Assembly: GCF_037975245.1 (NCBI RefSeq)
Contig: NC_092583.1
Span: forward strand, 16,041,264 to 16,105,263
Direction of reading: 5' to 3'
Length of the DNA stretch: 64,000 bases
Source of the DNA: Apostichopus japonicus
Lineage: Eukaryota > Echinodermata > Holothuroidea > Aspidochirotida > Stichopodidae
Shown here piece after piece: positions 1-64,000 of this stretch (position 1 is the stretch's first letter; every line of letters begins with the position of its first letter). Both the position numbers and the translations under genes were made by a program. The notes beneath the pieces are model-generated. The model searched no databases and had not been told where the DNA came from. It was given only the letters and a program-made list of their open reading frames with translations.

Positions 1-1732
1 TTTGCAATAGACTGCCGAAGAAATCTGTGCTAATGTGTATTGATAAAAAATAGGTTTTCAGTACATGCATCCTTGGTTAAATTATATATGTTATCGATAC
101 TATCGGCTATATGATAATATGTCTTAAGAAAATATCTCCCCATTTGGTTCCCTTTGTAATGGGCCTTACTTTATCATGTAAGTTTCAAAGATTTCATAAT
201 ACTAATGCAGAGTACCGTATATTAGGATCCATTGTCCCTATGACATATTATATACGTTTGCAGTGTAATTTTCAATAACTAATCGCAGCTGGCCTAAACG
301 ATTTTCAGAATGCTCATACATGACATCAAATAAGCACATTAAAAATGTCACGAATATTACTTGAACAACAATATTGACGGGAAAAATGTTATACAATGTA
401 AACAGGAATGAATCCAGGAAATAGTATAGTGCGTGTGTGTGTACACCTCTCCCTCCCCTAGTTATTTTGGGGGGTGAACCCCACCCCTACCCCCACCCCC
501 GTACATTGGAGTCCAATTTCAAAGACCTCAGGGCCACATACCCTCTTGTTTTCAAAGCCTGGATAGATAGATAGATATTTATTCAGCCAATCATATAAAA
601 ATACAATGGAAATTGGTTGATAACAAGAGCTCAAAACATTAAAAATTGTAAACAGCAAATGAGACCTATAATAATGCACAGAGATATGAAAACGTTCCTT
701 TAAATTGTTAAGATGAACAAAATATAAAATGTACCTACAAAATATAAAAGAGTAAAAATATATATAAATGGATCCGTCCCCTGGTATATCATAGACATTG
801 AAAATATCTCTAGCATGGCTTTGAACCTTTTCATATTCAAAGACGGATATCTTACATTAACTATGTATCAATGTAACATTAATAATGTATCACTCTAGAT
901 GATAGATTATGTAAACTAGCTTCAATTACAAACGTATATACGTTTAGCCTTCAATGAACATATACACATTAACATTTCTGACTGAGGAGTATATGCATGA
1001 TTATTAGGTTACTGTGTATCACAAAAACCAAAAATATACCGTAAAGAAACTTTTCCATGCATAGATTGGGTCTTTCATACCAAATGTTGACATTGGTGCT
1101 TAAAGAAGTCAGACAGTAATTGTCTTGAAAACAACACATTTTTATACAATTTCTTTTTTTAAACAATTTATACAATTCAATAAAAGTTTTTTACACAATT
1201 TAAAAAAGAAAGAAAAGTAAATCAGCTTGATAAATAGATTTGAAGATTGATAAAATGTGTATTTACAATAACTCTATAACAAAGGCCGTATACTTCCAAT
1301 ATAATGATCTATTATGGGTACACTATTAGGTACACTTTACCCTGGTCGGATGATTATAGTATAAGTGTTACGCGCAGGAACTGCAGTGTCGTTAGTCAAT
1401 GAAAATAATTAGCTTATTCAACATAAGTTTATATATGTTTTCACTGGTATATGTTCGCGCATTATGATTGTGCAATATAGCTCCATGCAGATCGACTTAC
1501 AGTGCTGCATAAGAAATATCGCGGGCCGTAGTGTTATACATAGACATGTTCATAGATTGCCCATAAATCTTATATCCTGACAGACGCATATCTGTTAAAC
1601 AGACAGTCCTACACGCTGATACAGGGACACAAAGTGACATACAGAACACAATCTTTAATTTAGAATAAAGGCAATAGTTATCATGATTTAAAAGATAGAA
1701 TTAAATTGTGTGATTTATAGATTAAAGTTATT
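1..1732. other. Intergenic, 3' flank of the fucosyltransferase
   Basis: No gene is recognised. The stretch is AT-rich, with a C-rich tract near 446-505 and a short GATA run near 562-577. The part adjoining 1733 should contain the 3' UTR of the minus-strand fucosyltransferase; no polyadenylation signal was assigned. Confidence 0.6.
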
Positions 1733-2974
1733 TTAAGTTTCAAAATACTTGCCTGAACTAAACTGACGAATCCAAGACTGAGATCCACATGCAGTACATG
1801 ACCCACCCCACCATGACGTCATTGGGTCGAAATGATATGATGACGTCACTTGATTTCCGGTCGTTCTTCTTTCGCCTTCGATAAACTTTTCTGCCACTTT
1901 ACACACGGTTTGACAAGAGTAGACGAAATTGGGTTGAGGAACAGTTGTTATCGCCTTAGTGGAATCTAAATCTGGAAAGTTATTGACCGCCACAAAATTC
2001 TCTCTCCATTGGTGATAGGTATTGTACATTGTATCATTTGAATGCAACAACATTATATAATCGGCTAAGTCTTTGGCGCTTTGGAAATCATCTGCATAAA
2101 TGAAGGAGTTTGGTGGCGCGAGTCGTAAGTAATTTTCCTTAGGTGCCCCAATTACAATAGGGACCACGCCCCAAGTTAATGTCCGCCAAAATTTTTCCGT
2201 TATGTATTCTCCACAACAATTGTTTTCGAACGATAGGTAAAACTTATACTTCGAAATAGTTCGTCTACACTCTTCTTCGGTATTCGATGGACACTGTCTT
2301 TGTCTCGACCGACCGTACATATGAATATTCATAAATAAACTAAGATAGTTGACAAAGTCCTCCCTCCTCCATGAGTTAGAGCGATTTTTTCGAGCGCTCG
2401 ACATCCAAGCTACAAGCTGGTCCTTTCCTTTGGCCCAGTCTTGTTGACTATTTTCTACAGCGTTGTGCTGAGAAGCAAAATAACCGTATGGGATTGTAAT
2501 CGTTGAATTAGAATGATAAGTAATGGACATGTTGTACAGGGATGATGTAATCCCTACGGGCGGGAAAACACGGAGAATTCGTCTGACACATTCACGGGTA
2601 CCATATACCCACTGTTGTCGCGGATTGTGAATGGACCTTATCCGGTTCAACTCTCTCCATTGCTCTTGCGTTGCTCTTCTCCGGGAAACGTCTTGAGTAA
2701 ACATAATGACGTCATAATTTTTCACGTCGTCTGCTCGATATACAAGTTTCTTTGTGGCAGAAAAGGCGGTGGAACAATTGCAAACTTCTTTCGTTTTGGA
2801 AGGTTTGAACAGCTTACGGTACAACCACTTTGTTCGGAATCGTTCGTAAAAAGCAATTTCTACAGGATTTCCAAGATAGTCTCGCCCATTGATAAGGGTG
2901 CTGCTATCTCCCGTGGACTGGCTTACATTTCTAACGATGGTTAAGTTTGTTACTATCGCAACTGAAGTGTTCAC
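1733..2974 (-). CDS. Alpha-1,3-fucosyltransferase (GT10), lumenal catalytic domain
   Basis: This frame encodes the catalytic part of a Golgi GT10 fucosyltransferase, a family that moves fucose from GDP-fucose onto N-acetylglucosamine or related acceptors. Seen: the GT10 signature near residues 241-258 (FYLSFENNCCGEYITEKF), followed by a run ending VVPIVIGAP, and an upstream VAWMSSARKNRSNSWRRE stretch near 187-205. The C-terminal end has paired cysteines (CQTVC, CTACG). NxS/T sites are present. The frame is uninterrupted to its stop. Its first codon here is GTG, not a credible eukaryotic start, and the frame stays open back to a stop at about 3014-3016. The true N-terminus lies in the overlapping frame at 2971-3198. 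No intron is seen inside, which is common for this family. Family assignment is firm; the acceptor specificity is unknown. Confidence 0.9.
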   Translation of the reverse strand: MNTSVAIVTNLTIVRNVSQSTGDSSTLINGRDYLGNPVEIAFYERFRTKWLYRKLFKPSKTKEVCNCSTAFSATKKLVYRADDVKNYDVIMFTQDVSRRRATQEQWRELNRIRSIHNPRQQWVYGTRECVRRILRVFPPVGITSSLYNMSITYHSNSTITIPYGYFASQHNAVENSQQDWAKGKDQLVAWMSSARKNRSNSWRREDFVNYLSLFMNIHMYGRSRQRQCPSNTEEECRRTISKYKFYLSFENNCCGEYITEKFWRTLTWGVVPIVIGAPKENYLRLAPPNSFIYADDFQSAKDLADYIMLLHSNDTMYNTYHQWRENFVAVNNFPDLDSTKAITTVPQPNFVYSCQTVCKVAEKFIEGERRTTGNQVTSSYHFDPMTSWWGGSCTACGSQSWIRQFSSGKYFET

Positions 2975-3198
2975 GTGATCAGCTGAGAACGTATAGCAGT
3001 ATTGACATGATAATCAAACGCAAGGCTTCGTGTCGTTGAAAGTTCGGCAACCGTTCTAATCTTTGGTAAAGTTGAATCACTAGTCCAATAGAATCTCACT
3101 GTCGTAATAATTGTCACGACGCATGCACATGCAAATAAGGTTCTGAAACACGTCATAATGAATAGCCTATCAAAACAAAAAGAGTAAAGCAGTAACAT
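2971..3198 (-). CDS. N-terminal cytoplasmic tail, signal anchor and stem of the same fucosyltransferase
   Basis: This 75-codon frame starts with ATG at 3198; a second ATG at 3156 (MTCFRTLF) is an equally good start. It encodes a hydrophobic segment (about FRTLFACACVVTIITTVRFY) followed by a polar stem, as expected for a type II Golgi membrane protein. It ends at a TGA at 2971-2973, overlapping the catalytic frame. The two frames differ by one nucleotide, and the switch must lie between about 2971 and 3014. A spliced intron is unlikely: the only GT...AG interval seen in the overlap is about 26 bases. The options are a one-base assembly error, a disabled allele or a pseudogene. Confidence 0.7.
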   Translation of the reverse strand: MLLLYSFCFDRLFIMTCFRTLFACACVVTIITTVRFYWTSDSTLPKIRTVAELSTTRSLAFDYHVNTAIRSQLIT

Positions 3199-3726
3199 AA
3201 ACTGAACGAGCTTTTCTTTTAATTATTCATGAAATAAACACTCAGAAATGTCATAGCGCATTCGATATATAATAAACTGTTATATAATGTGAGGCGGGAT
3301 TTTGCAGTTATATATGTTGACTTAAAATAATGTTTTATAGATACTGCAGCTATAATTTTGACAATGTTTCATGTCGGTCCTAAGTAAAAAAATATATATA
3401 TAAACATGCATTGGCATGTTTGGAAAGTAAAAGATGTAACGGGAATTATATATTCGGAAGGGGTCGGTGTCCCGGTAATTCGAAACTGTACATGGTAAAT
3501 ATGACCACGCGTCGCGCTATTTAACTTTACCATTTTCTCTTAGCTTATAATGTAGACCGGAGTTCATATATGTTGAGCGGAGACCGGTTTAGGCAAAGGG
3601 GAATGTGAAATTATTTGTGACCACCGAAATTCAGACATGAATCCGGGTGGGCCAGGCTTACTTAGTATAGTAGAAAACCTAAACGGCAATTAGAAAGAGT
3701 TCTGTATATAATAAGTTAATAGCATA
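3199..3726. other. Upstream flank of the fucosyltransferase
   Basis: No coding sequence is seen. This interval should contain the promoter and 5' UTR of the minus-strand gene. No TATA box or other core element could be assigned with confidence. Confidence 0.4.
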
Positions 3727-5658
3727 CAGGCGCGTATCCAGGATTTTCGAACCCGGGGGGCGCGAATTACTATCTAAGCGGAGCGCCACCATCGGTTGGC
3801 GCGGAGCGTACAAGAAAATTTTTGGTTTTGATACCCCCCAGATCACCGGAAATGGCACTTCTCGGGCTTGAAAATGACCAACCAGATGTACACTTTTGCC
3901 TGAGAACCAAGTATTTCCCAAAAGTTTTTTTTCCATCCATAACCTTTTTGAAGATTGTCACCAGTCACACATCATGTTCAACCTCATTGCATGTCCTATG
4001 GATCATTGCTTTTGTAGGTGATTCTACGTCACGGCCCACAATATCCGAAAGCCCCACTTTTCAAGGTTTTAAGCCCATTATTTGTTGAGAATTTGAAAAT
4101 TCACATTTCTCGTGAATAAATTCACTTCAAAACATACCCATAATGTTGCACAAAATTCAATCTATGGATAACCAATATAGAGAAACCTCCTGCAACCTCT
4201 AACAGACTGGTAAAAATTGCACGAGTAGAGGAAAGTATGATGAATAATGTTGGTCAGGAAATTTTCGAAAATTCAGACAGAGTTAATTTATTGGTGTAGA
4301 AATATTAAAACCTCTTATAATGGCTATTGTAAAACTTGGTTGAAGGAACAGAAAAATACCAGATATTTCCGATATCAGGTATATATATCGAAACCGAACA
4401 CTACACACATAGGCGTAGGTCCCATAGGAGGCGGGGGCTGCAGCCCCCCCCCCCCCCCCGCAACCATTTTTTTTTCGGACACCTACTGAAAGAAAAATAA
4501 ATAGCAATGAATAGCTTAAAAATTATCTCCGTGGTAATTAAAATAAAGTTCTAAGCTTGGCCGACATTACTACTGTAAAAGAGAGTTTTGACATAAATGG
4601 ATCCGTATGCTTTTTCTCCATCTACATAAGATATTTCGTTGTTTACATTAGCATTTGGCGGTATACTGTGCAACTTTCACGTACCGTGCGGTACACGATG
4701 CCATGCAATATAATGACCGATGTTTGCTTATATGATATTGGCATCGATACGTTGAACGCGTGCTTTGCGCGCGAAAAATTTTGGCTTTTTTTTCGGGCAA
4801 GTCATTACAGCCCCCAAATCCAATTGGGCTCCTACGCCTTTGACTACATACATAGACAGTTTTTGAGGCTGTTCATCGTGGAAAATGCATTTCAATGCTC
4901 ACTGATATGATGTTATATCTGCTCTTTGCTTTACAAATTCGAACAGGCGTGTAGCGAGTAATTGCCTGTAGGCAAACTATCTAAGCGAAGCGCCACCATG
5001 AGTTGGCGCGAAGCGTATACAAGAAAAATTTTGGCCGAAAATGCCTCCCAGATCGCTGGAAATGACACTTCCCAGGCCTTGTAAGTTGCACCTAAGCATT
5101 GTCTATTTTGAAATTACTAGCGATGTCATAAAGAAAATTTGCTCGGGGGGGGGGGCGGTCGCCCCCTTCCCGAAATGTTCCCCTACGACTCGGTCGAGTT
5201 CAAGACCAGCCACAGTTGGTTCCATATAGCACAATTCTACAATTGTTTAAGGCGTCCATACACACACACGCGTTATGATAGACCATACATAGTATTTATA
5301 TAGATACATTAGTGAGAGAGGAAAAATGGAAACGTCAAAAATGGAGTTGTCGATGTAAGGGGTAGGGTGAGGCGCACACCCCTTCCGTAATCCTTGATCT
5401 GTCACTGGCTACCTGTGTATATAATAGGGATCAGCGCTTTAACTATGACTGTTCCTCTTTCTCTTCCCGAGGTCTTGGCTATCTTCTACTCCCTCCTTTC
5501 TCCTTTTTCCCTCTTTTTTTTCTTTTTCTTTTCCCTTCCTTCCTCTCCTCCTTTTCTTTTTTCCCCCTCCTTTTCCCTTTTTTCTTCTCTTTTTTTCTCT
5601 CCTCTTTTCCTTACCCGGGGGGCGCGCGCCCCCAACGCCCCCCCTGGATACGCACCTG
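3727..5658. mobile_element. Composite non-autonomous DNA transposon, copy 1 (5-bp target duplication)
   Basis: The ends are inverted: CAGGCGCGTATCCAGG at the left, and at the right the complement of CAGGTGCGTATCCAGG. The element is flanked by the direct repeat GCATA at 3722-3726 and 5659-5663. A second copy with the same ends lies at 56970-59162, flanked by a different 5-bp repeat (ATAAT). No transposase frame is present. The interior holds a nested hAT-type MITE (4408-4842), two copies of a GC-rich hairpin module (from 3771 and from 4978), and a long pyrimidine-rich TTCC tract before a GC-rich right end. CAG-type ends with GCGTA suggest the hAT group, although 5-bp duplications are not the usual 8 bp. 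The superfamily call is therefore inference. Confidence 0.85.
4408..4842. mobile_element. hAT-type MITE nested in the composite element
   Basis: The ends are CATAGGCGTAGGTCC and, inverted, CAAAGGCGTAGGAGC. The flanks are ACTACACA (4400-4407) and ACTACATA (4843-4850), an 8-bp target duplication with one difference, which is the hAT hallmark. Relatives are at 15753-16082 and, lacking its right end, from 57630. It contains a poly-C tract at about 4445-4460. Confidence 0.85.
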
Positions 5659-7485
5659 GCATACTCTGAACAAAAATTGACATAAATGCAAAGCTATAGT
5701 TTCATCATGCATGGCTAAGACATGCATGCAATTGAGATTAATTATAAAAATGAGCATCAAAGAGGGAAATGTTGTGTACCCAAATGTAATCTACTGATAT
5801 TCGATAAGCTTTTTTTTTCTCGATAATCTTTGTTTTAGAAAGCCTTAGCAGGGATAAGACATATCCTATTCTAACCCTTCTGTACAAAAAAAAAAATCCG
5901 TGAATATCATACTCTATATTATATGTTCAGCATTATACTCCAAAGAGTGTGAATCGGTTTGATAATGGACCCCCCTCCCTCCCCTCCTCCCTTTTTTTGT
6001 GTCTAAGTTTGGTACTTTTATATTATTTCCATTGCCGAGCTTCTGACATATTCGTGAAATGGCTCTATTAGTAAACCGATTTAACCACACTCACATATAT
6101 ACTCTCAGGCAATAACAACGTGCACTGTGTAGATATTAATTCTATATGAAAAGCATATAGCCCGATACACCTCCGCCGATTATCGATTAAGTATGTTTCT
6201 CTCTCCACCTCTCTCTCTCTCTCGCTTTCTCTCTTCTAAATATTTTTTATTTCCATTTTATCCGTGTGTTTTTTCCTCCCTTCTTTTCACTTTATAGTTT
6301 TATCGAGATGTGTATGTTATGTTATTTAATCATTTCATCTCAAAGTTCTGCTAATATATACGTTCGAGTTACCGTACGCTCTCCATTATTATTATCATTA
6401 TATCTTTAAATAGAGACATATCAAATCAATAGCCGTTCACAATTTATAGTCTTTAAAATCTATAATTGCTGGGAAATTGGGGAAAGTTGAAACTCAAAAT
6501 GTGATTGCTATAAACCATTATAATTATTATTGTCACAATACAGAATCCGTGACTCATTTTCAGAGTGGAAATATAACTAGCTTTTTAACATGTGGGATTT
6601 TCAGACCTCCGTTACTAAGAACATTATGCATTGTTTGGTTTTGTTGTTTTTGTTCTTTCGCTTAACTTTATTAGGATTTCCCGCCGAAATGAAATTTAAA
6701 AATACGACTTCCTGAATGAAATTTTCAGGTGGGTCAGGAAAAGACTTGAAAGAATGACAACAGACTGACCGGAATTTATAGGGAAGGCTGAGTAAGGCAC
6801 CATTCAGTCACCTTTATACGGACAAGGCAGCTTTTAGAGATTAAACAATAATGTCCGATCTACAATGAACATTGTTAGCTGACTAGGAGAAAGTCTTACA
6901 CGATGGATTCCTTTCTCCCCAAATGGTAACTAAATTGTACTCTCGAATGATGGATAGACAGGCATGTCTAGCCTAGTGTCATCTCTAGCCTTGTGTCCTG
7001 GGTACTCCCTCCCCCCCCCCCCCCTCCCCGTATTTAACCGATATCTATAGGTTTTATAAAAAAAAAAAGTTAAAGGCCAGATTTCGTCTCTCAAACGACA
7101 AAGTATTTTTAATTTCAAGTGGTGCTGAAATGGGTACACACAGCGTATACACTACAGTGTGTACAATATCGTATACGCATATCGGCTATCGAAACAAGTT
7201 TTCGGCAACGGTTTTCCGAGCATGGTAGTCCAATAACCGCGCATGGGCAGTGGATTAATTGTACGCCTCTTACCAAAAATCACGATATCTGGCCATTAAA
7301 ATCCCCGCCACAGACAGCATCGAGTACAATGAAAGCCTTGGAGCTGAGTATACAGACATTTGATGATACATAATTCGGTCCATACACATTGAGGATGGTG
7401 AGAATAGCTATAGTATCACAAGAGTAAATGTCTTAAAGTATGACTGTATCTTCTATAATATCAAGATTATATATGTAAGCTTGAA
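5659..7485. other. Intergenic, no gene seen
   Basis: No coding sequence is recognised. It contains a CT-rich tract near 6192-6240, C-rich runs near 5970-5990 and 7010-7028, and otherwise AT-rich unique-looking DNA. Confidence 0.5.
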
Positions 7486-7845
7486 AGGGTGTGAAGACTC
7501 GCGCAAAAAGAAACGTCTAATGCCGGTAATCTGACCTAGTTTCGAATGAGGTGTAACAGAAGTGTTAGAAACCACTATCGATCCCAGAAAATACACACAC
7601 AGCTTGCTACCGTCGGTAATTAGACACTAGTGTACTTTCAGTACATACAGCTGCAGTCAATACCCACAGCACAGTGCATAGACGATACAGCGATGGACAT
7701 CTCAGGTCCAGCTAAAGATAACAAGGTATCACCTTTCATTACTGTCTGCATTTTGTAGCGACACGAACAAAACGTCACTTGCAAGCAATAGAAAGTTAAC
7801 TTTTTCAGATGGCCGCACGCGGTTTGAGGCGAGTCTTCAATGCCT
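7486..7845. mobile_element. TTAA-type MITE, family A, copy 1
   Basis: The ends are AGGGTGTGAAGACTCG and, inverted, AGGCATTGAAGACTCG. The right flank is TTAA; the left flank has decayed to TGAA. Other copies are at 33726-34087, 36427-36682 (left-truncated) and 48678-49006 (right-truncated). TTAA target duplications point to a piggyBac- or Kolobok-like transposase acting in trans. There is no internal coding capacity. Confidence 0.85.
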
Positions 7846-7849
7846 TTAA

Positions 7850-8639
7850 AATAAAGGACCTGAAAAAAACTATAGGACAACAAAGGACCACAACGACCCT
7901 GCTAGAGTTATAGTTCCATGTAAGAACGCAATGTTCCTATACTACTCCACTCATTGCTGCAATAAGAATAATTGTCTGATAAGGAATTAGATAGTCTCTT
8001 GAATAAGTGCGATGTGAAAATGATTTATATGAAAGTATAACAAACTAATAACAACCTATTACGATCATTCCTTATAATATCCCTTACATTTAAAGAACAA
8101 GTTTTTTGTTATAGTTTTTCTGATATTATTCGAACCCGGGATTGATGTATTGTAAATAAAGGTGATAGGTATTTAAAGTAACGCATTATAACAGAAATTT
8201 GACTATTTAAAGGTAAACATGTGATATGAAATATTGTGTCATTAACTTCAAAATGGATAGAAATGAAAGGATAAGATGAAGACAAAACAAGGAAAAGAGG
8301 AAAGGACAATTATACAAAACAAATTAAGTGATATATAAAGTTACCAAATTAAGTTATGTTGCTAGTAGTCTTCGGTGCAAGTATGGCTATAAGTTTAGCA
8401 AACCGAATAGAGAACAAACAGTTGCAATCGCTCTCTAGGAAAGAATCCGTTATTAATATTTTTCGTCAAAAGTGTATAAGCTACTCCCGCTCGCTGTCAG
8501 CCATTTACCCGCTGAAACCGTAATTTTACGGTCTTTTTGGTTTCGATGAATATCGTAACCTTTGCATTCATGATGGCGTATGTGTGTAGGTGCGTGTGTG
8601 TGTGTATGTGGGGGGCATGTGTGTGCGTTTGTGGCGCCC
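7850..8639. other. Intergenic, GT-rich microsatellite near the right end
   Basis: No gene is seen. A GT/TG-rich low-complexity tract occupies about 8578-8630. Confidence 0.5.
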
Positions 8640-9600
8640 AGCTTGTAAACACGATATCTCAAGAAGGGAAATTATTTTCTGTGGAGGTCAAAGGTCATTT
8701 AGGGTCACCTGTGTCAAATTGTGAAAACGTTGTAAACACAATAGCTCAAGAAATCAAGCTTGGGCAGATCTCATATTTACTGTGTAGAAGTACCAGTATT
8801 GTTTTCTGTGGAGGTCAAAAGTCATTTCGGGTCACCAGGGGTCGAATTGTGAATACATTGTAAACCCGATATCTCAAGAAGGGAAGCATGAGCAGACCTC
8901 ATATTTAAAGTTTAGACGTACCCCATTGAGTAAAACAAGCCTATTGTGTTTGGTGGAGGTCAAAGGTCCTTTGGGGTCACCAGAGGTCAAATTTGGAAAA
9001 CCTTGTAAACGCGATATCTCAAGAAGGGAAGGTCGAACTAATTCATATTTAGTGTGTAGACGTACCACATTGAGTACAGGAAGCCTAATGTTTTAGGTGT
9101 AGGTCAAGGGTCATTTGTGGACAACAGGTCAAATCGTGACAACCTTGTAAACATGCTATTGCAAGAAAGGACATATCTCTTATTTGGTTTTTAGTTGTAC
9201 CATATTAATTTTTAAGGGGCCTATTATTGCTTTTGGTGGAGGTCAAAGGTCATTTGAAGTCAGCAAATGCCAAACATTTACTTCACTCCCCTCTTACCTG
9301 TCTCTCCACACTAACACATCTTCCTAAACATAATATCGTAAGGGAAGCTTGGACAGATCGCATATTTGGTATGTAATTGTACCACATTGAGTACAAGAAG
9401 CCTTAATGTTGATGGCGGACGTCAATGGTCGTTTGAGTTCACCAGGGCTCAGATTGTGAAGCCATGTTTAACACAATATTTCAACAAGGACTGATGTCAA
9501 ATTTAGTATGTTGATGTATCTATCACATTAAATACAAGAAGCTTGTTGTTGAGGTCAATGGTCATTTCAGGACAGCCTGTGTCATTGTGAATTTATTGTT
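8640..9600. repeat. Degenerate tandem repeat with AGGTCA direct repeats
   Basis: About seven diverged units recur with the phrase AAACNCGATATCTCAAGAAG at about 8647, 8733, 8862, 9007, 9150, 9327 and 9468. The dominant spacing is 141-145 bp, with one short and one long interval. Most units also carry a GGAGGTCAAAGGTCATTT block. Perfect AGGTCA-A-AGGTCA occurs at 8685-8697 and 9240-9252, with one-mismatch versions elsewhere. Further GGGTCA or AGGTCA half-sites follow at 8702, 8974 and 8984. Divergence increases toward the right end. Confidence 0.9.
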
Positions 9601-11569
9601 TGTCACATCACACTGCTTTTCACTGTATTACTAATATCATGTATGTTGTACACCCTCACTATACATTACGTCAGATTCATGCAGAAAATAGCTAAATGTT
9701 ACATAATCGAAACCACTATGCATTTTTGTATTCTGGTTTAATACAACTCGAAAACTCCCTTCACACACTTTCGTTTCTCGTTTAAATCCACTAACTAGTG
9801 TAAAAATATTCAACTATGGAAGATGGCTTGGATATTCCAGGTTTGAACAAGCATTACGAATAACGATGGTTTTAATCTGAAAATGTGATACTTTAACTGA
9901 AAGATCAGTGCCGACTTCTATTCGGATAACCTTACCAATCTCGATGTGCTGGTACAATACCGCTGTCGTCAATACAAATCGAGTTAGTAACATTACTCGC
10001 GATATCCACACAATTTCCTCCTTACTACTTCTGGGTATACTAACTGTGATACTTTGTTTGTTAGCCTATATATATATATATATGTATACCTCCGATCAAC
10101 ACTATGTCATATTTATATCTACAGCTATCAATGAAGCGACCAAAACTAACTACAAAATATATAACGTAGCTTATACCTTTATATATATATATATATTATT
10201 AAATTATTCAACGTACTTTCTAAAACTTACCCTGATTAAAATCATTCAATGCCGGGAATTATACGGTTCTGTTGGTTTCCAGGTTGATATATTTTACGTC
10301 CGGTTGTGACTTAAGACCAACGTTCAATCTATATGTCTTATGTTTCTTGTTCACGCGACGTAGACGATAAACCTACAATAAATATGTAAATTTGTGTGGT
10401 CCATAGTTTAAATTACGATGTAACGTAACGTTATATCTCTATGGCGGTACTATATGGCATATACACAGTATACTTAATCCGTGTTCGTTGGATTTCCCTG
10501 CCGTTGCGTATTTAGTATGTCTTCTTTTCTCTGGTAATCATTCAACCGCGTCGAGTATAATAATAGATCTAACCTCATACCAAATGGCTTGAATAGCGGT
10601 AGGAAATGTTAAATGCAGCAAATTTGAGACTCCTTCAGTAATATTACGTCATCGTTAGGTAGTCCATTCAACTGTCTATTCATCCGCCTTTACCAGTTGA
10701 ATTCCAAGCGTATAAACTCCTTCTTGTTTTGTAAAAAAAAATGGGATCTCAGAGCCATGAACTTCAGAGGAAGGATAAAGGATTATAACAAGGAAGAGGT
10801 AACCCATGGGGTCGTTGAAGTCGACTCCCATTTAGGGGGCCTGGAGACTGCCACCGATTTTCCTTTGCATTTTTTAGACATAAAAATAATGCATTCCGAG
10901 GTATATATTTATAGGCCAGAAATAAGGTTCATAATTATGTCTATAGACGTAAGGTTCTGCTAGCAATTTGTTTTCATGTGTTGTGTGTGTGTGTGGGGTT
11001 GACACGACAGGGGGCTTACAACCCCCAACCCTCCCTCCCCTTGATCCACGCAATTTTTGCAATGCTTAATTTAAAAATGCCATCTATTGAAATGTTCTAG
11101 AGAGTAAAGCAGTCTAAGCCATTGCACCTGCTATGTTATGTAAGAGGCAATTACTTTCAAAATGCCATCTATTGTTTGCCCAACCATTCTGTTTTTTGAT
11201 ATGCAAAATTAGCATGTATTGTATTGAGTTACAGAATATGTGTATTTAGAGACAGTGGTCAGTTGTAAACTGTTCTTCAGAGAGAAAGGTTGAGTGAGAA
11301 ATAAATATAAGACAGAACACAACTTGTAAAAGACTGAGAAAAAGAGATAGAGAGATGAGCAACGAAAATAAAAAAGAGAACAAGCAAATTTCCGTTTGAG
11401 TTTAATTTTCACTATGTCCGGTGAACAAGGAGTATAATAAAAATGTTACAAGGCCCAGCCCACTAAGGTTCCAAAAGGCAAGAAACCCAAAAGAATACAA
11501 GGAAAACAGAGCATGTCTTAGCTAGAATGAAAGGAATGAGATGAAATGGTTAAAGGAATGTCTGAAGGC
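9601..11569. other. Intergenic, no gene seen
   Basis: No coding sequence or transposon is recognised. Short TA runs lie near 10066-10083 and 10180-10197, and a GT run near 10980-10997. Downstream exons of the ACOX3 homologue would be expected here on the minus strand, but I found none. Confidence 0.45.
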
Positions 11570-11850
11570 CATTGGAGAATCCATTCAATCCTAGCTAAGT
11601 ATGATGTACAAACCCATTTGGAGAATCCATTCAATCCTAGATTTGCTCCCATATCACCAAAAGTTACACCCGGCATGGCCTGGAATGTGTGTGGGTCTCG
11701 TATGGGAACAATGAACATATGCCATCCGTGACACTGTCCATCTGGCATATATAGCTGGGCGTATATCACAGCATGGCTAGCTGACTTTCCCATGAAACCC
11801 GACCAGCACTAAGAAGCTTCAAAATCTGGTGTGTTGATTAAAATTCGAAA
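11570..11850 (-). pseudogene. ACOX3: ACOX3-like exon 3 remnant with premature stop
   Basis: Reading leftward from about 11844, INTPDFEAS is followed by TAG (11809-11811), CWSGF, then MGKSASHAVIYAQLY, QCHGWHMFIVPIRDP and MPGVTFGDMGANLGLNG. This is the ACOX3 block that includes the MGK.A.HAV and PGV..GD.G motifs. No acceptor AG is visible just upstream of the block. At its 3' end a 23-bp stretch (TTGGAGAATCCATTCAATCC on the plus strand) occurs twice about 49 bp apart (near 11572 and 11621), which disrupts the NG..NG motif expected here. Confidence 0.75.
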
Positions 11851-12794
11851 CATTACGTAAGATATGCAACAAAAAAAAGCAACATAAAATAACGGAAAGT
11901 GGACTTTTATTTTAGGTTGGTGTCATGTTTCGGTTAAGTAGACCTTCCCAACTTAAAAACCTACCAAATAAATGCCAAAAAATGGCTTAAATGCAAGAGA
12001 AGAATCGCAAAGATTTGAAGAATAGGGGAACTATACGTTGATTTTGTATGGAATGACACTTTATCCCTTATTTCCTTGAGCCCCAAATTGACACAGGCCT
12101 AAGGCTGTATCTCCCACTCCCCGACGGCCCTATCGTCATGCATGGGGGAGATAGAGTGGGACAACTGGTGTGGGAGCTATCTCCTGTATATAGTGAGAAA
12201 TAATTTATCTTCAATCGACTCCAATGAAATTATACTATAGAAGTATTTTTTTTTTTAAACTAACAGTAATTGAAAATACACTAAACAGCCATTAAGATAT
12301 AACTAATTGTAGAGAGAAACGGTAATAAAGACAATAGAAAATGGGGGATTACCCGGAAGTGGGATAACTGTCGAGCGGTGCTAAAATGCTCTGTTTGTGG
12401 AAGGTTAGGTGTGAATGGCGGAAGGCGAAAGTTTTGAGAGGAGACAGCTTAGAGAGTAGCGGAGCAAGTAATAAGACACAATAGCAATGCATGTCAGGCA
12501 TGTTTACTTTCTTTTCCGGGTCATACGTTGCGGGTGTCCTACATGCTCTGGTATTGGTTCCATGAGATAGTTCCGTCAGAGCAAAACAACCACTTATCTA
12601 TAATATAAGAAAATGAACATGTAGGAAGCATGGATATTTATTCATGGCTAGAATTTCACAATTTTATTCACTTGATTAATAATGGCCAGTGCTTAAAAAT
12701 ATCACACATTAGTTATTGTATACATAGGGGCTTTTGAGAGCAGCTGCATAAAGTTGCTGATAATAAGCAGCAATACAATATACTATTAGGTGTC

Positions 12795-13130
12795 ATGCCG
12801 ATTCTTTGACTGACATATGTTCAACCGATTTACCAAGTCTTTATATTACTTACTGCCTTATGGCAGAAAAAAAATACAAGAAAATACAAAAATACAACAA
12901 ACAAATACAAACAAATACAAAAAAATACAAAATGCCGATTCTATGCCGACTGACATGTGTTTAACCGATTTACCAAATCTTTATGTACTTACTGCCTTCT
13001 GGCAGAAAAAAAATACAAGAAAATACCCCAAAAAATACAAAATGCCGCATCTATGCCGACTGACATATGTTTAACCGATTTACCAAGTCTTTATGTACTT
13101 ACTGTCTTCTGGCAGAAACAAATACAAGTG
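12795..13130. repeat. Tandem repeat, about 2.5 units
   Basis: Units beginning ATGCCG(A/C)(T/A)T start at about 12795, 12932 and 13042. They share GACTGACATATGTT(T/C)AACCG, TTTACCAAGTCTTTAT and a run of AAATACAA. Unit lengths differ (137 and 110 bp) because the A-rich portion varies. It lies in the ACOX3 interval between exons 2 and 3. Confidence 0.85.
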
Positions 13131-13526
13131 CTTTTTTTTGCTACTAGCAATTACCGGCAAAATCCACTAGCATTTAGCCAGTCAATACTGTCATGAAGTG
13201 ATATTATACCCCCCACCCCACCCCACCCCACACCCACACTAAGTTCCTATCAACTCCCGCAAGGCTATTCACCATTTGTACATTTGACCTTCAAGTACCC
13301 CCTTGTTAATTCCCACGGTTCCCGAATAAAGAAATATATTAGAAATTGTTCGGTCCATTTTCAGACGTCTAGTTTTGCCCCTACATACGATAACTCAGCC
13401 GGGTAAAATTTGCCTTTCCTCCATCCGGACGCCCCCGCCCCCCCCCCCGGGCGCCCTCCACCATCTTTGAAACCATGTGCATGTCACTGCAGACACATAA
13501 AGAAGAGAACAGCATTCTATACTTAC

Positions 13527-13910
13527 CCCGAAATGGACGTTAAATCTAAGGGACAATGAGGCATCGTACATATTCAGTGCTTCCTGTAGCCACAGGTAAG
13601 CCTTAAGCTGCAGAGGAAAGTTATCTCTCAGCATAAAGTAAGGAGTAAACATTCTATATGTACTTACCCCGAAATGGACGTTAAATCTAAGGGACAATGA
13701 GGCATCGTACATATTCAGTGCTTCATGTAGCCACAGGTAAGCCTTAAGCTGCAGAGGAAAGTTATCTTTCAGCATAAAGTAAGGAGTAAACTGGTATTCT
13801 ATAAATCGTCTGAACTGCTTTGTGGAAATGTCTCTATGTTCTTCTATTGTCATTGGTCTGCTTGGACGATGGAACAATGGGTCACTTTCCATTTTTTGCC
13901 AAACTTTATA
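13527..13910 (-). CDS. ACOX3: ACOX3-like exon 2 with an internal 141-bp in-frame duplication
   Basis: The acceptor AG is at 13911-13912, followed by YKVWQKMESDPLFHRP and FRRFIEYQF, typical of the ACOX3 N-terminal domain. The following segment, TPYFML to NVHFG, is present twice with a 141-bp period (anchor GCATAAAGTA at 13631 and 13772). Each copy ends at a GTAAGT donor: GGG then GTAAGTA at 13661-13667, and GGG then GTAAGT at 13521-13526. Using the first donor ends the exon at 13668 and gives normal length; using the second adds 47 residues in frame. The copies differ at only a few bases, so the duplication is recent. Confidence 0.8.
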
Positions 13911-15752
13911 CTAAATATATTGAATTGAAAAAAAAAAGCAATATATGGAAGAATGGATTGAAGGAAGAAAAAACAAAATGAAGGTGAAAATTGAAGGAAA
14001 CTGGTTGGGAGAGGAGACGTCACAAATTAACCGAAAAGTGTACTCCTATCTTCAGTCGATAATCCAACATTTTTATTCAATTTTGTTTTTACATTTGATA
14101 AACATAAATGTAACGTGAAGAGACAATACGTTAATGTGACTTCCGAATAGTGCTTTGCAAAACTAATATCATTGTTAACTTAATGAATTGTAAGTAATTA
14201 CGTAAAACGTAAAATACAAAGAATAGAATTAACAAAGAATTTCATTAATTAACGTAATTAACACAAAAGGCACGGTTGGATGGAGAGAATTGTCTCGATG
14301 TCTATGACAAAGGGTGTGTAGATTTTTTATCGATAGAGGAGTAAGTTATAAGAAAACACAATTTTTAGAAACTTTGGGTGATAGAAAGAGAAGAGGGAAT
14401 CATTGGTGACCAGAAGTGACCGGTTTCAAAAGGTGCACAGTCCTAAAAACGGTATGGAAGAGGGAGGGTTATATCATGTTGTGAGGGGCAGGAAAGCGAG
14501 GAATCGAAGCTAAGTTCATAATGGAACTCTTTGAGTTCGAATTATATATAATGAATGGGACCCGATAACTTCGAAAACGAAATAAAACAGTCAATTGTGG
14601 GAAATGATAAGTTGTGATTTTAGCAAATGAATGGAATTGTGTGGGCGAAAAAGGGATGGACAGAGCCTTATTAGTTGGAAAAGCCAACAACTAGACAATT
14701 ATAACAATAGACATTTGAGAGATAAGATTTGTGGCGGAGCCCGGTCGCGGAACCGGGGGAGGGGGGTCTATACAACCCCCTTTTCAACCCCACCAAATAA
14801 TCCAAAGTAGTTATATAGCAAACCCTAGCGTGTATGCGTAATTTATGGCCTAAATAAGCTCCAGAACGCACCATTTCACGTCCAAAGCGTTTATTTTTTT
14901 CTTGGTGGGCATGTCAATATACATTCTAAGGGAAGGACTAAAGTTCGGTGTGTTTAGTAACATCAGGGAGTTGCTATAACTCACTGGTAACATGATACCA
15001 CGAATAGACGATCTAACACAAATAACATTTTAAAGGTTACAAGATAAGTTTTAAATGACTAACAGTATAAACAAAGACACATGTTAATTGATCATACTTT
15101 ATCTTATCTAAGTTGCCGCATGTGGTAATTACGTGAGTCTGTGGAACAGTAATGTAAGATGTTGATTCTCAAATTAATTTTTACGATCATATTGAAAAAA
15201 TTAAGTTAAATGTAAAACTTAATGACCCAATATCAGGAAATTTAACTGCTCAGTCTCCTCAATGCAAACGCAAATATTTCACAACAAAATCATTTTCATC
15301 AGTTAAAATTCTGTAAAAATAAAATGATGACCTTTCTTTGATATCGCTGAAATCTAATTTTAGAAAAACCAAATATTAAACTTTGTTACCGTCTCGACTT
15401 AATTAGTAAACAAATGCGATTGTAAAACCACAATATCATTTTGTGTTTGATATATCGTACACTGTTATTAGCTCAGTTCAGTGTTTCATACTACAAATAG
15501 GTCATATTGAAAAATGATTACAAACTGTATATTGGTACAGTGGCAAAGGTATTTACCTCAATGCACAAAATACCAACAAAAACAATACAGTCCGGTATAG
15601 CGGTTCAGAGTAAATGGGGTAATATTTATGTTTGCTTTTTTCTAACCTTAAAGCCGCACGTCGGGCCTCCATCGGGTCTAACGGGACGGAAGGCCCCTCT
15701 TTACCACCCCTCCCCACCCCAACACATATTTATCTCTTAAAATGCCTGTACA
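13911..15752. other. Intron 1 of the ACOX3 homologue, left part
   Basis: No gene is seen. It is AT-rich, with a GC-rich patch near 14732-14780 resembling part of a degraded MITE. Several short AT-rich frames have no recognisable product. Confidence 0.5.
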
Positions 15753-16082
15753 CATAAGCGTGAAAATTCGGGCAATATGCTGAGAAGTTTTCGGGCACCT
15801 ACTGAAAGAAAAATAATTTGCAATGTGTTTTTCAATGGTTTAACTGATATTATTATTATCATTATTATTGTAACGACTTGCCCAATAATTATAACCAATA
15901 TGGAAGGGTAATAACCCGGCAAATGATTGTATGTTTTTGGCATGCGATGTAATACCCGATGCATGCCTATATGATATGCACATTAAGATGTTGAACGCGC
16001 GCGAAGTGTGCACAATTCGGGTTATATTTTTCGGGCAAGTCGTTACAACCCGCCCGAATCAAATTGGGCTCCTAAGCCTAAT
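15753..16082. mobile_element. hAT-type MITE in ACOX3 intron 1
   Basis: It is flanked by a perfect 8-bp target duplication, CCTGTACA, at 15745-15752 and 16083-16090. The ends are CATAAGCGTG and, inverted, ATTAGGCTTAGG. The interior (TACTGAAAGAAAAATAA, TGTTGAACGCGCGC, TTCGGGCAAGTCGTTACA) is a diverged relative of the element at 4408-4842. Confidence 0.9.
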
Positions 16083-16148
16083 CCTGTACATATATATGGA
16101 TTTCAGTAGTGGTTATTCAAACCATGATATATGTAGACAGGATTTCAC

Positions 16149-16379
16149 TTTCAACAATACATTTTCCGGTCCATCGAGTAGAATCTTCATATCCTGCCAC
16201 CTGAATGAAGCCTTTTCTCTGTAAAGACTTAAAGGTCCCGGAGGAAATTCTTCCAGCATCTTTCGAGCTTGATCTTCTGCATTTTTTAAATCCATGGCCC
16301 TTGGTATCTCATGATCCAAGTTGCCCTGACTTGCGGTGAGCCTCTCGGCTTCCTCGACGATACTAAATCCTTGATCCAT
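16149..16379 (-). CDS. ACOX3: ACOX3-like coding exon 1
   Basis: The ATG at 16377-16379 opens MDQGFSIVEEAERL, and the exon continues through EEFPPGPLSLYREKASF and DMKILLDGPENVLLK. It ends at a GTGAAA donor (16143-16148). This matches the start of ACOX3, where an FPxGPL motif precedes the first helices of the acyl-CoA dehydrogenase fold. The frame is open a few codons further upstream without another ATG. It reads in phase 0 into the exon at 13910. Confidence 0.75.
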
Positions 16380-16753
16380 GAATAGGGGCACCGGAAACAA
16401 AAGGAGTAGGGAAGGGCTGATTCAACTTTCTAGAAAGGTAGCCCCCCCCCCCCCCACCGCCCTCTGCAAGAAAGACACCCAAAATGTCCCATACCATACG
16501 AAGCGCCCGCTTGCAACAAAGGGTTACCCTTTCGTTTCATGTTCGTGTATAAAAATGAAAACAGAAATGCCTGCAGGCAGTAAGATTAACTTTACCCTGG
16601 CCCTGTACTCTTCACCTTAAATCATACAAATCTACAGAACTATTACTATTTACTCATTGTTGTGGTGACGTCAAGAATGATCTCAGAATAATCTCAGTTT
16701 GCACCATGCTTCACACAAGGGCCAGAAGTCGTAGGAAACAACCCGTCACTTAA

Positions 16754-17006
16754 AGGTATGCTGTATTGGCCCCCAAATATGCCAGATTTTCAAATACGGT
16801 CACCTTCAAGTGATCAAAATTCTTTAATCTATTTTTGTTATCACACTGGAGGAAATTGACCTCACTACATGGGACATTCAAACATCTTGTGTGTTCATTT
16901 AGGATGTCTGAGAACAATTTGGAGAGTAAAGACCTTCAGGAAAGTACCTTTTGAAAACTTCAAGCAATTATAGCATGCTATAATTTGGGGCCTACACAGA
17001 CTACCT
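16754..17006. mobile_element. TTAA-type MITE, family B, copy 1
   Basis: This 253-bp element is flanked by TTAA at 16750-16753 and 17007-17010. The ends are AGGTATGCTGTATTGGCCCC and, inverted, AGGTAGTCTGTGTAGGCCCC. A second copy, interrupted by a hAT element, lies at 46672-47314. Confidence 0.88.
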
Positions 17007-17290
17007 TTAAACTATATATTTAATGGTTGAATAAATTTGTGAAGACACTCGAAGTTGACTCGATTTAGGGGACAATACTCGTATCGACTCCATCATAAAA
17101 ATGTAGTGGGTATTCATTACTCTGACCAGCATTTAATCTGATGTTAGACTGCTCTCTTCACATTTGTTTATATTTTTAATGTCCATTTGAATACCCAGTG
17201 TCAAAAAGATAAATGGTGACACGGAATGGCCGTTGTTCAATGCGATGTTACGCGGCGGGACTTGTGTGTATGGAAAGCCGTTTTAATATT

Positions 17291-17520
17291 TCGTACATAA
17301 ATTTTGATACCTCAAATTTTATTCAATTATCCGAAATGTAAAACTCTGATATCTGACAGTAGAATTTGCGATATCGCTATATCTGACTTGAGATATCTCT
17401 CATACTATTTCAAACTAATGCCTTGAAATGGGTTTGAAATATCTCCAATTCAATGTCAGATATCTCAATCAAAATATCAGATTTCTGAATGAGTCCAAAA
17501 TTTGAGATATTTGTGCGAGT
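17291..17520. repeat. Foldback repeat rich in GATATC-like motifs
   Basis: The outer arms are inverted: TACCTCAAATTTT near 17308 against AAAATTTGAGATA near 17497. Between them are many self-complementary motifs such as GATATCTGAC, GAGATATCTC and CAGATATCTCAA. No target duplication was found and no family is named. Confidence 0.6.
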
Positions 17521-20090
17521 TATGATAAAGAACAGGAGACGGAAAGAGAACAGAACAAGCTCTGACTAACAGAAAGGTGTATTTATTATTCTACAAAAAG
17601 AGGGAATCATACAAATTACGATAATGCTGTGATAATTCGAATGAGTGTCTCAACTAAATCAAGATATTAAAATCTTGATTAATCGTATAGATATGATTGA
17701 AGAAAATTTTCTGAAAAAAATAACCCCAAAAAAAGTTTTGACATAATTGTAAATCATCTTCATTGCACAGAAGAAATTATCACATGTATAGAAGCGGAAG
17801 CGATGGCGCTATTGTCTTTTTAAGGAGTTCGTTCACAAGACACAATGGATACACGGATTAATGTAAGACCAAACAAATGAAAGAGACAAATGAAATGGAA
17901 CTTAATATTTGGCTTTGAAATGAAAAACTTACACCATTGTTGTGTCCTCTTCTCAGATAATTATAATTTAATGTCGGAAATATATCATAACAAGAAAGCA
18001 TCATATTCTAATGTTTTTACTTGGTGACCCAAATTTCACCCCTGGTCATCTTAGCGACCCTCTCCTGCTGAGTGCCATATGTTGCCGCCCGGAGAAGGAA
18101 TCTATTGGAAGGAAGAGGTAGTCCTTCCCTCCCCCCCCCCCCGCAACCCACCCCTCTTACCTTGGATATTTTTATATGATTAGTTTTGTCCCAAAAAAAA
18201 TTGGAAATTTCTTTTTCTTCTGAATATTTTGGTGATCCTACAAAGGATCGCGATCCCGTTTGAATGCACGGGATGATACACATAATAACATAGGTAGTGG
18301 GTCGTGTCCTTAACAACAGCGGATCAGTTAACATCATATAGCATGCAGATTCATTCACGTGCAACAACACATCGAGACTTTTTACACCATGAAAAAGTAG
18401 TAGTTTAACAATAACAAATTAGTAGTCAACTCTTACTCATTTTAGACGGGTTGCCCCCCCCCGGCCTCCCCCTGCCATATACAACGGATAAAAATACGAT
18501 GTTATGTCCTGTATATTGAAAGAGCCACAGAAGATACTCAGTTAATGTGTTCCCCATGCCTGCTCATGCTTCGATGATACACCTGGTTTCTTATATCTAC
18601 GGGGGCAGGGGGGGGGGGAGTACATGAACTCTGATGACAAGTTGGTTACAGAAATGGGACATCCTTCTACCTCTCTAATTTTGCAGTGAGAGGTTGACAC
18701 AGGATGAAAAAATAATTCTGTCACAATTAATTCAGAGGTCTCTCTTTTAAGTAGATTTGATACGTAAAATATATATGTTTTAAACATTTCCTTTTTACTA
18801 AAGTTGATGTTCTGACCGCACAGTTCCCAACGAAGATGGAATTATATCCAGGCAATACAAAGAATGATAAATCGCAGAGATGAAAAGATATGGGATAAAG
18901 AATCTGGATTCGTGCAAATACGATTAAATGAAATCCTCTACCAGTCCACCGGCTTCAAATATCTTACTTTATAACTAAACCATCACACTTTACATGCACA
19001 AATTTTGATTGAATGATAAATGGATATAGGTGAAAGAAAAGATATTAGAACATTTCTGACAGTGATAGTGTTTACAAAACTTTATATTAAAAGCTAACTT
19101 GCACAAAATCCTTATTACACTCTGGAAGGGAGGGAGGGGGTGTGTGTGGGGGGGGGGGTTTGGGGTAATAATGTATTTGGTTGTGTTCATGGAAGTTGTA
19201 GAACAAACAAATCAACTTGAAATGGCCAAACATCCAAAAGACCTGAGTGAAAGGGTCAACAACAAATAAAATGATTTTGGAACGAAAACAAGCTGCTTCA
19301 CTTTTGTGAATTAAGGTGAAAAATTCTATTCATGATGAAGTTCCCAATTTTTAAACTTTTACTGAATTATAAAGTGTCCTCATTTTTATCCTTACCCAAT
19401 TCAAAGCTAAATAATCACTGTTTTTAATTAAATAATCAAGAGTACTGTGTTACTGAAAGTAAGGTGAACATTTCCGTAAGGTGACAAAAACTCTTTGTCT
19501 TCCACAAGGGTGGAAAAGAAATCATTTCAAAAAGGAAAACAATAATAAGGACAAAAACAATCAGAAAACATAAAAAGAAGGATGCAAAAGGTAAAGAAAA
19601 CTAAAGAAAAGAGATTAATAGAACAAAGAACATATGGTAATTATTGTTATTATTTTTTTTATCCAGATATTTTGTATTTACTCTCTAAATTTATTCAAAA
19701 ACTATTGCAAAAAAAAAAAGTTTTCCCTTTATCTACTTTTTTGACACTTTTTACTCTTTTTCCCTCTTTTCCCTGTTTGAAAATATGTTGTGGTATAAAT
19801 TACTACACTGAAAGAACAACAAATATTTTGGGAGAAGTTTTGAAAGAAAGAAAGAAATGGGTGAATAGGTGGCTTAAAAGTTGGAGAAGGGGGAAGGGAG
19901 GGTAGGAGACTTCTTAGATGACAATGTAAGACCGATGGTAATAAGTGATACTGAATTTAAATGGAAATATAGAGAATTTAAGCAAATGCAAATTTTGATA
20001 CGATTAATGTAAGTGTAGTATTTATTTGTCTTTAAATCTGCATCACCAAACCCCAGCCCCTTCCCTTCTCTCAAAAACATTACAAGATAT
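17521..20090. other. Intergenic interval 3' of the tetraspanin
   Basis: No exon is recognised. C/G homopolymer tracts occur near 18131-18144, 18455-18463, 18606-18618 and 19149-19157. The part adjoining 20091 should contain the tetraspanin 3' UTR; its end was not placed. Confidence 0.45.
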
Positions 20091-20156
20091 TTAAACAACT
20101 TCGTATTCATTTTTCACCGACTTCATCAGGCAACAGGCACAGAATATTCCTGTGAT
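20091..20156 (-). CDS. Tetraspanin exon 6: end of TM4 and cytoplasmic tail
   Basis: The acceptor TTTACAG precedes ITGIFCACCLMKSVKNEYEV, one more V and a TAA at 20091-20093. The last residues YEVV fit a YxxPhi endosomal/lysosomal sorting signal at the same place as in CD63. Palmitoylatable cysteines (CACC) sit at the membrane edge. Confidence 0.92.
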   Translation of the reverse strand: MTGIFCACCLMKSVKNEYEVV

Positions 20157-20499
20157 CTGTAAAGAGGAAAAAGCAGAGAAAGAAAATAATTAAAAAAAAA
20201 AAAAATGAATACCCAAATATTTCTACATTGAATATTTTAAGGGTTTCACATCAAATAATCATTAAGTCTTGGAAAGCAGAGAAAGTTTTTCAATCATTTA
20301 AAATGTTTATGTTGCAATGCTGAAAGAAATGTTAGCAATTTGACAGACCAACGTTTGATGGAGATAGGCTGATCCCATTCAACCACATTTATACAACACA
20401 ACCATTTATCTTGAAGCCCAATGATGTGACCCAGGGCTAAAGTGTTTCAACCCAACATTCATTCTGTTTCTGGTTGAAAGACTATAATTTATCATTTTA

Positions 20500-20862
20500 G
20501 GTTTACAGTCTTGTTCAGAGCCAAGGCCTTCTCACACGACTTTACAACTTAACCCTGGTCATTGGTAGCTTGTCACACCTACACACCAAAGTGTGCACAA
20601 TTCAATCAATCTCTCCTGGGGCATCACAGTGCACCACAACCACGTGTCCCCCGGGGGAGTTCCCATAGGATGCAGCCAGAAACCGGCGCACACAACTATA
20701 TTTACAAGTTACCTCGCAAGTCCCCATTTATACACCTGGGTGAAGAGAGGCAATGGAGATAAAGCGCCTTGCCCAAGGACACAACGTAATGATCTGGCCA
20801 GGGCTCGAACCTGTAATTCTTAGATCACAAGTCCACTGCCTTAACCATTTGACCACAATGCA
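20500..20862 (-). repeat. tRNA-derived SINE
   Basis: On the minus strand the head has an A-box-like GTGGTCAAATGGTTAAGGC (complement of about 20843-20861) and a B-box GGTTCGAGCCC (complement of 20801-20811), at tRNA-like spacing. The body (GTGTCCTTGGGCAAGGCGCT and onward) matches the split SINE at 43812-44466 and, over the head and proximal body, the SINE at 25200-25534. The 3' end is approximate. It lies downstream of tetraspanin exon 5, in intron 5. Confidence 0.8.
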
Positions 20863-20968
20863 CTCAACTATCAGAAAAGCCAGACCTGGCCTTCACATTA
20901 TGTCCATCTGTGAGATTGTTCATCTCATTTGGTTGGCATTGTTCGTTGATTATTTGCAGGTGTTGTAA

Positions 20969-22132
20969 CTGCTCTCCACAAAACCGATCACTGTGTAATA
21001 TTATCATCATTTATATCCTCAAGACCAATCATAATGCAGATCTCATCATTCCTTCCAAAAGACTAATCAGTATACAGATATAATCTCTTACCTTTAAATG
21101 ACCGATCACTGCAGATATTATTACCCTATTTATACCTCTACAAGACATATAACTTCAGATATTAATATCCTATCCTTTCATCACTTTAAGTTTACATGTG
21201 TTATTTACTAGCACTAACATCACTCTAAGTTTACATGTGTTACTAGCACTAACATCACTTTAAGTTTACATGTGTTACTAGCACTAACCTCCACAAGACC
21301 TATCACTATAGATATAAAGATCCTATCCTTTCATCACTTTAAGTTTACACGTGTTACTAGCTCTAACATCACTCTACGTTTACATGTGTTACTAGCACTA
21401 ACCTCTACAAGACCGATCACTATAGATATTAATATCCTATCCTTTCATCACTTTAAGTTTACATGTGTTACTAGCACTAACATCACTTTAAGTTTACATG
21501 TGTTACTAGCGCTAACATCACTCTACGTTTACATGTGTTACTAGCTCTAACCTCTACAAGACCGATCACTATAGATATTAATATCCTATCCTTTCATCAC
21601 TTTAAGTTTACATGTGTTACTAGCCCTAACATCACTCTACGTTTACATGTGTTACTAGCGCTAACATCACTCTACGTTTACATGTGTTACTAGCGCTAAC
21701 ATCACTCTACGTTTACATGTGTTACTAGCTCTAACCTCTACAAGACCGATCACTATAGATATTAATATCCTATCCTTTCATCACTTTAAGTTTACATGTG
21801 TTACTAGCACTAACATCACTTTAAGTTTACATGTGTTACTAGCGCTAACATCACTCTACGTTTACATGTGTTACTAGCTCTAACCTCTACAAGACCGATC
21901 ACTATAGATATTAATATCCTATCCTTTCATCACTTTAAGTTTACATGTGTTACTAGCCCTAACATCACTCTACGTTTACATGTGTTACTAGCGCTAACAT
22001 CACTCTACGTTTACATGTGTTACTAGCGCTAACATCACTCTACGTTTACATGTGTTACTAGCACTAACATCACTCTACGTTTACATGTGTTACTAGCGCT
22101 AACATCACTCTACGTTTACATGTGTTACTAAC
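20969..22132. repeat. Exon-derived higher-order minisatellite in tetraspanin intron 5
   Basis: 35-bp monomers (ATCACTCTACGTTTACATGT, then GTTACTAGCGCTAAC) are interspersed with a 44-bp spacer whose starts (CCTCYACAAGACC) fall at 21288, 21402, 21551, 21735, 21884 and finally at the real exon edge, 22132. On the minus strand the spacer reads AGTGATCGGTCTTGTAGAG then GTTAG. That is the last codons of tetraspanin exon 5 with its splice donor, with a silent GTG-to-GTA difference. More degenerate exon-like copies fill 20969-21170; the one at about 21012-21055 matches the exon as far as its TTCCAGAAG. The first monomer next to each spacer consistently has TTTAAG in place of TCTACG. Confidence 0.93.
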
Positions 22133-22216
22133 CTCCACAAGACCGATCACTATGCAGATGATTGTTATCGTCATCATGTTTTCCAGAAGGAGATTTTTCA
22201 ACTCGCCACTACAACC
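22133..22216 (-). CDS. Tetraspanin exon 5: last loop cysteine and TM4
   Basis: After an acceptor ATAATCCAG the exon reads GCSGELKNLLLENMM, then TITIICIVIGLVE, and ends at a GTTAGT donor (22127-22132). It supplies the final GC of the large loop and most of TM4. The donor side is the source of the adjacent minisatellite spacer. Confidence 0.92.
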
Positions 22217-22490
22217 CTGGATTATGAAAGACAAAAGCAAAAACGGTTCTGTTAATTAGATAAATGATGTTAGGATAAAATGTGTTTCCATTCATTCAAT
22301 TCCTAGTAGGCTCTAGGTCAGAAATGAAATGAAACAAAAACAGACTAGGACTAATTTAAAAGAGACAGCTAACTTTGAGCATTGGAAACTCTGAGATTGC
22401 TTGAGTGCATGTTTTTTCCCTTTTGTTTAGGGTGTTATTGTGCAGTAGCCTCAATGTCACATTGTACAACTGCGATACCTTATATTTACG

Positions 22491-22617
22491 TTACTCCATA
22501 ACATTAACCTGTGTTCTACCTGTTAATATATTATCGTAACTCCATAACACTAACCCATGTTCTACCTGGCATAATATAAACCGGTGTTTTACCTGGTATG
22601 TATTAAACCATGTTCAT
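22491..22617. repeat. Short degenerate tandem repeat
   Basis: Two to three copies of a unit containing ACTCCATAACA(T/C)TAACC and TGTTCTACCTG are present, with partial trailing copies (GTGTTTTACCTGG, ACCATGTTCATAAC). It lies in tetraspanin intron 4. Confidence 0.6.
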
Positions 22618-23396
22618 AACTCACCCCACCCCCCCTCTTTCCCACCAGATCCTAAGCTAGGACATGTACCTGAGCTCTATGTCAAACCTCCTACTTGGGA
22701 GTGAAGTATTCAATCCCACTCATTTTAATGTTTGTTTGCTTCTCACAACTTTACTGTGAGGTACAGACTCTATGCCGGGTTCATACTGTACAATCTTGTT
22801 GTGACTTTAACGCGACAAATTAACAATATTATCGTCTGCGATCTTTCATAACTGCCGTGGATAAGGATTGACTTTACCAAAGCTCTGCTTGGAGAAAAAC
22901 AATTTGCTCGGCACCAGCAAAAGATTCACAAACATGATAACAAGAAACGATATTAGCTCTCTAATTATGTCTTTGAAATATATCATACCCGTTCCTTCCG
23001 AGGTTATGGATGCCAACACAATGAAAAATCATGCGATTACTAATTAGCTACCCAATTATACTCCTCAATAACGAGGATCAAAGCTAGTTGTGTGATTATA
23101 TGCATCTATCACCTTATCCACAGTTACAGCTGCATTCTGCATCCTTTTGTTTGCTGTCAAATTTTTTGAAAATTAAAAGGTTCCTTTAGCTTCTATTTAT
23201 TTCTCATTTTGAATATTTATGAATAGATTTAGTCAAAAAGAAAGTTGCCCAAAAATTTGTTGTCTCTGTGACCTAGTGGGTTTCAAATTTGGCATGTTAT
23301 TGTTGAGGCTTAAATGTCAGTTTGTCAAATGATATTTGAAAGCAATATGCAGATCCATTTCAATAACCCTAAAAAAAAAAAACAATACTACCCATC
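22618..23396. other. Tetraspanin intron 4, nothing recognised
   Basis: No gene or repeat boundary is seen. It has a C-rich patch near 22622-22640 and an A-run near 23371-23382. Confidence 0.5.
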
Positions 23397-23835
23397 CAAG
23401 GGTTGAAATAAGGATTTGTGGACCAGCCACTTTCTAAAAAAGTGGCTCCTGGTTCGCGGCAATTTCAGTAGGACCAGGAGCTATTTTCTCACTACTAGGA
23501 GCTAAAAAGGAGAAACAAAATTCAAGTACGGCATGTACGTACCTATCAGTTAAGGTGTTGTGCGATATATAAACCATGTGCACCTGTGCTATTGTGCATG
23601 CACTCGATCGATCAGTGATTTATCAAATCACTAGCAGTTACTATATAGCACTAGCATGCAATGTAGTTTCAGGCTTCTGTGCAGCGCATGATAAGGCTGA
23701 TATTTACAGGAGTGTGCGGGCGCTTATTTGCCGACAAAGAAGCGCCCGTGCGTATTGTATTTTCATGTCCAGGGGCGCTAGTTTAGTGCTTGCGGGCGCG
23801 AATAGCGCCTGGGCGCCCGCTTATTTCAACCCTTG
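23397..23835. mobile_element. hAT-type MITE in tetraspanin intron 4
   Basis: It is flanked by a perfect 8-bp duplication, TACCCATC, at 23389-23396 and 23836-23843. The ends are CAAGGGTTGAAATAAG in inverted orientation. The right third is GC-rich (GGGCGCGAATAGCGCC). It ends only about 55 bp from the splice donor of exon 4. Confidence 0.92.
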
Positions 23836-23898
23836 TACCCATCACAAAGTCAGTGGGAAGTAAAATGACATTTTAAGATAATGTTTAGGCCTCTTTAC

Positions 23899-24054
23899 CT
23901 CTACGTAGATGATTCCCTTTGCTTCTTCCTTTGTTTCTGGTACATCAGTATTGTCGCAGGTGTCCTTGATACAGCAGGAAGGCGGGACACTGTTGTTATT
24001 TGGTCCGTAAAGACCAAACCAATCAGTGAAATTGTTGGTGCCACAACATTTCAG
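23899..24054 (-). CDS. Tetraspanin exon 4: large extracellular loop
   Basis: The acceptor GACATCAG precedes LKCCGTNNFTDWFGLYGP, then VPPSCCIKDTC, and the exon ends IIYVE before a GTAAAG donor (23893-23898). The CCG signature, the PxSCC motif and an additional cysteine define the tetraspanin large loop. NFT and NNS are potential N-glycosylation sites. Confidence 0.95.
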
Positions 24055-24282
24055 CTGATGTCAGGGTAGAAAAGAGAGAGAGAGAGAGAGATAAAAATAA
24101 CTAATTATTTACCAATCGGTATCTCCTTGGTTTTTTTTTCAGTCTGAGCGTAATATGTGGAGGTAAACCATACTACACATGAAGCTTTCCTTCCACAAAC
24201 GTCTATATATATATATATTTTAATAGAGTAGGTTGGCGTCTATCTTGGCGCAGAGTGCTCTATGTCCATTGGACAGAGCGGG

Positions 24283-24665
24283 ATATATGTTGATACTAGA
24301 TGAGACTAGTGGAACACTAGTAGTTGTAACTCGGAGTTTCACGCGTTATAGCCATCTTCAGACAACTGGTGGCTTCAAGTTATGCTCCATGAATATATAG
24401 GATCCTCGTCGGGATTACCGGGGATTATGCGGTTGTTGGTGTATTGTTCTGCCGGTGTATTCTCTTTTGCGTCCGTTCTGTAGGTGGGTTTGTAAGACTT
24501 TCTTCGGTGTACGGCTGTTGGTGTATTCTCTTTTGCGTCCGTTCTGTTGTTGGGGTTTTTTGCCTTCCTTCGGTGCTCGCTCCTTAGTTGTGTGTGGTTC
24601 TCTTGACGGTGTTTGGTGGTTGGACTACTAGTGTTCCACTAGTCTCATCTAGTATCAACATATAT
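24283..24665. repeat. Inverted repeat with 41-bp arms beside a TA microsatellite
   Basis: 24283-24323 is the perfect complement of 24625-24665 (ATGTTGATACTAGATGAGAC and onward), with about 300 bp between. The interior has a directly repeated GGTGTATTCTCTTTTGCGTC. Just inside the left arm is a minus-strand CTGAAGA...GAAAC pair (24336-24361). It lies in tetraspanin intron 3. The family is uncertain; a Penelope-like remnant is possible. Confidence 0.8.
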
Positions 24666-24678
24666 ATTTTAATATATA

Positions 24679-24837
<159 letters not shown>

Positions 24838-24968
24838 TGTGTTGTACCCTTCTCTGCAAGGAAAGTTCAACAGGCAATATAGTGCCAAGTAGGATGAAAC
24901 GACAATAAACTTAAACTTGGGAGATTTTGTTAAAGTTACTGTAGGAGAGCAAGAGAATAAAGCCTCAC

Positions 24969-25139
24969 CTCATGTTGCATATCATCAAAAGCCAATGCAG
25001 TGACATTGTCTGTGCTGTAATCCTTCATTAACTTTCCCATATTAACATCAATCTGTTTTGAAATTTCATCACGAAGAACAAATCCGACCACGCCAGCCAC
25101 AATTTCGAGCAACAGAAGGATAAAGATGATGGTGGCGTA
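24969..25139 (-). CDS. Tetraspanin exon 3: TM3 and start of the large loop
   Basis: The acceptor CCCATCAG precedes YATIIFILLLLEIVAGVVGF, the third membrane segment. It is followed by VLRDEISKQIDVNMGK and the loop helix to FDDMQHE. The donor is GTGAGG (24963-24968). NVT is a possible glycosylation site. Confidence 0.95.
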
Positions 25140-25199
25140 CTGATGGGAAGGAAGTTCAAAAAGAACAAAATATTAAAAACCAAACCCACAAATTTATAA

Positions 25200-25534
25200 T
25201 GCATTATTAATAATACTAATAATAATATTTGTTTCTTATATAGCACTTCATACCAGCAATAGGTCTCAAAGCGCTTTACAGACGTTATATTACCCCTGGT
25301 CAATGATAACTTGTCCCAGAGACAATCCCTCCAGTCGGCAGCAGTTATATACTGCGCCCAAATGACAAGTTACCTCACAGGTACCCATTTAACCCCTGGT
25401 TGGAGAGAGGCAAGCGAAATAAAGCATCTTGACCAAGGACACAACGTAATGAGCTAGGCAGGAATCGAACCAGCAATCCTTGGATCACGAGTCCGACGCC
25501 TTAGCCAATTGGCCACCACGCTCTCATAATATCA
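25200..25534 (-). repeat. tRNA-derived SINE with (ATT)-rich tail
   Basis: On the minus strand there is an A-box-like TGGTGGCCAATTGGCTAAGG (complement of about 25501-25520) and a B-box GGTTCGATTCC (complement of 25461-25471). The body is related to the SINE at 20500-20862. It then has a different 3' region (AAGCGCTTT) and an AT-rich tail near 25190-25225. It lies in tetraspanin intron 2. It is too diverged beyond the promoter boxes to be a tRNA gene. Confidence 0.85.
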
Positions 25535-25679
25535 TAATATGCAAAGGGTAAACTAATTGAAACAGACAACAAGAGTTGAATAATACCGTTATCTAAAGGA
25601 TAACTTGATGAGTTTTATTGTACCGTTAGCTTTCGATTGCATCGATATTATATATGTGATACCAGTATATTTTAGTTTG

Positions 25680-25800
25680 TAAGGTTCTGAAGGAAACAGG
25701 TCAAGGAGGAGGGGACAGTGCTAAAAGGTTACCAAGTGCGCTAGACATGGTAGGGCCAAATTGCAGTTGTTGTGAGGAGACAGGTTAAGTGAAGTCAAAA
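25680..25800. repeat. Dispersed repeat, copy 1 of 3
   Basis: It shares GTGCTAAAAGGTTACCA, GGAGACAGGTTA and GTGAAGT-like stretches with 29940-30110 and 30405-30560. The homology is diverged and the boundaries are approximate. No terminal repeats were found and the family is unknown. Confidence 0.5.
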
Positions 25801-26409
25801 TCTATTCCATTTTGTGAAGGCCATCCTGATCTAGGACTTTTGAATAGCCCACTAGCGGTATGCCTCAAGTTACCAATGCCTCGGATATTGCTCAAGCAGA
25901 ACTCGGGACTGATGATGGAACCACAACGTGGGCGAATCAATGACGCTGAGAAGAGTTTTGCCTTGCTTTCTGCTTCGAGATTAACAGACCAAAGAATTCA
26001 GACGACAGATCTGTATCTCTCAGAGATGTTATTTGTCGACGACGTGTATTGGTACAGAGTACTATATGACTATCACAAGTTGTAATACTTTCTGTGCATT
26101 GCTGGACACATTGGCTACTGAATATTCAATGACTGCCCATTTAGTAACGAAGGTCCATTTCCATCCCTCTTTGACAAACTTTTAAAAGATGTATTTTGAC
26201 ACGGGTAAAACTCTTGCAAAATGGAGCCAAAATGCTAAGATAGACTACTTGAGCGAACCAGACATATGAGAAACAAATTCCTGAGCACTCTACTTCTTGG
26301 TCTAACATTGTACACTGAGGGCGATATATCCATACTGAGTTTCATTGGCTTTCATTTATATATCACTATATATGAGGAAAGCACACTCAGTGATGAAATA
26401 TGGTCTTAC

Positions 26410-26598
26410 CATGAACAGCATGCAATAGTTCTCTCTCAGGGCACCGCAACATCCGAAGAAGCCAGTGACGAAGAAAAATGCACCGATGACAATGAAGGCG
26501 ATGATGACAATGGTTCCCGAGGCACCGGTAAAGTCCTCATATTGGTAGAAATTTGCCAAAAATAAGGACGATATCACAATCAGGAGCAGACCGGACAA
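26410..26598 (-). CDS. Tetraspanin exon 2: end of TM1, small loop, TM2
   Basis: The acceptor TTTCTTTCACAG precedes LSGLLLIVISSLFLANFYQY, the end of TM1 and the small loop. IVIIAFIVIGAFFFVTGFFG and CCGALRENYCMLFM follow. The TM2 ending with GCCGA..EN.CML is a strong tetraspanin signature. The donor is GTAAGA (26404-26409). Confidence 0.95.
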
Positions 26599-29500
26599 CT
26601 GTGAAAGAAAGAAAGAAAGAATGATGAAGTTATGAATATTCAATAGTTCACAGGTTTGGCATATATATGTGCATCTAGGAATATGTTCTTGTTTGTGAAA
26701 GTTACAGTATGTGTGAAGCAAATGGAAGATTTCATTCTTGGAAATGCATTTTCTTCCATTTCCCTTGTTGCCTAATGCTGATGATAAGATGGTCTTGGGG
26801 ATAGACAAAACATGCCATGGTATGTGGCAGCTTAGCTGGCAGGGTAAGTTATTCATAAAAGTTGGCAATCTTTGGAGTTAAATCAGGAGACTACGGATAT
26901 GATAAACTAAACACTCTATTTTATCTATTTATTTATTTATTCATTCATTCATTCATATATTCATTCATTCATTTATTGTTTATTCATTTTCTTTTCTCAA
27001 GTTTTACCTTGCAACCTGCAACTTGCAAAGACATACTTTCAACACGATCCAGATAAAAACATTTGTTCACTGACTGATAGAGACAGAATGTGTAAGCCAA
27101 ATCTCATAGTTATTGGTAAATAATTTAATGCAATAAATATGCCAACATTCTTATCTGTATCATCTCTCATATACAATGAATGGGGAAATTTTCTCAAATT
27201 TCCAATTCTGTGCTACCCAAGATATCCGTAAGGCAGTTTGTTAAAAGTAGCTGCAGGGGCTGCAGCCCAGGACGATAATCCGTTGTGCGCTTCACTTTCA
27301 CACATTAGGAAGCTCAACGATAATTGTACCTAGTTTTTGTCCAATTTAAAGCTAGGAATGGAAGAAATATCCACTTATTCTTCTTTCAATACATTTCTTA
27401 ACTGCCAGTTGTCACATTAAATTTGTATGAACATAAAACAAACTACCTGTAACTTATTTGAGGTCATCCATTGAAGTGAATTTCAGATAATTAGGAGTAT
27501 CATTAATTTAGCGAGGACACTTCTACAAGCATCAAATGCCACTTAATGACAAAAGCTTTTCTTCTGTTATTGTTTTGTATTATTCTGTATTATTTGTATC
27601 ATTTCTAATTGTCAATTGCGCCATGAACATTCTTTGAGTTGTGTGTGTGCATTATAAGTCGTATTTTTATTATTATTATTATTACAGGAACTGCACCAAA
27701 GTTTCACCGATTTTTTTAAACGCAGAATATTGAGCTGCGTATACTGTTACCATATAACAAAAGCTAGATATGTAAAGACTAGGGAAATTGATCAGACAAT
27801 GAGGTATAATTGCCAGTTCTTCAGTCTGAACCCACTATGCTATGTACAGCGTTTCTTTATGGATAGAATTTTTTTTAAAACAATATACAGTATATGTGTC
27901 ATCAACAGAACAAAGATATTGCTTTCTGTTGAAGAGAACTGAAAGTGCAAGAGATTATTTTTCTTTCCTTTTCGTATTAAAAATTTGTTATAAATGTCCC
28001 CAAATCATCTGCAGTGTCGTTGACACTGTATGGTCTATTTCAGGTGTGCATTGTAAGTACAGGGTACTGTACATGCTGATCACAACACAGTACAGAATGT
28101 ATAGTATGTAAAATATTGTGATACAACCTGTATGTATTCGATTATGTATGTATGCGTGTATTTATGCATGTATGTACTATGTATGTATGCTTGCATGTTT
28201 GTATGTATGTATGTATGTACAGTTAGTGTGAATGAATTTATGTATTTTGCACATGTATCTATGTAAGGTACATATATGTGTGTATTTAAGTACATGTGTT
28301 ATACATATTGATATTAACATTATTTACATATTTATATTAACATATTTACATAAGTTTAATATGTATGTATGTATCAGGGGCAAAGTCTGTTCCTATCATC
28401 AGTTTTGTTCAGCCCTACTACCAGTATTGGAGAATTTTAAAGCAACTTTTGGACAAAATATCCCATGAAGTAGCTTGGGTTCTATTCCACCTGCTGATCG
28501 ATTACAAATTCCACTATCATATGACGATGACAGCCCCTTTCTGTTTGTCGTGTTATTGACATTACGGAGGTGTTGCAGTTTACTGATAAAACTACCAACT
28601 ATGTTTTTATTGATTTTATCACTCTTCCAACACGAGAAGTATATGCCTGCAATAAAAATGACTGCAGCCAGGAATTAACGTTTCAACCAGCTACGTACAG
28701 TACAGGAACCACTAACACGTACTCCAACAATTCAAATTTGAATGGTAAATGGTTACCTTGCAAAGCAGCAGTTGTATTGACACTACATATTATCTCTCTC
28801 TCAAAAAAAAGATGGATCTAGAGCAAGTAAACAAATTAATTCCTAATGCTGTGACAGTATTAATAACAGAAAATGTCAAACAATTTTTCGACTACTATAA
28901 CTATAAATCTGCTTGGTTTTGAGTTGGGGGGATACAAAATGTGGATAAATATTAAATACATAACTGGGAATGACTTACAGTTCACATTATTTAACCAGTT
29001 ATTTTAATGCATTATGAAACTTGACTGTTATAAACATACCAATGTTTTATGTGCATACAAATGTGCTAGAATAGCTTTCTATGGACTTGTGTAGCAATTT
29101 TATTTAGGTGTACACACAGTACCATATATGGCAAATAAAATGCTGGATTCCCTGCATAAACTGTCCAGTAAAATGAGTAGAACAACCAGAATGTATGGAT
29201 TCTATAATGTTAAAGTTAGTCAGTGAAAGTTAGCTCAATGACTTCAATGTTGGGAAGTAAGAGGGTTAAGGCACCATTTCCAAAGTAGAATGCTAGGGTG
29301 GGACAGAGGAGGGGGTCTGCTTGGGGGGGAGGACTGCAACATCTAGGACAAGTGATTTTTTATTGTTTTGTATGAATTGAAACAGAAATTTTCCATATAC
29401 TCAATAGCTCACCCCTCCTGCCTATCCCTCTGCCTACCCCCCCCCTCTTCCCTTGCAAAGCTTCTTCTTGGCAAATGACTAAATTTCATTCGCCAGTGAA

Positions 29501-29939
29501 AAGTTCACATCCAGATAAAACTGAACAAGCTCGCCACCACTATTTTCAACCATGTAAAGTCAAAATTATATCTATTTTTATTGTACATAAACCATAACAT
29601 GTTCAATCAACTTATTTGAGCCCCTTTTTTCTATTTTTGACCTCTTTATTAACATCAGGATAAAGAGAGATAAATTGCACACATGTATCAACAACTACAA
29701 AAACAAAACTTCAGACTGGTGACTAATAATAATCCCATCAGCAAATGACAAAACAAAGAGGACAAAAAAACAGGAGTGGTTTGAAACAGATGGCATATCA
29801 CCATGGATGACAGAGCATGAATGTGTTGTATATATATACTGGTACAATATTCTGTATATAACATGCTGAACAATTTGATAGCATGAACAATGTACTCGTA
29901 AAGAAACGGGTAAAATTTGCTACGTAAATTGTTGTAACG
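26599..29939. other. Tetraspanin intron 1, right-hand part
   Basis: No further exon is recognised. Tetranucleotide TTCA/TTTA repeats occupy about 26925-26990 and TATG/GTAT repeats about 28140-28225. C-rich runs are near 29438-29450. The remaining AT-rich sequence shows only short frames without recognisable products. Confidence 0.5.
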
Positions 29940-30110
29940 TAAACGTGTAGTTTCTTCTTAGATTTGGAAGGAGGTGTAAGTGGGCGGTGCCCAGGGAGCG
30001 AGGGCGCTGTGCTAAACGTTTCCAGTGTGTAGTTAGGTAGATAGGAAAGTGCAGATGTGGAGTGGGAGACAGGTAAGAGAGGAGTGAAGTAAATCCCATA
30101 TTCTTTCACT
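29940..30110. repeat. Dispersed repeat, copy 2 of 3
   Basis: It contains TTAGATTTGGAAGGAG, GAGGGCGCTGTGCTAAACG and GTAGATAGGAAAG, then GGAGTGAAGTAAAT. It matches 30405-30560 throughout and 25680-25800 more weakly. All copies have the same orientation. Confidence 0.65.
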
Positions 30111-30404
30111 GAGTGACAAAATGTGATGTCAGAGAATATAACACTTGGCAGATGTAGTATTGGAATGAAACTTGTGTAACAAACTGTATAAAAGGTACTG
30201 TTAACGTATACTGTATGTAATGCAACAATTACAGTAAAAGCATAAAAAAACACAGAAACAAAAGGAAAACTTAACAGTGCGTCATAAATATGACAGAGAA
30301 TCAGTTCCTGATGGACAGAAAGTAAAAAAAAAAAAAACAGATCACCAAATTGTAAGAGAGTGATCGAAACAATTGCATCAAAACAATGTGACTTCTGAAT
30401 GGTA

Positions 30405-30560
30405 GATTTGGAAGGAGAAAGTGCATGTGGTGCACCGGAATGCCGGAAGTAGGGATAGAGGGCGCAATGCTAAACCGTTTCCAGCTTAGGTACAGGTAGA
30501 TGGGAAAGGGCAAATGTAGTTTGGAGACAGGTTAGCGAGGAGTGACGTAAATGCAATGAT
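30405..30560. repeat. Dispersed repeat, copy 3 of 3
   Basis: It contains GTAGATTTGGAAGGAG, GAGGGCGCAATGCTAAACCG, AGGTAGATGGGAAAG, GGAGACAGGTTAGCGAGGAG and TGACGTAAAT. It is the best-preserved of the three. Its minus-strand frame resembles that of copy 2 only weakly, so it is not called coding. Confidence 0.65.
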
Positions 30561-31499
30561 ATGGTTAATATGGTAGTTGGCTTCAAGAGTTTTGCTTATA
30601 GTGGCATGTTTATGCTCATGTGCAATGCATTGACACTTGTATATATTGTACATTAACTATCAAAGACGAACATTTTCAAACATTAAATAAATTTCTTGAT
30701 GAGAAGCTAATACTGTTTGTTATACATATTATTTGTTCCTGGGAATTTTAGGAAATGTTAATTAAACTAGAGTGCTCATCAAAGAGGCTCATACGTTCTG
30801 TACAATATTATAACTACAATACACAGTAGCTCTTAAAGAAGCTAGCAACCCTGTTCATACTTCTCAAAAACAGTGACATAGTAACAACTTTTTCAATCCT
30901 TTGATATAGCAAAACAGGTCAACCACTTATGGTGCAAGCTGTAGTTAACAGAACTATTCTATAATGAGCTATTCTGTCATACCACGGTCATCAGCTCTCG
31001 TGATTCAAACTGACCTATGGATGACCCTTCACTTTCATTTTATGAATAACCAATCCTTAAATCACAAACACAGATCTGTGTTTCTCTTTCGAGCCAAAAA
31101 CAAAACAAAACATATGCATGATCCAACATTACAACAAGCTACAAAGTACTTTAGTTCTCTAAATTTAATATGCCTGGCTCTCAGTTTCTAAGCATTTTAC
31201 TCACACATCTGTAACTTTAATAAGAAGATAATAATAACCAAAGGATGCAGCTCGAAACCCCACAGCAACAAAAACTGTCTTTGATATGTTTAAGGCAATG
31301 ATCTCCACAAAATTCCAGATGCCCATCAAATTGATTGATAATCTGTCGCTTTTCTTTTTCTGTTTGAACAGATTGGGGGTGGGTTAATTATTCTTGAGGT
31401 AGTGGGAGAGAAATGGAAAAAAAATTTCAATGTGTTAGACTTACATAGACAAGTTGTTCATGTGGATATAGTCAATACTACAAACCCTGACATAACTGT
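30561..31499. other. Tetraspanin intron 1, nothing recognised
   Basis: AT-rich DNA with no gene, transposon end or tandem repeat seen. Confidence 0.5.
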
Positions 31500-31799
31500 C
31501 AGAGGTGTAGCTATAGGCGGTTCATTGAAACAGGGGCCTCAATCTCTGTGGGCCCCAAAGAATTGGTTCTAACATTTTGGCCCGACTGATCACAACTGCC
31601 AGCTCAAATACAGTAAGATAGCCGGACAGATTCTTGTGGTCTATACATTAGTTGGTTAAATAGTCTTAACATTAGTGCAAAGCATTGCAGATTAAATGAT
31701 GTAATCTGAGTGAAGGGGCCCAGGTTCCATTCTTTCATAACCAGGGCACCATCTAATCTATATAACCAGGGCAACTTTTAAACCTAAGCTACACCACTG
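31500..31799. mobile_element. Old hAT-type MITE
   Basis: The ends are CAGAGGTGTAGCTATAGG and, inverted, CAGTGGTGTAGCTTAGGTT. The flanks (ATAACTGT and ATAAACTC) are only partly alike, so the target duplication has decayed or the ends are slightly misplaced. The interior contains GGGGCC(T/C)-type motifs. Confidence 0.7.
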
Positions 31800-33725
31800 A
31801 TAAACTCTGGGCAACCTAGCTTTAACAAGCCATATTACACTACGATATTTTTTAACCCTGTTTTGAGATTTCTGTGACTAATTTTTAGACATGATTTAAC
31901 TGTTAACTGGCTGTGTAAATGACACAGTACTAACTCCATACCAGCATGCGGAGAGTATACAATTTTCAGACTTTACAGGTCAGACACCGTTGCAATGCTG
32001 ACTCACATAGACAGTATATGTATATTCAAAGCTCTGTAGTGTACAGACTCATACAATAGAATGCCTTTAATGTGTAGAAACTATACCTTCAATGTTCACA
32101 AAGGGCACTGGTGCTCTGTAAGTATTACAGTATAACAGCAAACTATCATTTCCTTCCTCCTACTGGTACACTTGTAACCCAGACATCATAAGGTAACATT
32201 AGGGCACTGGTATAATTGTTTCCTGCTTAATACATGCATGTTCATAGACCAGTAAAAGAATTGACTTTGAACACAAGTTTGTGTTATTGCTACAGTATTA
32301 TACCATCTTGTGCAACAGATATGGGGAAGACATACATATTAGGGGTATAGTTTAGTTTAATAGTAACAATTCTTCAGGTTTTTGAAAGCCATTTAGTAGA
32401 TCATTTGAAACTCTACCAACGTGATGATTATGGATAAACCGGCTAACACCCAGCCTTCGATGAGTAATTAAGACAGTTAAGAGGCAGGCGTGTAATTGTT
32501 GCACCTATTCCTGCTCCTGGGACAGCCATTTCACGTCCCCAGCTGACGGACGAGAGTGAAACCTCAGCATTTGACCAGTTTCTCAAGCACTGAGGAAGGT
32601 GATGTTCCCCTTCCCACATTCATCATTACTGCAGCACAGCTATTAAAGGTGCAAAAAGGTGTTTCCAAACAATGCAAGAACTGAACCAAACCCCAATTCA
32701 CACATTAAAAATACCAAATGCACAGAAGATTCTGTTCAACAACACTGCAAAACTGATATTATGTATTGAATAGGTCAAGAGAATCCTGTTCCTGGTAAGG
32801 ATATCCATGGACAACTTAAACATTGTGGGATGGACATTCTAACCCACACCCCACGCCTTCACCTTTAAATGACATGGTTCTTAGAACAAAATTAATAAAT
32901 AAACTGGGCATGTAAATATGTAAATGTTTTCCATTGTATCAGAGGAGGTTGGGAAGAAGAAGCTCCCCCTCCACTGAATAATTCATGAGATGATAATTTT
33001 TAGACAAAATTTGACTATTACTGTAGGTGGGCGCACACATAGACCACCTATCAGGTGAATGCAGCATGTATGCGAACATTGATCCCACTTTCTGCAACAG
33101 ACATAACCAAGCCAGAGGGTGACACACACTCAGTAAACAAAGGGTACCATGAACATATGATATATCTGATTATCTTTTCATTGGTAATGTTGGTATTTAT
33201 CCAGTGCTGTAAATAACAAAGTTTGTTTCCCAACAGTATTTGTGGAATCTTGTTTAAAACACAAACAGTACAAAGTACAAATATTCGTTAAGTACACAGA
33301 TATGCTATAAAACGAAAGGCAATATTAACCAGAATGCCAACAGCTTTAGACTGCTGAGTGATTCTTTGCCACATACAGTACTATGTATGACAACATGAAA
33401 TACAGTATTCCATAACATTGCACACTATGTTTTCATGCTCTGACCAATGTTGACATCAAGTGATCCCCTCCTATCGCCTAACCTTCCAAGTGACCTATCA
33501 TGGAGCAAAACGTGATACATTTAAGTTATATTCCCCCCCTCCCTCCCCCAACTCCCCCCCCTCAGTCTCACATTTCTGCACAGTATATCAAAGAAATATA
33601 AAGTTTAACACTGACTGGCACTAAACCTCTGTGCAAATGACATCATCAAACATAGCTCTGCAGTCTGCACATGTATACATACTCACACACATACGTAGCT
33701 CTGCACAGCACAAATATATACTTAA
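31800..33725. other. Tetraspanin intron 1, nothing recognised
   Basis: No exon or mobile-element end is seen. A C-rich run lies near 33533-33560. Confidence 0.5.
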
Positions 33726-34087
33726 AGGGTGTGAAGACTCGGGCACAAAGAAATTTCTCATGCCGGTAATATGACATAGTTTCAAATGAGGTGTAACAGA
33801 AGTGTTAGACACCACCATGGATCCCAGAAAATACACACACAGCTTGCTAACGTAGGTAATAAGACACTAGTGTACAGTCAATACATACTGTACAGCTACG
33901 GTCAATACCCACAGCACAGTGTACAAAGCAGCGATGGACATCTCAGGTATAGATAAAAGATAACAAGGTAACACGTTTCATTACTGTCTGCATTTTGTAG
34001 CGACAAGAAAAAAACTTCACTGGTAAGCAACGGAAAGTTAACTTTTTCAGAGCGCGGCACGCGATTTGGGGCGAGTCTTCAATGCCT
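33726..34087. mobile_element. TTAA-type MITE, family A, copy 2 (best preserved)
   Basis: TTAA is intact on both sides (33722-33725 and 34088-34091). The ends are AGGGTGTGAAGACTCG and, inverted, AGGCATTGAAGACTCG. The length is 362 bp, against 360 bp at 7486-7845. Confidence 0.9.
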
Positions 34088-36426
34088 TTAACATATGACT
34101 GCTGGTCATTTCCAAATCTACACACGCATTTAAGTACAAGCTTGAAGTTCCTTTCATTCAGATCTCAACTCTAATCAAATTTCATCAAAAACACAGCTTC
34201 TTCAAGATATCACAAAATATTCAAAACTTCAAAATGTCGTACTTGGGTGAATTCCTCTGTTCATTCCAAACGCCTCAAACCAGATTTATTTGTATATATA
34301 TATATATGCGAATACGTAATGCATCGATGCTCGAATGCTGATTACACTCGAACTGGTACTTAAGAGTAAGTTTACCACAGCAGCTCCTATTATTACCATA
34401 CATTTACATATATACTTCATATACTTTGATATTCTATTCCACTTGCATACCTGTTTTTATACAATATATGAGTATCACAAATTTAAATTTATGTCAATTA
34501 CAAATGTAACTTTTGCACCTCAAAGTAAAATATTTGTCTGCCATCGGTACTGAATTCAAAAGCTTGGAGACAATCCGCCATCTGCCTTATAGGCTGGGAG
34601 GACTTGGGTGATGTCATTTTGCATTAACCATTTATATATACGTAATTATAACACTGTGGAGTACAATTTATATGGTAATTCAGATATTGTACAAACTATG
34701 GTGATGCCTGCTTACCAAACATCACAGAGAGAAATATTTCCATTCTGCTTGGCTTGTTTCTTCCCTTTTTTATTGAACATGGGAGAGGGGATGGGATGAA
34801 GGGGTTGTGGTGAAGGGGGTATGGGGGAGAAGGGGGGTATGGGGGAGAAGGGAATATGAGGGAGAATTCAACTAGATGTAAGATTTGTCCTGATTTCATG
34901 TTTCTAGACTTTTTCCCTTGGGAAGAAAGGAGTTTGTAGTATTTAAGGTACTGCACTATGGAACTTAAAGCATAATCTCAAGTTAAACCTGGTAGAACTT
35001 ATATATGTGGCAGATGCACAGGGCTTTAGAATGGTTACAAGAAGTAGAGGGGAGGAGAGGAGAGGAAAGGAGAGGGGGAAATGGAAGGGAGTGGAGGGGC
35101 AAATGCCATGGCACCCTACATGAGTAGCATGAACTTAGCGTAGGGCCCATGTGCAAGAAATCATCACCAGAGCCTAGCAAAACAAGTTTATCACATGATA
35201 AATGATCACACTGAAGACAACATAAATTAGCACACACAGCGCATGCTAACCATACTTGCACCTTTACTTGTTCAAGGATAATTCTAAATTCTGCCGCCAT
35301 ATCTATGGAAAAGTTGACACCCAACTGCATATTGTTTCACACAATTTCTGTTCATAAATACAGGTTTTATTGATTTTGACACCTCTTACACTGTTTCACT
35401 GCATATATACACCTACTATGCAATAAACATTCATTTAATCTCAACTTAAAACCCCTGCTTCGGTTCTAGGAACTGCAAATCGAGAATGAACTGTATCTTT
35501 GGTAAGAATTTTCCTCCATATTTGGTATAGCAATGCAAAGGGGGTTGAAAAACTTCCACCAACAACAGTAACACCCTTACCTTTAGAAATTAAAGTTAAA
35601 GAGGATATTATCTTTGCGACTACTCCGACTAGTGTACAGTAAAATAGGCAAAGAAATGCCAATTTACTTTCTCAAAATTTATCAGACTGGCATATTTTGT
35701 TACCTTTAATTCCTTCATTTTTTCTCTTTTCTTTTTTCCAGGATATTTCAGGATACAGACAGACGTTAGGGAATTTTGCTGGCAGTCTTAACACAAGACA
35801 GTTAGAAACTTCAGTCCTGAATACTTGAATACAGCAATATGTACAGTACTTGTGCTATAACTATACGATCCATGTTGAGGAAAGCTGATTTAACGGAACA
35901 GAAAGTATGCCATATATACATATGAAAGGGGTTTCAACAATACCTACACTTGCGTGATCTACAGAATGTGTACGTGCAAATATATACAAAATGTCTCACT
36001 TTCTGGTTAGAGAGGTTGTATGATTTTAAATATATAGAACAACACCAAATAGGTACATGTTTGATTTCATCTCAAAGGAAGTGGGAGTAAGTATCGGGTA
36101 TTGAATAGCCATATCATGTGGTAGGAAAAAGACAAATTGATACGCATTGATGCAAATATGTCTACAGTGTCATAAAGTCAGTTAACCTTGAAACTAATCA
36201 ACAAAATGTGAGTGCTAATTAACGGTACCCTGGGAATTCATGCACATTGCAACAGTTATGACAAGCAGGGGGCTTGGTTTTAATGGCAGTCTGGTGGTCC
36301 GAGATTTGGTTGTTGTGCTCGAACTAGTTGTTTAAGTTCAAAGTCAGATGGCAATATAACAAATTACCCGCAAATAGGTAAATTGATAAATTGGTATCAT
36401 CCCCAAAGCCTGTGTTGTATTCAGCA
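34088..36426. other. Tetraspanin intron 1, nothing recognised
   Basis: A G/A-rich low-complexity tract lies at about 34780-34865, and another GGAGAGGAGA tract near 35045-35080. Otherwise it is AT-rich and unannotated. Confidence 0.5.
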
Positions 36427-36682
36427 ACCTACAAAATCCCAGAAAATACACACACAGCTTGCTACCGTCGGTAATTAGACACTAGTGTACAGTCAGTACA
36501 TACAGCTGCAGTTAATACCCACAGCACAGTGTACAAATGATACAGCGATGGACATCTCAGACACAGCTAAAGATAACAAGGTATCACCTTTCATTACTGT
36601 CTGCATTTTGTAGCGACAAAGAGAAATACTTTACTTGCAAACAACAGAAAGTTAACTGTTTGGGGGCTCGTCTTCAATGCCT
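36427..36682. mobile_element. TTAA-type MITE, family A, copy 3 (left-truncated)
   Basis: It begins abruptly at CCCAGAAAATACACACACAG, about 100 bp into the family A consensus. It runs to the right end ATGCCT, followed by TTAA (36683-36686). Confidence 0.85.
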
Positions 36683-37282
36683 TTAAGTAGCTCAATAGGC
36701 TACTGTAGAGGCCACTTCAGACCACAGTCAGCAACAATGTACAGGTGAAGACCAAACACCTAGCAGTAGAAATCTGTACTTTATGCACCACATTATAATT
36801 AGGTACAAATGCCAGAGAATGAATTTGTCTCTGATATGATTGAAAGCTACACAACAATAAGGAACTTTTGTAAAACAATCCCATATTATAACTACACTAT
36901 TGTAACTACAGTGTAGTGACACAATTTCACAAGAATTCCCCAATAGGTTATAACAACAGAAACCAAACAAAGGATAATATGAGAGAATAAATCTCACTTG
37001 TTAATGTTAGAGCGCAACGGGGAAGTCATTTATATACAAATTACTTTCATTTCATACAGCTAACTTGCCCACTGTGCTTTCAATTGCTGTATAAAATATC
37101 ATAAAACTTCCCTCTGCTGTTTCCAAATACTAAGTACAGTACTTGGGAAATCACAGCGCAGCGAAGACATTTCCTTATACTTTCTCTTTTTGTCATAAAG
37201 TGAAGCATCGACTATCGTGCTCTGAAGAGCTGCATGACTGCACTCTACAGAATTGAATGGAGATAAAGCAACTCCAAACATT

Positions 37283-37747
37283 CAGTGACGGAGCGTCCAT
37301 ACAGTCAGGGGGGGCGGATGCCCCCCCTGACGGACTCAAATGGACTGCTGGCGCCCTTTTCAGCTTTTTACCACTTTTAACTTATTCGCGATTATTGACT
37401 TTATTATTGCGCTCTCATCTACTTAATTGACATTTGTCACATTTTTTTGGTGTAATTTTCTGACAAAATGCTCTAACGGCGGTCTTGTGATGAAGCGCAT
37501 GCACTTTCAACACCCATATAAACTTCAGAGTTGTCACAAATGGCGATGACACCTATTTATTCTTCGTTTTCTGCAAATTAGCAAGGCCCGAATAGGGTCA
37601 TTTCCGGCGATCTAAGGAGTATCTTGACTCAAAAAATGTCTGTACGCTCCGCGCCAACCTGTGGTGGCGCTCCGCTTAGATAGTGTCGAAAGCGCCCCTA
37701 CAGACCATTCTCGCCCCCTCTGACCAATACCCCTAGCTCCGCCACTG
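37283..37747. mobile_element. hAT-type MITE carrying the shared hairpin module
   Basis: It is flanked by a perfect 8-bp duplication, CAAACATT, at 37275-37282 and 37748-37755. The ends are CAGTGACGGAGCGTCCATAC and, inverted, CAGTGGCGGAGCTAGGGG. It is the same family as 57653-58035, in opposite orientation. 37584-37682 holds the GC-rich hairpin module in complement. Confidence 0.93.
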
Positions 37748-38500
37748 CAAACATTACTGGGCTGTAGATATCATAGAGATGCAAACATTCCTCAAAAATT
37801 GCCAAGCAAATTCTGAAATTTGGAAGAAACCAGGGGCTTTAATGAGAAGAGTGATGTCTTGGGCAAGTACAAATGGGACATCACTGAACCAGTTGGTCTC
37901 AATTTTTCGTAATGGGAACCATCTATTTTCCCAAACACATATATTCTTTACCAACACTGATTAAAAAAATAATGAACCTTTTTACTTTTCTTTTAACATG
38001 ACCTATAAATGTAAGCACTGTTTTCATAAACAACATAGTTTATATTCACCTTACTATTTAAGGACGAACAAATGGGAAAGTAAAGATTTCACCTCAACGT
38101 GGAAACAACTAGCACGACATCACACACTGACAAAATCCCAGCGCCCAAACAAAACTTCAAAACAATCATGCCTCCCAAACATTAATTTTGCTTCAAGATT
38201 GTTCTGAGGTATTTGCAGGATTGCTGCATGGAAAACAAAGTGTGTTTCGACCAGAACTATTATCTACTTCAGAATGTCGACATTTCTAAACATGTCACTT
38301 TCATGTAATCTGCTCTCACATTATTTGAAGACAAGGTTTAAAACACTGAGCAATTTTATCATTGGGAATGCACCCTATATAACTTCCAGCAGCTGCTGCT
38401 ATTCAAAGGTACATGCAAATTGGTCTAAACCTTGGCTTTGTGGTTGTAACAAACAATTGTGGACAAGAAATCAACTTGTGTAAAATTAAATGGGCCTGGA

Positions 38501-38631
38501 GTTTCGATCCTAGCAGGATCTTCTCCAGAGGCTAAACGACAAATAACGTACAGTAGTACAGTAACGTACAGTACAGTACTGTACGTTATTTGTCATTTAG
38601 CCTCTGAAGAAGATCCCGCTAGAATCGAAAC
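38501..38631. repeat. Inverted repeat with hammerhead-like core
   Basis: Two 51-nt arms, 38501-38551 and 38581-38631, are near-perfect complements around a GTAC-rich centre. The right arm contains CTGAAGA (38604-38610), a GATCC...GAATC stem and GAAAC (38627-38631). This is the spacing of a hammerhead catalytic core (CUGANGA, stem II, GAAA). A related sequence in the opposite orientation lies at 40446-40556. Penelope-like retroelements are known to carry such motifs; assignment to them here is inference. Confidence 0.6.
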
Positions 38632-38692
38632 GTCATGCCCACTTACTTTTACACATTCTCTTACACAGGCTCTTTAGTGGATAAGCAGTTTG

Positions 38693-40445
38693 CAACCGAT
38701 AAAATTGTTTTATTTTATTTATAAGAAATCAATTTGATTGATGCAGCAGTGCAACATGGTGCATGGTAGTGTCAGAAATCATAGAAACTATATTTCCACA
38801 TATTACCATAGAAGTGTACTTTGACATCATGGTACCTAAACTGCATGATTACATCACAAGGTGGCCTTTATACACTTTTCATTAATGAACAATACAGGAA
38901 AGCCTTTCTGTTAATTAGTATCAGTTATGATATCAGTTTTCCAAAGACAGTTCCTGTTTTGCATCGTCGTCGTCGTCATAAGCCTCCATGGAAATTCGAT
39001 CTGATAGGTACCAGCGTATGTTTATAAATATTGTAAAAGATAGCAGCAACTCTGCAAAGTAAAATCTGTTCCAAGCTGTGTACACCAACTGTCTAGGATC
39101 AAATACAATAACACAAGACTAGGCACAGTAAACCCCTGTATGTCACAGCAAGATATATATCAAGATAACAGCCATTCCTGCCAGTGTTAATGTAAATTAA
39201 ATGCTCTCAGTAAGTTCACTAATAATGTGACTAGTATTGATCCCTAAAACTTGATAGAAAATAGCAAAATGGTCAGATGGTAGGCTACAGCACAAATGTA
39301 TGTCAAAGAAGAAAAGCAACCTTTGAAGTAGAATCTCTAGAAATGTATAAAAACTGTGAGTGATTGTACAAACAGCGTTTACTTTGTGACTGCTGGGAAA
39401 ACAAAACATAACATAGATCTACTGTCTAGATTGATGTACATTCTACTGTTAATAACCAATATTGCAATGTACTTCTGTTATTTTCAGAACAAATGACATG
39501 CACAGTCTATCTATGATACCTACTGTATGATAACTAACATTGAAGCCTTCACTGCAATATCCATTTTCCCTCACATGCAAGTTCATTTCTTTCTTAGTTC
39601 TAAAACCAATGTGACAATTTAGAGGAATGTATTTTACAAAATGAGTCAAATGTTTGATTGTAAGAAAAGTGTTACATTGCAAATGCTTGGAAACCGAAAC
39701 TAACATCTGTTGTATAGATTTATGTACACTCGTCCAGTAACTGTAAATATGCAAGTGGACTTTGATACTTTCAAAACATTTGCACAATATACACTGTACA
39801 GAATTTAGATGAATGTAATAAATAATAATTTTTTTGCAACCGGTGCAGTACCATCAAGGAACTATATTCATCATGTTATTTCCTTTTCTTATCTTAACAC
39901 ATGAAATTAAAGGCCAAACTGTTCAGCAAGTTGGCTGTGATCTGGAATTCAGGATGTATACATTTAGGTACATCATTTTTTAAATATTTTCCTCAAACTG
40001 TATTGCTCACGCTTCACCTTGAAATTTGAAATGGATGTACAGTACACTTGCAATAATAGTGAATATTAAAAATTAAAAACTACTCTCTAATAGCTGGAAC
40101 TGACATGAATTTCACTCATAAAATGCAGGTTTGTGAATTAGTATTTCGCCATCAAGTTTATCAACTATGTCCAAGTCTGAGAAACTTATGCATGTTTTTT
40201 ATCCTTCTCATCCAGTTACAGTAACATCTGAATGATATTTAATAGTAACAATCATGTCCCACTCATGTCTGTGGCCATAAATATCATATTGCATATTTGT
40301 GAAATAATATCTTTTCCATGCACTGTATCAGTATAGATGGTTAACTTAAAAACCTTACACAGTACGTACTCCGATTTTAATTCCAATTTTGCTAAAAGCT
40401 GCAAAGTCTGTCTAACACAGTAATATCATACTAAAATAAAACTGT
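38693..40445. other. Tetraspanin intron 1, nothing recognised
   Basis: AT-rich DNA between the two inverted repeat copies. No coding sequence is seen. Confidence 0.5.
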
Positions 40446-40556
40446 TAGCAAACTGCTTATCCACTAGAGAGCCTGTGTAAGAGAATGTGTAAAAGTAAGT
40501 TGGCCTGACGTTTCGATCCTAGCAGGATCTTCTTCAAAGGCTAAATGACAAGTAAC
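40446..40556. repeat. Inverted second copy of the 38581-38692 repeat
   Basis: It matches the complement of about 38581-38692, sharing AAACTGCTTATCCACTA, GTGTAAGAGAATGTGTAAAA and GACGTTTCGATCCTAGC. The core on its minus strand reads TTGAAGA...GAAAC, with the first core C lost. Confidence 0.75.
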
Positions 40557-41352
40557 AGTAACAGGAGGGACAAAAACACGCACAAAATACAGACAGGTTA
40601 ATGAGCATGGTGAACACAAAGAGATAGATGTAAGGGGATTAGTAGACAAGGGATGGAGAGAAGAAAGAAAGAATTACATAATTACGTAATTACATACTGT
40701 AGGTATACAGAAGTCTAGTATTTTCCTTGAAGTAATTTATGCAAAAACATCAACAAGGACAGCCTAGAGATTTGTTAACAAGTCTTTCCAACACAGGGTC
40801 TTTGGGGTTAAGGGGACAAAATATATTTAACCCCAATAAACACTTGCAGTAACTGTAGCTACACGGTGCATGCATTGATTATAGCTCTGTTTTTCATGAG
40901 CATGGCCAGTATTTAACTACTTACACCTGTAGTGGTTTTACTGTAAAAATAACTGGTAATCCTTCACACAATCTCATGGATACTTAGTCGCTCAAAATGT
41001 CCTGCTTATTTCTGACTCTACCCCAAATTACCTATATTTTTCTTTGTTCATCTCAAAAATGTCTAAACCATCCTTCATTGTATTTGATGTTTCTGTGATA
41101 TGTTTGATGTTTGGTAGAAAAAAACTGAATTGCAAAGAGTGGAATGGGGTGGGGTGGAGAGGGGGATATAACTCACCTTCTTCTCACAACATTTTGATCA
41201 CACAGCTATGAAATTTAAGTACATGTAAACCATGTAATCCTGTATAATCCTTGTATTGTCAGCTAATGTGTTTCACAATTTCGAAGAGACCTACCATATG
41301 TTGATTACTACTCATGTTGTTCGAATTGGCATTAACCAGAGCACAAGCTTAA

Positions 41353-42605
41353 AAGGATTGTCTGGTGGCACGAAGAAGTTACCTTAAAAAATAGTAAATA
41401 ATTTTCCAAACATGTTGTCAAAGTATGAGAACGCTAATGTTGCGTTTGACAGAGAAACGATTTTTTAATCGTTATGGATAGACATTTCAAATATGATTTG
41501 AACAGTACAATACGTGACGTCAGCTCTGCCATAGCAGATTGCGTCATAACCCACCCTCCGCACAGTACCTATACGGTAATCACAACAAAAACAGCGTTTG
41601 TATACAGATAAATTTCTTCCTTAATTTCCGGTGAAATTTCTTAAAAATTAGATATGTTTTCAAAAACTCCTTAAGCCGCCATGTACTTGAGCGGTGGTTC
41701 TGTGGTCTTTGTGTAACACAAGGTAAATTTTAACAGCAGACTCTGAGTTGTTCAGGCTATACATCGCGCTATCCAGCTCCAACGCGAAAAATGTTCGCAT
41801 GTAGGCTGTACTCAAACGTTGACAATCAGACAGTTCTGCGAAGCCTAAGCTTCTCAGTGCTATATTCTGCTCTGACAACGATTCGATCAATTTCTTCAAT
41901 AATATCTGGTGAAATTTCTTATAAATTAGATATGATTTAAAAAACTCCTTAAGCCGCAATATATGTAGTAGATCGGTGGTTTTGTGGTCTTTGTGTAACA
42001 CAAGATAAGTTTTAACAGCAGGCTCTTCGTTGTTTATACATCGCGGTATCCAGCTCCAGGGCGAAGAATGTTCGCGTGTATAGGCTACTCTAACGTTTAC
42101 AATCGGACAGTTCTGCGATGACATCGATCCCGCCAAGTTTCATCTTTCGGTTTAACGAATACTTTATAAGTTTCCTTTTACTGTTAATTTGATCCGTGAA
42201 TTTTATTTCAGCGATTTCGAAGAACAGTTAATGAACTGTGGTTTGAGTGTGAGTGTACTATGTGTAACGCTATACAAGTACACCAACTGAGCATTGTAGT
42301 ATATACGTTCGCGAGTATGTACGTTATATATATGAGGCAATTCAATGTGCTTACACGTGAGTTAATTTGCTGCGGAATTGGGAGTGCTAACTTCAAGTCG
42401 CCTGTTTTGCCTATCTGCAAGCACTACGTCAATCACCATATTGAAGCGTTCGAACAAACGGTACTTTTGGTGAGAAACTGGTGAATTTGAAAACCAGATT
42501 TCTACAAGAAGAAAACGTCGAATGGGGACAATTTTTACATGGTTAGAAAGAGAAAAATAGTAACTACAAGGGCAATGTATCAAAATCTTCCACCAGACAA
42601 TTCCT
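41353..42605. mobile_element. TTAA-type element, family C, 1.25 kb, with internal duplication
   Basis: It is flanked by TTAA at 41349-41352 and 42606-42609. The ends are AAGGATTGTCTGGTGG and, inverted, AGGAATTGTCTGGTGG. It contains an imperfect tandem duplication of about 278 bp (anchors AACTCCTTAAGCCGC at about 41665 and 41943; GACAGTTCTGCG at about 41829 and 42106). An internal 158-codon minus-strand frame owes its length to that duplication and resembles no family I know. Its TTAA duplication is like that of families A and B, but its ends are distinct. Confidence 0.82.
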
Positions 42606-42609
42606 TTAA

Positions 42610-43310
42610 TTACACGACAGTCAACTGCTGACATACTGTACAGTACTGTACAGTGAAGAGATGACTTATTTAATTAATGACCATATTATAGTTCACATCT
42701 TTCACTGGAAAAGCAGCAAAATTATGAGTACTGCAAGTATTTAGTTAGCAAGGATCGAGGGAAGAAGTGACAGCAGTGTGACCTGAGGCGAATGAATTTA
42801 CTGTACAACTAATTCTATCAGCTTGACTAGATTTGAACAATTGAAGCATTTGCTACATCTTTCTTTGGTGTGCATAGCATATTAATGTATTTGAAGATCT
42901 TCCACTGGAGAGTGCCCTGATCTGCTGGGAATGGGGCACAATTAACTAATAACTTAAATAACTTCAAATGAATTCAGTAGATGAAAGGATTGTTGTTTTT
43001 TGGGGAATGTGCTAGCCAGGCCATTGGAACAGCTTGGCCTAACGTTGGCAATGCATATTATGTAACCACTTGTATAACAGATTGCATCAATTCAAGGCAG
43101 ACATACGCCTAATATCAGAAATTGTTGCTTTTAATTTGGTAGTTTTATATACCCTTATAAGTTTTATATTAAGTTATCATGTACGGCAAGTAAGACTATG
43201 TAGTAATAGTATGTCACGCTAACACTTCAATGATATGTAGGCCTATACCGATTACCATGTAGGATTTGCCTTCACTAGGTCAAAGAATACAACGTTATCA
43301 ATTTACTCAC
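42610..43310. other. Start of tetraspanin intron 1
   Basis: No element or second exon is seen. The intron begins at the GTGAGT donor (43305-43310, minus strand). Confidence 0.5.
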
Positions 43311-43373
43311 GAAGAAAACGAAGTTAAAACAAAACAGCATAAACTTCACAAGTTTGTTGACACCTTGAGCCAT
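43311..43373 (-). CDS. Tetraspanin exon 1: start codon and first half of TM1
   Basis: The ATG at 43371-43373 opens MAQGVNKLVKFMLFC, then FNFVFF, and the exon ends at a GTGAGT donor (43305-43310). The short basic N-terminus followed by FCFNFVFF joined to LSGLLLIV of exon 2 rebuilds a canonical tetraspanin TM1. It is the only candidate found that gives an in-phase join. The exon is too short for ordinary frame scans. Confidence 0.88.
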
Positions 43374-43811
43374 ATTGCTGGTTAATTTACAAGATACTGG
43401 TTCCAACTGCAAAATTGACGGAGCGATAAAACGTTTTCCTGAGCTTAGTTAATTTAGTCACTCTCAATTCGACGAACTGCGACCAGCGGCTATGTCTTTC
43501 ATAAAGATAACTAACGCTTACGGTAAACAGCTGTACAGATGTCACAACTGAACCGTCTTCATAGAAATAGAAACACGGAGAACCAAGTTATGTAAAGTGT
43601 GTTGACGTGTTCGTAATGCAGAAATCAACCAATCAGTAATTCGTTTATTTCTGAGTTAATTTTAAATGGATATTACGGTGCCGGTGACAGACAATGTTAT
43701 ACCTATGTTGAAGAACAATATTCCATACTGTTATTTGAGAACCCCATCTGAATATGTTGTTCTTAACTCGAGATATGGTTCCTTAAATATCAAACTCTTA
43801 ACTAGCTAAAA
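43374..43811 (-). promoter_or_regulatory. Presumed 5' UTR and promoter region of the tetraspanin
   Basis: This is inferred only from position upstream of the start codon. No TATA box or initiator is assigned and a further 5' non-coding exon cannot be excluded. Confidence 0.3.
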
Positions 43812-44466
43812 TCGTTGTGGTCAAGTGACTAAGGTTAACAGGTTCGAGTCCTGGCCAAATCATTACTTCGTATCCAATTGGGCAAGGTATTTTATATCCA
43901 TTGCCTCACTTCACTCAGGTGTACAAATGGGGACTCGTGATGTACCTTTTAAATATAGTTGTGTGCCCGGTTTTTGGTTGCACCCTAGCTGTGGGAAGTC
44001 TTCCAGGGGACACTAAGATGCAGTGGCGTAGGAAGGTACTTTTGAGTGGGGGGGGGGGGCTGAAGACTGATGGACGGCCTGGGGGAGGGGTCTAAGGGGG
44101 GGGGTTTGCATTTCCAGGTGGCCTCAGATGCAATTTGGTGCAATATAGCACACTTCAACACCCAGTTTTGTAAATAATTTTGCATTTTCACCTGGTCTTA
44201 GATGCAATTTGATGCTCCGAATGAGATTTTTTTCTCATTTGGAAATGAAAAAGGGGTTTTCTGACTTGCGAAGCGGGGGGCGGAATGATACTTCCGCCCC
44301 CCATATTTTTCACTGGGGGGCTGGCGCCCCCAGCCCCCCGGTTCCTACGCCCTTGCTAAGATGTGGTGCTCTGTAGTGACCAGGAAGGATTGCTTGAATC
44401 ATGCACGCACACTTGTTGGTGTGCGTGTGCATGCAAGTTACCATAAAGATCTGCTTCATTGGCTCC
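43812..44466 (+). repeat. tRNA-derived SINE split by a hAT-type MITE
   Basis: The head has GTGGTCAAGTGACTAAGG (A-box-like) and GGTTCGAGTCC at 43841-43851 (B box). The body matches the minus-strand SINE at 20500-20862 up to 44020, where a MITE (44021-44355) interrupts it. Homology resumes from the duplicated target at 44356 through GTGGTGCTCTGTAGTGACC to about 44466. Confidence 0.85.
44021..44355. mobile_element. hAT-type MITE inside the SINE
   Basis: It is flanked by a perfect 8-bp duplication, CTAAGATG, at 44013-44020 and 44356-44363. The ends are CAGTGGCGTAGGAA and, inverted, CAAGGGCGTAGGAA. The interior is rich in G and C homopolymers and has no coding frame. Confidence 0.95.
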
Positions 44467-46003
44467 AATTATTGCACGCTATAGCTAGGAAAGTTGTGAT
44501 TACGTAATCAACCTGCCACGGTCGTAAATCGACCACAGGCTTACATTAGCCTGCATAGCTTCTTAACACCTTTAGTCTCTTTTTGTAAACACCGTGTGGA
44601 AATATGTTCATGTCTACAGTGTAGTTTCCGCTTTGTTTGATAAACATATCTCAGAAGATACTAACATAGCCTATCATATCACTATCAGTAACATACGTAG
44701 CTGTAGGTATAGTCCTATACTATAGAATAACTAACGTAAGGCCTATAGTATACTTTAGTAGGATATTGTGTAGAGTCGTTGGATAGTGGGTCAACATATT
44801 CACGCGACAAGACCTTACAAAACGAGTAGCTTGTTGCAAATTAAGTTAAACAAAAGGAAAATTAAGTTATACGGTATAACTGTGTGTTAGGTCGTACTGT
44901 GATGACCAATGTGTATTTGCACATATTCATTGTGTCCGTCAAACATGATCCCAACCACTATATTCACGCAAAGTTGGACGTTTCTATATGAATAAGTCTG
45001 TTGTATAGCAAAAACGTTGCCATCCTTGACATGTGATATATTTTGAATGTTTGTTTAGCTGTCCAGGTTCTATATAGCCTAATTTGAATTTCATCACAAT
45101 TAATTTTATTCTGTAAATAACGGTAAGTTCGATATTGTAAATATTGTAAATATAGAACAAAGTGAGAATGACGTCATATAAAGTGTGCTAAAACGCTCGT
45201 ATAGTTTCTACGGAGCTGGTTAAGACGGCAAGAAAGAACAGGCAGGTAATACAAACACTGCATTCAACAATAATGGAATGAGTGCAATCGGTTATCGCCA
45301 TCCAATTTTAATTATTAAACATTTACATTATAAATAGCAATCCTCGTGCAACTGCGCTATTATAGCTCATTCAAGCTCTTTACAGGCCTAGCATTAACCT
45401 AGCTCATTAAATTAATGGCCGCCAGACACATGATACACCTCAAGATGAGAGTAACTGTACTCATATATTGCCCCATTCCCTTTTTCCATTGATCACACTC
45501 TTACACGTAACTCCTTTTTACCCGTACTTTACAAATTGTTCGCCCCTATCAGGCACCTCTTTCCCACCGCAGCAGTCTTAGTAAATATTACACTGATAAT
45601 GACACATACTTAAATGTTACACTTACGGACAGAATGCATTTCTAATGATGATGTTACAGTTTAGTGGCAAGCATTCTCAAATTCTATCTCAATTGTAATT
45701 GATAATAAAATGGTAAGATGTAACAAGTAGCAGTATACTATAACACATGTTTATAAATGTGGCAACTTCGTGCATTCCCTGTCCCCCCCCCCCCCAATAA
45801 AGTTTCTAGTCTACAAATGGCCTATTTTAAGCCATATTTGTGCCATAAAGGAATACTTTAACAGTCATTTTTTTATTTTTTTATTTGAGGTGAGAGGGTG
45901 AAATCCCATCCCCTCTCCCCGTCCCTGCCACATTTGGATCCGCGCCTGGTAATACATAATTCGAATTCCCACCTGAACACATGTGTAGACAAATTATGGT
46001 TTC
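44467..46003. other. Intergenic, nothing recognised
   Basis: AT-rich with a C-run near 45782-45795. A GGATCCGCGCCTGG motif near 45938-45951 resembles one MITE end, but no partner end was found. Confidence 0.45.
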
Positions 46004-46105
46004 TTTGACGTAGAGTTCCATTAAAAGACTCTACTTTGACGCAGAGCTGTACATACGGCTCTGTTTTGATGTAGAGTTCCTATATAAAGGAACTCTATTT
46101 TGACG
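46004..46105. repeat. Three tandem hairpins after TTTGAYG
   Basis: TTTGACG or TTTGATG occurs at 46004, 46035, 46065 and 46099. After each of the first three lies a self-complementary segment: TAGAGT/ACTCTA (46011-46016 with 46028-46033), CAGAGC/GCTCTG (46042-46047 with 46058-46063), and TAGAGTTCC/GGAACTCTA (46072-46080 with 46089-46097). The stem changes T-A to C-G are compensated on both sides. A 22-bp duplication (TTAGAT.TGCACGTCCAATGT) follows at about 46199-46243. Confidence 0.75.
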
Positions 46106-46671
46106 TGCAACGAAGCGCCCTCTTTTTTGGCTGCAGTTGTTGAATATGCCATGTGTCAGCGTTCTCCTTTCTATTTATTTCTATGGGAAATTTTCGACGT
46201 TAGATATGCACGTCCAATGTGTTAGATCTGCACGTCCAATGTGTCCATGGATCAGTTCGGAAACAGTGATAAATCAGTAAATGAAAAGTGTAAATAAACC
46301 AAAAATCTCCGCTGATCATGCAGCATATGACCCAAACGACATATATGACGTCAGCTTGGAACTGATACTTAGGGGGGAAAAAACCCATAAAAAACATGAC
46401 AGAGTTGTTCTCTTGTTCTTTCGTTGTTTCTGCAATCTTAACTGTATTTAGCTATGACATCATAGTCAATGTCACATGTACGCACGAGACTATGATCGTT
46501 GGGCTCAGCTAAGTCACGTGCATTTCATCGTACAATATAACTCTTTGCTATAATGTGATACTCAAGTGTCAATACGGTTTATAACTCGTAATAAAGGTGG
46601 TATATATGCGCGAATGCTTTCAGTTTATAATGAATGACTAAACATTATATTTATTGAAATATTATAATTAA

Positions 46672-47314
46672 AGGTATGCTGCAGTATTGTCTTGTCCCCA
46701 ATTATGCCAGATTTTCAAATATGGTCAACTTTGGTCAAAAATTTAATACTATCTTTGTTATCATCCTGTGACATTTAAACATCTTGTGTGTTCATTTAGA
46801 ACAGGGTTGTCCAACCTACGGCCCGCGGGTCACAGTCCGGCCCGCTGCAGGGTTGCGTCCGGCCCACCGGAGATGCTCTACGGTGCAAAATTTTAGTGAG
46901 CAGATTTATTGATAACAATTTGGAGCTATATAATCAATTATTCGAACCTTCTGGGTCCAAAAATATGCATACAGGTAAGTTTTGTGACACTCTCAGTGGA
47001 AGGGGGGGGGGGGGCGGCTGGACTTAATTCATCTGTTTTATCACGAAGGAAAATAAATCAGTGCGCTCCGCGCGCAGTGCTCACAATTTGTTACCTTGGG
47101 CTTCGGGCAAAAAATCGAAAAATCGAGCGTAGGGTTCATGCGGCCCCTCCTTCATCATAATCATTCCATGTGGCCCTCCTCTGCAAAAGGTTGGACAACC
47201 CTGATTTAGAATGTCTGAGAACAATTTGGAGAGTAAAGACCTCAAGGAAAGTACGTTTTGAAAACTTCTAGCAATTATAGCATGTTATAATTTGGGGGCC
47301 TATACAGACCACCT
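46672..47314. mobile_element. TTAA-type MITE, family B, copy 2, interrupted
   Basis: TTAA at 46668-46671 begins the element. The right flank has decayed to TTAT. The two halves, AGGTATGCTGCAGTATTG to 46801 and ATGTCTGAGAACAATTTGG to 47314, align with 16754-17006 and are split by the hAT element 46802-47203. Confidence 0.85.
46802..47203. mobile_element. hAT-type MITE nested in the family B element
   Basis: It is flanked by a perfect 8-bp duplication, ATTTAGAA, at 46794-46801 and 47204-47211. The ends are CAGGGTTGTCCAACCT and, inverted, CAGGGTTGTCCAACCTTTTG. A subterminal CGGCCCGC-rich block is typical of some hAT families. Confidence 0.95.
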
Positions 47315-47318
47315 TTAT

Positions 47319-48677
47319 ACAGACCTCGAAGGACAACATACAGTGGCACAACCAGCGGGGTGGGGTGGGGAGCAGGGTGCAAAATAACATAATCAAATGT
47401 CTCCCCCCCCCCCTTCCGGCCTAATTGTCCTCCCTAATGACATTGGTGGGCTTACAATATAGTGTGTATGTAAATAACTTTATACCATCGTTATATTGAC
47501 CGTGCGAAGTTAATCCGATATTGTTTTTCATACGTAATTTACGTTATTTCAACATCGCACGTGTAAACTCACACAGACCGAAATATTTTTTCCAACGACC
47601 ATACAGACTTAAGCTGATTAATGTAATGAAACCGATGGCCTACGAAGCTGGACACAAGGTTTGTAGTGGCTGAATGAATGAAGCCTATAAGTCGATGAAA
47701 CTGTCCTTCATATACAAATATATTTAAATCATAATTATAGCAAATCATAGACAATGAGATAGTTTAAACTGCACTTTTGAAAGAATAATCCAGACCGAAA
47801 TGAGAATTTTCAGACTAAACATGTAAAAGGACGAAAAATTGAGCCCAGTTGCCAAAATCCCATTGCTATGGCATTTTTTATTTTTCAAGTTTATCCGAAT
47901 TCTAAATTTGATTCGGCACAGAACAAATTTTAAGTAAATACATTGGCTCATTTAGACAATGTGCAGTGAACGACATATTTATGTAAACTGTGACCAGAAT
48001 GATAACAAGGCACACAGGGTTATCAGCTAATATAGTATAGTGACTTTCTCTACAATATATCAAGTTAATAGTTTTAGTTGGACTATCCCTTCAACAATTT
48101 AGCCGATGGAACTCAGGAACACTGTTCGATTTGGGTAAAAGAAGCATTCATAACAGTACCGTTACCATGGTTTCAAGTGTTTGGGAATGGGGCATAAAGT
48201 ACCTAAAATGACCAAACTGATCGCGCGCAAAACTTGCCCATCAATCGAACTCTTTAACCCCCATTGTCCCCGCAGCCCCCCCCCCCCCCGCCCAGATGAA
48301 GAGTCTGGTTACCCATTTCATAAAAGAAAATTTAATTTTAATCTTGTTTTTTCTTACATTAATTTCAAATGGAACTAATGAAATTTCAATTAGATTCCAG
48401 CAGGAAATTAATTTTTGAACCAAGTGCTCCTTAAGCCAGCCAGATATTCTTCTTTCTTTGTGAACTTATTTTAATCGTTCAATAAAATCGAGTTTGTTTG
48501 TGAGGATGTTTTCAGCAACATCACTGATCTCAATTTGAAATAACCTTCGTATTTTGTAGAGGGAAATGAAAAAAGAAGTGAAAGCTAATTGTTTCTGTTC
48601 CGGTTTCAACCGAAGAACTGACTAAATGGTCGGTGCATGTTAGGCTCTGCAATCCAGCCATTTCATCAATTGTTTAA
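47319..48677. other. Intergenic, nothing recognised
   Basis: A CAGTGGCACAACCAGCGGGG motif at 47341 looks like one hAT end without a partner. C-runs lie near 47402-47412 and 48277-48289. No coding sequence is seen. Confidence 0.45.
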
Positions 48678-49006
48678 AGGGTGTGAAGACTCGCGCAAAA
48701 AGAAACGTCTAATGCCGGTAATCCGACCTAGACTGTTTCGAATGAGGTGTAACAGAAGTGTTAGACACCACCATCGATCCCACAAAATATGCTCACAGCT
48801 TGCTACCTTCGGTAATTAGACATTAGTGTGCAGTCAGTATACATACAGCTGCGGTTAATACCCACAGCACAGTATACAAACGATACAGCGATGGACATCT
48901 TATGTACAGCTAAAGACAACAAGATATCACGTTTCATCACTCTCTGTAGCGACAAGCAGAAAACTTAACTTGCAAGCAACGGAAAGTTAACTTTTTCAGA
49001 GCGCGT
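48678..49006. mobile_element. TTAA-type MITE, family A, copy 4 (right-truncated)
   Basis: TTAA at 48674-48677, then AGGGTGTGAAGACTCGCGC. It aligns with family A until CTTTTTCAGAGCGCG near 49003, where the right terminal repeat is missing. Confidence 0.85.
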
Positions 49007-51931
49007 TAAATCACTCTTTGTATAGGGAAACTCTGGTGACAAACAACCTAAAGAAGAGGAATACATACCACGCAGTAAGCTCAAAACCATATCTCAATAT
49101 CTTGCCATTAATTTGAAATACGGTTGACTGAATGTACCCTACTTTGACTGGCTGAACCTTCAACTACTTCAGGAAGTTGGATCACAGTATATGCAGGGGG
49201 TGTGCCGTGTGTGACGTCATCTGGGCAAATGCTCTTCAAAATCTGAACTTGGGCTATCGTGCATCTTCATGTTGATTTATCCTTGGAACCTCCTAAATTT
49301 GGAATGCATGCTTCGCTGTCAAAGTTCTCTATATATACTAAGAATTTCATCACACTGTATCGTTTTTTTTATCTTTCTTGCTAGAAATAATTTTGTTCCA
49401 CTGTGGATAAAATGATTTACAAATTATAAAGACAATCAAAAACACTGTTCAGCTGAAGTGCCCCTGTGACATCATCCGTTCTTATGTTGCCAGGTTCATT
49501 ATACAAAATAGTACAACATTTGCAAAATTCATATATCTTCGCGATACACAACGCTAACAGGATGTGATGTTCGTCTATAGCTCAGAAAATTTGAAGCAAT
49601 TTTGATAAGCAATCCAATTTTATACATCAGAAAATCATTCTAAGGAGAACCCGATACAGAAATCAGCCGTTTTCTTGCAGATTGCTTCAATATTACCCCC
49701 AAAATGATAAAAGAGTATTGCTCAAATCGGGATTTATGATCGATGGAACGAACTGATTGCACATCAGGCAGTTTGCTCATGGTTGAGTCACATCTTTATC
49801 ATTATTGATCACTTCTAATGGATATGATTTTCGTGTATGCGTTTGAGTGTGAATGACATATACCAGTTCATAAGGGAACGCCTAATTCAATAAGTAGGCA
49901 TATAGAAATATACAGAAATGATTATAAAAAAATTGATTAGTTATTACTATGGTGATCTTTATGGTGTCAGAAATTTTATGGATTAAAAATGTTGCTTTCA
50001 ACTTACCCTTAATAGTCACCTGATTGAGCAACGATAATAAGGCCCTTTCAATTCTAGTGGTTTCTTGTTCAGTTATTAGGGATGTTTTTTTTTTTATCAT
50101 TGATAATTTCAACCAGGATCCTAATCCCATGATTATATGCATAACAAGATATGAAACAGGATACAGAGGACCTTAATCCTTCAATTTCAATTTAAATATT
50201 TGTTTCTCATATGTACGGTATGTAAAAGTTAAATACAATATAGCAATACAGCTTGAAAATTAAACATAGGAAGAGCACAAAAACACAGGAAAAGACTGTT
50301 AAGCTACTGACCATGTATAAGTGAAGCAAAATACAGAACATTCAATACAATAAGGACAAGACAGAGGGACGCAAAGGAGAATATAGATAGGAAAAGAGGG
50401 AATTATAAGAGAGAGGAGAGGAGAAAACAGGCAAGATTAAGGATATAGGATGTATTAACATGAGGATATCTGCTGTTAACTACTGTTATTGCTTCTCCAT
50501 ATCATTTTGAAATATACGGAGACGTGGCATCCAAAGATAATAAAACACATCAGGGACTTTGTATTACAAATCAACGGACGACATCTGAAAGTTTATATCG
50601 GAGAATTAACCTTTGACTATATACACTGGACTGACTGGAGTACATTACACTATAGGTTTGTTTAACTTTGTTATAGTCACGTTGTGTCAGTGATAACTGC
50701 TGAATGAATCGAGAAAATCTGCAGAAAGATGACGGATAAAAAAAACACTTATACAAAAGCATTACGCTGAACAGAAACTATATATTAATACTTATGCTAG
50801 AAATATATGGAGCTGAATCACGACAGATGTACACAAGAAAGTGTTAGTTCAAATATGGTAGAATCTACGAAACTGACCACTATATATATAATCATTTGTT
50901 TAGACTTCTGTCCGTTTCACTTTCATACATATATCATTGTATACTCATTTGGATTGCTCGAAGCCCTCGTACAATACTTAAAGGAATACTGCCATCATAT
51001 TTATTAACATGTTTAAATTTGGAAGCAATACAGAAACAAGCAGACTATAAATGAGTAAATCCTCACTCGTATACTCAGTAGGTTCAAGCATATAGTTGTC
51101 TAAAGTATTCATACTCTGGGCATTTTAGCAATCATGGAATCTATAGAGAATACTGCAAAATAACAAAGTCGACTGATTCACTCTCGCTGATTTGTGTCAA
51201 GTTCGTTCTACGTGGTACTCGCGGCATTTTGGAAATCGGATATATGTATATAACGTGCAAGATACATCACTCCCATCATAGTGAGATAAATCGCACAAGA
51301 TTCGTCAAGCCGTGGTGCACTCAAGGGCTCGCGCTTGTAGTCTCGTTCACACCGTGCGTACTCATAACAAGTGGACTGCTAACGTACTTGTACCGATATA
51401 CTGAAGTTATACTCGTCGGCCTACAACAAGTCTACAAACGAATGAAGCTCATTTAAGGGTTACATATATTATAATATTATTTTATTTAGAGTATAAGGTT
51501 CTTCAATAAAAATCTGTTTACATTTAGATTGAATCGAGTCGATTCACAATGTTATATTGAGTGTGCTTTAGGTTAGGGCTCTGTTGTTCTGGTTATCAAG
51601 ACATTGACAGATATGCTAAGTCTCTCTAAAGCTCCTCAGTTGTGGCTAATTTGATGACGGGTTCGGCTCCTCAGTGCAGGCCTTAAAGTTAAACCTCTGT
51701 ATTGTAATTCTGCGATTCCTAAACTGGAACATGTTCTTCATATAAACAAACGAGCACCATCGGTTCACATTCAACACCATTTGTCAGTGAGTGGCAAATT
51801 AAACATACTATTTGAGGCCATCTGATTTACATGGAGTCCGTGCCTTATAGGCTAAATAGTCCAGCCAATTTAATCTCAGATGATTAATTGGTCGTTTATC
51901 AAAATTAAAAGTCGGTTACAACTAGACTGAT
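49007..51931. other. Intergenic, no gene recognised
   Basis: No exon, transposon end or tandem array was recognised. Short frames (for example 51229-51456) match nothing known to me. Confidence 0.45.
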
Positions 51932-52115
51932 TATAGTGTTTAGTTGTTATAAATAAAGACACGATGTTCTTGATTCATGAAGATTGATTGCCTGTTTATT
52001 TCTTACTCGTAAGTGCGTAGCACTGCCATCTTGGAGAGGGCGTACTTCAAGAATACATATCATAAGTACATATAATCTCACATAATGAATGTCAATACTA
52101 TAACTGAACACAACA
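51932..52115 (-). repeat. 3' LTR of the gypsy element
   Basis: On the minus strand it runs from TGTTGTGTTCAG to AACACTATA. It matches 56637-56820 except for ATAATGAATG versus ATAAAGAATG. It contains ACTTATGATATGTATTCTTG in both copies. Confidence 0.95.
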
Positions 52116-52128
52116 TTTCCCCCTCCTT
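52116..52128 (-). other. Polypurine tract
   Basis: AAGGAGGGGGAAA on the minus strand directly abuts the 3' LTR. This is the expected position and composition for the plus-strand primer of reverse transcription. Confidence 0.85.
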
Positions 52129-52293
52129 ATAACTGAAGTGTAATCCCTGCAGTAGGGTCATATGATTTTTTCTTTCCAGAATTCATGTTTGTAAAAGAAT
52201 ACCACATGCATAAATCAACAACTTTAACAAACTTGAATAATAAACATATTAAACTTCAAAGTGATCAAATTTCTGACTACTTTAAACATTAAA

Positions 52294-54849
52294 TTAGTCT
52301 ATGACATAATCCCTCACCCAAGTGGGTGGTCTACGGTTCCTGATGGGCCGTTCCCTAATTTCCTCCCGTCCTCTGGGCCTCTGACATGGTTCTACTTGAC
52401 CAGCCACAGGCAAGAGCCATTCTTCATTCCTGCCCTGGTTTTGGGCCCAACCTCCCATGTAGGGAACCAATCGCTCTACATTCCAGGTCTTGCCATCAGA
52501 CAGAATGTAGGTGCTTTGACCAACTTTCTTGGTTATTTGTAAAGGATCAGAATAACTGCTTTTGCCCTTTGGAATATGTCCTGGTAAGTGGACTCGTACC
52601 CAGTCATGCACCTTAAATACTCTGTGCTTAACCCTCTTTCTCTTGTCAAAATAATGCTTGCTCTTAGTCTGCGCATGCTCTACACGCTCTCTAACTCTAT
52701 CTGGGTCAGTCTGTGTAGGTACAGGGGTTGCTCCCACTATATCTAATTTGGTTCGCAGATGACGACCATGCAATGCCATCTTTGGGGATTCCCCCGTTGT
52801 AGCATGAGGGGTACTCCTGTAAATACACAGAAATTCTCGCACTGCCCTTTTCCTATTGGTGTTCTCTAGCCTAGCTGTTTGTAAGTAACCCTTGAACACC
52901 CTATTGAATCGCTCTACTGTACTATTCCCTTGAGGGTGGTAGATAGCGGACATTCTATGTACTATGTTTCTCGAACGCAAGAATTCTTTAAATTCATGAG
53001 AAGTAAATTGTACACCATGGTCCGTCACAATCTCTTTAGGGTAGCCTTCCCTACTGAACACAGTTAATAAAAACTCTATCACTGTGCTTGATGTGACAGT
53101 ATCCGTAAATGCAACCTCTGGCCACTTAGACTTGTAGTCTATCAGGGTAATTGCAAATCTGCATCCTAATGGTGCAGTCTCATCGGGACCCACTATGTCC
53201 AATCCCAGTTTGTCCCAACTACATTCTGGTAATGGTACTGGCTGCATTGGAGCTACTCTTGTGCTCACCGACTTATCAGCCAAGTTGCATGTTGCACAAT
53301 GCTTTACCATTGTGGTAACCTGGTTGTCCATGCCTGGCCACCAATATAGCTTTCTTATTCTCTGTTTTGTCCTTACCATACCCTGGTGTCCCTCATGGGC
53401 CATGCTAACTATGATACTTGTTAGTCCTGTAGGGACTACAACTTTTTCACCCCTGAATATGATATTGTCATGCACTGACAATTCATCATGCACACTGTAG
53501 TATGGCTTCACTTTATCATCTACTCCTGATTTACTCTGAGGCCATCCCTGCTGTATGTACCCTTTTATAGTTTGGCAAGCCTCGTCCCTATTCGTCTCAC
53601 TTTGTAGCTGAGTATAGGTAACGCTACTCTCCTGTAATACTGTTTGACAAACCGCAGCAATGTCGTCATCGTCATCATCGACTACGCCAATTGCTGGGTT
53701 ATGTTCCACTGGCAAACGGGATAGGGCGTCTGCCACTTTATTTTCTATACCAGGTTTGTATTCCACTGTATAATTGTAATGACAGAGGCGTGTAGCCCAG
53801 CGGGCAATCCGCATTGGCCTATGGCCAGTTCCACTAGTGGCTAACAATGTAGTCAATGCCCTATGATCTGTCCTTAGGACAAATGGTCTACCCCATAAGT
53901 ATGTATGCCATTTTTCAATCGCCCATACACATGCCAAGGCCTCCCGTTCTCCCACTGAATATTTCTGTTCTGCAGCGGTTAGTTTACGGGATGCAAAACA
54001 CACAGTGACCTCTTGCCCCCCTTGAATTTGTGTCATTACAGATCCAACACCATACCCACTAGCATCAGTTGTAACAATGGTCTCCCTATCCGGATCAAAT
54101 AAGGCTAGCGCTGTACTATTGATGATTTCATGCTTTACTGCCTGAAATGCCACTTGGGCCTCCTTTGTCCATTCAAAGGCATCAGCTACCATTGTATCCC
54201 TAATGTACTGAACTCGTGTGGCAAAGTGACGAATAAATTTGGAGTAATATCCCACCAGCCCCAAGAAAGATTTCACTTGATCCCTATTTGTTGGGGTGGG
54301 AGCCTCATTAATTGCTCTCACCACGTCTGGGTTTGGGGATAGTCCCTTGTGATCCACCACGTGACCCAAGATTTCAATTGACCCCACATTGAACTCACAC
54401 TTAGAGTTCAGTTTCATCCCCACTGACCTGAGTTTGGTCAACACTGCATGCAATCTCTTATCATGCTCCCCCCTGTTTACACCATATACAATTATATCGT
54501 CAATGAAACATTGAACCCCTTTAATCCCCTGTAAAACAGAGCTCATGACACGTTGAAAACAGGTAGGAGCTGAGGCCAGGCCAAAGCAAACACGCTTATA
54601 ACGATAAAGGCCTTCGTGTGTCACAAACGTTGTTAAGTAACGTGAACTCTCTTCTAACTCAAGCTGGTAGTAAGCCGACTTAAGGTCTAATTTTGAGAAA
54701 AATTTGGCATTCCTAAGCTCAGACAGGAGCTCATCAATATTCGGTAGGGGGTATTTTTCAATCACTACCGCTTCGTTAACTTTTCGCAAATCAACACAAA
54801 TACGGATCCCCCATCCTTTTTCCACGCTACTACTACTGGGGATACCCAC
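52294..54849 (-). CDS. Gypsy pol: RT (main part), RNase H, integrase
   Basis: The frame continues RT after the break: ICVDLRKVN, YPLPNIDELL, CFGLASAPTCFQRVM and the catalytic FIDD (about residue 115). RNase H follows with TTDASG (about 258) and TDHRAL. Integrase has an HHCC zinc domain (HEGHQG ... HCATC, about 480-520) and the D,D,E core (LDIVGPDE about 550; VTDHGVQF about 605; NSTVERFNR about 640). A C-terminal domain ends near VERLVPYMGG. The annotated ATG is an artefact of the frame: the true reading enters from the gag-protease frame. All three enzymatic domains look intact. Confidence 0.95.
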   Translation of the reverse strand: MGIPSSSSVEKGWGIRICVDLRKVNEAVVIEKYPLPNIDELLSELRNAKFFSKLDLKSAYYQLELEESSRYLTTFVTHEGLYRYKRVCFGLASAPTCFQRVMSSVLQGIKGVQCFIDDIIVYGVNRGEHDKRLHAVLTKLRSVGMKLNSKCEFNVGSIEILGHVVDHKGLSPNPDVVRAINEAPTPTNRDQVKSFLGLVGYYSKFIRHFATRVQYIRDTMVADAFEWTKEAQVAFQAVKHEIINSTALALFDPDRETIVTTDASGYGVGSVMTQIQGGQEVTVCFASRKLTAAEQKYSVGEREALACVWAIEKWHTYLWGRPFVLRTDHRALTTLLATSGTGHRPMRIARWATRLCHYNYTVEYKPGIENKVADALSRLPVEHNPAIGVVDDDDDDIAAVCQTVLQESSVTYTQLQSETNRDEACQTIKGYIQQGWPQSKSGVDDKVKPYYSVHDELSVHDNIIFRGEKVVVPTGLTSIIVSMAHEGHQGMVRTKQRIRKLYWWPGMDNQVTTMVKHCATCNLADKSVSTRVAPMQPVPLPECSWDKLGLDIVGPDETAPLGCRFAITLIDYKSKWPEVAFTDTVTSSTVIEFLLTVFSREGYPKEIVTDHGVQFTSHEFKEFLRSRNIVHRMSAIYHPQGNSTVERFNRVFKGYLQTARLENTNRKRAVREFLCIYRSTPHATTGESPKMALHGRHLRTKLDIVGATPVPTQTDPDRVRERVEHAQTKSKHYFDKRKRVKHRVFKVHDWVRVHLPGHIPKGKSSYSDPLQITKKVGQSTYILSDGKTWNVERLVPYMGGWAQNQGRNEEWLLPVAGQVEPCQRPRGREEIRERPIRNRRPPTWVRDYVID

Positions 54850-56588
54850 TCGGATGCCTCCCGAACTGGTTCAATGACCCCCTCGTCTGTCAGACGCTTC
54901 AGCTCATTCGCAACTTTACCCCTGACTGCAAATGGTATGCGTCGTAGTTGCTGTTGTACTGGCTTGAAGCCAGGCTGAAGTTTTATTTTGTGGGCATAGC
55001 CTTTGATTCGCCCCACACCCTCAGAAAATAAATCCTGAAATTGCCCTGTAATGGCACTAGAATCATGTGTGTAACTGTTAGCATCATTACTGATGACTGT
55101 ACCATCATTAGGTATAAGTGTAGGCCTATGTCTAGTAGTTTTACCATGACTAATACCAGTGTTTTTATCACTACTAGTGTCAGGGCAAGTGTTAGGCTTA
55201 TCACCCTTGCTACCCCTCATAACACCGGGCGCACTAGGCATATTAGGTCTAGGCCCAACATCACTCGTACCCACCCGTAGACATGATAATGATTTGCCAT
55301 CCAACTGTAAGCCTAGTCCTTGGATGACATCTTTACCAATAAGGGAAATCCCCACCTCAACAACATAAATGTTGGCATGCATGCTCTTTCCTTTATGGCC
55401 CACTTTGGCCGTAAAACAACCTAAAGTTTGAATAACAGTGTTGTTGTAGGAAACAAGTTTCTTGTTTACTGGACCGAGGGATTCCCGCAAAAAATACTTA
55501 TCAAACCTTCTTGCATTCATGAGGGTAATATCACTGCCTGTGTCCACCACAAACCTCAGACTGATGCTGTTGATTTCCAGGTCACAGACGATGCTCGGTT
55601 TCGCGGAACCGGCTTCAACCGCTGGTTCTGTAACGTTAGAAATTCCCAACACCTGTACATTATCTGTTCCTTCATCGGTAGTACTAGGATTATGTAGCGT
55701 ACTGCTCTGTGTAGAATCCACCTTTCGAACACTTGCATTATTGTTGTTTTGTAAACAAACCCTCGCGAAGTGTCCTGTTTTACCACACGCGTCGCACTTA
55801 GCATTCTTTGCTCTGCATAGATGTGACTTGGCTAAATGTTGTTTCGATCCACAACGATAACAACACTGGCGCCCTCTGTTATCTGGAGTGTTCTGGTTTG
55901 TAAAACTAGAATTTCCCCGAGACTTTGTGAACTGCGACTGCGAGTTTCTAGCATCTCCTGATCTATGGTTGGAACGGTCAGAGTTCTTGCCCCTCGTAAA
56001 CTTGACATTTGCGCACGTCGCTTCTTCAGGCATTTTCCCAGATATGGAACGGGAGTCTCTTACTGCTTGTTCCACCTGTCGGGCGGTTTCTATCGCTTTG
56101 GGTAACTTCAAATCCATTTCCAAGAGTAGTCGTTCTCGTATACGTGTCGAGTTCGTTTTTTCGACGAGTTGATCCCGCAACATCTCGTCCAGGAAGGTTC
56201 CGAAATTACAAGTCGAAGACAACTCGCGTAATGCAGACATGTACGTGTCTACCGGCTCACCTGTTAGTTGTGCTCGCTTTCTGAAACGGTAGCGGGCTGC
56301 CACGACGTTTACTGTTGGTTCAAATCTTTTGTCCAAAACTCGGATAGTCCGATCGTAAACATCCTCGCCTTCTACAACGGGAAGGTCTGGCAATGTGTAG
56401 AAAATTCGCTGTCCTTCTAGTCCAAGCGAATGAAGCAGTATCGCCTGCTTTCGTCCGGCGGATGACGTATCCGTACCTGCCGCTAGCATGTAATTACTGA
56501 ACATGCGCTTCCATTGCGGCCACAGTGTAGGCGGCTCTCCAGGGCTTGATAGAAAAACGGGCGGAGGGAGTAGTCCCGAGGTAGCCAT
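54765..56588 (-). CDS. Gypsy gag, protease and start of RT
   Basis: The ATG at 56588 lies about 48 nt inside the 5' LTR edge. The N-terminal 230 residues are a capsid-like gag region (LWPQWKRMFSNYM; RYRFRKRAQ). Two zinc knuckles lie near residues 240-285: CYRCGSKQHLAKSHLC, which has non-standard spacing, and the standard CDACGKTGHFARVC. An aspartic protease DTGSD is near 348. RT begins with PVREASEWVSPVVVAWKKDG, after which the frame leaves RT and ends at 54765. Gag and pol seem to have been a single frame before the indel. Confidence 0.93.
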   Translation of the reverse strand: MATSGLLPPPVFLSSPGEPPTLWPQWKRMFSNYMLAAGTDTSSAGRKQAILLHSLGLEGQRIFYTLPDLPVVEGEDVYDRTIRVLDKRFEPTVNVVAARYRFRKRAQLTGEPVDTYMSALRELSSTCNFGTFLDEMLRDQLVEKTNSTRIRERLLLEMDLKLPKAIETARQVEQAVRDSRSISGKMPEEATCANVKFTRGKNSDRSNHRSGDARNSQSQFTKSRGNSSFTNQNTPDNRGRQCCYRCGSKQHLAKSHLCRAKNAKCDACGKTGHFARVCLQNNNNASVRKVDSTQSSTLHNPSTTDEGTDNVQVLGISNVTEPAVEAGSAKPSIVCDLEINSISLRFVVDTGSDITLMNARRFDKYFLRESLGPVNKKLVSYNNTVIQTLGCFTAKVGHKGKSMHANIYVVEVGISLIGKDVIQGLGLQLDGKSLSCLRVGTSDVGPRPNMPSAPGVMRGSKGDKPNTCPDTSSDKNTGISHGKTTRHRPTLIPNDGTVISNDANSYTHDSSAITGQFQDLFSEGVGRIKGYAHKIKLQPGFKPVQQQLRRIPFAVRGKVANELKRLTDEGVIEPVREASEWVSPVVVAWKKDGGSVFVLICEKLTKR

Positions 56589-56621
56589 GATTGTAAAAAC
56601 ACGTCCAAGTTGTAAAATTTT

Positions 56622-56634
56622 CTCCTCGTCGCCA
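56622..56634 (-). other. Primer-binding site
   Basis: TGGCGACGAGGAG on the minus strand starts two nucleotides after the 5' LTR and would pair with the CCA end of a tRNA. The tRNA identity is not assigned. Confidence 0.7.
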
Positions 56635-56636
56635 AA

Positions 56637-56820
56637 TATAGTGTTTAGTTGTTATAAATAAAGACACGATGTTCTTGATTCATGAAGATTGATTGCCTGT
56701 TTATTTCTTACTCGTAAGTGCGTAGCACTGCCATCTTGGAGAGGGCGTACTTCAAGAATACATATCATAAGTACATATAATCTCACATAAAGAATGTCAA
56801 TACTATAACTGAACACAACA
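56637..56820 (-). repeat. 5' LTR of the gypsy element
   Basis: A 184-bp LTR, nearly identical to 51932-52115. It is followed on the right by the CTGAT target duplication. Confidence 0.95.
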
Positions 56821-57629
56821 CTGATAGAAGTGTGTTAAAATCTATTTGACATATCAAAGAAAGTGTGTGTTAAATCTACGGATTACGCAATACACGAAAA
56901 GTTTCGGAAACTCGCCCAGAGAGCCTCACCGGTGAATTCAGCACGCATCACATAAGCGTTTTATATAATCAGGCGCGTATCCAGGATTTTCAAACCCGGG
57001 GGGCGCGAATTACTATCTAAGCGGAGCGCCACCATCGGTTGGCGCGCAGCGTACAAGAAAATTTCTTGTTTTGAAACCCCCCAGGTCACCGGAAACGGCA
57101 CTTCTCGGGCTTGAAATGACCAAGCAGATGTACACTTTTTGCCTGAGAACCAAGTATTTCCTAATAGATTTTTTTCCATCCATAACCTTTTTGAAGATTG
57201 TCAACCCGGCACACATCATGTTCGACCTGATCGCATCTCCTGTGGGTCTTTGCTTTTGTAGGTGATTCTACGTCGCGGCCCACAATACCCGTCAGCCCCA
57301 CTTTTCAAGGTTTTAAGCCCCATATTTGTTGAGAATTTGAAAATTCAGATTTCTCGTGAATAAACTCACTTGAAAACATACCCATAATGTTGTACAAAAT
57401 TTCATCTATGGACAACCAATATAGAAAAACTTCCTTCAACCCCTAACAGACCGGTCAAAATTGCACGAGTAGAGGGAAATGTGATGCAGAATGTTGGTGA
57501 GAAATTTTCTAAACAGACACAGTTAATTTATTGGTGTACAAATATTGCAACCTGTTATAACGGCTATTATAAAACTTGGTTGAAGGAAATGAAAAAATAG
57601 CAGATATTTCCGAGAGCGAACACTACACA

Positions 57630-58302
57630 CATAGGCGTAGGAGGCGCGGCGGCAGTGGCGGAGCTAGGGGTATTGGTCAGGAGTGGCGAGAATGGTCTGT
57701 AGGGGCGCTTTCGACACTATCTAAGCGGAGCGCCACCATTGGTTGGCGCGTAGCGTACAGAAAATTTTTGAGTAAAGATACTCCCTAGATCGCCGGAAAT
57801 GACCCTTTCCGGGCCTGGCTTATTTGCAGATAAACGAAGAATAAGGTGTCATCGCCAAATTACACCAAGAAAATGTGACAAACGTCAATAAGTAGATGAG
57901 AGCGCAATAAAAAAGTCAATAATCTAGAATAAGTAAAAAGTGGTAAAGAGCCGAAAAAGGCGCCAGCAGTCCATTAGAGTCCGTCAGGGGGGGGGGGGCA
58001 TCGGCCCCCCTGACCGTATGGACGCTCCGCCACTGCGCGGCGGGGGTGCAGCCCCTAATTCGCCATTACTAATGTAAAAGAGAGTTTTGACATAATTGGA
58101 CCTTCATGCTTTTTATACATCTACATGAGACATGTCGTTGTTTACATTAGCATCCCGCGGTATACTGCGCAATTTGAACGGACCGTACGGTACATGATTG
58201 CATGCGATGAAATAACCGATGCTTGCTTATATGATATTGACATGAAGACGTTGAACGCGCGCTTCGCGCGCGAAAAATTTTTGGTTGTTTTTTCAGGCAA
58301 GT
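57630..58302. mobile_element. Nested hAT-type MITE, right end deleted
   Basis: CATAGGCGTAGGAGGCG at the left corresponds to 4408 in copy 1. The right terminal repeat present at 4820-4842 is absent: CAGGCAAGTC is followed directly by GGACAGTTTTGAGGC. It contains the inserted MITE 57653-58035. Confidence 0.75.
57653..58035. mobile_element. hAT-type MITE, innermost insertion
   Basis: It is flanked by a perfect 8-bp duplication, CGCGGCGG, at 57645-57652 and 58036-58043. The ends are CAGTGGCGGAGCTAGGGG and, inverted, CAGTGGCGGAGCGTCCATAC. It is the same family as 37283-37747 and carries the hairpin module from 57718. Confidence 0.95.
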
Positions 58303-59167
58303 CGGACAGTTTTGAGGCTTTTCATCCTGGAACGCCATTTTCATGCTCACTGATATGATGTGATATCTGCTGTTTGCGTTACAAATTCGAACAGGCGCGT
58401 AGCGAGGAATTTGCCAAGGGAGGGGCGAAGCCTGTAGGCAAATTATCTAAGCGTAGCGTCACCATATGTTGGCGCGAAGCGTACAAGAAAATTTTGGCCG
58501 AAAATGCCTCCCAGATCGCTGGAAATGGCACTACCCAGGACCATTTGTTAGCGCGAAGCGTACAAGCAAGTTTTGGCCGAAAATGTCCCCAGATCGCTGG
58601 AAATGACACTTCCCAGGCCTTGTAAGTTGCTTCTAAGCACTTTCTATTTTGAAATTACCTAGCGATATCATTTAAAAAAATGCTGAATGGGGGGGGGGGG
58701 CGGGCGGTCGCCCCCATCCCAAAATGCGTCATGTTCCCCGACGACACGGTCGAGTTCGAGACCAGCCACAGTTGGTTTCAGAGCACAATTCTACACACGC
58801 GTTATGATAGACCATATATAGTATATATATAGATCATTAGTGAGAGAGGAAAATGGAAACGTCAAAAAATGGAGTTGTCGGTGTAAAGGGTAGGGTGAGT
58901 CACACTTTTACGAAATCATTGATCCGTCACTGGCTAGCCTTCAGCGCTGTAATGATGTCACTGTTCCTCTTTCTCTTCCCGGTGTCTTCGCGTTTTTCTT
59001 TTACTCCCTCCTTTTCTCCTTTTTCTCTCTTTCTTCTTTTTCTTTTCCCTTCCTTCCTCTCCTCCTCCTCTTTTTTCCTTTTTTCTTCCCTTTTTTTCTC
59101 TCCTCTTTTTCTTACCCGGGGGGCGCGCGCCCCCAACGCCCCCCCCCCTGGATACGCACCTGATAAT

Positions 59168-60468
59168 ATATGACATGAGGGGTTCTGGAGCCAGTAGAAT
59201 ATTCGTGAAATAGTAAGTGAGAATCCGACATTTCGTTTCAGCTTCCTTTATTCAGTTGAGTTGCCTGGTAATGGGTAGGAATTCATTTACAGGCTGTATT
59301 AAAGGCAGCTATAGGAAAACTGCAATGGCTAATAAACATAGATTTAACCATCTCTGCTGTAACATACTCTTTGAACTGAAATGTTGAAAATTTGAAAAAT
59401 CAAATTTCCTGTTCTTTTATACTGCGATCTATCGAACGAGGCAAATATTCCAATTGAATTTATAATATCCATCGAATTGATTTCACGCAATAGAATCTTA
59501 GTAGAAGTACGCCATCAGACACACCATGCCATCACACCATGTAGAATCTTCAAGCGACATACTTGTTGTTGTAACGCTTACTTCAAACTGGTTCCCTTAG
59601 CAACAGATCGAATATTTTTCTCAACGACGGTACATACTGTACTTGTAAGTTGTACTTAACATAGGCTACAATAAACTCATGCAGAGCAAATAGCAGACAA
59701 AATGAATATATTCACAATGTTTCTTGCTTAGCTTGTTTCTGTACGTGAAAGCTGGCTCACGCTGTGATCTAGTAACAATAATTCGAATCCATTGAATTCC
59801 TAGAAGTTCGCAAAAGTAAGAAACGAGAGTTCATTATTTAATTGTTGTAAAAATGTTTCCCTAACTAATTAAGGCTAGGCTAACTAACTTTGAGTAGCCT
59901 AGTTGTAGGACAATGCCTACTGTACATTTGTTATCTGTATCAGTTTAGGGCCTGGGCTAGGCCAAATTAGTTAGGTCTACTGCAGCATATCGTAAACTCT
60001 AGACGTAGGCCAGCCTACACTAGAAATTAGGACTAGCCTAGGCGTATTTATGCCTAGCCCTTTGACTTTGGTACTAGCCTAGGCTAATTTATAATCAGCG
60101 ACCATGGCATGAGTATAGAGGAGTCTTTTGACCCTAGGCCTAACCTTGTTACCCTAACCTTGTCACTAGCTTTCACATGTAAACAACTAGTATGAGGTAT
60201 ACTTTACGTTTTCCATTCACTGATTTTAAATTAGAGCCCACTCTTTTGTCTAAGTTTACCCTACTCTTAGGCCTAATGTAACTTGTAAGTGATGCTGACC
60301 ATTTAATGAAGGTGGGAGCTATTCACCAGATCACCTTAAAATAATAACCATTGCTCTGGATCCTTCCTCTTTTCAACCCCTTCCCACCCAACACACATAC
60401 ACAAAAAGATGAAAACTTGCATAGACCTTAGTATAAAATTTATTAAATACAATAATAGCCTAAATATG
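59168..60468. other. Intergenic, TAGGCC-rich
   Basis: 59870-60150 is dense in GCCTAGGC, CTAGGCC and TAGCCTA words. No coding exon is recognised. It may include upstream regulatory DNA or a non-coding first exon of the gene starting at 61746. Confidence 0.45.
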
Positions 60469-61087
60469 GGGACAAACTAAAACGAATGACAGCAAATGAC
60501 CGAATAACAATTGACTTTGTACAGGGTTAATTATCATTCGCGAATGACAGCGAATGACAACAAATGACAACGAAGGACAACGAAGGACAGTGTTGAGTGG
60601 AGATAGAATGATTAACGAAGTGGAGTAAATACGGTTTTCTGCGCAAAAATGATTTGAGGAAAATCGAATGTTACGTGGTTGCAGGGTTTTGGTGTAGTTT
60701 ACGGATAGAAACCACAGGGAAAGTTTTTGTGTGAGAATGCGCTTGAGTGCTGTGCTTTTTACCTATGTAGATTAAGATTTATAAAGATAACTGAAGCTGT
60801 TTCAAGATTATAGTATTGTTAGTTTCTAACAATTAATATCGGAAAAATGACGTTAAATTTACTTTTTAAAATCAGACTTACAATTTCGATTACTATAAGG
60901 TGCATTTGTATCTTGTCCGTACTTTACTAGATCTAGATACCCACTAGGTCTGAACTGTGATATCCGGTTGAAGCAAATGTCTGTGCTGTCATTACTGTCA
61001 TTCGTTTTAGTCAACGCAATTTTTTAGTGTGTACAACATATTGTCATTCTTTATGTGTAACGCAATTGTCATTCGTTTTAGTAACAC
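60469..61087. mobile_element. Mutator-like foldback element
   Basis: It is flanked by the 10-bp direct repeat CCTAAATATG (60459-60468 and 61088-61097). Inverted ACTAAAACGAATGACA lies at 60476-60491 and 61067-61082. Subterminal arrays of CGAATGACAGC- and GAATGACAAC-like words occur at 60534-60595, with complementary CTGTCATTACTGTCATTCG near 60985-61010. A 9-10-bp target duplication with G-starting inverted ends suits the MULE group; the superfamily is inferred. Confidence 0.72.
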
Positions 61088-61745
61088 CCTAAATATGTCT
61101 CAGAATGTACCATTTTGCATCTTAATTTGCATTTATTTTTTCTTGGGAGTACCCCATAATATACTATCCTGGAGTCAGCTTCAATGACATGGTTATACCA
61201 CAGATGGGTTACAGATATATTTAACAAAATATATTTAATTTTAATTTTTTTGGAGTAGGCCTATGCTTGTTGGTCTTTTATACAATACACTACACTATGC
61301 TAGTATAAATATTGCATCTGAACACAATTTGAATGTTAAGATTTGATTCATTGAAACAAATTCATACCTCTATGGGTTGATGAGTATCACAGACTGATGG
61401 AGTGAGTAGCCACAACCTTTAATAAATTGATACTTGAAATCCTTAGAAAAATTCAAGCATATAGGCTAGTATGTACTACTTGCATCCATCCATTATAGTT
61501 TTCTGTATAAATAGCATACTTTTGCCAGCAAGACCTTGTCTTAGTGAGAGAATAACTGAACAACATTTTTATACAAGGGAAATTTTAATGCAACAAAGCA
61601 ACTTCAAAAGTATTGCCAACAATACTTAAGTATGTTTTAGAAGAGTGCCATCAGCTATTTGTTTTCGTTATTTTGTAATATTGGAGTTAGTAATATCTAA
61701 TTTTTCTTTCAGCAGGTCTTAAATTTTCCTTTGGATCAGTTCACC

Positions 61746-61972
61746 ATGGGCCAAACATTAAATCGTGCAGCACAGTGGACATCTGTCAGTGATGGTGGGG
61801 AAGGAAAACTTGAGTTCAGTCCAGCTAATGAAGCAATCCTTAACGACATCATTAAATTCATTGAAAGCTTTCCATCAAAGCATCCCAAAGAAGCTAGAAT
61901 AGTTTTCAAGAACCCTTTCATCTGGAAAACCTCCTTACAGCTGTCAGCATTTAGCGGTGAATATGATCAGAG
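61746..61972 (+). CDS. Unrecognised gene, coding exon 1
   Basis: A TTTTTCTTTCAG acceptor (ends 61712) precedes about 30 nt of 5' UTR. The ATG sits in an excellent context (TTCACCATGGGC). It encodes MGQTLNRAAQWTSV, FSPANEAILNDIIKFIESFP and NPFIWKTSLQLSAF. The donor is GTGAGC (61973) in phase 2. Gly2 allows possible N-myristoylation. The acceptor before the ATG shows that a non-coding exon lies upstream. I recognise no family. Confidence 0.8.
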
Positions 61973-62398
61973 GTGAGCCCTCAAGATAACTCATAGCTAG
62001 AGAACTGAAATGAAAGATTTCAGTGTGCTTTACAAAATGGCCAGTTGTTAAAGATAGGTTCAAAATTTGACGTTTTTGACATTGACATTTTCTGTGGCAA
62101 ATATGGCAAGTTTTATTAGATAGTTTAGTTAAATTGATGAACTGAACACTGAACAATAGAGGTTGGTATGGTGTTGACAGTGCTGTTTGTTTTTTATTGT
62201 GCCTGTGTGGATTGGAATATTCAACACATAAAACAGCTAGCTACAATTAACTTAGAAATTTGTGCATGTAATAATTTCAAACAGTACAAGAATTGATGTC
62301 CTTAATATCATTCAACAATTTCATCTTTTCTTTCCAGCCTCATCTGCTTTTAAAGCATTTGATTGTATCATTTAATTTGTGTCTCTCTTTCTGTTAAG

Positions 62399-62571
62399 TG
62401 ATGATGGCGTTACCTCTAAAGATAAGGATGGTAACGACACGCCCCTCCTGACCTTGCAGAAATTGGGAGAGTTGAGCTTCAAGTTACATGTCTCGAACAT
62501 GGTATTCCTCTCAGAAGTGATGAAGCTCTCTGGGGACAAAAAGATGTTAGAAGCACGAGCTATCCTTGAAG
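62399..62571 (+). CDS. Unrecognised gene, coding exon 2
   Basis: Acceptor CTTTCTGTTAAG. The frame continues S-DDGVTSKDKDGNDTPLL, TLQKLGELSFKLHVSNMVFL and KKMLEARAILE, to a GTATGC donor (62572) in phase 1. It joins in frame with exon 1. The amphipathic segments suggest helices; no domain is named. Confidence 0.8.
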
Positions 62572-62946
62572 GTATGCCTTTCAGCACATGTAATGGTCAA
62601 GATTAGAGAAAAGAATATTTTACTTTGTTGAGGCACTTCAGTTGTACAATCACATTTCAATAACTTGGGAATTACATCAAAGCATCATCTGTTGCCATGG
62701 ACAAATAGTGTCCTCCACAATTACCAATAGTGCATGATTTTAAAACCACTTCCTTGAAATGTGGTTTCCAAAAATATTTGGTTGTGATAATTGCCGGCAG
62801 GGGTTTTCAAGAAATTAAGAGAAATAAGAGTGAGAGGAAACAGGCAAAAACCAATCTTTGATGGCAAGCTGATAAAAGAAATGGGTTTTAAGATTTTCTA
62901 ATTTGTTTTCTCTGCTATCATGCTGGAGGAAGTAAATGTTTTTCAG

Positions 62947-63187
62947 TCTCCTCAAAAAGATATTTGTCATCAAACTTCACAGCTAATCGTGATCCATTGG
63001 TGAATATCCTGGGAGATGGGTATGCCACGGTAGATGGAGAGGACAATTCAACCATTCGTCTCTTAGAGCAGAGCGCCAAAGAGGAAGGGGACACTAAAGA
63101 TGAGATGCAGACAAAACTGGCCCTACTCTTGATAATTCAACAATTTGACATGCAACTAATGAACCAGACACTCAAGAAAATAACACA
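62947..63187 (+). CDS. Unrecognised gene, coding exon 3
   Basis: Acceptor TGTTTTTCAG. The frame continues V-SSKRYLSSNFTANRDPLVN, ILGDGYATVDGEDNSTIRLL and KLALLLIIQQFDMQLMNQTL, to a GTGAGT donor (63188). All three exons join into one open frame of about 213 codons. The gene continues beyond the window; a possible next acceptor (TCATTACAG, ends 63273) leads to a short unconvincing frame. Confidence 0.8.
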
Positions 63188-64000
63188 GTGAGTAATTATT
63201 AATTGTCAATTTACATATTTAACAAGACTAATCTAACTCAAACGCTGTCTCTTTCACATGAATGTCATTACAGGGAGTCACATACAGTACCACTCACATA
63301 TAACTGGACATGTGTACGCGCACAGAATCGTATAAAAACGTATAAACAAGTACAATCGCGTATAAACTCGTTGACAAACAAATTGCCGCGTAGACACCGC
63401 GTATAATCCCTGTACAAGTTTATACGCAGGAAATGCTATTGTGCTCAATGAATAGGGATTAAAGTCGCCGAAAGAAGTAGTGAGATGTTTGAAACAGCCG
63501 TTCCTTACATCGTAGTTTAAGTTGTGATATTCATCTAGCAATAAAAGGGATGCAGGTAAAGTGTTTGCCTGCAGAGAACTTAACTGGTTTTCGTTAATTG
63601 GGTTTCTATTCAGTGTTTCTTTTCCCGACTTTTTTTTTTCAGTTATAGAGGTTTTGTTCCGCGAAGGATAAGTTTACTTTGAATAGTTGGCAACATTTTG
63701 AAGAAATAATAAAGTATTACTGAGTGTTTCTTGAGTCGATTTTCTATATAATTTACCGTTGGTTCCAACAGAATGAAAAAAAAAAAATTCCACCCAACAA
63801 CTTTGAAGCAGGTCCGGTTAAAAACAAAACATGTTTCTCGTCCGCGCAAGGGGCCTCCTTTTTCCTGATTCCCGAGTCTCTATTTGGATTACAAGAAATC
63901 TAAACTATCCTTAAAAATTATTTTGTAAAAGTTGCCACATCTTCCAAACTAGTATCAGCGCATGAAAAGAAGAAAATGGCCGCCCGTTTTTTTTCAGATC
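63188..64000. other. Intron or unresolved 3' part of the unrecognised gene
   Basis: No convincing exon is seen. 63300-63430 has repeated CGTATAAA and GTATAAAC words, with complementary GTTTATACGC near 63417-63427, which could be part of a foldback repeat. Confidence 0.4.

Follow-up and report, generated by a model that had tools for sequence, protein, structure and literature searches.

A donor-anchored minisatellite with copies of the exon end in the last intron of a tetraspanin gene of Apostichopus japonicus

The host gene and its last intron

The window, i.e. the whole stretch of 64,000 nucleotides which was analysed (G000:C23:16041264-16105263), carries a gene for a CD63-like tetraspanin on its minus strand. 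The roughly joined protein matched the Tetraspanin family PF00335 of Pfam with an E value of 4.9e-45, and its matches in PDB include tetraspanin-7 and CD63. The C-terminal residues YEVV are presumably akin to the tail of CD63. Exon boundaries were taken from reading of the sequence, which did not reveal the first coding exon. The following parts of the gene and of its last intron are needed here:

end at 26410, minus strand: recognised exon, donor GTAAGA
25139-24969, minus strand: recognised exon, donor GTGAGG
24054-23899, minus strand: recognised exon, donor GTAAAG
22133-22216, minus strand: TM4 exon of 28 codons, phase 0, recognised by translation, acceptor and donor; likely source of the copied tail
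20091-20156, minus strand: last exon, ITGIFCACCLMKSVKNEYEVV and stop, from sequence reading
20483-20866, minus strand: dispersed repeat of about 384 bp, unrelated to the array described below, from genome search

The TM4 exon (22216-22133) encodes GCSGELKNLLLENMMTITIICIVIGLVE and is followed by GTTAGT. The intron which begins there measures 1,976 bp and is the last one of the gene; the number 5 given to it in the initial annotation is provisional, as the search for the 5' exons did not recover them. The dispersed repeat within it has at least 39 genomic copies at 93-97% identity, as judged from the best 40 scored of 3231 first-look candidates. From its look we take it to be a tRNA-derived SINE, and ARAGORN found no tRNA gene in it. 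Further upstream in the gene, a microsatellite (AT)85 occupies 24660-24829 in the intron between the exons 25139-24969 and 24054-23899.

The donor-anchored array

Immediately behind the TM4 exon lies a tandem array, the first base of which is the first base of the splice donor (a slash marks the exon/intron junction throughout):

21180-22132, minus strand: array of 21 units starting with GTTAG, about 950 bp
22104-22132, minus strand: presumed true donor GAG/GTTAGT and first array unit, 29 bp, lacking 6 bp relative to the 35-bp unit

Cutting at every GTTAG yielded a first unit of 29 bp, and of the other twenty all but one have a 35-bp core, the exception having a core of 39 bp. To five of the nineteen units with a 35-bp core a 44-bp exon tail is appended, and the unit with the 39-bp core begins at 21218 and runs into an old exon-tail copy at 21134-21169. 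The array thus begins at the donor of an exon and repeats this donor in register: all 21 units start at what corresponds to the first base of the intron, the real donor being unit one. Tandem Repeats Finder reported periods of 35, 114, 149, 263, and 333 bp, and in the best pair of adjoining 333-bp blocks one of the 333 positions is mismatched.

The genome searched comprised 671.6 Mb in 35 contigs. With up to three mismatches the unit pattern gave at least 21 matches, every one of them in this array, and a reversed control pattern gave none, where such pattern counts may be lower bounds. When 20969-22216 was used as the query, the sequence itself was the sole match returned, and the 46 matches listed for 20157-21178 were itself, 39 copies of the dispersed repeat, one match at 75%, and five copies from the array. 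An origin of the array from a dispersed element was rejected, as all matches returned for the unit pattern with up to three mismatches lay within the array.

The initial annotation had described a minisatellite grown from the end of the exon. For the exon end and its donor, which are indeed duplicated, this is borne out, but the 35-bp unit of the intron head, which forms the bulk of the array, shows no significant similarity to the exon. Its source was sought in ten pairs under two scoring schemes with 300 shuffles each, among which were the exon, the 44-mer, the old copies, and the remaining intron sequence. Of these 20 comparisons the best one, that with the remaining intron sequence, had a score attained in 5 of 300 shuffles and was not counted as a match. 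The exon tail probably came to lie between the 35-bp units by a later duplication spanning the junction.

Copies of the exon end

Two sets of copies of the end of the TM4 exon are found in the intron. The young ones are located within the array, the older ones beyond it:

21885-21928, minus strand: 44-bp exon-tail copy, donor 21884
21736-21779, minus strand: 44-bp exon-tail copy, donor 21735
21552-21595, minus strand: 44-bp exon-tail copy, donor 21551
21403-21446, minus strand: 44-bp exon-tail copy, donor 21402, nine donor positions as in the true donor
21289-21332, minus strand: 44-bp exon-tail copy, donor 21288, nine donor positions as in the true donor, GTG of the exon kept
21134-21169, minus strand: older copy, score 27, 5' half as in the young 44-mers, 3' half diverged
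21087-21123, minus strand: older copy, score 32, holding the highest-scoring donor of the intron (AAG/GTAAGA, 21091)
21054-21079, minus strand: older copy, score 27
21016-21041, minus strand: older copy, score 32
20974-21008, minus strand: older copy, score 35

The recurring 44-bp spacer had been proposed to be the end of the exon followed by its GTTAG donor on the minus strand, with well-kept copies before five donors. All five donors are present, each behind a 44-bp copy, and alignment of the young copies with the exon plus five bases of intron gave scores of 51, 51, 51, 51, and 48, whereas 500 dinucleotide shuffles of the whole intron reached 29 at most. A likeness limited to a few chance bases, which would have spoken against the proposal, can therefore be dismissed, since even the lowest-scoring young copy lies far above the shuffles. 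All young copies end with TTGT[A/G]GAG before the donor. Four of the 44-mers are identical, and the one which ends at 21289 differs from these at 4 of 44 positions. The synonymous GTG/GTA change, described as the sole one, is so in the last 26 columns of these four copies; the copy at 21289 keeps GTG and carries a C to A change instead.

Several older and longer exon-like copies had also been suggested for 20969-21170. Five older copies were found there, and they are not longer, as the exon position at which copies begin is 48-58 in either set. Altogether ten non-overlapping copies, aligned within 20974-21918, cover the exon from position 48-58 to 83-89. The best score in the older segment was 35, and none of 1000 shuffles of the same segment went above 25. 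The two old copies scoring 27 lie, taken singly, inside the range of the whole-intron shuffles (maximum 29) and were accepted because they stand in line with the other copies. Taken by itself, the 5' part of the 44-mer, 24 bases long, is not significantly similar to the exon (147/300 and 51/300 shuffles reach the score in two schemes), and the strong evidence is therefore confined to the last 26 or so columns.

Related tetraspanin loci

Six further tetraspanin regions were fetched, five of which (L044, L045, L049, L048, and L047) were used, while L046 was excluded because its frame runs through the point in question. In all five the homologous block of 84 nt ends at the same codon and is followed by GT, the introns and splicing of these paralogs being deduced from their sequences. 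L045 and L047 have no AG just upstream of the block, which is why the exon to which it belongs is probably longer there. None of the five has a significant exon copy in the next 2 kb: the observed score was reached by 72 (L044), 170 (L045), 129 (L049), 164 (L048), and 180 (L047) of 200 shuffles, and by 0 of 200 for the gene in the window. L045 nevertheless ends with GAG/GTTAGT, too.

In a wider comparison 29 tetraspanin matches, which include L014 and L024 from the host gene and none of which is the host TM4 exon, were screened over about 1.4 kb of each flank minus the nearest 100 bases, in this case without shuffles. Exon copies were found in the flanks of none of the 29. The scores ranged from 18 to 29 save for L016, where a score of 95 stems from a TA microsatellite within the matched stretch. 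By the same measure the TM4 exon reached 41 and a second exon of the window, belonging to the acyl-CoA oxidase-like gene described below, 238. The paralog L044 (G000:C23:17096001-17106000) is a divergent tetraspanin on the same contig, about 1 Mb away. Of 35 aligned columns in its CCG exon 51% are identical, and its family match (L027) contains one TAG.

Direction of copying and origin of the array

Seven copies could be aligned across exon positions 48-60 and are 2-3 nt, in net mostly 3 nt, shorter there than the exon. The TM4 exon measures 84 nt, which is the length of the block in the five paralogs. Since the copies are shorter while the exon keeps the length of its paralogs, the exon appears to be the better ancestor, and copying from exon to array the likelier direction.

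The young 44-mer looks like a chimera, with a 5' half resembling the old copy and a 3' half resembling the exon. In comparison to the old copy 21134-21169 it has 0/25 differences to the left of the motif ATCT and 9/30 to the right (Fisher p 0.0026). In comparison to the exon it has 7/24 differences to the left and 1/26 to the right when counted up to GTTAG (p 0.021), but the latter contrast is not significant when counted past GTTAG (7/24 vs 5/31, p 0.33; first copy). For the fifth copy, at 21289, the two contrasts are weaker (p 0.046 and 0.045). These tests comprise a few dozen columns from one family of near-identical copies, with a split point picked after inspection of the data, and the statistical support for a chimera is moderate. 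We read it as the product of a tandem duplication the ends of which met at ATCT(G).

These observations are probably best explained by passive growth of a donor-anchored intronic minisatellite, in which repeated tandem duplication across the exon/intron junction together with unequal exchange left decoy donors behind. As a first step, some 40 bp, made up of the exon tail and a few bases of the intron including the donor, would have been duplicated early on to give a short array which has decayed to what is now found at 21169-20974; the similarity of these copies was observed, and the order of events is our reconstruction from a single genome. Secondly, a 35-bp unit of the intron head starting at the donor would have multiplied between the exon and the old copies; the array is plainly there, its mode of multiplication is conjectural. 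Thirdly, a further tandem duplication may have fused the 5' half of the nearest old copy to the last 21 or so bases of the exon together with its donor and the intron head, with the junction at the shared ATCT(G), resulting in the chimeric 44-mer. Finally, unequal exchange or slippage would have spread this compound into higher-order repeats of 149 and 333 bp, and these repeats are near-identical. The exon and its first donor would have stayed in use throughout, because only splicing at this site leaves the protein intact. Read in this way the array is a layered record of duplications crossing the junction, beside an exon which itself is still readable.

A modified history, to which we assign a rather low probability, would have exchange working in both directions, so that the last codons of the exon and its donor were in turn overwritten from the array. 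This would account for the last 26 columns of exon and donor being nearly identical to the 44-mer while the part upstream is not, for the intron head beside the exon being a standard array unit save for the 6-bp gap, and for the presence of GTAAG in an old copy where the exon now has GTTAG. One duplication spanning the junction, however, accounts for the same pattern, and the GAG/GTTAGT of L045 occurs in a paralog without exon copies.

Decoy donors

The growth of a minisatellite by duplications across the junction leaves the intron with a series of potential donors. Donors were scored with a frequency table and by pairing with the U1 sequence. The presumed true donor scores 7.0 and ranks third among the 188 GTs of the intron, tied with the donors at 21402 and 21288, which match it over nine positions. 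Donors 21884, 21735, and 21551 differ from it at position +6 and score 5.4. The highest score, 11.0, belongs to donor 21091 (AAG/GTAAGA), located in a decayed old copy about 1 kb downstream, which is also predicted to form the more stable U1 duplex (-9.5 vs -8.4 for the true donor). A GT at 20712, within the dispersed repeat, scores 7.6. The remaining 15 of the 21 array units have GAT/GTTAG and weak donor scores of 1.9-3.5. The ladder of decoy donors which the initial annotation had seen in this intron is hence present on paper, with two rungs equal to the true donor and one old copy above it.

Use of any of the six tail-copy donors tested would add 248-1041 nt to the message and lead to one common stop, 20 codons after the residues VE and 185-978 nt upstream of the next junction. 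Use of the donor at 22103 is predicted to cause a frameshift with a stop within the last exon. Judged by these predictions, the products of the decoys look damaging. Under passive growth they would be by-products and at most rare leaky donors, yielding truncated and probably decayed messages.

The closest precedent appears to be the VNTR in intron 18 of human ABCA7, the first bases of which are the donor GT of exon 18 and the unit of which measures 25 bp (PMC5954066). Like the array described here, it abuts the exon, the GT of its first unit is the real donor, and its units repeat a potential donor. Unlike the tetraspanin array with its two unit types, one of which contains a coding exon end, and its older decayed array, the ABCA7 VNTR has its 25-bp unit. 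Effects on splicing have been shown for ABCA7, and those of the tetraspanin array are hypothetical. In human IFI6 (6-16/G1P3) a minisatellite provides alternative donors (PMC4526556); use of the repeated donors is reported there, and in the tetraspanin array such donors are predicted. This kind of structure seems to be known from a few human genes, and the tetraspanin array adds to it copies of an exon tail, two generations of copies, and a probable chimeric junction. Among the matches listed from the open-licence PMC literature no paper was recognised on this array or on a minisatellite made of an exon tail plus donor.

The decoys could also be functional, in that the ladder of alternative donors produces a truncated form lacking the C-terminal YEVV tail, or messages destined for decay, with the length of the array tuning expression. 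The match of two decoys to the true donor, the higher scores of the old copy, and the common stop behind all six tail-copy donors would suit such a role, and in human ABCA7 the retention of one unit amounts to 2 +/- 1% (PMC5954066). We consider it unlikely, as the true donor precedes all others in the intron, none of the five young copies outscores it, and most units of the array carry weak sites. Recent amplification accounts for how alike the copies are, and their likeness is therefore no sign of selection. Moreover, the roughly 2% retention in ABCA7 was, according to the same paper, independent of VNTR length, and skipping of the following exon 19 rose with length instead (PMC5954066).

A more far-reaching version, which we regard as quite improbable, would make the array a self-renewing supply of decoy donors, in which duplications spanning the junction copy the live exon end again and again, and thereby a length-tunable switch for early-ending transcripts that lose the C-terminal tail. 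A fresher duplication 8 kb away, described below, would fit a process which recurs in the genome. Whatever the role of the decoys, the intron constitutes a natural test of how the spliceosome chooses one donor among near-identical ones, and the main interest of the array is in splice-site choice and in the evolution of repeats.

Age of the intron

Gain of introns by tandem genomic duplication has been described (PMC3443670, PMC4974935), and this literature mentions fission-yeast genes with repeated 24-bp exon segments bearing AGGT. As in these cases, exon sequence with splice signals has been duplicated in tandem here, and the exon end GAG/GT followed by tandem tail copies might suggest that the last intron itself was born by duplication of an AGGT-bearing exon segment, the mechanism being known (PMC3443670, PMC4974935). 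Such a birth is very improbable. The five paralogous blocks, in which the same final codon precedes a GT and no exon copies follow within 2 kb, argue that the array is probably not the trace of a new intron, and all ten copies are found within 20974-21918, none of them near the acceptor at 20157. Unlike in intron gain, the position of the tetraspanin intron seems to predate the duplication, from which no new intron resulted. The least probable reading is an idea of the initial annotation, namely that array copies are spliced in as micro-exons through an acceptor in ATTAATATCTATAG: an AG does precede 17 exon-like bases and a donor in all five young copies, but the pyrimidine fraction before it is 0.625 in one copy (rank 5 among the 156 AGs of the intron) and 0.5 in the other four (ranks 30-33), as compared to 0.94 for the true acceptor, which ranks first. 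An exon of 17 bases would also be very small, with a length not divisible by three, and the proposed acceptor is not supported.

A second junction-spanning duplication in the window

A comparable but fresher structure is located 8 kb from the tetraspanin array:

13513-13803, minus strand: tandem duplication spanning an exon/intron junction, two copies, each with exon end, GTAAGT donor, and intron start

The copies are spaced by 141 bp, i.e. 47 codons, and differ by two substitutions and two 4-base gaps in an alignment of 154 columns. TATAGAAT is found at both edges of the duplication. The reading frame is open across both copies, so that either donor could give a protein, and use of the second one (13526) is predicted to insert 47 residues because the frame runs through both copies. 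The duplicated exon itself had no match in Pfam, NCBIfam, or PDB. The gene was provisionally assigned as acyl-CoA oxidase-like by the neighbouring exon 11808-11521 on the same strand, which matched acyl-CoA oxidases in PDB with an E value of 6.1e-13 and the Pfam family Acyl-CoA_dh_M with an E value of 0.057, the latter falling short of the Pfam cut-off.

This duplication could illustrate how the tetraspanin array looked at its first step. The presence of two such duplications in one window may be due to chance. Taken together, the array and the in-frame duplication of the oxidase-like gene present two ages of apparently the same process within 10 kb. Elsewhere in the window, a degenerate tandem repeat with a period of 128-145 bp occupies 8671-9171.
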